From: Chaetoderma sp. LZ-2023a
Taxonomy: Eukaryota > Mollusca > Caudofoveata > Chaetodermatida > Chaetodermatidae
Reading direction: 5' to 3'
DNA length: 64,000 nt
Assembly: GCA_034401795.1 (NCBI GenBank)
Contig: CM067369.1
Coordinates: 140,256,496 to 140,320,495 of the forward strand
Made by a program: the position numbers and the translations under genes. Under the pieces are notes generated by a model that was not told the origin of the DNA, ran no database searches, and saw only the letters and a program-made list of their open reading frames with translations. Below are positions 1 to 64,000 of this stretch, piece by piece (within the stretch, counting starts at the first letter, position 1; every line of letters starts with the position of its first letter).

Positions 1-590
1 TCGCTATAAACACCCTCAACAATGAAGCGAAAGCTAAAGATCGGCATAAAACAGAGTGCATAGACACGCCAAGCCAAAACGAAACATTAATCACGGGCGC
101 CGCCATCTTGGTTACGGGTGCATCCATCTTGGAAGGAACCGAGTCGCAAGAGAAATTAACCGAGTCCCGGATAAGATTAAACAGTTAACGGGTACCAGAG
201 CGACTCCAACAATGGCTACCATTTTAAAACAATGTGCCAATTTAAGGAAAATTCAGTCATTACGGTACGAATGTATAAATTCTAGATTGATACAACCTGC
301 CCCTGTGATGATTTTCCTTTTTCTTCCATCCTTCCAGCAATGATTCACACAGAAACTGCTAAAACTCCATAGAAAATTGAGAATTTTAGAGAGCTCAAAA
401 ACGCGACTAACAAGGCGAGCAAAATAGACGAATCTGACGGTGATTGGGAATTGACTCGGTACCTGCGGCTATGGTAATTCCCGGACACAGTGTGGGCAGG
501 ACCAGGAGAGTGCGGAGTTTTAATTGTTTATTTTGAGCTAGACTAGATAATAGACATTATCATAACAGTACATCTGGTAAGTATTATTCG
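1..590 (-). mobile_element. DIRS-type retroelement, terminal fragment
   Basis: This fossil segment is collinear with 24157-24747 of the DIRS element below, matching roughly nine bases in ten by eye. It includes the block with 'GGCGCCGCCATCTTGG' and the terminal stretch ending ACATCTGGTAAGTATTATTCG at 590. The rest of the copy, if any, lies left of the window. Its divergence from the second copy suggests separate insertions of one family rather than a recent duplication. It has no coding capacity. Confidence 0.85.
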
Positions 591-1222
591 CACCATCACC
601 TCTGTGGGTTTTTTGATTAAAGGACCCAGGGAAGACCAGGGATATTGTATCACTGATTGGATTACCTTCATAAAATAACGCTTATTATTATTATTATTTT
701 ATTATCGTGCTTAGTGGAACACAAATAGTATTCACGATGGGCTCTGATAACACAGCTTATTTACTGCCAACTACTGGTGAAATGCTGCTTATCATTTTGA
801 AAATAATTTGATTTGAAGTCCTTGCCACTGGCAACAAACAATAACTTCAGTCAAAATGTTTTCCAAACAGTCAACTTGTATTATTTTCACTGATTGTTTC
901 AATGGTCACAAAATGATACCGACCAAATATTTATAGACTATTTTGACTGAAATTTGTTGCTGCCACCACAAGTGGCCTTCTTTCAAATTGTTTTCAGGAC
1001 AATTTGCAGTATTTTACGTTTCTGCGTGTTGCAGGTAGACTAATAGATCACAGTCATAACAATACAACAATGATTACCACAAAAGAGTATGCACCATGCT
1101 ATTTTTAAATTAATTTGACTGGGAGATACCATAAGCAGAAAAATCCCCACGTTAAATCAGTTTCAAAATATTCTATAGCTTACCTGTATAATTACCTTGG
1201 GAATGTGGGCTTATTAGTTTAA
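591..1222. other. Intron or intergenic stretch, no gene seen
   Basis: AT-rich DNA with no ORF or recognisable family. A weak remnant of the 'TTTGACTG..' hairpin family is visible near 780-990 and again near 1105-1180. Confidence 0.4.
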
Positions 1223-1653
1223 CCCTTTCGTGACTACATTTTTTCATGTAAAGATTCACTGGGGACTAAGGTTTTTTCCATAATTTTCGCAAATTTGACA
1301 TATTTCAACAGTTACTTTCAAATGCCTAAAAACAACCTGTTCACTCAGTACTACACCGGCCGTAGACTGGCCATGCATTAGCAATAGTACCGATAATGGT
1401 ACACACTACACCATTGGCGAGATGTGAGTGGGGTCACTGGAATTCTGCAGAATTGGACTAGTGGGGATGGGTTGGGGTGTACTTTCTTAAAATACCACCC
1501 ATGTATATACCGATGACATGATACATGGCAGAAATTAGGCACCTTAAAGTGTGCATCTAACAGCCGAAAGGAGACAACTGTTTATATCCAAATTTTGCTA
1601 GTAATGACATCTTAGCATGCAGGCCGACTATGGCCAGTGTAGGCACGAAAGAG
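1223..1653. mobile_element. TTAA-flanked non-autonomous element (piggyBac-like ends)
   Basis: TTAA at 1219-1222 and 1654-1657 flanks a 431-bp stretch. It starts CCCTTTCGTGACTAC and ends GTAGGCACGAAAGAG, an imperfect inverted terminal repeat of about 15 bp. A second inverted match (TGGCCATGCAT near 1369; ATGCAGGCCGACTATGGCC near 1616) lies just inside. TTAA duplication with CCC..GGG ends is the hallmark of piggyBac-type elements. There is no transposase. Confidence 0.65.
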
Positions 1654-1689
1654 TTAAAGTGGGTGGAACTTAGCTAGAAAGGGGTGGGG

Positions 1690-1872
1690 GATAGCTAGAA
1701 ATGAATTCCTCCACATGTGTATATATTAATAATACTAGTGTTTGAGAGATTAGACCAGATAATTTTATCATATTTATCTGATCTGGGATGGACGGGGAAT
1801 CGAACCCACAACTGGTGACAGCATCTAGCATCATAGAGCACTAACAGTTCCACGAGACCAATGCTGCGAGAA
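1690..1872 (-). mobile_element. tRNA-derived SINE (minus strand)
   Basis: Read on the minus strand, 1872-1785 has a tRNA-like head. It has an A-box-like TGGTCTCGTGG and a consensus B box GGGTTCGATTCCCC with flanking complementary bases. Acceptor-stem pairing is poor and the anticodon arm is unusual, so a functional tRNA gene is unlikely. The 3' boundary is not clear. Confidence 0.55.
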
Positions 1873-1895
1873 ATCTTGCTTTCCTGGTGAAGCGT

Positions 1896-2015
1896 TCATG
1901 ATTGTGGATTTCTGACACACAGTGCAATTCTGTGGTACCCGATTTAGACCATAATTTAACTGTAACTGATTAGTCACAGAACTCTGCTGTGTGTCAGAAA
2001 CACACAATCATGGCA
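1896..2015. repeat. Small foldback repeat
   Basis: An arm reading CATGATTGTG..TCTGACACACAG.. at about 1898-1937 is matched in inverse orientation by CTGTGTGTCAGAAAC..CAATCATG at about 1988-2012. About 50 bp separate the arms. Probably a MITE remnant; no target duplication was recognised. Confidence 0.5.
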
Positions 2016-2189
2016 GCATCACGCCAAAGCAATATTTATGTCTTGCCACATTCGTCTGGTGGAAGCGTTTGTGGGATATGATTCTAGGCGCTTTCACCAG
2101 TTGTAGGTCCGATTTTCCATAATGCTAATATGCCACAATGCCATGATTACATGTATAACTGATCTGTAATGAGATATGATATATATTAC

Positions 2190-2347
2190 CATGAGTCATA
2201 GCATGACTGACAAAGATATCCTCGAAAATCACTGGCAATGCATTAGCATCACCATCCAGTTCTAGGCACTCTACAGACAAAGGGAGAAGGCTTTGATAAT
2301 ATGGCGATGCTCGTACCAAAGCTGCTAAATCACTGTGGCCATTGATG
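2190..2347 (-). CDS. FAM135: FAM135-like exon J (most downstream in window)
   Basis: 158-bp exon with acceptor TTGTTTTCAG and donor GTAATA. It reads INGHSDLAALVRASPYYQSL, then LPLSVECLELDGDANALPVI and FEDIFVSHAMTH. It matches [26 protein letters not shown] of human FAM135A. The gene continues to lower coordinates outside the window. Confidence 0.95.
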
Positions 2348-2596
2348 CTGAAAACAATATAAACATTGGTAGCTATTGCAGAATAAACGTTAATATTAGC
2401 TATCCCGAATATCTAAGATTCATGGTTTATTAATAATTTACAGGCACATTTATGATTAATGTAGACGATTCTTTGATTATTTTACCTGATGCTGTTGCTG
2501 TGTTGATATGGTTTAGAATGAACTCAGATGTGTAGTAGATATGTTTTCTTGGGTAACCCAAATTGTCCAGGGTTTGAACAGATACCAAGATTTTAA

Positions 2597-2825
2597 CCCA
2601 TTAACACTCATATCAGCCAAAAATACCTTTTGCAGTGGTATTGAGAAATGTCCATTTGCAGAACAAGAGATTATTTTTAAAAATTTACCACTGGAATGAC
2701 TGGCTTGATATTGAGCCAGTCATTCCATTGCTAAATTTTCAAAAATAGTCTTCTCTTAGTCTGCAAATGGATATTTTCTATGATAAAATTGCAATTTAAA
2801 AAAAGTAAATTTGAGGGTTAAAGGG
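2597..2825. mobile_element. Hairpin MITE 'B' copy (TTAA-flanked)
   Basis: TTAA at 2593-2596 and 2826-2829. About 229 bp, nearly palindromic, with arms of roughly 100 bp. The centre reads GGAATGACTGGCTTGATA then the complement GAGCCAGTCATTCC. Arms contain TGTCCATTTGCAGA and AATAGTCTTCTCTT. This is the reference form of a family with about 20 copies in the window. Confidence 0.85.
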
Positions 2826-2829
2826 TTAA

Positions 2830-3500
2830 TTCAATGTAAACTATCTGCACCATTGTATGATAAAATCTGAATATTGTTATTGCTGTTGTATCACATGCCA
2901 AATAATGGCTTTGTATAATTTAATTAGAATAAAATACAGATTTAACACCGAGTCATTTTCTTCAATTTCTAGGATAATCGCACGATGAGATGCCATTCTG
3001 TGAATGATTGTTGTTGCGTGAATTATACCTATGCTCTTGGTGAGTGATAAGCTCATAGCAGCTCATTCATACACCTCCATATTAATGACATACAGGAGAA
3101 ATATTAGTGTTTGCTAAAATAGAATGGGTATCAGAGCTGATGCCCTGCTTCCTAGCTTTATTAGACACCAGCTTCACCTAACAATACAACACACAGGGTG
3201 CACTCAATGATGATGCAAACAATGATGTTATAGCATGAACTGTATTACAGTGTTAAAATTGGCGAGTTTAGCTGAAATATTAACAGTGATAGACATTGTG
3301 AAAATTTGTTAAATTGTTTTTAATTTTTAAGATATGATAAAAGCTTTTATATTTATTGATTTTTATTAAATTATAATTCTCATTTGGTCACCTTTAAAAA
3401 TACCCATGTGTCACTATTGTCACCAATGTATAGACAGAAACACAGATAGATACAGTACAGATCAGAAATAAATTACAATGATTCCAAGATAAAATAAAAT
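2830..3500. other. Intronic stretch, no gene seen
   Basis: AT-rich sequence between the hairpin MITE and a hairpin 'A' copy. No ORF, splice pair or named repeat recognised. Confidence 0.4.
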
Positions 3501-3504
3501 GAAC

Positions 3505-3588
3505 TGTTCAAGATTTTGAACATAATTGGATTGGAAGACATGTCTTTCAATGCAATTATGTTCAAAATACTCAACAGAACATTTCTTA
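3505..3588. mobile_element. Hairpin MITE 'A' copy (GAACATAATTGGAT subtype)
   Basis: A palindrome of about 84 bp: GTTCAAGATTTTGAACATAA.. pairs with ..TTATGTTCAAAATACTCAAC around a short centre. The same subtype recurs at 54347-54447. Confidence 0.7.
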
Positions 3589-3859
3589 CTAACTATCATG
3601 TTTTGGCTTTTGTTTTGGAAACATTTTTACTTATTTATAAGCTGTACTATAGTGATCCTACATCCTTACGACTCTCATGTTAAAATTTTAAACTTTCAAA
3701 TTAAATTAAAATATGAACTGGTGTTTATATTTCAACAAATTTGGTGGGAGATGTTGCTGTCATAGACAGAACTGATGAAAGATGTACACCAGTTTCTTAA
3801 CTATTGACACAGTAAAAGATGGCCTATTGACATGAGAGTGGCAAGGGTTTAAATGATGA

Positions 3860-4850
3860 AATCCGGAATTTATTTTATTTATTTTATTTAGGACTTTACG
3901 ACTTTACAATGAGCTATGAAGCTCGACTTAAAACATTAAATAAATATAGAAGGCTTATCAAGCGACTTATCAATGATCATGATCTTGTTTTGGTGCAGCA
4001 TGATTAACACAACATGAGATATGAACTGCTAAGTTGAGGTAAAAGCATAATGTTAGAGAAAACCCTTGAGTTTTGTCGTTATCACACTGACCATCACCTT
4101 TTGATGCCAAGGTAATTGTGTCATATCTCATTATAAGGAAGGATGTGTCCCTGTATGCTTAACCAAACATGAGATATAAACTGTTACGTTGAGCTAAACG
4201 CAAAATGTTAGTCTTGATAAAAACTGAAAAATACGGTTTTGTAGAAGTCAGAATGACCTTGACCTTCACCGTTGTGACTTCAGTGTCAGCCTGCTGCTTC
4301 CTAAGATTATACGTAACAATGTATTCAAGTTTAGTTCCATTAGGATTAATCAATCCTGAAAGACATGCCGAGTTTTGCTAAACGCGAAAACTTAACATTG
4401 AAAAAACAGTTTTGTATCAAGGTCCCAGTGACCTTGATCTTGGACCTTGTGACCTCAGTATCATCATGCTGCTTCCTAATAGTATAGGCAACCACATAGT
4501 TTAGTTGAAATAGGATTAACTGATCCTGAAATATAAGCCGAGATAACATTGTTGACGCCATCATCGCCGCCGTCGGAAAAGTGACATGTCTCGCTTTCTG
4601 CTTCACAGCTGGACAAAAACAGTTTTTACAATGGACACAATGACCTTAACATTTGACCCAAGGTCAGTGCGTGATGATGTGACATCATAGGGAAGCAAGT
4701 GTCCAAGGACAAATAATTCATACACTTGACAGACATTTCGATGTTCACGATGGAGATAGATACATCATTATCCTCACGTTTTAAAAAAATGTCGGGGACA
4801 TTGTTATCACCTCCGCCTGTCCGTCCATCTGTCCGTCCGTCCTCCCAAAC
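3860..4850. repeat. Degenerate repeat region with 'GACCTTGA' modules
   Basis: Repeated phrases such as 'GTGACCTTGA', 'CTGCTTCCTA', 'TAGGATTAA' and 'GAAAAACAGTTTTGTA' recur about every 150-180 bp (near 4090, 4250, 4430 and 4640). The style is common in bivalve genomes and looks like an old non-autonomous dispersed or tandem repeat. The short ORFs here are not coding. Confidence 0.5.
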
Positions 4851-4854
4851 CATT

Positions 4855-5790
4855 CGGTGGAATTAAATCACATTTGGTCTGTGGGTTACCCAAATGATTC
4901 CACTTTCCAAGACGATATTTAGATTTGTCTCAGCCCCCAGGGGGCATGGCAGGGGTCAAAAGGTCAAATCAGATGTAACGCAACTCCACTGAAATCATTA
5001 GATGGAACTGAAACAAATTTGATATCCGAGTTATCCATATGATTGCGGAATGCAAGCGGCCATTTAGATTTGGCTCCGCCCCGAGGGGGTGGGGAGGGGT
5101 CAAAAGGTTAAATTTTAACCTGCGGAAATTGATTGTAATGCATCTCCCCGAAATCATTGGACAGAATTCAACCAAATTTGGTCTGTGAGTTACTCATATC
5201 AATGTGGAGTACATGAGGACATTTACATTTGGCCCCATGCCCAGGGGTGGGTGGGGATGGGGTGGGGTAAAAAAATGTATTATAATGCAACTGCTCTGAC
5301 ACTGTTGGACGGAATTCAACCAAATTTAGTATGCCAGTTACCCATATCAATGTGGAGTGGATGAGTACATTTAAATTTGGCCCTGCCAGCAGTGGATAGG
5401 GGATGGGTTTAAAAGGTCATGAAATTGATTGTAATGCAACTCCTCTGAAATCGTTAGACGGAACTCAACGAAATTTGATATGATTGCGGAGCGCAAGATG
5501 CCATTTAGATTTGGCTCCGCCTCCAGGGGGTGGGAGAGCGGTCAAAACGTCAAATTTTAACCTGCATAAATTGGTTTAACGCATCTCCTCTGAAACCATT
5601 GGATGGAATTCAACCAGATTTGGTATGTGAGATACCCATATCAATGTGGAGTAGATGATCCCATTTACATTTGACCCCGCCCTCAGGGGTGGGGGATGTA
5701 GATGATCCCATTTACATTTGACCCCGCCCTCAGGGGTGGGGGATGGGATTAAAAGGTCATGAAATTGATTGTAATGCAACTCCTCCGAGT
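4855..5790. repeat. Degenerate tandem array, about 140-150 bp units
   Basis: About six diverged units each contain 'GTAATGCAACTCCTCTGAAA', 'GGAATTCAACCAAATTTGGT', 'ACCCATATCAATGTGGAGT' and 'GGCCCCGCC..CAGGGGTGGG'. Within it, 5650-5747 holds a recent direct duplication of about 47 bp containing 'GATCCCATTTACATTTGACC'. Confidence 0.75.
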
Positions 5791-5821
5791 CCCGGGTTGG
5801 GGTCGAGGACAGGCAGCGGTA

Positions 5822-5955
5822 CTGAGGCTGAGTACAAGTACTTTGGCAAAGTACTTGAGGTTAAGTACAAGTACATGTACTTTTTAGCAATTGTACTGAG
5901 GCCGAGTACGAGTACATTGTAAATGTACTTGAGTACGAGTACAAGTACATATTAA
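5822..5955. repeat. GTAC-rich quasi-palindromic block
   Basis: Dense iteration of GAGTAC, AAGTAC and TTGTAC words in both orientations, for example AAGTACTTGAGGTTAAGTAC. It resembles the end of a degraded hAT-like element or a palindromic simple repeat; no boundaries are clear. Confidence 0.5.
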
Positions 5956-6388
5956 TACCAAACTGTCATCCATGGTTGCAATGGATGGGGTGGGGGAGAG
6001 CCGCCATACTATAATATTCCCCTGTACTTACTATATGGGGTGGAGTTGCTGTGAATTCTGTAAATATACATGTATATATGAAATACGACTTCTGTAGTAG
6101 TGTTTCTCTCTATTTATTCACAAAAGAATCTTGTTAAATATTTTGGATATAAACGGACTGAATGCTGTTGCCACCATGGCGGTATTAGCTCCCAGCCAAA
6201 TTAGTGCAAAACATTTCATCAAATATTTACTAATGCTTTCAACGATACAGATAAAATGGCAAATTCATTACAATAAGAAATAACCAATTGAATATTTTGA
6301 CCATAATTTGATTGCTAGAAGAATTTGCAGAATTCCTGGCATGATTGCTTCCTGTATCACCACACAGATATTTGCTTTATGCACTTAC

Positions 6389-6462
6389 CTTGGCTCATAG
6401 CAAGCCATGACATCAGGTGTGGGGTGTTCCATGGTGAAGAAACCTTCTGCAAATCTCTTAAC
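6389..6462 (-). CDS. FAM135: FAM135-like exon I
   Basis: 74-bp exon with acceptor GTTGTGTAG and donor GTAAGT. It reads VKRFAEGFFTMEHPTPDVMA, then CYEP plus two bases of Ser. It matches the family RVRRFSEAFFCFEHPREAA block immediately after the HHTxR motif of the previous exon. Confidence 0.93.
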
Positions 6463-6589
6463 CTACACAACATCATTAAAATAGAGCAATTAAACATCAG
6501 TCATGTATGTGATAAGTAGTTAAAATATTTTGTCAACTTTAATCAAGAAAATCTAGAGGTCATTGAATATTTATTTGCACGCCAAGAGG

Positions 6590-7030
6590 AAGCTATCAGG
6601 TAGCACACCAGGCATTCCTATAGTAAGTTGATAAATGATCGAGCAAATTGAACATTCAATGGAGGAATCCAGTTTTAGCTATGACCCGCCCATCTCTAGC
6701 TAAGTTCCACACACGCGTCGTCGGTGTTGTTTGAACTCTTTGAATCTAAATTTCCAGAAAATTATACAAGCTGCTGAATATTTTGAAACTAATTAAATTG
6801 GGTGCTGTCGCTGCCTATGGTCAAATTAGTTTTAAAATATTCAACAGCATGTTCATTAAACAGTAAAGACATGCAATTCGTACAACAATGCTTAGTCCGT
6901 CATCGATTAAGCATTCGTGACAAACTTAGCTATGTCATTCATGACATATTTTATTATGACATCAACCTATGCGTCATGTAGTTGATTATATGATGTCAGG
7001 ATTGATGGATAAACTGGATCCCTCCATTTC
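6590..7030 (-). mobile_element. Dispersed family 'C' copy with internal hairpin 'A'
   Basis: Contains in order GGAATCCAGTTTTAGCTATG and ATCTCTAGCTAAG (6665-6710), the hairpin 'A' (6772-6847), CAACAATGCTTAGTCCGTC (6885-6903) and CATTCATGACAT..TATGACATCA. The same modules in the opposite order occur at 27235-27560 and 58205-58580, so this copy is on the minus strand relative to them. No coding capacity. Confidence 0.6.
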
Positions 7031-7079
7031 ATCCTCAAGGGCCAAGTATTTCATATCATAATCAAAATGATTCGAATCT

Positions 7080-7345
7080 CGAGCCCAATTCATGGGCACA
7101 TATTTGATGAAGTAGATAGGGTTAAATATCTGGGAATAAATCTGAGTAAAAAATTTTAATGAACACCATCAAATAACCCAGATAACCAAGAATGCCAATG
7201 CCACTGGGCCCTTCTACAATTACACCCTACACCAATATGCCAACTCCCAAGAAAATTAAATGAAATAATTTATTATAAAACTCTAGTAAGACATGTCAGA
7301 ATATACAAGCATAATATTATGGGACATAATAGGAATGGATCAGCG
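7080..7345 (+). pseudogene. LINE reverse-transcriptase 3' scrap
   Basis: The plus strand reads DRVKYLGINLSKKF, then after a stop or shift phrases like QITKNANAT.PFYNYTL and NEIIYYKTLVRHV. In non-LTR retrotransposons this is the conserved C-terminal RT region (V(K)YLGV.L......HI..I...A......Y..LVRP..EY). It is short and interrupted; the clade cannot be set. Confidence 0.6.
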
Positions 7346-7484
7346 CTGAACAGTAGGCTTGTGCGATCATTATTTTAGGTAATCATGATCAATTATTTAA
7401 GAATAATGATTACTCGATTAATCCACCTGGGTACAAATTATCCAGACATAGCAACAAAGCATATCAATGACGAAAGCTACAATG

Positions 7485-7600
7485 GTGTGTGGAAATGTCC
7501 ATTTGCGGGCGAAATGAAAACTATTTTTGATGCTCGAGCCAGTCATTCCAGTGACACACTTTCAAAAATAGTCTTCTCTTTGCCTACAAATGCCTGAATG
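7485..7600. mobile_element. Hairpin MITE 'B' core fragment
   Basis: AATGTCCATTTGCGGGC.. and ..AGCCAGTCATTCCAGTGAC..AATAGTCTTCTCTTTG show the hairpin 'B' core without terminal TTAA parts. It sits inside a larger sequence (about 7345-7700) with GATTATTCGATTAAT motifs in inverted positions, probably another degraded non-autonomous element. Confidence 0.55.
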
Positions 7601-7870
7601 GCCATACATTAGCTGAGAATGTCAGTTTATTTACATATCCTATTAAAGAGCAATTAAAAAGTAGGTTTTGAAATAGAAATTATTCACGATTATTCGATTA
7701 ATTAATTTGTAATTTATATAAATTGGCGATGTAAAAAAGAAGAACTTGTATAATTTTGAAGGACACGTTTTGTTCACTGTGATTGGGCAAATTAAAATAT
7801 TGCGCAACAGGGGTATCCTGTTGTTTTTTTATATCCTATATGTTCTTTTACTCGTATGTGGAATTCATGT

Positions 7871-8648
7871 TTACTGTTTGTGACAAGATGTGCATGTGAG
7901 TAAGTATATGACATTGCAAGTGTCACAATATGTCTTCACTTTACATCTGTAGTTTAAGCTCATGTGAGTGCGTATGAATGCACATTTACTGTCCATTTTG
8001 TGACAGAAAAAACATTTTTTCCTGGTGCATGGGTAGATAGGGTTTGAGAGTTTTTCCTTGAAATCCGGTTTTGGCGGGAAACACAAATCTGGCTGAGACA
8101 AGGGTGTCTTTGAAAGTGGGATTCTTTCTGTAGCCAAACATTGGTGGTGTGGTGAATGTGCTTCTGCATTTGGGACTGCTTTCTAACAGTTCCCAATTCT
8201 TTTGGATGATTTTCTTTGTTTATGGCTTTCAGTGTGGAAGTCCATAATGCATGGGATATGTGTATTTTTCTCCAAGTTTTTTGGTTTGGGTGTAAGTAGA
8301 TCATGTCTTGAACGTGTGCAAGCTTTCTGATAGCTTTTTAGAAGAAGCTCGGGAAGATATTCTCTCTTCTGACATGTCTGATAGTAGCCAATGAGTTCAA
8401 GAGCATGTGTGTGGAAATCGCTTTCCTTGCTACAGATTCTGCGTAGTCTAAGGAATTGTCCATATGGACTGGAGTTTTTGGTGGCATAGGGGTGTGTGGA
8501 TTGATAGTTTAAATATCCATGTGTATCTGTAGGTTTACAGTACAAGCCAAAGCTGATTGAGCGGTATGTATACATAAGTGTCCAGAAAGCTCACTTTGGG
8601 CGTAGATTGCTTTCGCCGTGAATTTGATAGAATGATTGATGTATTCAT
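7871..8648 (-). pseudogene. PLE RT C-terminus and truncated GIY-YIG start
   Basis: 8575-8183 reads LYCKPTDTHGYLNYQSTHPY, then NSSPYGQFLRLRRICSKESD, typical of the PLE RT thumb and linker. 8137-7871 reads a cysteine-bearing linker (PCTRKKCFFCHKM) and ends in CNVIYLLTCTSCHKQ, the entrance of the PLE GIY-YIG endonuclease (usually ..C.KQYVGET). The sequence stops at that point, so the endonuclease core is missing. Confidence 0.78.
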
Positions 8649-8656
8649 ATAGTTGA

Positions 8657-9552
8657 CAGGGTTGGAAAAAATCATTCAGATTTTTTCGATTTAATCAGAT
8701 TTTTTCCATTTTTATGATTTTTATGATTTTTTAAATTATAGAAGTCTAACAAAATCATTGATTTTTTTTACATTCACTCATATTCGGAACTAAATGGAAT
8801 ATAATCACTCTAAACAATGTTGACCTTATTTATACTATTAAAATGTATCATAACAATTTGTTCTTGTTGTTTTTAAATCACTTTTGAATTTATTGTCACA
8901 TTTTGAAATAACTGCAGTTCTACTCATGACCATTGACCAAATTTCTAATAAACACAGTAACCATGTTTTGTCTATACTTGATGGGCTACATTTTATCCGT
9001 CTTAATGTTTTGTGGATATAATTTGCATAAGGCTGTATAACTCTGGACATGGTATAAAATATTTTGAATACAATTTAACTGAATGTAGTCGGCATTAACT
9101 GTCGGTCAAATTAGTTTGAAAATATTCAGCCGGTCTAGAGTTATTATTGTCTAGTGAAATTATTGGCTAGTGGCTGGCAGCAGTCAAGGTCAAGTCAGTT
9201 TAAAATAATATCCACAGAACTGTTATAAATAGTATTGGTCTGCGCTGTGTTTACCCATCAAATAACAACTAAGGAAAGTTCCCACTAAATGTACTGATAG
9301 AAATAAAGCTTCTTAGTTCTTATATTAGCATAATATTGTATAAACAGGCCTATTAACTATCTGAAACAACAGATACAATAACTTTTAAGAAATCAAAAAA
9401 AATCTTTCGAAATTTTATAGTGCAAATGAGATGAGTTGAGGAGGAAAAAATCAAAAACATCCAAAAAATTAAAAAGTGAATTTTTTCAGCTTGATTTAAT
9501 CGTTGATTTAATCATATGATTTAATCGATTTGATTAAATCAAAGCAACCCTG
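8657..9552. mobile_element. hAT-type non-autonomous element inserted in the PLE
   Basis: 896 bp starting CAGGGTTGGAAAAAATCA and ending TTGATTAAATCAAAGCAACCCTG. The outer 8-bp inverted repeat is CAGGGTTG/CAACCCTG, and AT-rich GATTTAATC words lie inside both ends. The perfect 8-bp target duplication ATAGTTGA occupies 8649-8656 and 9553-9560. An 8-bp duplication with CA..TG ends is characteristic of hAT. No transposase. A hairpin 'A' copy sits inside it at about 9050-9145. Confidence 0.9.
9050..9145. mobile_element. Hairpin MITE 'A' copy (inside hAT-type element)
   Basis: AACTCTGGAC..ATATTTTGAATACAATTTAACTG pairs imperfectly with CGGTCAAATTAGTTTGAAAATATTC..GTCTAGAGTT. It shares the CTCTGGA/TCCAGAG outer arms of the copy at 53312-53428. 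Confidence 0.65.
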
Positions 9553-9560
9553 ATAGTTGA

Positions 9561-10440
9561 TGAATTCATCTAGTTTTTGTTGGCCAGATGTCGAAATCAT
9601 AAAAATGTCATCAATGTAGCGGAGGTAGAGGGCAAGTTTTTGAGGTGCTTTAAGAGTAGTTTTTTCTTGAGTTGGGCCATAAAGATAATGGCATATGTTG
9701 GTGCTACTTTACTGCTCATTGCTGTCTCCCCGATTTGGAGGTATTGTTGGCCATTAAATTCCAACGTATTACCTCTCAGTACTATAGATAAGAGGTATAG
9801 TAATGACCTGGGTGTAAGTTCGCCTGGTATGTTGAATTTTCGGATATGTTGGGCGGCTGCTTTTAATCCTTCCATGTGAGGGATGTTGGTGTAAAGTGAG
9901 GTGATGTCCATGGTGACTAGAATGGTGTGATCGGGTAATTTGCCAAATTTTTCTAGTTTATTGATGAAATCTGTAGTGTCCCTGACATATGACGGGATGT
10001 TATGAATATGAGTTTTACGGTGAATATGAGTTTTAACCTATAAAGATGTGTTCAGTAGGGCAGCCATTACTGCTTATAATTGGGCCACCTGGTGTAGGAG
10101 TTAATTGCTTGTGGATTTTTGGTAGTAGATAGAAACGCGCAGTACGTGGGTTGTCTACCCTTAGTCCAGCAGCAGTGTCGCGAGTTATCTCCCCTTTCAG
10201 TACTAAACCTGTGATGGTGGTTTCCACTTTTTCAAAGTGTTTTGTGGTTAGGTTTTCTGTGACCAATCTATAATAGCGCGTGTCTCCCAGTTGTTTGAGT
10301 GCTTCCGCGTTGTAGTCATATGTGTTTAGTATAACAGGGACGTGTCTCTTATCAGCCTTTTGGATGAGAATTGATTTGTAATTGGCTAACTCTTGTGCTA
10401 GTTTTCTCTCTGATGGGGTGAGGTTTCCCCTTAAGTTTTG
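9561..10440 (-). pseudogene. PLE reverse transcriptase, fragmentary
   Basis: The upstream piece (10266-10033) contains RFYLLPKIHK, PGGPIISSNG and PTEHI, which are typical Penelope RT finger motifs. The downstream piece (9911-9597) contains DITSLYTNIPHMEGL, then GNTLEFNGQQYLQI, SSKVAPTYAIIFMAQLKKKL and a DDIFMI-like catalytic stretch near 9600-9570. The family motif AMGTKMAPSYANIFM appears here with substitutions. Frame breaks separate the pieces, so no functional RT is expected. Confidence 0.8.
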
Positions 10441-10479
10441 GCGGTGTTGTTCAGATCATGTTTAACTTTCTTAATGAAG

Positions 10480-11420
10480 GTGTCTAGAACATGATCATTC
10501 CCAGTTGGAGGTGTCCATTTCCTGGGTGATTTGAATTTTTAATTAAAGTCTCTGTGAATGTGGGGACTGGTTGTCGTGGTTCCGGGTTGTCCACCGTTGT
10601 GACATTTGTTTCATCATTACCCATGGAAATGGTGGGTGTTTAAAGTGTAGTTTGAGGCGTAGCCTCCTGAAAAATTTATTAAGATCTAAATGTAGTCTAC
10701 CCATGTTTGGTTCGATTACAGTGGGACTGAATCCCAGTCCCAGTGAAAGTACATGTACACCTTGCTTACTGAGTTATTTCTCAGAAAGGTTTTTGACGAA
10801 ATAGATTGAAGAGAGTTCTCTTTCGAAGGATGTTTGTTTTTTTGTTTTTGTTTTTTGTAAAATCTTTATTACAATCATTTTTATAGTGTTAAAAAATGCA
10901 GTTTTGATTGCTGATAGTCTGAATGTAATTCATAGCTTTCAGCGTTGAAATAGTTTTAACAGATTAAACACTTGGTTTAAAGTGTCAAAGTTTTTGTTGT
11001 TCTTCTGGACCCTGTCCCGTAGCGTGGGACTCTCGTTTCTCCTGAATCATCTCTTTCCCTCTCTGCTGTTGTTACCTGGCTTTTGGCCGGTATAAATTGC
11101 CTTTTGTTCCATGGTGCTTGGGTGGACTGGTAGATCTGTCCCTCATTTTCAGGACAGTGGACCGGACCATACGTTCAGTTTCAAGGCCCACGTCGTCGTT
11201 CTCTGCCGAGGCCCTAAAACATGCTTTTACTCTTCTTACACATTCTGTAAGGGTACTGGCGCGTGTTCGTAGCAGTTCTAAGAGTTGGTTAGTCAAGTGT
11301 AGACTAGTATCTCTACTTGTTTCTCCCACTTTTTCTGAAATTCGGAATCGTCTCCGAGTAGGACACACCGGCAATTTATTTGTAATAGTGGCAATACTTT
11401 CCTACTGGCGATAGATAATT
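10480..11420 (-). other. Upstream part of the PLE, coding unclear
   Basis: A minus-strand ORF at 11374-11072 (100 aa, rich in Arg, Ser and Thr) and low-complexity T-rich DNA near 10830-10860. The position upstream of RT fits the PLE 5' region, but no motif is recognised. The overlapping plus-strand ORF at 11097-11414 is taken as a shadow. Confidence 0.35.
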
Positions 11421-12925
11421 CTAATTTGTCCATTTGCAATTGAATTTTGACTAGTTTGCGAGAAGCATTTCTCCAAAGCTTATAGCTTCCCTGCAGCTCT
11501 GGTGGAATGATTGGCCATTTCTTAGGAGTTTCTTCGGCTATTTCATCGTCTAATTATGAATTATTAAATTTCCTATACGTCAACACTGAGAACGTCCGAC
11601 ACTATCTCTTACCCACCACCTGGTGATGAGAGACCCCCCCTCGGATCGTCATGGATCTGGGAACGGACCCGTAACACGGTAAAAAAGAAACTTTCCTCTC
11701 ACCACTGTGAATATCTTCTCTATGGATAACTAAATCCAATTTTAATTTTTCTGATGAGTATAACTAAACAAAGTACGAAACGCAATAAATCCGAATCATT
11801 TCCACTTAAGATTATTCTACCACAATAGAAACATATGCCCACCAATGCAATTTATACAAAAACTAGAAAACCCTGTAACATCGGGAAAATCTAGACTGCA
11901 TAAATGTTGTCTCACCACATCTCTCAAATTGAGAACAAATTTCCGGTTAGAAAAACCGTTTTTTACGGATACACTGACCTTTAAAAATAACAATCAGATC
12001 ATGGTTACACCAAGGAGCAACTGTAACCGGGACGTCAGTATAAAAGCAAGTGCAGAACAAAGCACTGACACTCAGATTTCGATCCAACAAGATGAGTAAG
12101 AAAGCTGAAGAAGAGTTCCTGACCAGTTTATCAAATACATTTGTAATGAATGACTATTATAAGACCAGTAGTGTCACACAAATGATTTAATCATCTCCAA
12201 TGGGCTCCTCTCCACAGAGAGGCCTTATGGGCTAATTCTTTTATGATACTGATGTTGTCTAGGTGTTTTACTCACTATTAAAAATGCCCAAGTATGAGTA
12301 TACAACATTAACTCTGAAGCAACACAAACCACTACCCAACCCAACCCCAACCCCACCAGTTTTATGTCCGATTTTGGTGTACATATGTAACATTGCCTAA
12401 AACTGTGATAAACAGGAAAACACAGGATGCATTATAACGAGCATGCATGATTTTATTTTAAATCTTCTACGTCTAACTTGTCTGTCTTTTAGAAAATCAC
12501 ATTCATATTAGGCTTACGGAAACATAGATATTTAGTTATAATTTATCAATGCTCGACATAGGCTAGCACATGTTTACTGTGCAAAATCTGGATGATAAAT
12601 GCTTGAATGCAAGAAGTTATTGTTTTGCTTGGCATCTATCAACTCCCTGATTCCAGGTCCCATTCATGCCATATCTAGGATGGTTTTATTTCAATATATT
12701 ATTGGTAACTTCCCCAGTTTTTACACCAGTACCCATTTATAATCCTGGGTGGAGAGATGCAAGGAGGAGTGAAGGAGATTGTCTATGTCTTCAGCGATCA
12801 CTAGCCGGCTGACCAAAGACGCGATCAAGCAGCAGTCTACTTTTATACAGGACTGTCCTGACAATAGGTTCAAATAATCTAGTGCTGGCAAAATATTCCA
12901 GACTGGTACCTACACGTACTGTTAG
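11420..12925. other. Intronic stretch, no gene seen
   Basis: Nothing convincing. At 12040-12046 a TATA-like GTATAAAAG lies upstream of a short open stretch. A similar TATAAAAG stands near 27140 beside the other PLE fragment, so both could be 5' regions of PLE copies, but this is weak. Confidence 0.3.
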
Positions 12926-13119
12926 TTAACCCTTTAATGATCACACCATCCAAAAACATGCTTCTGCAATGATCTTGAGGAATATCTCTTTGCAGGCCAA
13001 GAAAAGTTAATTTATTATAAGCTTTCACTGAAATGACTGGCTCAATGAGTAAGCCAGTCATTTCAGTGACAAATTTTCAAAACCCAGCGTCTTTTTGTCT
13101 TGCAAATGAACATTCACTA

Positions 13120-14203
13120 CCGTGATTTCTCGACTAAAGGGCGCCCTCGAATATAGGACGCTGTCCCATATTTGAACAAAATCCGCCCAAAAAACTTGTA
13201 TTCAAGTATAAGACGCTGTTAAATTTAGAAAAACGTACCTTTAAAAAATCGAAAATTGGTGTCAAAAATGACCATCACTCAGCGTTATGTTTAATGTATG
13301 GTTATCATGGTGGAAGCGAAATTATTAAATAGGCCCGCCTACATATTGTGTATCTTCAATAAAGATCGTTTATTACATCAAAATCTCAAATCTAATTTTG
13401 GCATAAAATGTCTCCTTGAAAAAATAGAAATCACATAACAGAAACAGAATGTAATGGCTCTTTTGCATTTGGAGGTGCTGTGTGATCTTATGCGCTAACA
13501 GGATTTGGTTATCTGGCTCTTTTGCGATTGGAGGCGCTGTGTAATCTTATGCGCTAACGGAAGTTGGTTATCAAATGGGTATGAGAATATTCAGATGGTT
13601 ACTAGTTGTAATGACTCTTTTGCGTTTGGAGGCGCTGTGTGATCTTATGCGCTAACAGGAGTTGGTTATCTGTTTCTTTTGCGATGGAGGCGCTGTGTAA
13701 TATTATGCGCTAACGGGAGTTGGTTATCAAACGGGCATGGGAACATTCAGTCCCTATCGCGCAATGATGATATATATAAAAATTTCCGAGTCCAGAATAT
13801 TTAGATCCGAGTACTCGCTCTAATTGGAATAAAGATCTTTTGTGATTGGAGGCGAATCACGTGATTTATACATGTATCGTTTCTCGACGCCATTTTATGT
13901 CAAATTCTGGATTAATTTTGATGTAATAAGTGATATTTATTAAAGAATAAGCAATATTTAGGCGCCCAATTTAATAATTTTACTTCCGCTTGGTGTTTTT
14001 GGAGTATACATTAAACATAGTCATCAGGCGGCGCGAATTGTCTAGGGTAACATTTAGTTCAATTTCTGTTCAATCTTTGACTTTTTAAGAAAAATTTCGA
14101 CCCAAAAATGTGCTCAAGGAATGTTCTCAATTATAGGACGCAGCCCCCTTCCTAGAACATGTTATTTGACAAAAAAATGCGTCCTTTAGTCAAATTTTTA
14201 CGG
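13120..14203. mobile_element. TA-flanked non-autonomous DNA element inside MITE 'B'
   Basis: Starts CCGTGATTTCTCGACTAAAG and ends CTTTAGTCAAATTTTTACGG, an imperfect inverted terminal repeat of about 25 bp, with TA on both sides (13118-13119, 14204-14205). Internal parts echo the ends (TATAGGACGC..TTATAGGACGCAGCCC). The TA duplication fits Tc1/mariner-like or another TA-specific superfamily; no transposase is left to decide. Confidence 0.75.
13451..13750. repeat. Two-level tandem repeat inside the TA-flanked element
   Basis: Four subunits with 'CTCTTTTGCG.TTGGAGGCGC' and 'TCTTATGCGCTAACAGGAGT' form two larger units of about 165 bp. Each larger unit ends in TTGGTTATCAAA.GGGCATG. This is a small higher-order tandem duplication. 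Confidence 0.75.
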
Positions 14204-14314
14204 TAGCTAAAATGTTAATTTTCCTGACCACTAAAGGGTTAATGAGAACATTTGAATAAACTAACAAATATCCTAAACATTATTCATGATTCATCGAGCA
14301 ATTCGCAAGATTAA

Positions 14315-14538
14315 ACCTTCAAAAGCTGCCCAAAAATGGCATTTGCAGTGCTCTTGATAAATGTCCATTTGCATACCAAGGGAAGACTATTCTTGAAAAT
14401 TTACAACAGAAATGACTACATTAATAACCGAGCCAGTCATTCCAGTGATAAGGTTTCAAAAATAGTCTCTTAACCCATAAATGGACATTTTGTCTGAGAA
14501 AATATCAACTTTCTTGAACAAATTTCAGCACTAAAGGG
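14315..14538. mobile_element. Hairpin MITE 'B' copy (TTAA-flanked) beside exon H
   Basis: TTAA at 14311-14314 and 14539-14542. The core reads TAACCGAGCCAGTCATTCCA, with TGTCCATTTGCATACCAAG in the left arm. It ends 38 bp from the FAM135 exon at 14577, inside the intron. Confidence 0.82.
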
Positions 14539-14576
14539 TTAAAATAACTCACTAGAATTCATATTCTCTCACTTAC

Positions 14577-14732
14577 CCTCTGTGTATGATGTTCAGCCCG
14601 TAAGCGTTCAATAACACTTTCACTCTTCGTGACAACATTCAGGAACTTTGTCCAGAGAATAACATTCTGAGCACACAGCTGTGTTACATCCGTAGTGGCT
14701 GTCTGGAGTAATTCGTCTTCATCCTCAATATT
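14577..14732 (-). CDS. FAM135: FAM135-like exon H
   Basis: 156-bp exon (52 codons) with a long polypyrimidine tract and TTTATCAG acceptor, and a GTAAGT donor. It reads NIEDEDELLQTATTDVTQLC, then AQNVILWTKFLNVVTKSESV and IERLRAEHHTQR. This matches family ..DELxxxAxxDLAQLCxxNMxLWxxFLEVxTxxExVxxxLAxxHHTLRV. A TTAA-flanked hairpin MITE (14315-14538) ends about 38 bp past the exon, inside the intron. Confidence 0.94.
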
Positions 14733-14832
14733 CTGATAAAAAAAACAATTTAAAAAAAAAAATTCTATCTTCTGACGAATGCCATTGTCAGGAAAACCAG
14801 CTATGATGATGGAAACAGGACATATCATTGGC

Positions 14833-15345
14833 TAAGGACGAAAAAGTACTGGAATGCATGACCCTATGACACAGATAAACTGTACAGGAAAATAGAAATG
14901 GGTCTGTATGGCTGATACTCACACACAAATTGAATCATAACTCTTGAATCTTCATATCGTGCAAACAATTATCATCAGTAATGATTGACCTACTTAAATT
15001 TACTTATAGTGTCATGACTCTCATCGCTGAGAAAGAAGACATGCTCAAAGACCAACGAGTCAAGTTGAGTATGGATTGCTTTCATGACAAGGACGTTATT
15101 AATTAATTACATGAGTTAGAAAGTATTACAGTTGAACAATATGCGTCATTTCAAGTTTAAAGGGAACCTCCCATGTGACCGAAGAAAATATTTGCCGAAC
15201 GCACCCGCGTTCTTTCATGTGTCTGTGACCAGAAATTTGTGACAATGGAGTGATCTGATTTGTCACTCAAGCATCTGATGTCATAATCAAATACATTACA
15301 TTTTAGTTGACCTCACTATACAAGTAAACTATACAAGAATGTTTA
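14833..15345. other. Intronic stretch with family 'C' remnants
   Basis: Phrases like CTGATTTGTCACTCAAGCA and TCTGATGTCATAATCAA near 15250-15290 echo the flanks of family 'C'. No gene. Confidence 0.4.
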
Positions 15346-15349
15346 TTAA

Positions 15350-15600
15350 CCCTTTAATCCTTAACTAATTTTCTCAAAGAAAATGTCCACTTGAGAACAA
15401 TAACTTTTTTTAATTTTATTTACCACTGCAATCACTGACTGTTATCGAGCTAGTCATTCCAGTAGTAAATTTTCAAAAATTGTGTGCGTGTGTGCGTGTG
15501 TGCGAGAGCGTGTGTGTGAGCGAGAGCGTGTGTGTGTGTGTGTGTGTGAGTGAGTGTGTGCATGTGGGCATGTGTGCGTGATTGAGTTATACATCATACT
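15350..15600. mobile_element. Hairpin MITE 'B' copy running into a GT microsatellite
   Basis: TTAA at 15346-15349 then CCCTTTAATCCTTAAC. The core CGAGCTAGTCATTCCAGTAG is followed at about 15482-15590 by a (GT/GTGC/GA)n tract in place of the right arm. The right end is lost. Confidence 0.7.
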
Positions 15601-15719
15601 GACTGTGACATCAGCTAACATGTGGCCTAATTGATTATGACATCATATACTTAAATGACAGATCGGATATCTCTCAAAGTTTTCCCAGATGCTGGAATGA
15701 ACACTGAAGGAGGATTTAC

Positions 15720-15769
15720 CTGTAATGTCTGCATAAGAGTTTCAAGTCTGTAATGGCAGTCTGTAATCT
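15720..15769 (-). CDS. FAM135: FAM135-like exon G
   Basis: 50-bp exon with acceptor TTTTCTTCAG and donor GTAAAT. After two bases that complete a Glu codon it reads ITDCHYRLETLMQTLQ, ending in phase 0. The junction phases on both sides fit. By position it matches the acidic '[20 protein letters not shown]' part of the family, which is poorly conserved, so the call rests mainly on splice sites and phase. Confidence 0.82.
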
Positions 15770-15821
15770 CTGAAGAAAATGAGGCCAAAAAGAAAACATT
15801 AGCATCTGATTAGCCATTTAA

Positions 15822-16041
15822 CACTCAGCTGGCCAAAACAGCCCCTACAGTGCATTGTATAAACATTCATTTACAAACACACAAGACAATTTTAAAAAAT
15901 TTAACCCTTGAATAACTGGCTCGACAACCGAGCCAGTCATTTCAATGATAAATTTTCCAAAGTTGTCTTCTCTTGGTCTGCAAGTCGACATTTTCTATGA
16001 GAACATTGAAATATTCATGAACAAATTTGATGGTTAAATGG
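15822..16041. mobile_element. Hairpin MITE 'B' copy
   Basis: Left end at TTAA 15818-15821. The core reads ACAACCGAGCCAGTCATTTC and the right arm TTGTCTTCTCTTGGTCTGCA. The right terminus is degraded (TTAAATGGTTTAT). It lies about 50 bp upstream of FAM135 exon G on the minus strand, next to the acceptor side. Confidence 0.75.
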
Positions 16042-16348
16042 TTTATATCTCTGCACAATGATACAACATCAAAGCAAAAGTATACACATATTATCGGCAA
16101 TATCATATATTATTGCTATGACATATTTACCTAATATCTAGGTTGTCATTTCCCTCTTTAGCTATTGGTATCTATCTGCATATATACGAGATCCTCCTTG
16201 CTTGCGGTAACCTGCCGATTGTCTATCATTGGATGACGTCTAACCCGGCTAAAGGGCATCAGCATTTTGTCTCATTAAAGGCTTGTATGTGATGTAATGT
16301 AGGTACAGATAATCGTGATTCTTTATCATGTAATAGCTATCCCGTCAA

Positions 16349-16664
16349 ATATTTGGAAATTAATTTAACTGTAAGCCGCTGCTGCTTTGGTCGCTACAAC
16401 TTCCAGTTAACCCTTTTACACTCATATCGTCCAAAAACAACTTCTGCAGTGGGCTTGAGAAATGTCCATTTGCAGACCAAGAGAAAACTGTTTTTGAAAC
16501 TTATCACTGGAATGACTGTCTCCGTTATCGAGCCAGTCATTTCCGTGGTAAAAAGGTCAAACATAGTCTTCTTTTGGTCTGCAAATCAGCATTTTCTATG
16601 AGAAATTTAAATTTTCCTGACCAAATTTGTGAGTTAAAGGGTTAAATTAGTATCAAAATACTCA
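16349..16664. mobile_element. Hairpin MITE 'A' copy split by a MITE 'B' insertion
   Basis: Left part 16349-16410 (ATATTTGGAAATTAATTTAA .. CTTCCAGTTAA) and right part 16642-16664 (TTAAATTAGTATCAAAATAC..). Removing 16411-16641 plus one TTAA restores a normal 'A' hairpin right arm (CAG.TAAATTAGT.TCAAAATA). Confidence 0.8.
16411..16641. mobile_element. Hairpin MITE 'B' inserted in hairpin 'A'
   Basis: Complete copy of 231 bp, TTAA at 16407-16410 and 16642-16645, ends CCCTTTTACACTC and TGAGTTAAAGGG. It shows directly that the family duplicates TTAA on insertion, because the interrupted host repeat is known from other copies. Confidence 0.9.
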
Positions 16665-16864
16665 ACAGCTTACATGCATCTAATACCTACATGCATGGTA
16701 ACTTTTACAATGCTACAACAAACTAGAGTGTGCCCATATGATTGAGTGGATATACTGAGGCAGATGCAGCATAGCTTTTCTCTGATTTGTTGAAAAGTAA
16801 GTCATTACCTGAATAGTTTCCTGGAAATTGATAGTCAGGGATTTCAGGACTCCGAGCGAGGTAT

Positions 16865-18162
16865 GGGTGGTTCTAAGCTAGAGATGGGAGGGGCATAGCT
16901 AAAACTGGATAGGTGGGTGGAGCTAAGCTAGAGATGGGAGAGGCATAGCTAAAACTGGACAGGTGGGTGGAGCTAAGCTAGAGATTGGAGGGGCATAGCT
17001 AAAACTGGATAGGTGGGTGGAGCTAAGCTAGAGATTGGAGGGGCATAGCTAAAACTGGATAGGTGGGTGGAGCTAAGCTAGAGATTGGAGGGGCATAGCT
17101 AAAACTGGACAGGTGGGTGGAGCTAAGCTAGAGATTGGAGGGGCATAGCTAAAACTGGATAGGTGGGTGGAGCTAAGCTAGAGATTGGAGGGGCATAGCT
17201 AAAACTGGATAGGTGGGTGGAGCTAAGCTAGAGATTGGAGGGGCATAGCTAAAACTGGATAGGTGGGTGGAGCTAAGCTAGAGATGGGAGAGGCATAGCT
17301 AAAACTGGACAGGTGGGTGGAGCTAAGCTAGAGATTGGAGGGGCATAGCTAAAACTGGATAGGTGGGTGGAGCTAAGCTAGAGATGGGAGAGGCATAGCT
17401 AAAACTGGATAGGTGGGTGGAGCTAAGCTAGAGATTGGAGGGGCATAGCTAAAACTGGATAGGTGGGTGGAGCTAAGCTAGAGATGGGAGAGGCATAGCT
17501 AAAACTGGATAGGTGGGTGGAGCTAAGCTAGAGATTGGAGGGGTAGAGCTAAAACTGGACAGGTGGGTGGAGCTAAGCTAGAGATTGGAGGGGTAGAGCT
17601 AAAACTGGATAGGTGGGTGGAGCTAAGCTAGAGATTGGAGGGGCATAGCTAAAACTGGATAGGTGGGTGGAGCTAAGCTAGAGATTGGAGGGGTAGAGCT
17701 AAAACTGGATAGGTGGGTGGAGCTAAGCTAGAGATGGGAAAGGCATAGCTAAAACTGGATAGGTGGGTGGAGCTAAGCTAGAGATTGGAGGGGTAGAGCT
17801 AAAACTGGATAGGTGGGTGGTGCTAAGCTAGAGATGGGAGGGGCATAGCTAAAACTTGATATGTGGGTGGAGCTAAGCTAGAGATTGGAGGGGCATAGCT
17901 AAAACTGGATAGGTGGGTGGAGCTAAGCTAGAGATTGGAGGGGTAGAGCTAAAACTGGATAGGTGGGTGGAGCTAAGCTAGAGATTGGAGGGGCATAGCT
18001 AAAACTGGATAGGTGGGTGGTGCCAAGCTAGAGATGGGAGGGGCATAGCTAAAACTGGATAGGTGGGTGGTGCTAAGCTAGAGATGGGAGGGGCATAGCT
18101 AAAACTGGATAGGTGGGTGGAGCTAAGCTAGAGATGGGAGGGGCATAGCTAAAACTGGAAAG
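16865..18162. repeat. 50-bp minisatellite, about 26 copies
   Basis: Exact 50-bp period. The consensus joins AGGTGGGTGGAGCTAAGCTA, GAGATTGGAGGGGCATAGCT and AAAACTGGAT. Variants (GATGGGAGAGGCATAGCT; GGGGTAGAGCT; GGTGGTGCTAAGC near the right end) are interspersed, which indicates local turnover. Its unit matches the terminal segment of dispersed family 'C' (for example 58530-58575). It lies in the FAM135 intron between exons F and G. There are no spacers, so it is not a CRISPR. Confidence 0.97.
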
Positions 18163-18190
18163 GTCCGTTCCAATACACACCGACCGACTC

Positions 18191-18511
18191 AAAAAAGCAT
18201 CCGCTTTTGTTTCTACGAGAATTCTTAATATTTACCAGATGTACTATTATGATAATGTCTATTATCTATTCTAGCTCAAAATAAACAATTAAAACCCCGC
18301 ACTCTCCTGGTCCTGCCCATACTGTGTCCGGGAATACCATAGCCGCAGGTACCGAGTCAATTCCCAATCACAGTCCGATTCGTCTTATATTTGTCTTGAC
18401 AAACAGCGAAAGGAGCTCAGCCTCACCTCAGCGGGGCGGCTGAGGTAGGGCCATAGTACATCTGGTAAGTATTACGAATTCTCGTAGGAACAAAAGCGGA
18501 TGCTTTTTTTA
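18191..18511. mobile_element. DIRS-related end with its own inverted arms
   Basis: AAAAAAGCATCCGCTTTTGT..TACCAGATGTAC at 18191-18245 is matched in inverse at about 18457-18511. Between them, 18225-18390 is the inverse of the right end of the DIRS element (about 24580-24747). It looks like a DIRS terminal-repeat remnant next to, or as part of, the larger element's left end. Fossil. Confidence 0.6.
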
Positions 18512-18721
18512 TTCTACTACGAATAATACTTACCAGATGTACTATTATGATAAACTCCGGATTTCAACAGCCAAAAAATACCGGTGAGGAGGTGAGGCTC
18601 GAACCAGCACTCATCTACAATCCGACAGAGAAGGTTGTGAAGAGACTAGAACCCTGGCATACGCTTGGGTTCTGCCATCTGATTCCATAGTGCTAAACTT
18701 CCATGGTCTAGACCGCGCTCC

Positions 18722-18742
18722 CGCCCCCCCCCCCCCCCCCCC
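18722..18742. repeat. Poly-C tract
   Basis: A run of about 20 C within the left part of the DIRS region; such runs are prone to sequencing or assembly length error. Confidence 0.9.
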
Positions 18743-19168
18743 TTTTGTCCGCACAAAATCCAGAGGGCTGTCGAAAAGGGGATGCAACACCCACCAGACC
18801 CGTGTCAGCCCCAAGTCTCAGCTTGGGCAGTCCAGTAGAGTGCAAAGAAGCTACTACAACTTCTAATTTTGAAAAAATATCAGTATATTGATTAAGTTTT
18901 CAAATTGGAATGAGTCTAATGTCTGTTTGAGAGGATAAGTATACTCTTACACCAGACTATTTACCTAAGCAGTCTGGTATTTCGACTGTAAGTAAATTAT
19001 TTATAGTCACTTAATTAATGTAAACACTCACCATTTTGAGTGCTTGGTCTTTTAGTTCATCACAGGAGCTCGGCCCAATCCACGGTCGTTCTCAGGTCAT
19101 GTGCATGGCCATTGTTCAGTGCAAGTGGAAGAACTTGTGATGTGTGCGAAATAGTGGTAGGATGTGGC

Positions 19169-19990
19169 TTAGTTCAGATTTGATAAATTGGCGACGGCTA
19201 CCGGATTAAGTGCGCTGGACATGTCGCGAAGGTAGAAATCAGTAAATGACGACTCGGCATGCCTTTGTGCTACAGACATCACCTCCTCTAATGACACACC
19301 CTTATAAAGGGCCGATGATGCTGCTAGTGCTCGGACCCGATGGGCATTCGCACGATCAATCTGATTTTGTGCGACATCTGAATAGCATCGACTATCCAAC
19401 GAGAAATAGTATCTTTCGAGGCGCGCAAACGAGGAGCTTTGAGACATAACCACAGAGATTTTGTGTCATCTCTCCACTCCTCAGTATGTTTTTTATACAT
19501 TTTCAGACATCTGACAGAACACCAAGCAGAAGAGTTTGGGTTATGTCTAGTTAAACTCGGCAAATTGATCGGCTGTCCTGGATACTTAAGTGACTGATTC
19601 TTTGCCAGGAAACAAAGATGTGGAAGTAGTCTTAAACCTTCACCCATGACGACAAAATGGTCTTGTTCGGCAGAAAGCGCATGTATTTCGCTTCTCCTTC
19701 TCGCCGACGCTGCTGCAACCAATAATAACTTCATTTAAAGCGTCATTTTCCACTCCTTTAATGGCCAGACTGGGAATGACTGAAGCTAATGCAGACTTAT
19801 ATGCTGCTATGGTTGAAGGTACAAGTTTGTCAACTTCGTATAAATGACAGATAAAATCTGCTATGTGTTGAACAGATGCAGAAAAGGGATCGATATCTCC
19901 TCCCTTACACCACTCTGCAAATTTGTTGATTCTATAATTATATGTTTTAGTGGTTGACCTTCTTCTGGCTGAAGCGACAAACTTCGCTGC
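19169..19990 (-). pseudogene. DIRS tyrosine recombinase region
   Basis: The N-terminal part reads KFVASARRRSTTKTYNYRIN and DFICHLYEVDKLVPSTIAAY, like a SAM-like core-binding domain. The catalytic part has SARRRSEIHAL (Arg I box) and then NAHRVRALAASSAL (HxxR box). This replaces integrase in DIRS elements. Fossil, broken. Confidence 0.85.
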
Positions 19991-20399
19991 TTGCTCAGAA
20001 AAGCCACCCTTAATTGCACGCTGCTTGATAACATCCATGCAGTCAATTTGAACATTTCTGGTCTGTCGTGGAAGTACAGACCCCTGTTCTGAGAGATTAG
20101 ATCTCTTCTGTCTGGAAGAGGGATTGGATTGCAGACCAGAAGGTCCAGCACATCCGTAAACCATGATCGGCCTGGCCAATAAGGGGCGATCAGTAGTACT
20201 TGGCACATACCCTCTCTTATCTTTGCCAGAACTTTTGGGATGAGAATCGTTGGAGGATACGCATACGCGTACATTCCCTTCCAACTTATCGCCAGTGCGT
20301 CTACCGCTAGAGCTAGCGGGTCCGGGATCGGTGACACGTATGTGACCATCTTTGCATTTTGTTTCATCGCAAACAGGTCCACATTTGGCTTGCCCCAAT

Positions 20400-20850
20400 G
20401 TTTGAATAGAACCTCCGCCACCGATTGGTTGAGCTGCCATTCCATCGGACGACAAACCGTCCTTCGACTGAGAGCATCCGCTAAGATGTTCAGTCTTCCT
20501 GGAATGTGTGCTGCCCGAAGAATAACATTCCTCTCTTGGCACCACAGCAGAAGGTTCCAAATCATCATACACAACTCCGGTGATCTCATCCCACCTTGGC
20601 GGTTTAAATAAGACACCACTGTTGAGTTGTTTGTCCTTACTAGGACAATCTTGTCTCGGATTAAGCTCTCGAATTTTCGAAGTGCTAATGTCACTGCTAA
20701 TAATTCGAGAACATTGATATGTTTCTGCGCATTGGTCCGATCCCATTCCCCTGACACTGACTGATCGTCCAATACCGCTCCCCAACCCGTTGTCGATGCA
20801 TCTGTGAAGATGTACATCTGTGGTTGAGGAGGTTGCAGAGGAACATCTCG
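20400..20850 (-). pseudogene. DIRS RNase H region
   Basis: Motifs MYIFTDASTTGWGAVL, NVLELLAVTLALRKFE, RTNNSTVVSYLNRQGG and AAHIPGRLNILADALSR follow the DIRS RNase H order (D, E, D-like, D), with the third acidic position replaced in this copy. Fossil. Confidence 0.85.
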
Positions 20851-20899
20851 CAGGAGATTCTGTTCTGATAAGCACCACTGAAGGTGGAATATCAATGGT

Positions 20900-21600
20900 T
20901 CTTTCACTGGAATCGTCAGAGATAACGGATCCGTTCTGAGACCAGAATGACATTAGTTACATCTGAATCGGCCTGCGCCTGAGTGCCGCATAAGGAACCA
21001 TTTTCTCCAGAGACACTAGTAAACCCAGTATCCTGAGAAATTGGCGCGCCGTCAGAAAGGCTCCTAGAGAAACTGACTCCAGTACTGCAATCAAACTCTT
21101 GACTGTGCTCACCGCCGGAAAAGCTACGCCGTCCCTGAGGTTGAAAAATATTCCCAGATAAACAAACTCCTGGGATGGAGTCAATTCTGATTTCTATAGA
21201 TTCACAATCCATCCTAGATCCTTTAGTAAGGCTAGGACTACCTGAAGATTGTTGCGCAGTGACTGGATTCCCCGCCTTCAGCAGCCAGTCGTCTATGTAA
21301 GTATGAACAGCTATGTTTCTCTTACGAAGATGAAAAATCATGGCGAGAACCACTTTGGTGAAGACCCTCGGTGCTGTGGTCAGGCCGAATGGAAGTGCAT
21401 TGAATTCCCAAACATTGTCTTGGAATGCAAAGCGAAGGTATTTTTGAAAAGGAATTGACATTGGAATATGAAAAAATGCATCCTTCAGATCTATCGACAC
21501 TGCCTACATGCCTTTTCTCAGCCCTGTCATCACCGCTGCTACAGTCTCCATCTGAAATTTTGGAGAAAGAATAAATTTGTTCAACGGTTTGAGATTGAGA
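20900..21600 (-). pseudogene. DIRS reverse transcriptase region
   Basis: Contains SIDLKDAFFHIPM, NALPFGLTTAPRVFTKV and the catalytic YIDDWLL box, followed by a stretch with EFVYLGIFFNLRDG. LKDAFFHIP, PFGL..AP and (Y/V)(I/L)DD are the diagnostic RT motifs of DIRS and related elements. Fossil, broken. Confidence 0.88.
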
Positions 21601-23965
21601 ATTGGTCTCCAACCTCCGGTACGTTTTGGAATGAGAAGCCTAGGGAGGACTGATTGCGGACTAGATGAATCACGTTCTTCTGCTGAAGAGCTTCGATTTC
21701 AAAGCAAGACGATCGGATTCCCTTGGAACAGGAGTCCACACCGGTCGATGTTAACGGAACTAACGATTGACAGATGAGCCAGTCCGGTTCGTAGCCGTTT
21801 CTTAACCACTGACAGACTAAACAATCTCGCATGACCCGTTCCCATTGGCTTGAGAACAGTTGAAGTCTGCCTCTGACTGGAGGAATCTGCACACAGCTGG
21901 AATCGCTTGGGTGAAGATTCTCGACTCCCTTCATTCCTGACGTCACCGGAACTGATTCCGCCAGAAACCCGTCAGGACCAGCCTCCACGGCCGCCCCACG
22001 GCTTCTTGGAATATAACGGCCCGGAACCGCCGCCACGGCTATCCTTATGATAACCGCCGTGACCCGACCCGCCACCCTTCCTGTCCTCCTCATACGGCCT
22101 CTTATTAGAGGACTTGTATGAGGACGAACGGCCAGGTCCCTGCGAACCGGATGCCCGATGGACATCACGGCCAGAAGAACGGAAGGGCGATCTCTGGCGC
22201 TGCCTCTGCTGCTCGTGCCGATGCTGTTTGTAGGACTGCTGCGGCTGTGTCCTCTTAGCGACTTCCACGACTTGCCACGTACTTCCTGCTCAGTGACCAT
22301 TGGCGCGACCGTGGATAAGGCTTGCCGTGCCGAGCCGCCGAACAAACCTGGACCAATCAAAGGTGCAGAAGATAACGCAGCCCTCATCTCAGGTCCTGGT
22401 TCCACACAATCGAGAACCATTCTCCTTCGCTCCGCCAATGATCTGGTGATCACACTGGCCAGGCAATCCTGGGACAAGCGCATGGTGTCCCGAACAACTC
22501 CGGGAGCAGACTCTGGCACTTGTCCATCTTCCGCCACGCAGGCCAGCATACCCTGCAGGACGGTACATCCGTGCGAGAACGCAACCATGGCTGCCCTCAC
22601 TGCATCTTCAATGAGCGTTAGCGCATTAAACGGATCTTTATTGGCTTGGGAAACTAAGGGACAAGAACGCCCCTTCGATTTGCCAGCCAATGGCCTATTC
22701 AGCGCCTCTCGCTCCCTGACGGGAAGCCGTGGAACGCGGGCATACTGATGAAAACGGACCCTACTCCTTATCCCCTTCGGGGCTTTGGGCAACGCATACT
22801 CTGGCTGAACCAGACGATATGCCACAACCTCCAACATGTCAGAAGTCTGCATGTCCAATGGGAGCGTCGGCATGGCCGAAGAGTCACTTGACAGAGCGCT
22901 AGCCACTCACTCTGACATCCATTCCATCGCCGGATCGCGCTGAGATCCTTGATCCGATGCCAACCCGAGATGGCCGGACATCCAGCCAAGGACCTGCACC
23001 CATTCAGCTTCGGTGCAGAAAGCGGACTCATCCATCAATGGACTACCGTTTTCATCTTCCTTCTCACCCTTGGATGAGTAGGTCACCGACGATCCATGCT
23101 GAGAGCTATGGCCCGCACTTCTACCAACATGAAGCGCGTCCATAGCCCGACTACTAGCGGCACCAGTGTCCACCGAATCGCCGGACACATATTCACCACA
23201 GTCCATCGGCTCCAGCACTGGAGGCAGGACTACAGCCGCTTTCACCACGGTAGATGCCGGCACTTCGAGAGGAGCCGCACCTAACGCCGCCGGGATGCCG
23301 CTAGGAACCGCAAAACACGGCTCCAATGACAACACGGGTTGAGTGAAATCGGGGTGGAAAATGCCCGACGGAACGTCGACATCACCACCCGCTTGGCAAA
23401 CCCGTACAAATCCCGAGGGAGATCCCTGGGATGTACCAGGTCTAGCCATCAACGAAATACTTGGCATGCCGGAATCTTCCATTAGGAGATCTTCCTCCTC
23501 CGCCGTCGGCTCTTGAGCCAAGGTCGGAGAAGGGACAGGTGCTTGTCCCTCCGCAGAACTAGCCGGACCACCGAAAGGTTTCCCTGCACCAGCCTGCATC
23601 ATCTGGATCATGGACTGCAAGGACTCAAACATTGCTTTGAACTGGGCCGCCCATACGCCCAATGCTGAATCCATTCGCTCGTTCAGACGATCTTCCAGTC
23701 CACTCACTGACGCCTGATCCCGCTTGGCCGCCTTGTCCCTCGCGATTCTCTCCAAGCACGCATGACGATCACGATCGAACTCTGCCACCAATTCCGACGA
23801 CCACTTGGCGCACACATCACATGGACTTCCCACCTTGCCCTTCGCGCAAGCCACACAATGATGACCCGAGTACTCGTGCTTCATGAACCGGTTGCATTTG
23901 TGGCACAAAATGTCCTGGTTCTTGGCCTTCTGCGAACACAAGAGAAGAATTAAAACGCTGCACAT
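21581..23965 (-). pseudogene. DIRS gag-like region
   Basis: The upstream part has paired cysteines (CHKCNRF, CVACAKG, CDVCAKW) then a Pro/Ser/Glu-rich, low-complexity stretch. The downstream part is rich in Arg, Gly and Ser. Position 5' of RT and composition fit the DIRS gag-like ORF; sequence homology to a named gag is not claimed. Fossil, broken. Confidence 0.6.
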
Positions 23966-24894
23966 GACATACGAGGACGAGCAATACGCACAATTGACAT
24001 GATTGTAAAGTAGAATTACTTAGAAACATTAACCTTCTCTTAAATTAATGATAATCACGCCTTTAGGCAAGAAATATTTGAAACTTTTTTGAGTGAAAGT
24101 TATTAACACAACTTGGAAGCTAACTAACGTTAATACAGCCCAGAAATAAACGCTGATCGCTACAAACACCCTCGACAATGAAGCGAGAGATAAAAATCGA
24201 CATAAACAGAGTGCATAGACACGTCAAGCCAAAGCGAAACATTAATCATGGGCGCCGCCATCTTGGCTAAGGGCGCATCCATCTTGGAAGGAACCGAGTC
24301 GCAAGAGAAATTAACCGAGTACCCGGATAAGATTAAAAAGTTAACGGGTACCGGGCGACTCCAACAATGGCTACCATTTTAAAATAATGTGCCAATGTAA
24401 GGAAATTTCAAACGGTCATTACGGCACGAATGTATAAATTCTAGATTGATACAACCTGCCCCTGAGATGATTTTCCTTTTTCCTCCATCCTTCCAGCAAT
24501 GAATTAAACAAACAACCGCTAATTCCGATAAAAATTGCAAATTTTGAGAGCTACAAAAACACGACTAGCATGGAGAGCAAAATAGACGAATCTGACTGTG
24601 ATTGGGAATTAACTCGGTACCTGCGGCTATGGTATTCCCTGACACAGTATGGGCAGGACCAGGAGAGTATGGGGTTTTAATTGTTTATTTTGAGCTAGAC
24701 TAGATAATAGACATTATCATAATAGCACATCTGGTAAGAATTATTCGAAGCAGAAAGACCAATCCACTGACCGACCGGGCTTATACTAGTTGCAAGTCGA
24801 AATTAAATAAAGTCTATTACAAAGAATTTGGTACTACATGTATAGCAATAATATCGTAATGCCTAATTTCGATATATGTATCAAGATATCTTAC

Positions 24895-25015
24895 CTAATC
24901 TGGAATCTGTATGCTGAGGCGACATCCTTGCGACAGCACTCTGAAATGTCCACTGTAAGCTCTCATAAGCTGATAACAGGATATTACATATAGTCCTGTG
25001 CATTGTACATGCCTC
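24895..25015 (-). CDS. FAM135: FAM135-like exon F
   Basis: 121-bp exon with acceptor CGCTTACAG and donor GTAAGA. It reads EACTMHRTICNILLSAYESL, then QWTFQSAVARMSPQHTDSRL plus one base. It corresponds to the [22 protein letters not shown] segment of vertebrate FAM135, somewhat diverged. The downstream intron (9.1 kb) contains the DIRS element, whose edge lies only about 150 bp from this exon, and the 50-bp minisatellite. Confidence 0.87.
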
Positions 25016-25324
25016 CTGTAAGCGATTGGGAACACTGTAAAACTGACCAGTCGGTATCTGTAATGTAGTTAGTCACACAAATGGACAAATATTTTCTTTT
25101 CTCAAAATGTTCAACAAATTATTTGGTATTTTGCAACAGCAGCAGTTTAATGTCTTTCAAAATCTGCTTGTACAATTTCGCAAAACATATTATGGATAAA
25201 CTCAATAAATCTTCTATATGCATTATCATATATCTTATATACGGGTATCCCTTAGACCTTTACAGGTCTAGTTCTGGTTCAGACCAGAAATAACAAATTC
25301 TTTAGGATATAAGGTATATTCCGG

Positions 25325-25370
25325 TGAATATTTTGAAGCTAATTTGACTGGGAGCTGCTATTACCCGTAT
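25325..25370. mobile_element. Half of a hairpin 'A'
   Basis: GAATATTTTGAAGCTAATTT then GACTGGGAGCTGCTATTACC without the opposite arm. Confidence 0.5.
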
Positions 25371-25434
25371 GTTAGTCTGGGAACTGATCAGATACACAGA
25401 CATCAGGTTTGAAAGGGATATTAACCCTCTAACC

Positions 25435-25630
25435 CTCGAATTTGTTCATGAAAATTTCAATTTTCTCATAGAAAATGTCTATTTGCAGTCCAAGAGGACT
25501 ATTTTTGAAAATTTACCACTAAAGAGTCCAGTGGTAAATTTTCCAAAATAGTCTTCTCTTGGGAGTCAAATGGACATTTCTCATGACCACTGTAGAAGCC
25601 ATTTTTGGCTGATATGAATGTTAAAGAATT
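25435..25630. mobile_element. Hairpin MITE 'B' copy beside exon E donor
   Basis: TTAA at 25431-25434, CCCTCTAACCCTCGAA left end, shortened core (ACTAAAGAGTCCAGTGG), right arm TGACCACTGTAGAAGCCATT and end GAATGTTAAAG. It ends about 12 bp from the splice donor at 25642. Confidence 0.75.
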
Positions 25631-25642
25631 CACAGCGCTTAC

Positions 25643-25730
25643 CAGTGAAGCCAGTCGAGTCGTACCAAAATAAACTGTTTCCAGAGTTGATGTCTCGACC
25701 AATCTGCTTTGGCGCTGTGGTCTCAGCATG
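25643..25730 (-). CDS. FAM135: FAM135-like exon E
   Basis: 88-bp exon with acceptor CATTTTAG and donor GTAAGC. It reads MLRPQRQSRLVETSTLETVY, then FGTTRLASL, and ends in phase 0. STLETVYFG corresponds to PTLESVVFG in vertebrate FAM135. A TTAA-flanked hairpin MITE copy (25435-25630) ends about 12 bp inside the intron from the splice donor. Confidence 0.9.
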
Positions 25731-25739
25731 CTAAAATGG

Positions 25740-26330
25740 AAAGGACAAAACTAAGTGATATTCCCAACTCTACAAACGTATTAGAATATATAAAGCTGGG
25801 AGAATTTATTTAGCATAATCATAATAAATAATGTTAGGGTAACTGATTTTCCTCGTTATCAGAAGGGGAAAGGAGACAGAATTCAGAGACTTCACAAAGT
25901 GAAATGGAAACTCATGTCTGAAATAGAATGTGTACATTTGAACCTAAAATATTTATATTCACACATAAAATCAATTTGTCATGAAAGATGTCTAAATCAA
26001 TTGAACTGTCTTAGAATGTGCTTTCAGAAACAAGTTTCTTAACATAATTATGTCTCAATACCTGACAATTTTCTGACATATATACAATTACGCTCAGACT
26101 ATTTTGATTCACATGAGCTAATTGCAATCAATGAATCCAATCCGTCACTCAAGTATATACTGTCATAATGAACTATGTCTCATGCTGGCTGACAGCACAA
26201 TCATAATTGACAGAAATACTATGTCATGAACCTGGAATACTCCGTTAATCCATCAATCATATGACATCATAATCAAGTATGTGACGTGTAGGATGAAGTC
26301 ATAATCAATTATCATAATAACAAAGTGGGC
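25740..26330. other. Intronic stretch with family 'C' flank
   Basis: 25740-26090 shows nothing recognisable. 26100-26320 carries repeated CATAATCAA..TATG and GTGACGTGTAGGATGA phrases seen next to hairpin 'A' in family 'C'. Confidence 0.4.
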
Positions 26331-26385
26331 CATCCTGGTAGGCTGCCAGGAGGGTCGAGGGGAGATCCTCTATCCCGCTAGATAC

Positions 26386-26727
26386 CTATCGGTTCCATGG
26401 TGTGGAGTTGGTGGATTCAATGACATTCTTTTGCCGTCTCCACTGTGTGGAGTTAGGGTCTGTGGGATCCAAACACAGGACTTGTATGACTCTGTATCTC
26501 ATGTCATTTCTACAGCGCCTAGTGCTGTTGAAATGGCGGGATACTGGAGTGTCATATCGCTCTTGTCTGTGGAGGTTGGCGATTGATCGAAGGTGTTCCT
26601 GAATGCGCATTTTGAAGGGTTTGAGAGTCTCTCCTACAACTATGTATTGTTTCTTGCACACGTGACAGGAGAGTAAATAGACTATATTGAGAGTTTGGCA
26701 ATTCTCTATAAGACTACTAGATGCCAC
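26386..26727 (-). pseudogene. Penelope-like GIY-YIG endonuclease fragment
   Basis: 113-aa ORF with ENCQTLNIVYLLSCHVCKKQ, then YIVVGETLKPFKMRIQEHLR, then TPVSRHFNS. In PLEs the endonuclease reads ..NVVYLL.C..C.KQYVGET...F..R..EH....; here an extra residue sits before GET. No RT is adjacent, so this is a 5'-truncated scrap. It covers the part of the domain missing from the PLE at 7.9-11.4 kb, but it is a separate copy. Confidence 0.85.
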
Positions 26728-26729
26728 AC

Positions 26730-27234
26730 TGTACCTGCGACCACAAAACTCAATCCAGATTCTTTGATCTGCCTATATACATACATATTTCTTCATAGTT
26801 TTTTACGTTCTTGCACATTCTAACTTTTCTTAAAACACTTTCAAAAAAATGTCTTCTCTTTTGTACAAATAAAAGACTATGTTGAACAGCAAAAAACATC
26901 TCATATTTGTCTACCTATATACAAACCGTAGTGACATATGAAATGCTGGAACGATTCCCACATCTAAAGTGATCCAGCACAATGTGTACTTCCAAATACA
27001 CCCAGGTGTACATTTGTGTGGGTACATACACATATGTACACAAACACGTATACACCGTCTGGCCTCTGATGAGTTCTGCACTTGAACGAAACGCTATACG
27101 TCTGAATCAAGAAGTCATGTGAGCACCTAGCACAAGAGTATAAAAGGAGCTGAAAATTCAGGTTCAGGTCATTCAGACTTTTTGGATCTGACAAGTCAGA
27201 CCATGCATCAGGCAAAATTTTAAGAATTTTAACG
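26730..27234. other. Intronic stretch, no gene seen
   Basis: AT-rich. A TATA-like GTATAAAAGG near 27138 is followed by GAGCTGAAAATTCAGGTTC. Its meaning is unknown. Confidence 0.3.
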
Positions 27235-27565
27235 TCATTATTACAGTCATAATCAATTATGTTATGAATGACCTAGCTAAGTTCTTCATGATCGCTTAAT
27301 TGATGACGGACTAAGCATTGTTGTACAAAATGTATGTCTTTACTATTTAAACATTCTGTTGAATATTTTGATAGTAATTTGACTGGGTGCTGTTAACGTT
27401 GCTGTAATAGGCAGCACCCAGTCAAATAATCAAATTACATTAAAAATATTCAACAACGCTCCTAGTTGTACCTTGAAATTGGAATTCTCAGAAGTATACA
27501 AATCGATCACATGCACTGGCGGAGCTTAGCTAGGGATTGGGATGGAATAGCTAAAAGTGGATTCA
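27235..27565 (+). mobile_element. Dispersed family 'C' copy with hairpin 'A'
   Basis: CAATTATGTTATGAATGACC, then TGATGACGGACTAAGCATTG, hairpin 'A' at 27355-27460 (CTGTTGAATATTTTGATAGT .. AATATTCAAC), then GGCGGAGCTTAGCTAGGGAT and GGAATAGCTAAAAGTGGATTC. The last segment is the ancestor-like single copy of the 50-bp minisatellite unit. Confidence 0.65.
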
Positions 27566-27606
27566 TCCATTACAAAAATAAACAAGTAAATTAATCTTCT
27601 CTGTCA

Positions 27607-28178
<572 letters not shown>

Positions 28179-28182
28179 TTAA

Positions 28183-28410
28183 CCCTTTAACCCTTAAATT
28201 TTTCAAGAAAGTTTTAATATTCTCATAGAAAATGTCCATTTACAGACCAAGAGATTATTTTTGAAAATTTATCACTGTAATGACTGGATCAGTTATCGAG
28301 CCAGTCATTCCAGTGATAAATTTTCAAAAATAGTCTTCTCTTGGTCTGCAAATGGACATTTCTGAAGACCACTGCAGAGGCCGTTTTTGGCTGATATGAG
28401 TTTTAAAGGG
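28183..28410. mobile_element. Hairpin MITE 'B' copy, well preserved
   Basis: TTAA at 28179-28182 and 28411-28414. CCCTTTAACCCTTAAATTT to GATATGAGTTTTAAAGGG. Core GACTGGATCAGTTATCGAGC / CAGTCATTCCAGTGATAAAT. It shares its left TTAA with the neighbouring copy. Confidence 0.85.
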
Positions 28411-28656
28411 TTAAATGGTTAAATCACTGAGCTTATCCAATACCTTACTATGCATGTATGAGTATGGAGAATTGATTTCGAGAAACAGCTGTGGTCAGAC
28501 AGCAAAATAGTCTCAAATGTCACCCACCGCAATTCCCTAGGCTTCTTAGAAACCTTTGAAGAGATTTGCCCCAAATTTTAAACCAAAGAAAGATGGTTCC
28601 TGTGAACAAGAATTTCTAATGACTTCAGTTCAGTGCACCAAACGATGTCGTCATAC

Positions 28657-28727
28657 CTGGCATCCTCATCGCTAAACCACAGCTCTACTGTCAGCTGAAA
28701 TTCTGCACCTTCTAAACACTCCTCAAT
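28657..28727 (-). CDS. FAM135: FAM135-like exon C
   Basis: 71-bp exon with acceptor TATTTCAG and donor GTATGA. It reads IEECLEGAEFQLTVELWFSD, then EDA plus two bases of a Ser codon. It matches the IEE.LEEMNFLLSLDLHFTD segment of vertebrate FAM135 in length and pattern. A TTAA-flanked hairpin MITE pair (28795-29212) lies just upstream in the intron, and another copy (28183-28410) lies downstream. Confidence 0.92.
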
Positions 28728-28794
28728 CTGAAATATTACAGGAACAAAGGGGTTTACATAATATTCAAGATTTGTAAAGAAAATTTAAAACGTT

Positions 28795-28984
28795 GCTCAG
28801 TGAATGTCCATTTGCAAGAGGAGTGGACTATTTTTGAAGATTTACCACAGGAATGACTGGCTCATTTATCGAGCCAGTCATTCCAGTGGTAAAATTTCTT
28901 TATATACATGTAGCCTTCAGTTGGCCTGTAAATGGATATTTCTTGAGGACAACGTAACGGCCTGTCTGTCAGGTATCTGATGTC
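28795..28984. mobile_element. Hairpin MITE 'B' copy, left end eroded
   Basis: TGAATGTCCATTTGCAAGAG, core CTCATTTATCGAGCCAGTCA, right arm TTGGCCTGTAAATGGATATT, ending at TTAA 28985-28988. Confidence 0.7.
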
Positions 28985-28988
28985 TTAA

Positions 28989-29212
28989 CCATTTCATGGT
29001 CAAATTTGGTCAAGAAAATTTATCTTAGAAACTGCCCATTTGTAGGCCAAAAGAAGACTATTTTTGGAAATTTACCATTGGAATGACTGGCTCGATTATC
29101 GAGCCAATCATTCCACTGGTACATTTTCAAAATGGTTTTCTCTTGGCTTGCAAATGGACATTTCCCAGGGCCACTCCAGAAGCCGGTTTTGGCCAGCTAG
29201 GCCATTAAATGG
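28989..29212. mobile_element. Hairpin MITE 'B' copy adjoining the previous one
   Basis: TTAA at 28985-28988 (shared) and 29213-29216. Core GACTGGCTCGATTATCGAGC. The two copies form a head-to-tail pair sharing one TTAA. Confidence 0.8.
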
Positions 29213-29216
29213 TTAA

Positions 29217-29400
29217 TCAAAATACCTCACTTGTGAGATGACGTCACAATCAAATGATGTAGGGCCATCATGGAAGGGTTAAATGCTTGACTCTTAAGTG
29301 TCTGAATTAAGGAATCCAGCTTTAGCTATGCCCCACCCATCTCTAGCCAAGATCCACCCACACTTAGCCCGTGTTGGGGTCGATCGAGATCAAGAAATAT
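29217..29400 (-). mobile_element. Family 'C' remnant
   Basis: CACAATCAAATGATGTAGGG, then GGAATCCAGCTTTAGCTATG and CCCACCCATCTCTAGCCAAG at 29313-29350. This is a single copy of the minisatellite-related segment on the minus strand. Confidence 0.55.
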
Positions 29401-29523
29401 TAAACGGGCTGAAAGCCATGTTTATATGATAAATCCAAATATTGAACATGAGTCAAATGTTATAATATATAACTATACTTTATTAGACAAGTCTATAACT
29501 ATTAATCTGTTCCTTCTACATAC

Positions 29524-29663
29524 TCTCGCACAATCCACTAGTGTATGTAGTCTGTACAATATAGCATCACCAATGACCACTTCTTCATTGCGATAGAGTA
29601 TCTGAAAAGTCTTACTCACTGCCACACCATTCACCATGCATGCTGGAAGAATGTATGGATTCT
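29524..29663 (-). CDS. FAM135: FAM135-like exon B
   Basis: 140-bp exon with acceptor TTATCAACAG and donor GTATGT. It reads NPYILPACMVNGVAVSKTFQ, then ILYRNEEVVIGDAILYRLHT and LVDCAR. The block KTFQILYRNEEVV is the most recognisable FAM135 signature in the window. It ends in phase 0, so the next exon starts cleanly at Ile-Glu-Glu. Length and spacing match the vertebrate protein, where ..LLDERKIEE.. spans the same junction. Confidence 0.95.
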
Positions 29664-29964
29664 CTGTTGATAAAGTACACAAATAAATTCAGTCATATTA
29701 TAGTACAGCGCAAAATAAACTAGAACACATTTACTGAAGTAACTGTAAATCTGCGATGACTGGGCATTCAGGAGTATTATAAACCCTCTTCTCGCATGAT
29801 CATTGAACATGTCTGATGCTGATCTGATAAAAAGTCTATGTTTTGTCGCATTTGAAGTTACCATAGTTTTACACAGGGTGTGGAAAAGCTGATTTCTTGA
29901 AAACCGATAGCCTTGATCCTAAAGTATAAAATAATGTGTCCTGATTTGCTGTAGTGAAATTTTT

Positions 29965-30350
29965 ACCAAAATCAAGGAAAATGCCATTAAATTTCAAAAA
30001 AGGAGAAATTAATGACTTAAAGGCAAAGGGAGGCAATTGATGCAAAAGACTGACCAATTTTTGTTATTGGCATGAATTACCTCCCTTTACCTGTTGAAGT
30101 CGATTGTGTCAGTTCAATATGATGAATTTCGATACTCATGATGGCTTGAAAGTGACCCGTCCAAGGTTAGGGATCAAAGTGACCAATTTTAGGTTTTTGG
30201 CATGAATTACCTCCTTTTACCTGTTGGAGTTGATTGAGGCAATTAAATATGGTAAATTTCGATTGTTTCTGACTCAATTTATTTATTGGCCAAAACAAAA
30301 TTCATTAATTTCTCCTTTATTTGACATTTGATGGCCGTTTCCTTGATTTT
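29965..30350. repeat. Foldback repeat with internal 'ATGAATTACCTCC' duplication
   Basis: ATCAAGGAAAATGCCATTAA..GGAGAAATTAATG (about 29972-30015) is matched in inverse by ATTAATTTCTCCTTT..TTCCTTGATTTTG (about 30303-30345). Between them, TTGGCATGAATTACCTCC plus TTTACCTGTTG occurs twice (about 30067 and 30199). Probably a non-autonomous element. Confidence 0.6.
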
Positions 30351-30419
30351 GGGTCGGATGTGTGGCTACGGATTCTGGAAGGATGTTAACTTTCAACATG
30401 ATCTGCAGAAACCTTAAGG

Positions 30420-32200
30420 GGAGTCGCTATCAGAATATCACTCTCAAACATTTTCTTTGACGCATTTTGGGCACGGATAAGTGTATTCCACAGAAATTAT
30501 TCACTAGATCCAAAAGAAAAAGAAAAACATCCGATGCCCTAAGGTGTACTGAAAGTGTCTCAAGTTTGGAGGCTAGAAATCGCAAATAGTACTCAATGGA
30601 CCAGGCATATATGTGGGTGTCAGATGTGGGTTAACAGATGCTAGAGGTCTGTTAAGTTTCTCCATGATCTGCAAGAAATTCTAGGACGAGTTGCTGTCCG
30701 AATAGCACTCCCTTACATTTCCAATTGGACTTTTTGGACAAGAAAATGTGGAATTCTCCGGAACCATACCCCAGATCCAATTTCTGTAGATGATCTATAC
30801 ATGCCTGGTGCATACAAGAAATCCACCAAGTTTAGATATGATATTTCCAAAACTGGGTCATTTATCAGCAAATCAATTTCTAATACATTCCCTATTGACA
30901 TATTTGTCTATGATACAAAAATCTCAATATCGCATGAACCGTTTGGGATATCAGAGTTCTGTAAATGATGTCTGAGAGGCAATTCTGCCTCGGATCAGGT
31001 GATCTAAATGCTGAAACAATCCAACCATGATTCCGTCATCTATCAGCAAATCATGGAAATATTGTTTAGTGTGCAGATTTGCAATAATAGAAATGTTAAT
31101 ATGTCCACTAACGATTTTATTTTAGTAAGCAATAGTAGCATCTGGTATCTAGGGATGTCAAAAATGTCAACCCTCTGACAGGGACAGAAGTAAGAATTCT
31201 CATGATGTCAAATAATTGTTTCCATTCATCATTTTCTCAAAAACTGGCCAACTTGCGGGTCAACAGATCCTAGAAATATGTTAGGTTTCAAGATGATTCG
31301 GAAAAAATCCTAGGAGCAGTTGCTGACCGAATATTGCTCCCATACATTCCCTATACCACATGTTGGGAACGGAAATGCAACGTTCTGAAAGGTTAACATG
31401 TTCGCTAACGATTGCATTTTATTCATCCATAGTGGTATAATGTATCTACGTATATGCCAAATATCAAGCATCTGACCAACCTAGAAATATGAATTATCTT
31501 GATTCAAAAAAATTGGGCTTATGCCAGATTTTATCAAAAACGGGTCACCGTGCCCAAAAAATATTTTGGGTCACAATGTGGGTCAAGACATGCTAGGCGT
31601 TTTTCCAGTTTCAAGATGACTTAGGCAAAACTCTAGGAGCAGTCAGTATCCGAAGATTGCTCTCATGCATTTCCTATGGGGACATGGGGGCACGGAAATG
31701 CAGAGTTCTGAATGGTTAACATGTTCGCTAACGATTTTATTTCACTAATCAAGAGTAGTATAATACATCTACGCCAAATTTCAACCATCTGACCGCCCTA
31801 GAAATATGAAGTATCTTGATTCAAAAAAATTTGGCTTATGCCGGATTTTCTCCAAGCCTGGTCAGCGTACCCAAAAAAATATTTTGAGTTAAGATGCAGA
31901 GCAAGACATGCTAGAAGTCTGTGAAGTTTCAAGATGATTGAGGAAAAACTCTAGGAGTAGTCACTGTCCGAATATTGCTCCCATACATTTCCTATGGGAC
32001 TTTTGGCCCACGGAAATGCGAATATCTCGGAAACCATACACCCGATCGAGAACAAAAGTAATAGCAAACTAGATCCCAAGGGGTCCTACAAGTTGACGTT
32101 GATCAGATCAAAACTGTAGGAGGAGATAGTTTGCGAAAATCCTTGAGAATAATAATAATAAGAATAAAGATCCTCAGAAAAAACAATAATCTGCGACAGA
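30420..32200. repeat. Degenerate tandem array, about 270-310 bp units
   Basis: Phrases TTGCTCCCATACATTTCCTA, GGGCACGGAAATGC, TTAACATGTTCGCTAACGAT and GTTTCAAGATGATT recur near 30440, 30690, 31310, 31640 and 31950. It ends in (AATA)n and a small hairpin, AATCTGCGACAGATCGCAGA. The array may be a tail-to-head-grown non-autonomous repeat. Confidence 0.65.
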
Positions 32201-32507
32201 TCGCAGATTAATAAATAATTTCCTGTAAAGGCAAACAGAAACCAAGGCCAGTCAATGGCTCAGGCAAAGGCTTTTATACTGAGGTCGATATTCTGTTAAC
32301 GGTCACCAAGATTATTACATAGTATAGCTAAAACTAGATGATATAAATCAAGTCTCGCAATGGCAGTCATATTAGTGGGATGACATAATCCCATTTGTTT
32401 GTAGAGATGTATGATGCACGCACTGATGACAGAGGATGACAGAAGATAATGATTATATTGTTGTTGTTGTTGCTCTGGACATTCTTGACATATTAGTACA
32501 AAGACCA

Positions 32508-32820
32508 ATTTTCAATTCACTGCCCTGCTGTGCTTTAGTAGGGTTCCCCAAACGTTAAATTTTTAAATCACAACTCCTCCATTTTTTATGAACGATCTCG
32601 AGAAAACTTGAGAGGGATATTCTATGGGTCTCTTGACATCAATATGGAGCCCAATTTTCAATTCACTGCCATGCATCGTTTTAGAATGGTAGCCCACCCT
32701 TAAATTTTCAAATCGCTACTTTTCCATTATGGATGAAGGGATTTTGCTCAATCTTTAGAATGGGATTCTATGGTTAAATCTTGACATCATTACAGAGTGC
32801 TATGTTAGATTCACTGCCCT
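32508..32820. repeat. Degenerate tandem repeat, about 135-bp units
   Basis: TTTTCAATTCACTGCC (32509; 32652), then TTTTCAAATC and 'GATTCTATGG' motifs; a third partial unit ends TTAGATTCACTGCCCTG. No gene. Confidence 0.6.
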
Positions 32821-33240
32821 GGCCAGTCATTCCAGTGGTAAAATTTCAAAAATGGTCTTAATGTCCTTTTTCAAGCCAAGAAAAAGGTATTTTGGAAATT
32901 AGATCACTGGAATAACCGGCTCATAAACAAGCTAGTCATTCCAGTGATAAATTGTAGACCAGTCTACAAATGGAAATTTCTCAAAACCATTGCCAAAGTT
33001 GGGTTTGGGAGGCTTGGACATTAACCCTTTAATGGTCAAGATTGAGCAAGAAAATTAAAATTTTTGTTACATGCAGGCGAATGTCCATTCGCAGGTCAAG
33101 AGGACTAGTTTTGAAAATTTACAATTGAAATGGCTGGCGTGTTTATCAAGGCAGTCATTCCAGTGGAGATTTGGAAAATAGTCTTCTCTTATCCTGCAGA
33201 TGTATGTTTCTAAAGATCACTGCCAACCAGTTAAAGGTTA
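32820..33240. mobile_element. Two adjoining hairpin MITE 'B' copies
   Basis: The first copy (about 32822-33020) lacks its left end. The second runs from TTAA 33021-33024 to about 33240 (CCAACCAGTTAAAGGTTA). Both contain GTCCATT.GCAGG and CAGTCATTCCAGTG segments. Confidence 0.65.
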
Positions 33241-33429
33241 GAGCAAAAATACTTTGTTTCCTTACATGTATGTCATTAATGTGTAGCTTAGAGATATTTT
33301 CTCTGCATAGCATATTAAGTAATGGGTTGATCCATTTATCTATGATATCATATATGTATATAATCAATGGCCATTTATTCATGAATATTTTAATACCGCT
33401 ACATTATTATATATGTAGGTGTGCTTCTA

Positions 33430-33456
33430 TGAATGAATGAATGAATGAATGAATTA
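33430..33456. repeat. (GAAT)n microsatellite
   Basis: About six perfect GAAT repeats. Confidence 0.9.
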
Positions 33457-33488
33457 GGGCTTTATACCACACTGGTGTAGATAGTTAA

Positions 33489-33691
33489 CCCTCTAACAGT
33501 TAACCAGGCCAAAAATGTCTTATGCAGTGGTTTTGAGAAATGGTAATTTGCACACCAAGAGAATATTTTTGTAAATTTCTCACTGGAATGCCTGGCATAA
33601 TAATAGAGACAGTCATTCCTGAGTGAGAAATTTTTCTCAAATAATCAGCAAATGGACTATTTTCAATGAGAATAAACGTGAGGGTTAAATG
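33489..33691. mobile_element. Hairpin MITE 'B' copy
   Basis: TTAA at 33485-33488 and about 33692-33695. CCCTCTAACAGTTAACC left end, core CTGGCATAATAATAGAGACA, eroded right arm. Confidence 0.65.
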
Positions 33692-33699
33692 TTTAATTG

Positions 33700-34110
33700 T
33701 TACAGTTAAACAGTATATCAGACAAATGACTGACCTATCTTAATCACAGCATCATAGATTCCAAAATGAACTGCACATATAATAGAAATAGAAATCAAAA
33801 TCTGACATTTCAGTGGTCTACAGGTTAAAGATGTCGCCGTAAGATACATGAACATATTGATCAGTTTGTCGCGTCTAATCAGCGTGATCAAGGCATGGAC
33901 TATGACAGATCCTCATGGGAATTATCAAGCTATTTATATAACAGATCATATGGATGACTTGAATCAATAATGCTAAACACGTCAATAAATACATGTATTC
34001 TTATATACCAAATTGCTTTGAGGAAACTGAACATTGGTGAAATCTATCGTGAGCCATTATAACATTGAATTAATAGTATCAACTTCCAATCTCGATCAAT
34101 ACTCTAATTC
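33700..34110. other. Intronic stretch, no gene seen
   Basis: AT-rich sequence without recognisable repeats or ORFs. Confidence 0.35.
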
Positions 34111-34115
34111 CTTAA

Positions 34116-34345
34116 CCTTTTAACACACAAGATGGACAAAAAAACGGCTTCTGCAGTGATCTTGAGAAATGCCCATTTGCTGGCCAAGAGACTATTTTTG
34201 AAAATTTACCACTGGAATGATTGGCTCGATCACTGAGCCAGTCATTCCAGTAATAAGTTTTCAAAAATAGTGTTCTCTTGGTCTGTAAATGGACATTTTC
34301 CATGAGAAAATTGAAATTTTCTTGAACAAATTAGAGGGTTAAAGG
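34116..34345. mobile_element. Hairpin MITE 'B' copy
   Basis: TTAA at 34112-34115. The core reads TTGGCTCGATCACTGAGCCA and the right end TTAGAGGGTTAAAGG. Confidence 0.75.
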
Positions 34346-35284
34346 AACAATATCAACAGGAATCAATGGAGGAATCTGATATGTCACTCAAGTATCTGAC
34401 GATAAAATGAAAATAGTCACTTTTTAGCTGCTGTCAATCAAATGATGTACAAAGACACGAAAGTGACAAAGGTCCGACAGAAGCCATTTCAACTGTGTGT
34501 CTCTGGTGAATTTGTAATATGAGTAATTCCGAGTGAAATCAACCAATCCTGAACAAATTTGAAAACACACCATCTCAGATTTTGATGAAAATTGACAGGC
34601 AGTTACAATAGGCATGATAGGTTATCCAATGGTGACATGCAAAATTGTAGCCGTCAACCCCACATATTTGCCAAATTATGGCCACATGAAGCTGGGGTTC
34701 AGAATTGCAGAGGTGTCAGAAATGCAGATATGAGGATTTTCAGTGTCTAATAATTCAAAAAGTAGAAGACAGAGGTTCAATTCTTGGTATGCTTATAGAG
34801 CAATACAACCAGATTGCAAAAACCAAAAACACTTGGATGTGGCTATACAGAGGAAAAAAATATAGGTCATCAAAAAGCTGCCAAAATGGCTTTACCAATT
34901 TTGGCTGAATTTACAAATATTTCATTCACATAGTCAATGTGAAAATAAATTGCTAAAACATACATTTTCTTATACATGCCTTGGAATTCACCTTACTGGC
35001 AACCAGCCAATATAAAGCCAGGAGAGGGCGTCATTGCATAAATCTGTTAAGCGTGCAATGACGTGACCTTAACAAAGCGAGACAGTCAAATCAAGAATGG
35101 ACCTGAGGAAACTAGATTTTTTTGGCTGAGTACAAGACACGGTGGGCAAAAGTGAAGAAGGACTGATTGCAGCTGTAGGATGTTTCTACTACTACAGCCG
35201 CAGAATACAGTAATCATACATAGAGTACAATAGGCTTAAAAGCCTAGGATTGAATCGTGGCAGGTGCATCCACAGATAATCCCA
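34346..35284. other. Intronic stretch, no gene seen
   Basis: Small family 'C' echo at 34370-34400 (GAGGAATCTGATATGTCACTC). The ORF at 34705-34908 (67 aa) has no family features. Confidence 0.35.
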
Positions 35285-35349
35285 TATGAATCGTCAGTGT
35301 GTCAGTATATCAGACATGTGAAAGCTGGTCTGCTAATCTGAGACGTTGT

Positions 35350-35540
35350 CTTGGCGTGGTGGTCCAGTGGAAAGATGTCTGGTTGCTGATGCTATGCGGA
35401 GTTGCAGTATGGCGGTTCGATCCCCCGACTGGGGGATGGTGATCAACAAATTAAACTAATGGGTGCATGACTGTCGGCTGGTTAGCACATGGAAATTGAT
35501 GCCGCACATTGCCAGTGCATCAACAACAAAAAAATATATA
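35350..35540 (+). mobile_element. tRNA-derived SINE
   Basis: tRNA-like head with A box TGGTGGTCCAGTGG (35357-35370) and B box GGTTCGATCCCCC about 55 bp later (35415-35427), then an unrelated body. The end is AACAACAAAAAAATATATAT. Promoter boxes, spacing and A-rich tail are those of a Pol III SINE. Confidence 0.75.
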
Positions 35541-35559
35541 TATACATAGTCTCAAAATC

Positions 35560-36730
35560 CATCAAATAAAAAATCCAATATGGCTGCCAAATATGTTACA
35601 TTTCGATTGGCCCACTGCGGCCATATTCTCTGATGGATCACCTTCCTTTGAACAAACTTTAATGGCCCTTAGTGTCTAATCATATCTCCCCATTTTCGGC
35701 CTGATCACTTTAGTGGCTCTAAAGCTGTTTTCGGGAAAACTAGGTCATCCACAATGGCTGCCGAACAATTTGATCAATCAAGTCCTCTTGAAGAAACTTG
35801 GCTTACCTCTTGCCCCAGATGAAGTTTCATGAGTTTTAAATCGATTCCACGAGCGGTTTCGGAAAAGTTTTTAAAGACGTTTCCTAAAATTGGCCGAAAT
35901 CGATGATGGCCGTCGGCCAAGTTGGCCGATCGTTTTCATCTGAACAAATTTTGATCCCTATCTCCTAAGGATGCATCCTGCCTCAGATAATTGAAATAGG
36001 CCTAGTAGTTCTCGAGAAGACATTTTAAATTTAGCACTGTATTAGTATCGGACCCTTCGGCGGGAAATTAATCCAAGATGGCCACCAAACAGTTTATCCG
36101 ACAGTTTCAAAAATGGCAAATTTGACTTCAGAATACCCAAAAACATATATAAAACCAATTTTGGCCTCAAAATCCATCAAATAAAAAAATCCAATATGGC
36201 CGCCAAACATGCTATATTTTGATTGGCCCACAGCGGCCATGTTTTTTGACTGATCAACTTACCTTGAACAAACTTTAATCGCCCTTAGTCCCTAATCATA
36301 TCTAGCAAATTTCAACCCGATCTCTTCAGAGGTTCTGGAGAAGTTGTTTAAGCGAAAACTAGGTCAACCATGATGGCTGCCGAACCATTTGAATAATCAA
36401 GTTCTCTTGAACATACTTGGTTCAACTCTTGCCATAGATCAAATTTCATGAGGCTTGCATCACTTCCCCAAGCGGTTTCGGAGAAGATTTTTAAAGACGT
36501 TTCAAGGTTTTTACAAAGGTCACAGTGACCTTGACCTTTGATATTTAGACCGCAGTCATTCTGACATGCCATATTATTCTAAGGAAGCATGTGCTCAAAT
36601 TTGGATCCAGTATGATTAACCAAACCGGATATAAACAGAAAAGTTTACCCAAATGCAAATTGGACGACGACGCCACCGCAACAGAGTATCGCAATAGCTC
36701 GTTTTACTTCGAAAAGTAAAGCTAATAAGA
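35560..36730. repeat. Degenerate dispersed/tandem repeat 'D'
   Basis: Two diverged units start AATCCATCAAATAAAAAA.TC..CCAATATGGC (35568; 36170) and carry GATTGGCCCAC..CGGCCAT, AACAAACTTTAATGGCCCTT, TTTCATGAG. and AAGATTTTTAAAGACGTTTC. The second ends in CAGTGACCTTGACCTTTG, GACGACGACGCC and a hairpin tail near 36690-36720 (TAGCTCGTTTTACTTCG AAAAGTAAAGCTA). A third copy is at 62640-62950. Confidence 0.7.
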
Positions 36731-36789
36731 GTAGGAATCTTCTTATCAAAAACTGCTGTCAATTTTGTAACTAGCAAATATTCCCTGAA

Positions 36790-36925
36790 ATAAAAAACAC
36801 ATTAAAATGAAACTAAATCATAAAATACATACATACAGTAAAAACACATTAAAATGAAACTAAATCATAAAATACATACATACAGTAAAAACACATTAAA
36901 ATGAAACTAAATCATAAAATACATG
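36790..36925. repeat. 47-bp tandem repeat, about 3 copies
   Basis: AAAAACACATTAAAATGAAA plus CTAAATCATAAAATACAT repeated three times with almost no divergence, so recent. Confidence 0.9.
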
Positions 36926-37880
36926 TACTCGTTATAAATATCCACTACCTTGTCTACAGATGTAATCTGAATATTGTGTCATGGTCCGCACTTTGGCCTA
37001 CTTAACCAGCGAACATGGTTCACTCCTCAGTTCTGGACTATATTTTCGTTGTTGAAAATGTGGGCAATCTGATTGATTCCTCGATCGTCGCCTCTAGTCC
37101 AGTCAAAATAGCTAAAATTTGGCAAAACCTACCACTAATTGCAATAGAAATGAAATTACGCAGAATGTGTTCAGTACGTACTTCCTGGTGACATATTTAA
37201 AATCTCTTAAAATCTTTTGAGTGGAACTATTCTTTTTTGACAGTTAAAGTTTATTGGGTTTTCAGTCGTCTGGCCCAACGCGAAAACACAAATATGGCTA
37301 TATCGCGACAACTGCTTATACATGCAGAGGATAGGCATTTTCACATCAAATGTAAATAATCTATGCACCCATGTCCATGTATTAATTACTGATGGTTAGC
37401 CCGGCAAGATGAAGTAGATAGGCCTAATGTCAACGTTAAGGGAGTGAGCATGTGATTTGGAGACTATAAATGATTAACTAAAGAAAACTTGCAAATGCAC
37501 GGCACTCGTCATGTTTATAACTATGATAACATTAAACCCATCTGTAAATTAAACACGAGGAAACAATTAAATAGCTCCCTCCAATATATTATATTTATTG
37601 TAGCATACGGACCAGGTTAATTTTATAAATGGACAATCAAAATAAACTGAAAAGCTTTTAAAATAGTAAAACTTCACGATTTTCTTCATTATTAGACTAT
37701 ACGTTACTCAAACCAAATTAATTATTCACATCTGATCCAATAAAACTGATTAAATTGACAAATAAAATATTGATTCAATATTTTGATATTTGAATCAATT
37801 ATTTACCCTTGATCCAATAAAACTGATTCAATTGATTGATAAAGTATTGATTCTAGTCTCTTGATATTCATATCATTTAC

Positions 37881-38170
37881 ATGGCGAGTTGGGTATTCTG
37901 CGAGAAGGCATTATCAGATGGACCAACAGTTACTTTAACTGCCAAAGGGTGTGATGGTATTACTAAAGCTAAAGTATTGAGCGTGAGTCAGAGAGAGTTG
38001 TGAAACCTGGAGACGTGGTTCATATTAAATGTCGAAAAGTATTTTGCAACCCTATAGCCATACAAAATTTAATTAAAAAATGAAAGCATGTTTCAGAGGG
38101 CTATGCCCATTCAGCTGACTCAACTCGCACTCTCCGCTCAGAGGAACCCACATTCTCATATCAGGACCAT
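37881..38170 (+). pseudogene. N-terminal Cys region of the TIR-element protein
   Basis: Starts MASWVFCEKALSDGPTVTL, then TAKGCDGITKA. After a frame change it continues with VKPGDVVHIKCRKVFCNP, then LRSEEPTFSYQDHCLLCGN. Paired Cys/His residues (C..KGC..KC..FC; HCLLCG) suggest a zinc-binding head. I recognise this as the beginning of a widespread, unnamed invertebrate protein family. Confidence 0.6.
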
Positions 38171-38173
38171 TGT

Positions 38174-38956
38174 TTGCTATGTGGAAATACTGACACGTAT
38201 GATCGAAAGAAAAAACTGCATGAGCTCATTTCAGTACGGACAATCGAATTTGATACGACATTACTGAGAGCATGTGATAAACGTCCGGATGAATGGTCAG
38301 ATAAGGTCACGGGAAGGGTGGCATTCGCACAGGACCTTCACGCAGCTGACGCTGTTTACCATCAAACCTGCAATGTAAACTTTAGAACTGGTAAAAATGT
38401 GCCACATTCATACAAGAAAGAATGTGATGGTTTGTCAAAGAAAATAAAATTAGGAAGGGCGGAAGATACTGTTAGAGCCGATGATTTCATAAAGGTCGCA
38501 GTAAACCATGAGGCGAATGATGAACAGCAGACAACAATTGCAGAAATTATTCAAAATACAGCAGATGCTTTACAAGGTTCAGATTTGGAACCATATGGTT
38601 CAATACACATAAAAGACAAACTTCTTGGGCATTTTGTTGATAAAATAATCATCACACAAATAAATAGTTCCCAAAATGTAGTGTCCTTCAGACGTACAGC
38701 TTCGGCCATTATAAATGAATTTTACAGACAGCCCAAAGAAAATGATCTTGAGGGCGAAAAGTTTAGATTAATAGAAGCGGCTGGCCACATCATCAAGAGT
38801 GACATTAAGTCGGTCGTTCAATCTAAAGACGTTTACCTCTCTAGGCTTTCCATGTCTACCGTCGATGAAACAACAACCTTTCTACCACATTCATTGAGAC
38901 TTTTGATGAATGCTGTTTTGTTTGAACGGACAAAGACTCAAAGGTATGTTCCATAG
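38174..38956 (+). pseudogene. TIR-element protein, second segment
   Basis: 260-residue open stretch. It begins with LCGNTDTYDRKKKLHELISV and continues ACDKRPDEWSDKVTGRVAFA, AADAVYHQTCNVNFRTGK. The Cys/His spacing (..DAVYHQTC..NFR) is conserved in the related invertebrate proteins I recall. No catalytic motif was assigned. Confidence 0.65.
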
Positions 38957-38959
38957 GAC

Positions 38960-40610
38960 AGGCTATCATGCAGGCTACATGTCCTAGAAATATCATAGCT
39001 CCATTGCAGTTAGGTCTCGCTATTCAGATGCATTCTCATTTCGCACCCAGATTCCTCATCGAAACATTGAACAAACTTGGATTTTGTAGTTCATATTCTG
39101 AAGTACAGAGGTTTGAACGATGTGCAACAATGAACAAGGAATCAGAAATTTCCGGTCCGTTTCCAGGATGATTCATGCAATACGCAGCAGACAATGTTGA
39201 CCATAATAGTAGAACACCCAATGGCTGGTTATATGCAATCAATATCCAAGGGGACACACATGGGGCAAGCATCTATGATCGATATGAATCCAGGTGACAT
39301 GAATTGTGTCAACTCCACTCTGAATTTCATATCGGAACATGCCAGGCGTCATAGAGCAACACCCGTTGTCACATTTGACAAGCCATTGTGTTGGAAAGCC
39401 ATGCCAATTCTTGAAAGTGCTCCCGCAGATAGTCCGTTGCAATCAATGGTGGTAAGGTTGGGTGGCTTTCATACATTAATGAGCTTTTCTGGGAGCATCG
39501 AACACTTGATGGCAGGGACAGGTCTCCAAGACCCTCTGGAGGCGTTTTTGCTGGAAACACAATTTGCCACATATTGACTGGTAAAGTGGTGGCAAGAGCT
39601 CTCTGTGGCCACTTCCTTATTGATGCTGTCATTCACGCACTTTTACTGTGTAAGATCTTTCAAACAAAATTGCCTCTTCTATCTCAAGATAATGTAACAA
39701 AGGAAACAGACACTGAAAGTGGAAGTAACACTGTCCCAGAGGAACTTGATGCAATAGCGACGATGTACGATGACCTCATGTTAGGCAAAATTACTCTCCA
39801 AGAAGTAGAGTCATCAGTAGAGTTGCTGTCTTTTCACAGGAAACTTCAAACAGAGATGGCAACTATGTCGTCAGAATATTGCACTGCCAAGCGATGGGTA
39901 AATTATATGGAGCTGATCACCATTGTGCGTGACTATCAGATCTGAATGAACGGGTGATTGGTTCCTTCATCTTGAAACTAAGAAAGAAATAGGCTATAAC
40001 ATTTGAATCCATGTTGCCGTACCTGGCAGCATCCGGTCACAATCTGTACACAAAATCAGTGTATCTCTACCGGTCTCAATCTGTACACAAAATCAGTGTA
40101 TCGCTACCTCCAGAGAATGAGATGGTTACATGAAACACACACTCATGTTTACATGCAATTCTCCCAGGGACTACATGTTCCTCTGAGGTCAGACCGTCTT
40201 TTGGTTATCACCAGACCTTGTGATTGAACATTTTCTAATGAGGAGTCTTAAGATGAGTGGTGGCCTCACCAGATGTAGGGGCATGACTGAAACACAGCGA
40301 ATAGTTTGGTGTTTGTCAAGACCCGCGTATACGGAAGTTAATGTTGCCATGGAGCAGCTCACATCAGTCACATATGACACAATGCCGATTCTAGAAAGCT
40401 TATGTCCTTCATTGAATGGTTGTCACCATTTGGCACAAATCCATCACTTCGGAACATAGTTAATGGCATTTCAGCCGGAGCATACGTAAACATACATAAC
40501 GCAAAGCAAATCGGAAATGTCATTCTTAATGAAATGGATGAGCAACCCGTTCTCACATATTCCTTCAGGAGAAAGAAATAGGCTATAACATTTGAATCCA
40601 AGGCTGCTGT
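38960..40610 (+). pseudogene. TIR-element protein, middle region, several frame breaks
   Basis: Successive open pieces: 38968-39171 (PLQLGLAIQMHSHFAPRFLI, ETLNKLGFCSSYSEVQRFE), about 39180-39577 (PVVTFDKPLCWKAMPILESA, MVVRLGGFHTLMSFSGSIEH), 39574-39945 (AVIHALLLCKIF; LLSFHRKLQTEMATMSSEYC) and 40220-40590. Acidic residues in FDKPLCWKA, VRLGGFHTLMSF and the later ..IEHFLMRSLK.. stretch could belong to a transposase core, but I cannot assign a DDE triad by eye. Confidence 0.55.
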
Positions 40611-40711
40611 CAAGATTGGCAGTGATATGGTCCAGATAGATCCGTTACTTCTGTTTCACAGGTTAATCATCACAGGATCTCAGACAAACGATGTGGCAAA
40701 TGCTCTGACCT

Positions 40712-41816
40712 ATGAACTCTGTAGTTACCCTCCAGCATTGTTCGAAGGAAAGGAGTCTCTTTGAAGTCATAAAACCACAGCTAGCAAAAGCGATCTGGTC
40801 TGCAGTACCACCACAACCACCACAAAGTCATAAGTTCAAATATATACTTGATGGGGGTGCTCTTCTCCACAGTATTCCATGGCAAGTGGGTAACACCTAT
40901 GGCAAAATATTGCAAGACTATAGCAACTATGTGACAACACACTATGGTCAATCAGTCGTTGTTTTCGATGGCTACGAGACATGTCCGTCAGCAAAAGACA
41001 ATACCCATAGACGTAGGGCAGGGTGTGAGGGTAACAAAGTGATTTTCAGTCCATTCATGAAACTGCAGTTGAACAAGAAAGAATTTCTCTCCAATAGTGA
41101 AAATAAACAACGATTCCTTGCATTACTGGGTGAAAAACTAGCTCAGTGTGATTGTGAGGTAGCACATGCTAAAGGAGACACCGATGTATTAATCGTGCAA
41201 ACTGGAATTACTGTTTCAAAGATCTGTGAAGCAGTACTGGTCGGGGATGACACTGACCTGCTTATTCTCCTCATACATCATGCTAGGAGGAACAAGCATG
41301 ATATTTACTTCCGTTCTGAACCAAAGAAAGGAGAACCTCGAAAATGTATAAGTGTGAATTCCATCAGGCATACACTAGGAAAGAGCGTTTACGAGAATAT
41401 TCTTTTATTACATGCTTTTCTCGGATGCGATACAACGTCGAGAATATTTGGTATAGGCAAATCCATCGGACTGAAACTCATGAATGACATTCCATGGCCA
41501 GGCCAAAGTATTTGAAAGTGCAGCATCATCGAAGAAAGATCTCATATCTGCTTGTGAGAAGGCCATGGTTATTCTGTACAAAGGAGCAGAAGATGACAAT
41601 CTTAACACGATAAGGTATCAACGATTCCAGGAGTTTGTAACAATCAGTAAAAGGGCCATCCACCCAAACATGTTACCACAGCCTCCGTGTGTTCCATCAG
41701 AGCCAGCACTGGAAAGGGAATGTCTTGATGCTGAAGAATGGGGATGGAAGATTTTAGAACGTAAACTGATACCAGTACAGTCTGACTTGGATCCAGCCCC
41801 GCAGTTCCTGCTTTAA
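40712..41816 (+). pseudogene. FEN1/XPG-like (PIN) nuclease region and C-terminal part
   Basis: The open stretch 40712-41515 shows the acidic ladder of a FEN1/XPG-type PIN nuclease in order: YILDGGALLHSIPW, VVVFDGYETCPSAKD, VAHAKGDTDVLIV, EAVLVGDDTDLLILL and LLLHAFLGCDTTSRIFG. The D's in ILDGG, GDTD, GDDTD and GCDTTS occupy metal-binding positions of that fold. After a frame change, 41484-41816 reads ISKRAIHPNMLPQPP and ECLDAEEWGWKILERKLIPV. Confidence 0.75.
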
Positions 41817-41960
41817 CTTGTGAGATGCATCTGCAGATCGGGCTGTGGTACTATGCGATGCGGATGTCGTCGGCATGGACTTGATTGTTTGTCTGCTTGT
41901 TCTAGGTGCAGGGGAATTTGTCAAAACATGTCAAATGATGACCTGGATGAAAATGAAAAT
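41817..41960 (+). pseudogene. C-terminal Cys-rich (CXC-like) tail
   Basis: Immediately after the previous stretch, the same frame region reads LVRCICRSGCGTMRCGCRRH, then GLDCLSACSRCRGICQN. Nine cysteines in 33 residues with CxC..C....CxC......C..C..C...C spacing resemble a CXC/Tesmin-type zinc cluster. This tail is typical of the same unnamed family. The element ends about 380 bp later. Confidence 0.65.
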
Positions 41961-42466
41961 TAAATGAATGTAGAAATCATTTCAAACATCGAATTTTAGT
42001 GTCGCCTATTATTTAGACTGGTCGTCATATTGGATTATGACGTCATAGAGTGGGAATATTGTGATAACGACATTTTTCTTTGGTAGATTGGTGGCATACT
42101 TCTATCTGTTTGTAACACATTTATGTGGTCTAAAATGGACCGTTATCGTGATACACGCTTTATTATACTCGACTGGGGCCACCTTGGTATCCATCTTGAA
42201 TTTACCATGTTCCACTCAAAAGATTTTACTAGGTTTTTAAAATATAATTTCTACACTCTAAAGAAAAAAAGATAAAAGTGGTTTCGTTTCTGTTGCAATT
42301 AGTGGTGGTGGGTCAAACCTTATTTTGACTGGACTACTCTTTCTACTCAGGAGTTTAAATAATTAAATGGGCATATTGTCATTATTGTGGAAAGTGGCGT
42401 AGTTGCCTACCAGTAGCTATAGTAAAGACTGTGATAGAAATATACAGCTGGTAAAAATGGTACCTA

Positions 42467-43407
42467 GTAGTAGGGCAGATATGTGAAAAAGATGTTCCAT
42501 TCTGGCAGAAAGCATGAAATTTGGCATATAGGTGGTCTAAGGTATCCTGATTATAATTAGATGCGGTGCCACGTGATTCTACCAAGGGAACCCATTCAAA
42601 ATGGCGGATTCAAAATGACCGCCTTCCCAGCGGAAAATTTGCATTACTCAAGCTCTAGACGGAGTAGAGAGATGGGATTAATGTCAAATTAGGGGTTTCA
42701 TGGGTCAATCGTTATAATTCTACTCAATACAATACTCTAAATATGTAAATATCAATCCTTCCATAGCGACCACCTGTGTTTGATGTCAAAAGACGGTGGC
42801 TCTTTAAGATGTGTTATCTAAAAGATCCATCTCTTGAGAACAAAAGCAATATAGCATCGAGAAATACATTGTAGTTTAAATTACTTGATTTCTTAATATC
42901 GAACCAAGTAATGGTCGCTATAGATACGTTCAATTATCCTATTAGAGTATGCAAGGCTATACATGATGCTGTTGATTGTTGAATCATGATTCACAGACAT
43001 CACACGCACTGTGCACCGCATAAGCACAACTGTGCACAAGGTAAGTTGAATTTATAGCATTTGCATCTGCCAGTGCAATTGCTTTTGCAAGCAGATTTCA
43101 CGAGTTCCCGGCATGCCTTAGATGTGTCTGCAAGCAAACTCCATTGCGGTGACCAAGTGTCTCCATCTCTGACCCAACCCCAGTCAGCTGGCGATGGCGT
43201 TTTTGCCTGGAACGCAGTACGTTTGGTGTGTTGCAGCAGAGCTACACTGGTCGGAGGAATGTTTTGAATGGGTTCCCTTGGTATAATCACGTGGCACCGC
43301 ATCTAATTATGTTCAGCATACCTTAAACCACCAATATGCCAAATTTCATGCTTTCTGTCAGAATGGAACATCTTACCTCAAATTTGTTACATATCCGCCC
43401 CACTACA
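42467..43407 (-). mobile_element. Short long-TIR element carrying a CXC-like gene remnant
   Basis: 941 bp. Arms of about 135-145 bp: GTAGTAGGGCAGATATG..GATGTTCCATTCTGGCAGAA..GGTGCCACGTGATTCTACCA (42467-42602), matched in inverse by 43262-43407. No flanking duplication is obvious. The interior encodes on the minus strand the tail of the same unnamed Cys-rich protein family as the larger element. The TIRs differ from those of the 37-42 kb element, so it is a different family member. Confidence 0.72.
43000..43302 (-). pseudogene. CXC-like C-terminal fragment
   Basis: 100-aa ORF: PTSVALLQHTKRTAFQAKTP, PADWGWVRDGDTWSPQWSLL, ACRELVKSACKSNCTGRCKC, YKFNLPCAQLCLCGAQC. The WGW..W.P.W..L..ASKACREL.K..CK..C..RCKC....L.C...C.C...C pattern parallels the tail at 41700-41960. 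The ORF start lies in the TIR, so the rest of the gene was lost. Confidence 0.7.
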
Positions 43408-43409
43408 AA

Positions 43410-44066
43410 CCCAGAACTTAATTTATAGTTGTAAATCCAGTTCCGGCTAAATTCTGTTTTTCGTAATAATCGGGTAGCAGCAAATTTCAGCCAAAATTCT
43501 TACAAAATTAAAATCTTTCAGTTTCCTTTTCTAAATTGATAAATGTATTATTGAAAATGAACATAATTATTTGTCCCACAGGAAAACCCAAAAAATCAGT
43601 TTGGATCGGCATTGTGGGTAAAGAAAAATCAATCTAGATCTGAAAACTGCATATATAAGCACCCCATGTCAGTTTGACGCTTCGGGAGAAATTAATTATT
43701 GCTATGGCAACATATCTGCTATTCTGCTCAGGACAGCAACTGACAGATGTCTTCTGACGCGAAAATTGATTTGGTGTGTATCATTTCCTTACGAGTTATG
43801 TGCATTTTTATCATGGCTTTAAAAAGTAATAGTGGAAATACATGTTTTTCACTACACCGACGTCAAACTGCATACAATTATTACCTGCTCTACTCGCATA
43901 TTTTAAAAATTTGCATATCTTGTGTAAAAATATTGTATCTGTTTAACCATGTGGCAGCGACGGGACGTATTATCGGCTTGAATAAAATTGGGTTCCCAGT
44001 CCGACGGGACGTATTATGGACAAGAGACAATTAGACGCTGGGAACGACGGGACGTATTATCGGCTC
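43410..44066. other. Intronic stretch, no gene seen
   Basis: No coding features. Near 43958-44064 the 15-mer GACGGGACGTATTAT occurs three times, twice followed by CGGCT, about 40 bp apart. Confidence 0.4.
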
Positions 44067-45207
44067 AAGCTACCTAGGGCTTCACGGTATTTCGGTATGA
44101 TACCGAATGCCGGTATCATACCCATACCGGTTGTCATACCGGAATGATATTTTCAATACCGAAATATCGAAATATTATAAAAAATATTATTTGTAGAGTT
44201 TGCAATGATCATTTCGTCGTAAACAAAAACTGTCAAAATCCAACCCGGAAGTAATCACAACCGCCAAGTCTCGCGAATCTCGCGCAAATCTCGCGAGATT
44301 TGAAAGTCATAAGTACATTTTATCGGCACTGAAAAGTAAAAATGCCGAAATATCTACAAATTTATCATGCCTTATTGTTATATCCATACCTGTTCAGTTC
44401 ATATTATATTAATCCTTCATTGTGTAACGATTTTCTATGCCAATAAAGGTCATTTAACTATAAAATTTCAAAGTTTTTTTGCAACGCAATTTCCGATAAA
44501 TGTCCGCCATTGTTCTTACAACGGGTGATGATGACTCGTTTGACGTCATTATGCTCAAGAATAAATTAAAATAAACACAGCTCAGCCTCGTTCTGATTAT
44601 CATTACGGGAATACTCCATCCACATTCCATTCTGATGACGCTATTGACGGCATTACAAGGTCGACACCTATTGTTAACTTTCGCTTTGCGCGTGGTGATC
44701 ATACAATAAATCCTTGTCAAAACTAGAATTGAGAAAGAATGCTCATTCAAACCTGTATGTGTCCAGCGTTTATTGACTAATTTAACTAAGACTATTGATT
44801 GCCCGCCCTGGCCGCCTAACCCTTCGATATACAGTGGCAGAATTTTGAATGCATAATATGTAGTATATGATCAAATGATTATTTTGAAAAAAATTTCCTT
44901 CAAATTTGTTGTGCTGTTCTTGATAACAAATATCACTAAAATTATTTTGGAAAAAGTGTTTCAACTTTACTGATTTTTTAAATTTTTTTGTAAAGAAAAC
45001 AAGAGTATAGGTCACACACTCTGATCACCGCGAAATCAATGGCCCTATTATTAGGCTATTAATCCATTCTATTCATACAAATTATTGATAAATTATTGAT
45101 CGTCATGTGACCCAAGCTCAAGAAGACCTTTTTATAAATATAGCCGTCCTAGCCCATACTAGTATTGTTTTAAAATTAATTTCGGACGATTATATCTTTT
45201 CAACACT

Positions 45208-46207
45208 ATGGAATTGATTCCTAAAGCCAAGGGAACGTCTCCCGTTTGGTTACATTTCAGATTTATAGCAGGCGCTGACGGTAAAGCAACTGATGAAGAA
45301 AAGCCAGTGTGTAAATTGTGTAAAGAGTCTGTGTGCGCCAGAGGTGGTAACACCTCTAATTTACGATTTCATTTACGCAAGCATCATCCGCAAGCATTTT
45401 TGCAACTGACGTTCACGCCTGGTAAACGAAAGAGTGACGATTTAACCCTTGATGACGAGACAGAGACAACGCCGCGAAAGCAGCAGAAGATAAGTGAGTC
45501 ATTCTGTAAAGGAACGATCTACGAGAAATCGCATCCACGACACAAACGCCTGACTGAAGCAGTGACGCGATACTTAGCCGGAGGTATGATTCCTATATAC
45601 ACAGTAGACAACGATCACTTCATTAACATGCTCTCACAGTTTGACAGCCGGTACAAATTGCCTGGTCGTAATTACTTTGGCGATACTGCAATTCCGCAGT
45701 TCTATATTGAGGTGCGCAATAAGATCGTCGATGAACTGAAATGTGCAGACTACTTTGCTACTACCACGGATCTTTGGTCATCAGAAAATATGGTGCCGTA
45801 TCTTGGCCTGACCGTCCATTTCATCGATAGGACGTGGACCCTACAGGCTCGTGTGTTAGAAACATTGTATTTTCCAAATGACCATATGGCAGATAACATC
45901 GGACAAACTTTGACAGAATGTTTTGCAAACTGGGGACTTAGCGCTGACAAGCATGTGTGCATGACGACGGATAACGGCAGCAACATAAAAAAGGCTCTAC
46001 GAGATCTGGATTGGATTAACCTGTCATGCTTTGGCCACAATTTGCATCTAGCAGTAAATGGTGCAATGAACGATAAGCGTATATCGAGAACGTTAGGTGT
46101 ATGCCGTACGATTGTGTCGACATTCTGTACCAGCTGGAAGAAGCGACGCGAGCTCAAGGAGGCGCAGGAAACCCTTGGATTGCCAAAGCATCAGCTGATT
46201 ACATTAA
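45208..46207 (+). CDS. hAT transposase exon 1 (BED finger and catalytic core part)
   Basis: Starts at ATG 45208. Residues about 10-60 form a BED zinc finger (SPVWLHFRF..CKLCKESV..NLRFHLRKHHP). After a linker the RNase H-like core has ATTTDLWSSENMVPYLGLTV (first Asp), CMTTDNGSNI (second Asp) and the hAT-conserved CFGHNLHLAVNGAM. It runs to about LPKHQLIT. Family proteins then read D..TRW, which is found in frame at 46796, so an intron of about 0.6 kb intervenes. I could not fix the donor: a GT-type donor at 46208 does not keep phase. The open frame continues to 46299 without homology. Confidence 0.9.
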
Positions 46208-46474
46208 GTTTGTTATCTATATATTGTAGTTTACATATAGTAGGCCTACATGTACTCTTGCTGAATATTTGCAGTGATAGTTTAACTGAATCATTATAAT
46301 AGTTTTCAGTAAAATAATTATTCAAATATTCAGCAGAATTCATCTATTATGTGTGTTTGGGATGAAAATGGTTGATCAGTCAAGCACAGTATGTGGTGTA
46401 TTATTTCTATAGTAGGCCAGTAGTTGTTGCCTTAGTAACGCTTGACCGCTTAGCCGGCAAGATGACTATGATGA

Positions 46475-46770
46475 GGACATTGACCCATTTAATTCAGTTA
46501 GAATTAGATATGTCATCCTAAATTGTTCATTTGCAAGCCCTAAGATAAAATTATTTTTTGAAAATTTACCGCTGGAATGACTTGCTAAGTTACTATGATG
46601 AGGACATTGACCCATTTTATTCTGTTAGAATTAGATATGTTATCCTAAATTGTTCATTTGCAAGCACTAAGATAAAATTATTTTTTGAAAATTTACCGCT
46701 GGAATGACTGGCTAGGTTACTATGATATGGACATTGACTAAATTGTTCATTTGCAAGCCCTAAGATGAAT
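46475..46770. repeat. About 122-bp tandem repeat in the hAT intron
   Basis: GATGAGGACATTGACCCATT, then AATTAGATATGT.ATCCTAAA, then ATTTACCGCTGGAATGACT, repeated twice with a third partial unit. The last phrase is the arm of hairpin 'B', so a 'B' arm was duplicated along with intron sequence. Confidence 0.8.
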
Positions 46771-46795
46771 ATGTCTTAATCTTATCTATTCACAG

Positions 46796-47671
46796 GATTG
46801 TGCCACTAGATGGGGAGCCAAGTTTGCCATGATGAAGAGGATAGTTGAGCAGGAGCCAGCCATTACCAGAGTATTAAATTTAGATCGGAAGACTAAACAA
46901 CTAGCCCCTACTTGTCAGGATTCCCATGTTTTGGAAGCAGTGTGTAGTGCCCTAGAAAGTGTAGGAGACTTTAACGATATTTTGTCACAGGAGAAATATG
47001 TTAGTGTATCTTCATTGAAACCTCTGCTTAACGTCATCAATGTCAATGTTCTCAATCCGCCAACAGAGGATGATGTAATTGTTCATGACTTGACAACCGA
47101 GATGCGAGATTCGATAAAGAAATCTCTGTCAAAATGTTACAATGACGATAAAATTACTGAACTTCTATGTGTGGCAACCTTTCTTGATCCTAAGTTTAAG
47201 AATCAATATCTGACCGAGGAGGAGTACCACACTGTGAAGGAGAAAATTCGTATGGATGTATCACTACATGTCAAGCCTGTGTCTATCAGTAACGATGTCC
47301 ATGTTAAACACACACCAGCTAAGAAAACCTTAGCAAGTTTGTTTGTCAAAACCAAGAAATCAAGTGACAATCAATGTAGCTCAGTAGACACTCCCCCAGT
47401 AGATAGTGAACTTGTATTGTATTTAGGTGCCCCTGAACCAGACCAAGACTCCAATCCTCTAGACTGGTGGAAAATTCATGAAAAGAGCTATCCGACCTTA
47501 GCCAACTTTGCTAAGAAGTATCTTTGTGTGACTGCCACAAGCTGTCCCTCAGAACGACTCTTTAGCAAAGCAGGCCAGATTGTTAACCCCAAACGTGCTT
47601 GCTTAAAACCTGATACGGTCAACATGCTATCTTTTCTGGCAGGAAATATGTCAAACTTTGTAAAACAATAA
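46796..47671 (+). CDS. hAT transposase exon 2 (helical insert, catalytic Glu, hATC dimerisation)
   Basis: Follows acceptor TCTATTCACAG. It reads DCATRWGAKFAMMKRIVEQE and ends with the hATC domain: DWWKIHEKSYPTLANFAKKY, SCPSERLFSKAGQIVNPKRA, CLKPDTVNMLSFLAGNM. Glu in SCPSERLFSKAG is the third catalytic acid position in hAT. About 292 residues are intact to the TAA at 47669-47671. With exon 1 the protein would be about 625 residues, normal for ZBED-type hAT transposases. Confidence 0.92.
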   Translation, partial: DCATRWGAKFAMMKRIVEQEPAITRVLNLDRKTKQLAPTCQDSHVLEAVCSALESVGDFNDILSQEKYVSVSSLKPLLNVINVNVLNPPTEDDVIVHDLTTEMRDSIKKSLSKCYNDDKITELLCVATFLDPKFKNQYLTEEEYHTVKEKIRMDVSLHVKPVSISNDVHVKHTPAKKTLASLFVKTKKSSDNQCSSVDTPPVDSELVLYLGAPEPDQDSNPLDWWKIHEKSYPTLANFAKKYLCVTATSCPSERLFSKAGQIVNPKRACLKPDTVNMLSFLAGNMSNFVKQ

Positions 47672-47682
47672 TGCTGTAGCAG

Positions 47683-48062
47683 TGAGAATTATCCATTTGC
47701 AGACCAAATGAAAACTATTTTTGAACATTTTTTACTAGAATGACTGGCTAGATAACCGAGCCAGTCATTCCAGTGGGAAATTTTCAAAATAAGTTTTCAC
47801 TTGGTGTGCAAATGCATTATTTGCAATTAACTCTACACCTAAGAACCATAAGAGACCTATTGTTGTACTCGTGACCCCCGTGTTTTGTATTCTTAAGTGC
47901 TAAAATCACACATTTAGATTAGTAAACATAGTGCTCTCGAGTGAATAGGCCTAGCAAAAACTATTGAAAAGAGTTATCCCTGGAATGACTGGCTTGATAG
48001 CCGAGTCAGTCATTCCAAGGATACATTTTCAAAAAAAGTTTATCATTTGATTATATTGTTGA
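47683..48062. mobile_element. Two hairpin 'B'-like cores in the hAT 3' region
   Basis: 47685-47830 (CCATTTGCAGACCAAATG .. CTAGATAACCGAGCCAGTCA) and 47955-48045 (GGAATGACTGGCTTGATAGC / GAGTCAGTCATTCC). Both lie after the transposase stop and lack full ends. Confidence 0.65.
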
Positions 48063-50397
48063 TTTGTTTTAAATATTTGGAATAAAATTTACATTTAATA
48101 TTTGTGGCTTGCTGTTATTTCTGCTGACTAATGGTAGCTGTCAATCATTCACCCGTTATCAAGTGCGCGTAAACATTCTGCGCACTTTACGGGGTCACTT
48201 CCGGCTTGCACATATTTTACGTGAGTCAACATTTTATGAACTAATATCGTGACTTTGCTTCCAAAATACACAAGTAACGCGATTTATATTGTTATCTTTG
48301 TATATAGATGATAATATAAATAGTGCCGCTTGTTCATTTATGGAAACAAATTCGAACTGAGAATAGTATTTAATGTCCGAGCATGGTGTCATATGTATGT
48401 CGTTCAAACACTAATACGTTATACGACAACGATGATTTGGGGGTGGGGAAATGACAACAAAACACATGTTTTATGTAGAATATACAAATGCTATGGCGCC
48501 CAAAGTACCCCCTACAACATCATTCAATGCACATATGAGTAATACCGGTATGAAAGGTATACCGGTATTGAAATTGATACCATAACCGGTTTTCGTTTTT
48601 CCAATACCGTGAAGCCCTAAAGCTACCACCAGTTTTCGATCGCTAAATACGCAAGTATTATTTGCGTTTTATCCAATCAAACTTAGCGTTACATTACATT
48701 AGAAGGCCGAATTTTCTAAATCCACTGTCAATTGGTCAATTCAGTTTGTTTACAAATTTTTGCGGGAAAATATAAATAGATCTTTGTGAATGAAATAGTT
48801 TGCGTAAAAATGTCGAAGATGACAAAGAAATTCCTTTATTTAAGCAAGTACCCGCGAGTACCCGATTATCCGGATAGATGGAATTATTATTATTATCATT
48901 ATTAAAGAGCTGCTCAACGATTGGGCAAGCTGGAATATCTTTCTAAACGGTATCCTATACTAGCAGTGTTATTTATAATACGGAAATGCGAACGCAACCC
49001 GCTCTCGGTAGTTAACCCTCTGGGCCCTACCAAGAATTTACAAAGAAGTGCTAGAAACCCTACAGCCAAAAGCTGGAAACTTGCTAAGAAACCTAGCCTA
49101 TAAGCGGTAGTGGCGTGATAGCGGCGTAGTGCTACCATGCCAACTATATTAACTATTTTTGGCAAAGTAACAGATCACTATATATAAAACTATATATCAT
49201 TAGAAAGCGCAATAAAATACCTTTAAGTACATATAAAATTTGTATGAATAAAATATATTTTAGTTAGTCAACGTGCCTCTCAAAATGGCCACACCTTGTA
49301 GGATAAATACATTGGTCTATTTTTGCAGTTTATCGAATTTTTTTTAAATTTTACAAATGCCATTGATAAATTTAATCACAATGGTATTATAACTAACAGA
49401 TACCAAAGTTTCGTGAAGGTTTTCATCCGATAAGATGTGAAAATGACAATCATATTATGTCATGGTACCGTAACATTTCGAGAAATTCCGGTCATGATTT
49501 TGGGGGGAGGCCTTATTCAATGTTGAATAATTTCTTTATACATAACCGAACACATACCAGGGTTTCTCAGCGTTGAAAACGAATAAATGGCAAATTTTAT
49601 GCTATGTAGCATTGCTGGTTGCAATCAGCAATTTAAGAAGCGAACGCAAATGTTTTACACTAAGATTCTATAGCATCAGACATTTTTTCGTAGCGGCATC
49701 TCCAATAGGAATCGGTTACCGTGATAGATCGCGAGAGAATGAGATGAATTTGTAGAATCGTACCCGTATCTAATATACGAGTACCACGCTCATTACCCGT
49801 TATTGGCATCGCCGTATCACGCGCTATAAGATTGACGCGTCTGATTGGTCGAGAATTCATGAATATTAATTTTTCCGGCAAGATGGCGACACGATCAGCT
49901 GTTTTGGAAAATAGTTGTATGTTCAAATATGTCAATCTATGCATATTTCTTGTACGCCACAAACTAAAAAGTAGACAGATGACTAGATTAACCATATTGC
50001 CAATCGGGAAGTGGGATGCCGATATATTTGACAGCTTTCGCATCTCAACTCGGCGTAATTAATGCTAGTAATTTGAAGAGTAAATTTTCTTGGAAATTGT
50101 AAACAAAGACATGCATCGATGATTGAGATTATCGGATTGTTTATCTATAACCTTATTGTTATTTCGCACCAGAGGTAAACGAATGGATTTATATATTATT
50201 GGTTCTGCTGCTTTCTTACCACAATCTATAACTTTCTCGGTTAAATTAGTCATTGAGTAACTGAAAACTTGGAAAAGTCCATGATGGACTTAGCTACGTC
50301 ATCCAATAAATATTTTGATTGTGACGTCAGCCTACATGTGATGTAATTCATTATGATGTCATATACTTAGGTGACAGATTGGATTCATCTATTGTTT

Positions 50398-50606
50398 AAC
50401 CCTTTCTCATTTTCACCGATAAATCCCTGAAAAAGTATGATGCTTACAGTATAAAATTTATTCTATTGAATATTTTGAAATTAATTTGACTGAAAGCCAT
50501 TGCTGCCTAAGGCAGTTTGCAGTCAAACTAATTTTAAAATATTCACCAGTTTTCCTTTATGGTATCATTAAAATGAGGTATGGGGAATTCATCGGAAAAA
50601 GGGTTA
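50398..50606. mobile_element. Small TTAA-flanked element in the spacer, enclosing hairpin 'A'
   Basis: TTAACCCTTTCTCATTTTC (50397) and TTCATCGGAAAAAGGGTTAA (to 50608) form weak inverted ends. A hairpin 'A' copy with GAAATTAATTTGACTG and CAGTCAAACTAATTTT lies inside at about 50460-50545. Confidence 0.45.
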
Positions 50607-50978
50607 ATCTTACCTTGCTCGTGTGCAGATTTATGTTGTATATTTCACTGCCGTCGAATCATACTTGCGTCGTTCTTGGCTGATACATTTCGATGGCGTG
50701 AAGTGTATACGGTGTCTCCGAATTCATAATCATATCAGTAATTTACATTAACAATTTTGATTGAATTCTACCAAAAGCTTTTGGAGATGGATGGATAGAC
50801 AGATTTTTACACACATCAACAAATTTTTCTCTTTATAAAATCCATGTTAGTAAATCCATCAGCTCACTTAGTAGAAGAAAGTCTCTGATGTTTTTAAGCC
50901 ATTGTCCACTCACCTGAAAAAAAATAGGAACAATAAGTTAGAAATAGGCAAATTCTAAGAGTTATATTAAGACTTTAA

Positions 50979-51148
50979 CAATCAAATTTTTTCATGAAAA
51001 TTTCCATTTTCTCATAGACAATGCCCATATGCAGACCAAGAGCCAGTCATTCCAGTGATACATTTTCAAAAATAATGTTACTTTGGTCGGAAAATTGGCA
51101 TTTTCCTAGACAACTGCAGCAGTTTTGGTTTGACTCAAATGTTAGATG
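50979..51148. mobile_element. Hairpin MITE 'B' copy with central deletion
   Basis: TTAA at about 50975 and 51149-51152. Left arm CATAGACAATGCCCATATGC, then directly AGCCAGTCATTCCAGTGATA, so the inner left arm is missing. Confidence 0.65.
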
Positions 51149-51379
51149 GTTAACAATATACATGTACGGCGCAGGGTCATAGGGATATACTGGTAAGCAC
51201 TATGACCCGACAACGGCTGTTATGGTCATACACCGCCCTCAGATTTTAGCGCAGAAATGAATAATATAATAAATGGTGGGCATATATAGTCCAAAAAGGG
51301 AGTATGACTACTAGTTACTGGATTAACCTTTTCAATCGACAAGAGTGAATACAAAATTTGTTACAAATGTTTCTAAATT

Positions 51380-51463
51380 CTGTTGAATATTTTGAAACTA
51401 ATTTGACTGGAAGCTGGCTAAGGCAGCACCAGCTTCAAACTGGATTCAAAATATTCAACATCT
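51380..51463. mobile_element. Hairpin MITE 'A' copy
   Basis: TGTTGAATATTTTGAAACTA.. / ..ATTCAAAATATTCAACA with centre GGAAGCTGGCTAAGGCAGCA. Confidence 0.8.
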
Positions 51464-52949
51464 TACCTTTATAATGGCTGTAAACGTGAAATTCTAAATG
51501 TGATAATTGTTTTTAATTTTGGGCACACTTCCATGATAGTGCAAGTTTGTTTCAGGGCCCCGGTTATCTATATCTTTGATCAGAGGATACTGGCCACGCA
51601 GTAACTGGTGATAGAATGTTTGTAACAAGGGAAATAGTGAAATATTTGTTTTCTAAGGAATAATTAGTAAGTTCCAATCATCAATGATTGTTAGTCAATG
51701 TGGTGTTACTTCCCAAGTTTTCAGTTACTCAATGACTAATTTAACTGAGAAAGTTATAGATTGTGGTAAGAAAGCAGCAGAACCAATAATATATAAATCC
51801 ATTTGTTTACCTCTGGTCGCGAAATAACAATAAGGTTATAGATAAACAATCCGATAGGCTCAATCATCGATGCGTGTCTTTGTTTACAATTTCCAAGAAA
51901 ACTTACTCTTCAAATTACTAGCATTAATTACGCCGAGTTGAGATGCGAAAGCTGTCAAATATATCGGCATCCCACTTCCCGATTGGCAATATGGTTAATC
52001 TAGTCATCTGTCTACTTTTTAGTTTGTGGCGTACAAGAAATATGCATAGATTGACTTGACCCACAACGATTTTGCATAACAGCTGATCGTGTCACCATCT
52101 TGCCGGAAAAATTAATATTCATGAATTCTCGACCAATCAGACGCGTCAATCTTATAGCGCGTGATATGGTGATGACAATAACACGTAATGAGCTTGGTAC
52201 TCGTATATTAGATACGGGTACGATTCTACAAATTCCTCTCGTTCTCTCACGATCTGTCGTGATAAACAATTCCTATTGGAGACGCCGGTACGAAAAAATG
52301 TGTGATGCTATAGAATCTTAGTGTAAAACATTCGCGTTCGCTTCTTAAATTGCTGATTGCAACCAGCAATGCTACATAGCATAAAATTTGCCATTTATTC
52401 GTTGTCAACGCTGAGAAACCCTGGTATGTGTTCGGTTATGTATAAAGGAATTATTCAACATTGAATGGGGCCTCCCCCCAAAATCATGACCGGAATTTCT
52501 CGATATAATATAATTGCCATTTTCACATCTTATCGGATGAAAACCTTCACGAAACTTTGGTATCTGTTAGTTTTAATACCATTGTGATTAAATTTATCAG
52601 TGGCATTAGTAAAATTTAAAAAAAATTCGATAAACTTTGCAAAAATAGACCAATGTATTTATCCTACAAGGTGTGGCCATTTTGAGAGGCACGTTGACTA
52701 AAATACATTTTATTCATACAAATCTTATATGTACTTAAAGGAATTTTATTGCCCTTTCTAATGATATATAGGTTTATATATAGTGAGCCGTTACTTTGCC
52801 AAAAATAGTTAATATAATTGGCATGGTAGCACTACGCCGCTATCACGCCACTGCTGCTTATAGGCTAGGTTTCTAAGCAAGTTTCCAGCTTTTGGCTGTA
52901 GGGTTTCTAGCACTTTTTTGTAAATTCTTGGTAGGGCCCAGAGGGTTAA

Positions 52950-53311
52950 AGACATGTGATTTGTTGTCGTCACTTAAGCAATGAGCGCATGAGAATGTCT
53001 ACAGTATGTACCCTCGAAATCATGTGACCCTAGAAAACACCTTAGTGGACGATACAGGTGGACAAAATCTAATTACTACATGTATGGATTTTCAGCTTTC
53101 CCTGCTTATAAACCAAGCAGCTACATGTAACTAACTATTATTAACCCGCATACAGGTCTATACATACATTGTACATTGTAACATATCTTGGCAAATATCC
53201 AGAAATTATTAAGATGACAATTGAATGTATGATAATCTCCATGAGATGGATGTCAGACTTATTTAATTGTCGCAGCCTGCTGAATTTCTGTAGACTAAAT
53301 TTTCCACAGGG
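52950..53311. other. Intronic stretch, no gene seen
   Basis: No recognisable repeat or ORF of note. Confidence 0.35.
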
Positions 53312-53428
53312 TTTAACTCTGGATCTGCTGAATATTTTGAAAACAATTTGACTGAAAGTTGTTGGTGGCTAAGCCACCAACAACTTTCAGTCAAATTGTT
53401 TTCAAAATGTTCAGCAGGTCCAGAGTTA
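53312..53428. mobile_element. Hairpin MITE 'A' copy, near-perfect palindrome
   Basis: About 115 bp: AACTCTGGATCTGCTGAATA..GTTGTTGGTGGCTTAG-type arm pairs with its inverse ..AGCAGGTCCAGAGTT. The centre is GTTGGTGGCTAAGCCACCAA. The high symmetry suggests a young copy. Confidence 0.85.
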
Positions 53429-53752
53429 TTGGCCAATGAATGAATTGTATCGTGGCTTGCCACAGTCAGGCAGTTAAACATATTATTATACAGGAATCAG
53501 TGATAGTGTTCGGCATACATGGCAAAAAGCATCTGACAATACACTTTCTTTGATAAGCATTGGCAGCCTTTTAAACGTTTACCATGCACATGTAGTCAAG
53601 ATGCGGGAGAGACCATCTACCGATTTGATGACGAATGATGATGGTTATTTAAGGAAAGTGATCACAACAATGTCACATTGTCATAAGGAAAACTTATCTC
53701 TATGTCTCAGTTTCTGTTTCTCAAATGAACTAGAATATATGTAATGCATTAC

Positions 53753-53832
53753 CCGAGTTCCGGGGGAGGCTCACTTCAATCTTTGATGGTGTTTTCGGTG
53801 GTGTCTTCAGACAAACACGAATCTGATAATAC
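53753..53832 (-). CDS. FAM135: FAM135-like exon A (most upstream in window)
   Basis: 80-bp exon. It is preceded on the minus strand by an acceptor ending TTGCAG and followed by the donor GTAATG. It begins with the last base of a split codon and reads YYQIRVCLKTPP, KTPSKIEVSL, then PRNS with one base left over. Known family: human FAM135A has GFYQIRASMK..PHRVEASL at this point. The spare G joins the AG of the next exon as GAG (Glu). The next exon is 24 kb away. The FAM135 start codon should lie upstream, beyond 53.9 kb, and was not seen. Confidence 0.9.
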
Positions 53833-54340
53833 CTGCAATTCAATAAAATGATTACAATTTATTTTGCACGCAACATACATACATGTACATGCATCCAGTG
53901 AGTCTGAAAAGGGTTCTTTTGAGGGTATATACAAGCAAAAGTCAGCCTGGCACCCCAAAAGTCATGCCAGTGGATCCCAAGGGGACCCCTGAAAATCTTG
54001 TATGATTGTTAAATACTAAGTAGTTTTATAGGCTTTTGCATACAAATACCTACCAAATCTAGCATCATAGTACATGTAGCATGGGACATACATAATTCAT
54101 AGTTGTGGGCCCATGATACCCTCTAATTTTAGCATGAATGAGATAATACTGCTTGGGAACTCCAAATTTGAGTTTTGGGACCCTAAGATTTCAGCTGTGG
54201 ACCCCCACATTTCAAGATGTGGTGTCCCTGGAACCTCCAAAATTTAAACACTGCACGCATCTATCATGTCTGCATTGTGCATAGTTCACTGTCAGACTAT
54301 ACATACTGAACAGCACTACACTATCCAATCTTTACAATAA
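53833..54340. other. Stretch upstream of exon A, no gene seen
   Basis: No FAM135 first exon, no promoter or repeat recognised. Confidence 0.35.
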
Positions 54341-54346
54341 CAAAAC

Positions 54347-54447
54347 ATACTGTTGAATATTTTGAACATAATTGGATGGGAAGACATTGCTGTCTAATGC
54401 GGAAATGTCTTCCAATCAAATTATGTTCAAAATATTCAACAGAACAT
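54347..54447. mobile_element. Hairpin MITE 'A' copy (GAACATAATTGGAT subtype)
   Basis: CTGTTGAATATTTTGAACAT..GGGAAGACATTGCTGTCTAA then the inverse ..CTTCCAATCAAATTATGTTC..TTCAACAGA. Confidence 0.82.
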
Positions 54448-54554
54448 TTCTGAGATTGTGTTCAATACTATACTAACTAACATGTTACTGTTCTTGTTCT
54501 AGAAACGTGTTAACTTGTTTATGAGTCGTATTGTTTGTGATAATTAGCCATTTA

Positions 54555-54740
54555 ACACATGAGCCCTTGAATTTGTTCATGAAAATTTCAATATTCTCGA
54601 AGAAAATGTCTATTTGCAGACCGGTTATCGAACCAGTCATTCCAGTTGTAATTTTCAAAGATAGTCTTCTCTTGGTCTGCAAATAGACATTTCTCAGGAT
54701 CACTGTAGAAGCCATTTTGGCTGATATGAGTGTTAAAGGG
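54555..54740. mobile_element. Hairpin MITE 'B' copy with shortened core
   Basis: TTAA at 54551-54554 and 54741-54744. AATGTCTATTTGCAGACC jumps to GGTTATCGAACCAGTCATTC. Right end GATATGAGTGTTAAAGGG. Confidence 0.75.
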
Positions 54741-54802
54741 TTAATAGTCAAGAAAGCAGAAGTCCTCAGGTCTTGATGCTCAACTGCCTGACACTTACTT
54801 AA

Positions 54803-55080
54803 CCCTTTAAGGAGCAAATTTGGTCAAAAGATTTGCTCATTAAATTTCCATTGGCAGGACAAGACACTATTTTTGGAAATTTACCAGAGGAATGACTAGC
54901 TCATTCATCAAGCCAGTCATTCGTGAGATAAATTTTCAAAGAGTCTCTTCGCCTGCAAATGGACATTCCTCAAGATCATTGCATAGGCAGGTTTTGGTTG
55001 GCTTCGGTATGTCAGAGTATCCATTTGCAGACCAAGAGATTATTTTTGAAAATTTATAATGGAATGAATGGCTCGGTTAA
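54803..55080. mobile_element. Hairpin MITE 'B' copy plus a second fragment
   Basis: TTAA 54799-54802, then CCCTTTAAGGAGCAAATTTG, core CTCATTCATCAAGCCAGTCA. A second left arm (CCATTTGCAGACCAAGAGAT) begins at about 55020 and stops at 55080, where the next array begins. Confidence 0.65.
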
Positions 55081-56860
55081 AGGTGAATCCTTCAAAAGGC
55101 ACATCTACTCATCAATACAAAGCCACCTGCCACATTTCATTAACTTATTTTAAATGATTCTGTATTATATTCTATTTATGAGAACATTGACAAAAATTGT
55201 GGGGCTTTGCATTAAAAATCACATTTCACCCAAAATCTTGGATATACAGAGTAGATAGTGAATCCTTTGAAAGGCACATCTACCCATCATAAAGAAGCCA
55301 CCTGCCAAGTTTCATTAAATTATTTTAAGCAATTCTGTAGGATATGCTGTTTACGGGAACTTTGACAAAAATCACGAGTTTTTGCATTACAAAACTAAAT
55401 CATCTTTGGTTACCCAAAATTGTGGACCTATATATGTGAATCCTTCAAAAGGCACACCTACCCATCATAAAAAAGCCACCTGCCAAGTTTCATTAAATTA
55501 TTTTAAAAGGTTTTGTATGATATGCTGTTTACGAGAACATTGACAAGAAGACACCCAGGGGCCTGTGGCACTCACCTGGACCTTTGGCATTTAAACCATC
55601 ACAATTTAAATAGACAGTATGATGGATGGCCACCCAAAAATTGACCAATCAAGATTCTCGTTTAATATGTTGAAGCCTACCATCATAGGATCGTTCCACC
55701 CAAGTTTTGTTGAAATCGGGCTATTGATTGAAGGAGTACCATTTTTAAATGGTTCCAGAAAACTTTCAGAAAATCAGAGATTGCTGCCAAAACATTGACC
55801 TATCGAAATTCTGAATAGAATTTCTAGAGGCTATGACAATAGGGTTCTTCCAGCCAAATTTGGTTGAAATTGCCCAAGCAATTAGTTAGGAGTAGCATTT
55901 TATACGAATTCTCATTTTTGGAAAATCCAAGATGGCCACCATCAAAATCAAGCCATCAAAATTCTGTACACAACTTCTGAAGCCTACCGCCCTAGGCTCG
56001 TTCCAGCCAGTCTGGTTGAAATCGCCCAAGCACTGAGTTAATGAGAAGGCAATTTTTAACCAGTTTTCAGAAAACACAAGATGGCCACCGAACAAATTGA
56101 CCAATCAAAATTCTATTTACAATCTCTACAAATTTACACTTTAGGGCCCTTCCAGCCGAGTTTGCTTAAACTGCTTCAAGTGGTTAATGAGGAGCACCCT
56201 TTTAACTGATTTCCCACAATTTTCAGAAAATCCACGATGGCCATGGGAAAAATTGACCAATCAAAATTCTGAAATAAAAGTTCCGAAACCTACCACCCGA
56301 GTGTCCTTCCAGTCAAGTCTGGTTGAAATTGCTCAAGATGGCCACCGGAAAAACGGACCAATCAAAATTCTGTAGACAAGGTCTGAAGCATACTACGCTA
56401 GGGTTCTTCCATCCAAGTTTGATTGAACTAAAGGAGAATCCTTCAAAAGGCATATCTGTGTATTATAAATGAGGCACATACCAAGTTTCATGAAAATATC
56501 TGAAATAGTTCTTTATGATATGCTGTTTAGAAGAACATTGGCAAATTTCTTTTTGCATTACAAAGCACAATTTCACCCAAAATCTTGGACTTACAAACAT
56601 ATATAGTGAATCCTTCAAAAGTCACATCCACCCATCATAAAGAAGTCACCTGCCAAGTTTCATTCAGATATTTTAAGCGATTCTGTGGAAATTTATGGGA
56701 AGATTGACAAAAATCATGAGTTTTCACATTAAAAGCCCATTTTTACTCAAATTCTTGGACCTATATACATGTAGGTCAATCCTTCAAAAGGCACATCTAC
56801 CCATTATAACAAAGCCACTTGTTTCTATGATGTTCAGTATACCGTGAAAGAGATCATGCT
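55080..56860. repeat. Mixed degenerate arrays: 'AATCCTTCAAAAGGCACATC' and 'AAGATGGCCACC'
   Basis: About 175-bp units (55083, 55259, 55438, 56430, 56608, 56772) carry AATCCTTCAAAAGGCACATC, AAGCCACCTGCCAAGTTTCA and GATATGCTGTTTACGAGAAC. They flank about 110-120-bp units (55620-56420) with AAGATGGCCACCG, TTGACCAATCAAAATTCTG, CTTCCAGCCAAGTTTGGTTG. A 'CCAGGGGCCTGTGGCACTCACCT' junction lies at 55550-55580. Confidence 0.8.
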
Positions 56861-57190
56861 GATCTATTTTTTATACATGACATACCTTTAGACTACGATG
56901 CACCCATACATATGCCCAGGTATATATAGGTGACTATATCTGAAAGTTTTGAAACGATGGCCTGGATATAAGCGTTTTATGTTTGTATGATCAGATTGAC
57001 CTACTTTTGATATACGACACACCACATGTATTAACCCACAACGTATCCACACAACAAAATCAGTTACTGTATATGAAAAACTTTGGAAATTACAGAATTC
57101 TCTTTGACACTGACCTATTTCTGATACAGGATTAACACTAAGCCCACAAGGCATACATACACCAAGTTTAGTTACTGTACCATAGATGAC
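56860..57190. other. Stretch without gene
   Basis: Weak internal repetition of 'TACTTTTGATATACGACACA'-like and 'CTGATACAGGATTAACACTA'-like phrases; nothing firm. Confidence 0.3.
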
Positions 57191-57450
57191 AAATGATAAC
57201 ATGTGCTGTCGGTTATTCCAATCTGGGTCCAGTTAAATTAGTCCAAATTATTCAACAGCATGTTTACTAAATATTAAAGACATACAATTCGTACAACCCT
57301 ATGGACTATTAAGCGTTTAAGACGGACTAAATCTAGTCATTCATGATGTACATTGTAATTGATTACGACGTCAGTCTACACGTCACGTAGTTGCTTATGA
57401 CGTCATATGATTGACTGAGAAACTGGATTCCTCAATTGACCTTTGACCTA
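57190..57450 (-). mobile_element. Dispersed family 'C' copy, partial
   Basis: GTTAAATTAGTCCAAATTATTCAACAG-like right half of hairpin 'A', then CATACAATTCGTACAAC, TTAAGCGTTTAAGACGGACT, GACGTCAGTCTACACGTCAC and TGATTGACTGAGAAACTGGA. Confidence 0.6.
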
Positions 57451-57602
57451 TATTATCAAGAGACTACGTCAGATTGATATACCGCTAGTTCTTATTTGGG
57501 TTGCAGCTTACATGTAGGAATCAGTGGTTCTAGATGACAAAATGTTCCACAGGAGTAATATCTTTCCATACATGTAATAGGCAGCATATGTGAGATTTTC
57601 TA

Positions 57603-57640
57603 AGGGTGTGTGCGTGCGTGCGTGCGTATGTGCGTGTAAC
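57603..57640. repeat. GTGC/GTGT microsatellite
   Basis: GGTGTGTGCGTGCGTGCGTG then CGTATGTGCGTG. Confidence 0.85.
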
Positions 57641-57865
57641 TCTGTTGTTTTTCATTGCATCAACTTCATTTTTATCTGCGTTGCTAGATGCAAGGGCAGG
57701 GACAGACCCGTTTCTTACAAATTATTAGCCAATAGATTAGCCAACAACCATTTTTCTAAGCCAAATCTTATGTATTTTAGCCAATGTTTTCCTAAGTCTA
57801 CAATCCATCAACATCACATAAGCCTTTCAACTGAACGCTACATGTACATACCCGATACAAGACAA

Positions 57866-57962
57866 GATGTTGAATATTTTGAAACTAATTTGACTGGAAG
57901 CCATTGCTTCCTAAGGCAGCAACAGCTTCCGGTCAAATTAGTTTCAAAATATGCAACAGCTG
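57866..57962. mobile_element. Hairpin MITE 'A' copy
   Basis: TGTTGAATATTTTGAAACTA.. / ..AATTAGTTTCAAAATATGCAACAG-type arms with centre AAGGCAGCAACAGCTTCC. Confidence 0.8.
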
Positions 57963-58179
57963 GCCTATGTGAGTGCTTTTGATCCGAGATATATTAGGAT
58001 TTCAGGGTTTATTTGTTCACAATAAAAACATAACATACGTACAAGTTACATAAATATATATCTAGATTTTCTTCAAAGTTAAATTTAATGATTCTCTACT
58101 TAACAATTCTGTAAAATAATACGATTTTAATCATTAGGCAAATATTTAGCCAATCCTGATTTCTATTAGCCAGATCTCA

Positions 58180-58580
58180 ATTTTACTAGCATTTGGCTAA
58201 TTCACCTTTCCAGAGTACCCACCCATCATATGACATCATAATGAACTGTGTGATGTGTACAATGACATCGCCATGAATGAAGTCGATAAGTACGTCACGA
58301 ATGCAAAGTTGAAGACCGTCTATGCGTTTTTGCACAAATTGTTTGCTTTTACTATTTAATAAATATTCTGTTGAATATTTTGAAACTAATCCGACTGGGC
58401 GCTGTTGCTGCCATAGGCAGCACCCAGTCAAATTAGTTACAAAATATTCAACAGCCTCCCTGTATAGTTTTCAGGAAATTGATAGCTAGGGCATATGGGG
58501 ATCGATCAATCCCAACACGGCGAGGTCTTGGTGGAGCTTAGCTAGTGATGGGCGGGGCATAGCTAAAAATGGAAAGGTCC
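58180..58580 (+). mobile_element. Dispersed family 'C' copy with hairpin 'A' and single minisatellite-like unit
   Basis: CATATGACATCATAATGAAC, GACCGTCTATGCG, hairpin 'A' 58366-58457, GTATAGTTTTCAGGAAATTG, then GGTGGAGCTTAGCTAGTGAT, GGGCGGGGCATAGCTAAAAA and TGGAAAGGTCCATT (58530-58580). It shows that the segment amplified at 16.9-18.2 kb is normally present once at this place in the family. Confidence 0.7.
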
Positions 58581-58589
58581 ATTGGTGAA

Positions 58590-59500
58590 TGGGTAGGTCA
58601 GTCCCTGCAAGGGTATATGCAAGCATGGAGTGCTTCTTCTTCTTCTTCTTCTTCTTCTTCTTCTTCTTCTTCTTCTTCTTCTTCTTGTTCTTAAGACAGT
58701 TTTCAATAACTCTGGTTCTACTGGACGGATCTTGTCTAAATTTGGAGGGAAGTATGCCCTTGGGGTCCCGAGCAGATATTCCAATTTTGCAACAGCATGA
58801 GCCTTTAGCAACAGTTTTCAAAAGACATTTTTTACGCATTCTTCCATATCCCTGGTTCTACTGGTACAATCTTCTCCAAACTTGGGTGGAACCTTGTCCA
58901 TCTGGTCCCGAGCACATAATCCAATTTTGAGGTCTAAAACCCAATAGCAACAGGTTTTAGCAACAGTTCACAAAATAGACATTTTACGCATACTTCAATA
59001 ACCAGAGAACAGTGGCCATAAGAAAAAATATCTGAAATTTATCAAGCGAAGACATATTCTGCGTGATCGGGACTCAAATGCTATATGGTCAGGCTGAAGT
59101 GGACTTTAATGATACTTTAACCCTTTAATGATCAAGATCACAAAGCAGGCTCCTTTTGTCATGCTTGCAGGGCTTGCCCATCAAAGAATTGAGCTACAAT
59201 TCATGAACCTTTGAGGATATATAAATGAAGAAAATATCTGACTGAAGAAACAAAATATCTGAAATCAGTTAAAACTGAGATCACTGAATAACACTGGTTC
59301 TACTGGTACAATCTTCTCCAAAGTTGTGAGGAAGGAAGCATCCAAACCGCAACAGCAACAGCTTTCAGCAATATTATTTTCAAAATAGGCATTTTTTAAG
59401 CATTTTTCAATAACGCTAATGGAGCGATCTTTTCCAAAGCTGGGATGAATGAATGTCTGTGGAGTCCATGTAACAGCTTTCAGCAAGATTGTTTCCAAAA
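58590..59500. repeat. (CTT)n microsatellite and about 150-bp degenerate repeats
   Basis: A CTT run at about 58626-58686. Then units with CAATAACTCTGGTTCTACTG, CCAATTTTGCAACAGCA and TTTTCAAAAGACATTTTTTA at 58706, 58847, 59283 and 59408. Long poly-Phe or poly-Arg ORFs here come from the CTT run. Confidence 0.75.
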
Positions 59501-59957
59501 GAGGCTTGGAATTACTGCAGCCTGATTAAAAACCATATCAACGACGCGGGCATTGGACAAATTTGGAATATAGATACTAGATACCCACGGGCACATATTG
59601 GTCAGATATTATTTAAATCTGTTCAGAAATTAGGAAACGTGCCACCATTGTGGATGATGCACAGATGGATGGACACAGCCACTTGGATGGACAGACACAC
59701 CACATAGGGGGTGATAGGCATAGATCAGCTAGCAAAGGCATTTCTCATGACCACAGATAACTGCAGAGACGACTTTGACAATTAAGTCGTTTAAATATTG
59801 ATGGTTAAGCATTGACTTATAATATCACCAGATGCCATAACACTGAGCAACTAAACCATTTAAAGCAATTAAGACAAAGTGGAGCTAAACTAAAATAGAT
59901 CACACAGATACGTGAACAACACATTTTTCTGATACACAATACATGTAGCTAAATGTA

Positions 59958-60047
59958 TTCTGTCAAATATTTTGAAAATTATTTGAATAGATGCCATTGT
60001 TGCCGCAGCAAGGACTTCCAGTCAGACTGTTTTCAAAATATCTAACA
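59958..60047. mobile_element. Hairpin MITE 'A' copy, diverged
   Basis: CTGTCAAATATTTTGAAAAT.. / ..CTGTTTTCAAAATATCTAAC. Confidence 0.6.
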
Positions 60048-60189
60048 ATTTTCTTGCATGATTGCCAGAAATTATGATACATGTACAAGCAATGTGATTT
60101 CATTGCTGAATAGCTAACTTCTATGACGGGTTGAAAATCAGGTAACCTATTTTTAATTTACCAAAATCTTTCAGATTTTGTAATTTGTG

Positions 60190-62180
<1,991 letters not shown>

Positions 62181-62391
62181 CAGGCCTGTGCTGTAATATT
62201 TCCAATGGTAACCCATAATAGGTTGCCCTATATGTTTTAAGGAGACATATGGTAACCTAAACCTTAGAAAGCTCATTGATGTCCATACTAAAATCAACAG
62301 ATTACGGTAACCCGTTTCAGGTCCCCAAAAATAAATTAAGGCAACCTCATGGAGAATGTTTTCAACAGGTTACCATAACAGCACAGGCCTG
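62181..62391. mobile_element. Small TIR element (CAGGCCTGTGCTGT ends)
   Basis: 211 bp with perfect 14-bp inverted ends CAGGCCTGTGCTGT / ACAGCACAGGCCTG. Just inside, GGTAACC motifs lie in both orientations (ATGGTAACCC.. / ..GGTTACCATAAC). CTAAA stands on both sides (62176-62180; 62392-62396), a possible 5-bp target duplication. It interrupts the array. The superfamily is uncertain. Confidence 0.7.
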
Positions 62392-62639
62392 CTAAAAATT
62401 TTGAACAGGTATAGAGGCTACCAGTATAGGATCCTTCCAGACAAATTTGATTTTAAAGCAAAAGTTGATGGATGTCTGATGGAGTCACCATACATGCTAT
62501 GTAGCACAATCCATAATGGCACGACAAAACTATCTATGAAGTTTCTTGAGGTTCACATCCTTGTGCCAAACTTGGACGTCTATGCCCTAAGGACCTGCAC
62601 AATATAATTGAAATCAGCAAATTGAACCGCGAGAAAATA

Positions 62640-62950
62640 TTTTAAATTTCCGATTGCTTTAGTATGGGACACTTTGTCTGGAAAAAGATCCAAGACGGCA
62701 GCCCAACCGTTTAGCTAACAGTTTCGAAAGTGGCATATTTGATATCAGCATACCCAAAATTGATTGGCCCACAGAGGCCATGGTTTTACCAAGTATTACC
62801 TTTCTTTGAACAACTTTAATGGCTGGTAGTCCCTAATCATAACTACCAAATTTTGGCCCAATCCGCTCTGCGGTTCTGGGAAGAAGTTGTTTTCACGAAA
62901 ACCAGGTTGTCCAAGATGGCTGGCAAAGCATTTGGCCAATCAAGTTTCTT
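62640..62950. repeat. Repeat 'D' copy
   Basis: GATTGGCCCACAGAGGCCAT, CTTTGAACAACTTTAATGG, AGTCCCTAATCATA and CCAAGATGGCTGGCAAAGCA match 35620-35770 and 36220-36400 in order. Confidence 0.7.
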
Positions 62951-62959
62951 CATGTAAAA

Positions 62960-63300
62960 TAACCCGTCCCATATATTGCCACGAATGAGCATGAACAACA
63001 AGAGATAGACCAAATCAAAAATGTGTCCTTTCCAGGACTCTTCTCTCACTTTAACAAATAATGTGAACATGCTAAAACATTTTGAAAAGAAAATGACTAA
63101 ATGTTATTTATTGCACACATACATGTATAGAATTGTTTTGAAGGAAAACACAATATAGATGAATAAACAGTTCATCAGAGTTCACAGCATTGGTATATGT
63201 TAGTCTATTTAATACATGATGTGAGAAAAAGTGAATTTCTACTTTTGAATAATGAATTATGATATAACAAGCATTCTGTAAGTATTGCTTTGCAATACAT
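62960..63300. other. Stretch without gene
   Basis: No ORF or repeat recognised. Confidence 0.35.
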
Positions 63301-63960
63301 GTCCCCTACCTGGTGATATAAATCTTTAGAGATTGACAGTCAAAAATTTCATTAAAAATTGTCAAAAGCAGCTGAAGCTCGAACTTGATCTGTAACTTCT
63401 CATAACATAGCAATAAACCAAGTCTCAGTTATATATGGTGAAGGAGAAGGAAAAAGTCTTGAAAGCTGATATGTTTGTGTTTCATAAGTCGAAAGGGGAC
63501 ATAACTCCATCAATAAATGACGCAAACGCCTGAAACCCGAACTTGCTCTGTAGTTTCTCATAATAAAGTAATGTACCACTTCTCAGTTGAATATCTTGAG
63601 ACTGCGAGAAAAAGGGCGGAAAACTATATTTTTCGTATTTCACAGGTCGAAAGGGGGCATAACTCCATAAAAAATGTGTGCATACGCCTGAAACTCGAAC
63701 TTGGTCTGTAACTTCTCATAACAAAGAAATGTAGCAATTCTCAGTATAATATCTTGAAAGACTGCAGGGAAAAAGTGCGGAAAACTAATATTTTTGGTAT
63801 TGCATAAGTCCAAAGGGGGCATAACTCATTGAAAAATTGACGAAAATGCCTGAAACTCGAACTTGCTCTGTAACTCCTTACACTAAAGCGATGCACCTTA
63901 AATATCTTGAAGGAGTAGCAATTCTCAGTATAATATCTTGAAAGACCGCGAAAAAAGTGC
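63300..63960. repeat. Degenerate tandem array, about 155-165 bp units ('GGGGGCATAACTCC')
   Basis: Units near 63360, 63510, 63670 and 63830 share GCCTGAAACTCGAACTTG, TCTGTAACTTCTCATAAC, TCTCAGT.TAATATCTTGA and TTCACAAGTCGAAAGGGGGCATAACTCC-type phrases. They continue to the window edge, where a C-rich CCCCCCCACAGACCCCCC occurs. Confidence 0.75.
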
Positions 63961-64000
63961 GGAAAACCCCCCCACAGACCCCCCTTGTGGGTTGGTCTGT

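Follow-up and report, generated by a model that had tools for sequence, protein, structure and literature searches.

Structure of the element and its ends

The window, i.e., the whole stretch of DNA that was analyzed (64,000 nucleotides), contains a DNA element of 5,242 bp at positions 37095-42336. Its features, together with the two flanking trinucleotides, are listed below in order of position.

37092-37094, no strand: CTC, left copy of a putative 3-bp target duplication (single element copy)
37095-37227, + strand: left terminal inverted repeat (TIR) with the tip TAGTCCAGTCAAAATA (comparison of ends, shuffle test)
37716-37879, + strand: two adjoining direct repeats of ~87 bp each, 79% alike, 5' of the first coding piece
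37881-38083, + strand: proposed protein start (ATG at 37881) and first Cys cluster, across two frames (by eye)
38084-38953, + strand: N-terminal region with the second Cys/His cluster (CLLCG ... YHQTC), in an open frame of 290 codons
38926-40456, + strand: middle, in several frames, with the proposed DDE/D core (frames and reading by eye; catalytic assignment inferred)
39981-40011, + strand: exact duplicate (31 bp) of 40570-40600, located where the frame breaks
40709-41512, + strand: XPG/FEN1-like nuclease domain (268-codon open frame; motif order)
41484-41813, + strand: region 3' of the nuclease, in the next frame (stop-to-stop frames, by eye)
41817-41927, + strand: Cys-rich tail, CxC...C...RCxC...C...C (by eye)
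42209-42336, - strand: right TIR (comparison of ends, shuffle test)
42337-42339, no strand: CTC on the right, second copy of the putative 3-bp target duplication (single element copy)

The two arms are inverted copies of approximately 130 bp and share the perfect 16-bp tip TAGTCCAGTCAAAATA. BLAST aligned one arm with the other in two segments, the first of 61 columns (77%) and the second of 37 columns (86%). When the terminal 135 bp of both sides were aligned locally, the score was 41.5, compared with a mean of 10.0 (sd 1.6, maximum 18.5) for 500 pairs of dinucleotide-shuffled ends. Allowing up to 2 mismatches, the tip was found in the window at the two element ends only (0.08 matches expected), and at least two matches were obtained in 1 of 100 shuffles. 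As perfect 16-mer inverted pairs are common in the window (879 overlapping pairs separated by under 8 kb, many of which come from one foldback element), the case rests on the whole 130-bp arm and not on the tip. Directly outside the tips the flanks agree over exactly 3 bases (CCTC on the left, CTCT on the right), a match that would arise by coincidence in approximately 1 of 64 cases; the CTC pair is thus a putative target duplication, seen in one copy. The original prediction of inverted ends with perfect 16-bp tips and CTC on both sides was borne out, with an arm score far beyond that of the shuffles.

Coding interior and its decay

Read in pieces, the interior corresponds to one large protein with a Cys-rich head, a long middle, a series of XPG/FEN1-like acidic motifs and a Cys-rich tail. 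The coding pieces (37881-41927) have a single orientation and occupy most of the element, so that the protein sits inside TIR-bounded DNA, as expected from the earlier claim of a DNA transposon. The Cys head and Cys tail described previously are both present; their description had omitted the break-up over several frames. Reading along the coding pieces by eye, we counted approximately ten changes of frame and four in-frame stop codons; consequently, the whole protein cannot be made by the copy at 37095-42336, which is dead. Introns might account for a few of the frame changes or stops at most, but hardly for all of them, and the 31-bp repeat (39981-40011 and 40570-40600) possibly originated as a templated insertion during break repair.

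In the middle region, acidic residues were picked by eye in three different frames, within ADNVDHN (~39190), TFDKPL (~39378), and LVIEHF (~40227), and these are candidates for a DDE/D triad, a reading guided by known relatives. Pfam returned no transposase match among the element pieces given to it, and two weak and unrelated matches (E-values of 0.047 and 0.092) were all that the 10 pieces searched yielded; the translation of 38084-38953 had none at E ≤ 1. Searches against NCBIfam and PHROGs (7 pieces each) likewise gave only weak unrelated matches. The AlphaFold model of 39134-39574 was weak (mean pLDDT 50), and the 38 rows obtained for it with Foldseek (best E 0.88) are meaningless as matches. 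Within the window, a second copy of the element pieces was sought with tblastn (E ≤ 10) and only weak matches were recovered, the strongest of which was the inverted arm belonging to a downstream Cys tail.

The nuclease-like piece

All of the acidic motifs quoted in the original prediction lie in the + strand frame 40709-41512, where they follow the order FDG / DxD / GxD plus GIG, as in FEN1. The EAEA-type motif has a known role in FEN1 nucleases; at its place the window piece has GDTDVLIV. In one phylum, PF00867 matched 52 of 55 genomes, and this search supplied 30 of the 31 comparison loci; the 31 loci were reduced to 23 archaeal FEN1 proteins by a motif filter, with 8 loci dropped. A first, stricter motif pattern that required an acidic residue before DxD matched none of these 23 proteins and was subsequently relaxed. 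The relaxed pattern was found in 7 of the 23 proteins and in 8 of 127 ORFs from the 31 XPG_I loci, in none of 775 ORFs (≥ 150 codons) from the other loci, and in 0 of 20,000 shuffles of the nuclease piece; as the pattern was designed with knowledge of the window piece, these counts are weak evidence.

Profile comparisons did not add to the likeness in motif order. Pfam, XPG_I included, gave no match to the piece at E ≤ 1, the best E-value against PDB sequences was 0.89, and tblastn against the 31 XPG_I loci returned nothing at E ≤ 1. With hhalign, the alignment to the 23 archaeal FEN1 rows had a probability of 0.6, a value reached by 5 of 60 shuffles (2 of 60 for the score), and the reversed piece had a probability of 0.3. 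The fold model was poor as well (mean pLDDT 33). The profile check proposed together with the original prediction therefore ended without confirmation by either Pfam or hhalign, which is unsurprising for one degenerate sequence with no relatives. We call the piece XPG-like, a designation taken solely from the order of its motifs.

Search for relatives in viral and prokaryotic DNA

Three peptide patterns yielded 6, 7, and 5 candidate stretches in viral contigs, all of which failed tblastn, and a further peptide pattern yielded no candidate there. DNA motif scans retrieved 4 and 9 loci from viral contigs and 31 loci from genome contigs. With 12 window pieces as queries, tblastn found nothing at E ≤ 0.1 in the first 35 loci, and six matches at E ≤ 1 (best 0.21) in all 75 loci; in both runs the tail query was taken in a wrong frame with stops, so these results apply to the element apart from its own Cys tail. 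The nuclease piece had no match at E ≤ 1 in phages and plasmids, and one symbiont genome, uninformative by itself, gave no match. No relative of the element emerged from these searches, which covered viral and prokaryotic DNA to a limited extent.

Identity of the element

The AcademX nuclease is of the XPG type, as the original prediction also stated. In the available text of Kojima 2023 (PMC10045372), target site duplications (TSDs) are 9-10 bp long in AcademH and 3-4 bp in AcademX, a difference that seems related to the helicase and the nuclease that the two encode. Since the inverted ends, the 3-bp flank, the length and the series of XPG-like motifs are each consistent with AcademX, we interpret the locus as a decayed copy of a cut-and-paste DNA transposon of the AcademX type, residing in the genome of an animal, with a probability of roughly 0.8. 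What the element shares with AcademX, known here by description only, is the presence of TIRs, a nuclease-like domain, a 3-bp flanking repeat and a size of ~5 kb; no difference emerged, the copy in the window being dead and its proposed DDE/D core unmatched in the profile searches. The element (5,242 bp) is also close to the mean length of 5,565 bp given for 100 curated autonomous Academ consensus elements with DDE/D ORFs in the accessible part of a study on bivalves (PMC10294476). This most likely identity combines the features of the element with the described traits of AcademX, and is thus a comparison with a description and not with Academ sequences. The earlier choice of Academ as the closest described group agrees with the 3-4 bp TSDs reported for AcademX, and with the nuclease implied for it, in PMC10045372.

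AcademH, which belongs to the same superfamily according to PMC10045372, combines a helicase with TSDs of 9-10 bp. Membership in this group was rejected for the window element, as its flanking repeat is 3 bp and not 9-10 bp long, and Pfam showed no helicase in 9 element pieces from between the first and last coding stretches.

The same structure could belong to a DNA transposon of another or undescribed superfamily, with an XPG-like domain and a Cys tail as in AcademX and a transposase of its own. Such an origin appears unlikely, yet it gains from the fact that Academ was matched by description and not by sequence, and from a related Cys tail in a different setting (43000-43302, on the opposite strand), because of which the tail may be common to several families; against it, the nuclease, the 3-bp flank and the length agree with AcademX in the descriptions at hand. 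That a gene or pseudogene of the host, carrying an XPG-like domain, came to lie between chance or foreign inverted repeats is highly improbable: only one copy was seen, the flanking CTC comprises just 3 bases and perfect 16-mer inverted pairs abound in the window, but the 130-bp arm alignment lies far beyond the shuffles, the coding pieces (37881-41927) share one orientation and take up most of the space between the arms, and other mobile elements are present in the neighbourhood.

Proposed working of the probable AcademX-type element

In an intact AcademX-type element, one large protein would have been encoded, the Zn-binding head and tail of which may have bound DNA. The DDE/D core in its middle would cut at the TIR ends and join these ends to the target at two cuts separated by 3 bp, and the XPG-like domain could trim or cleave a flap or hairpin intermediate. 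We infer that the element was mobile in the past. Judging from the superfamily, the nuclease more probably assists a DDE/D transposase. It was also considered that the XPG-like domain, and not the DDE/D core, makes the first end cuts, acting as a flap or cruciform nuclease on the long TIRs and generating the CTC duplication by its stagger, but we regard this as very improbable.

The original prediction had suggested an excision route distinct from that of DDE transposases in an unnamed protein family. In the literature, Academ figures as a superfamily of the DDE/D kind that is amplified in bivalves (PMC10294476); it is listed among the superfamilies with a DDD/E transposase (PMC9587614) and among DDE transposons (PMC9004415), and named as a Repbase superfamily (PMC4455052). 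A separate non-DDE route is consequently not supported, and, provided that the Academ assignment is right, neither is the view of the family as unnamed, Academ being a listed superfamily already counted in bivalves. The find is real but ordinary, and a single dead copy adds little; the role of a nuclease in a DDE/D transposon, and whether it sets the 3-4 bp duplication, are questions that had already been raised by Kojima 2023 (PMC10045372).

Other systems are comparable in part. FEN1/XPG nucleases share the order of the FDG, DxD, and GxD plus GIG motifs with the window piece, but have no significant profile match to it. Kolobok elements target TTAA. As far as their descriptions were available, KolobokE and KolobokP also combine a DDD/E transposase with an accessory nuclease, although of other types (lambda-exonuclease-like and His-Me finger).

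Neighbouring mobile DNA in the window

A second Cys-rich tail, related to that of the element, is located ~660 bp downstream on the opposite strand (43000-43302, - strand). The local score between the two tails is 62, which was reached by none of 2,000 shuffles (maximum 61). The second tail runs into one arm of an inverted pair (42489-42601 and 43262-43374, 94%), and is probably what is left of a different element that carried a tail of this kind.

Pieces of a hAT transposase are found at 45163-47668 (+ strand), with a BED zinc finger at 45163-46296 and the hAT dimerisation domain at 46769-47668. The region at 19643-21503 (- strand), perhaps extending to 24019, carries reverse transcriptase and RNase H domains as well as a phage-integrase N-terminal domain below the curated cut-off, and looks DIRS-like by eye; 22910-24019 had no match. 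A reverse transcriptase fragment at 9600-10455 (- strand; RVT_1, E 0.0018, below the cut-off) and a GIY-YIG-like piece at 26389-26772 (- strand), recognized by eye and without a Pfam match, possibly derive from Penelope-like elements. A large foldback element of 3.9 kb occupies positions 49012-52949, with arms of ~1.25 kb in six blocks that are 89-98% complementary. Its ends read TTAACCC...GGGTTAA, as in piggyBac-like elements with TTAA targets.
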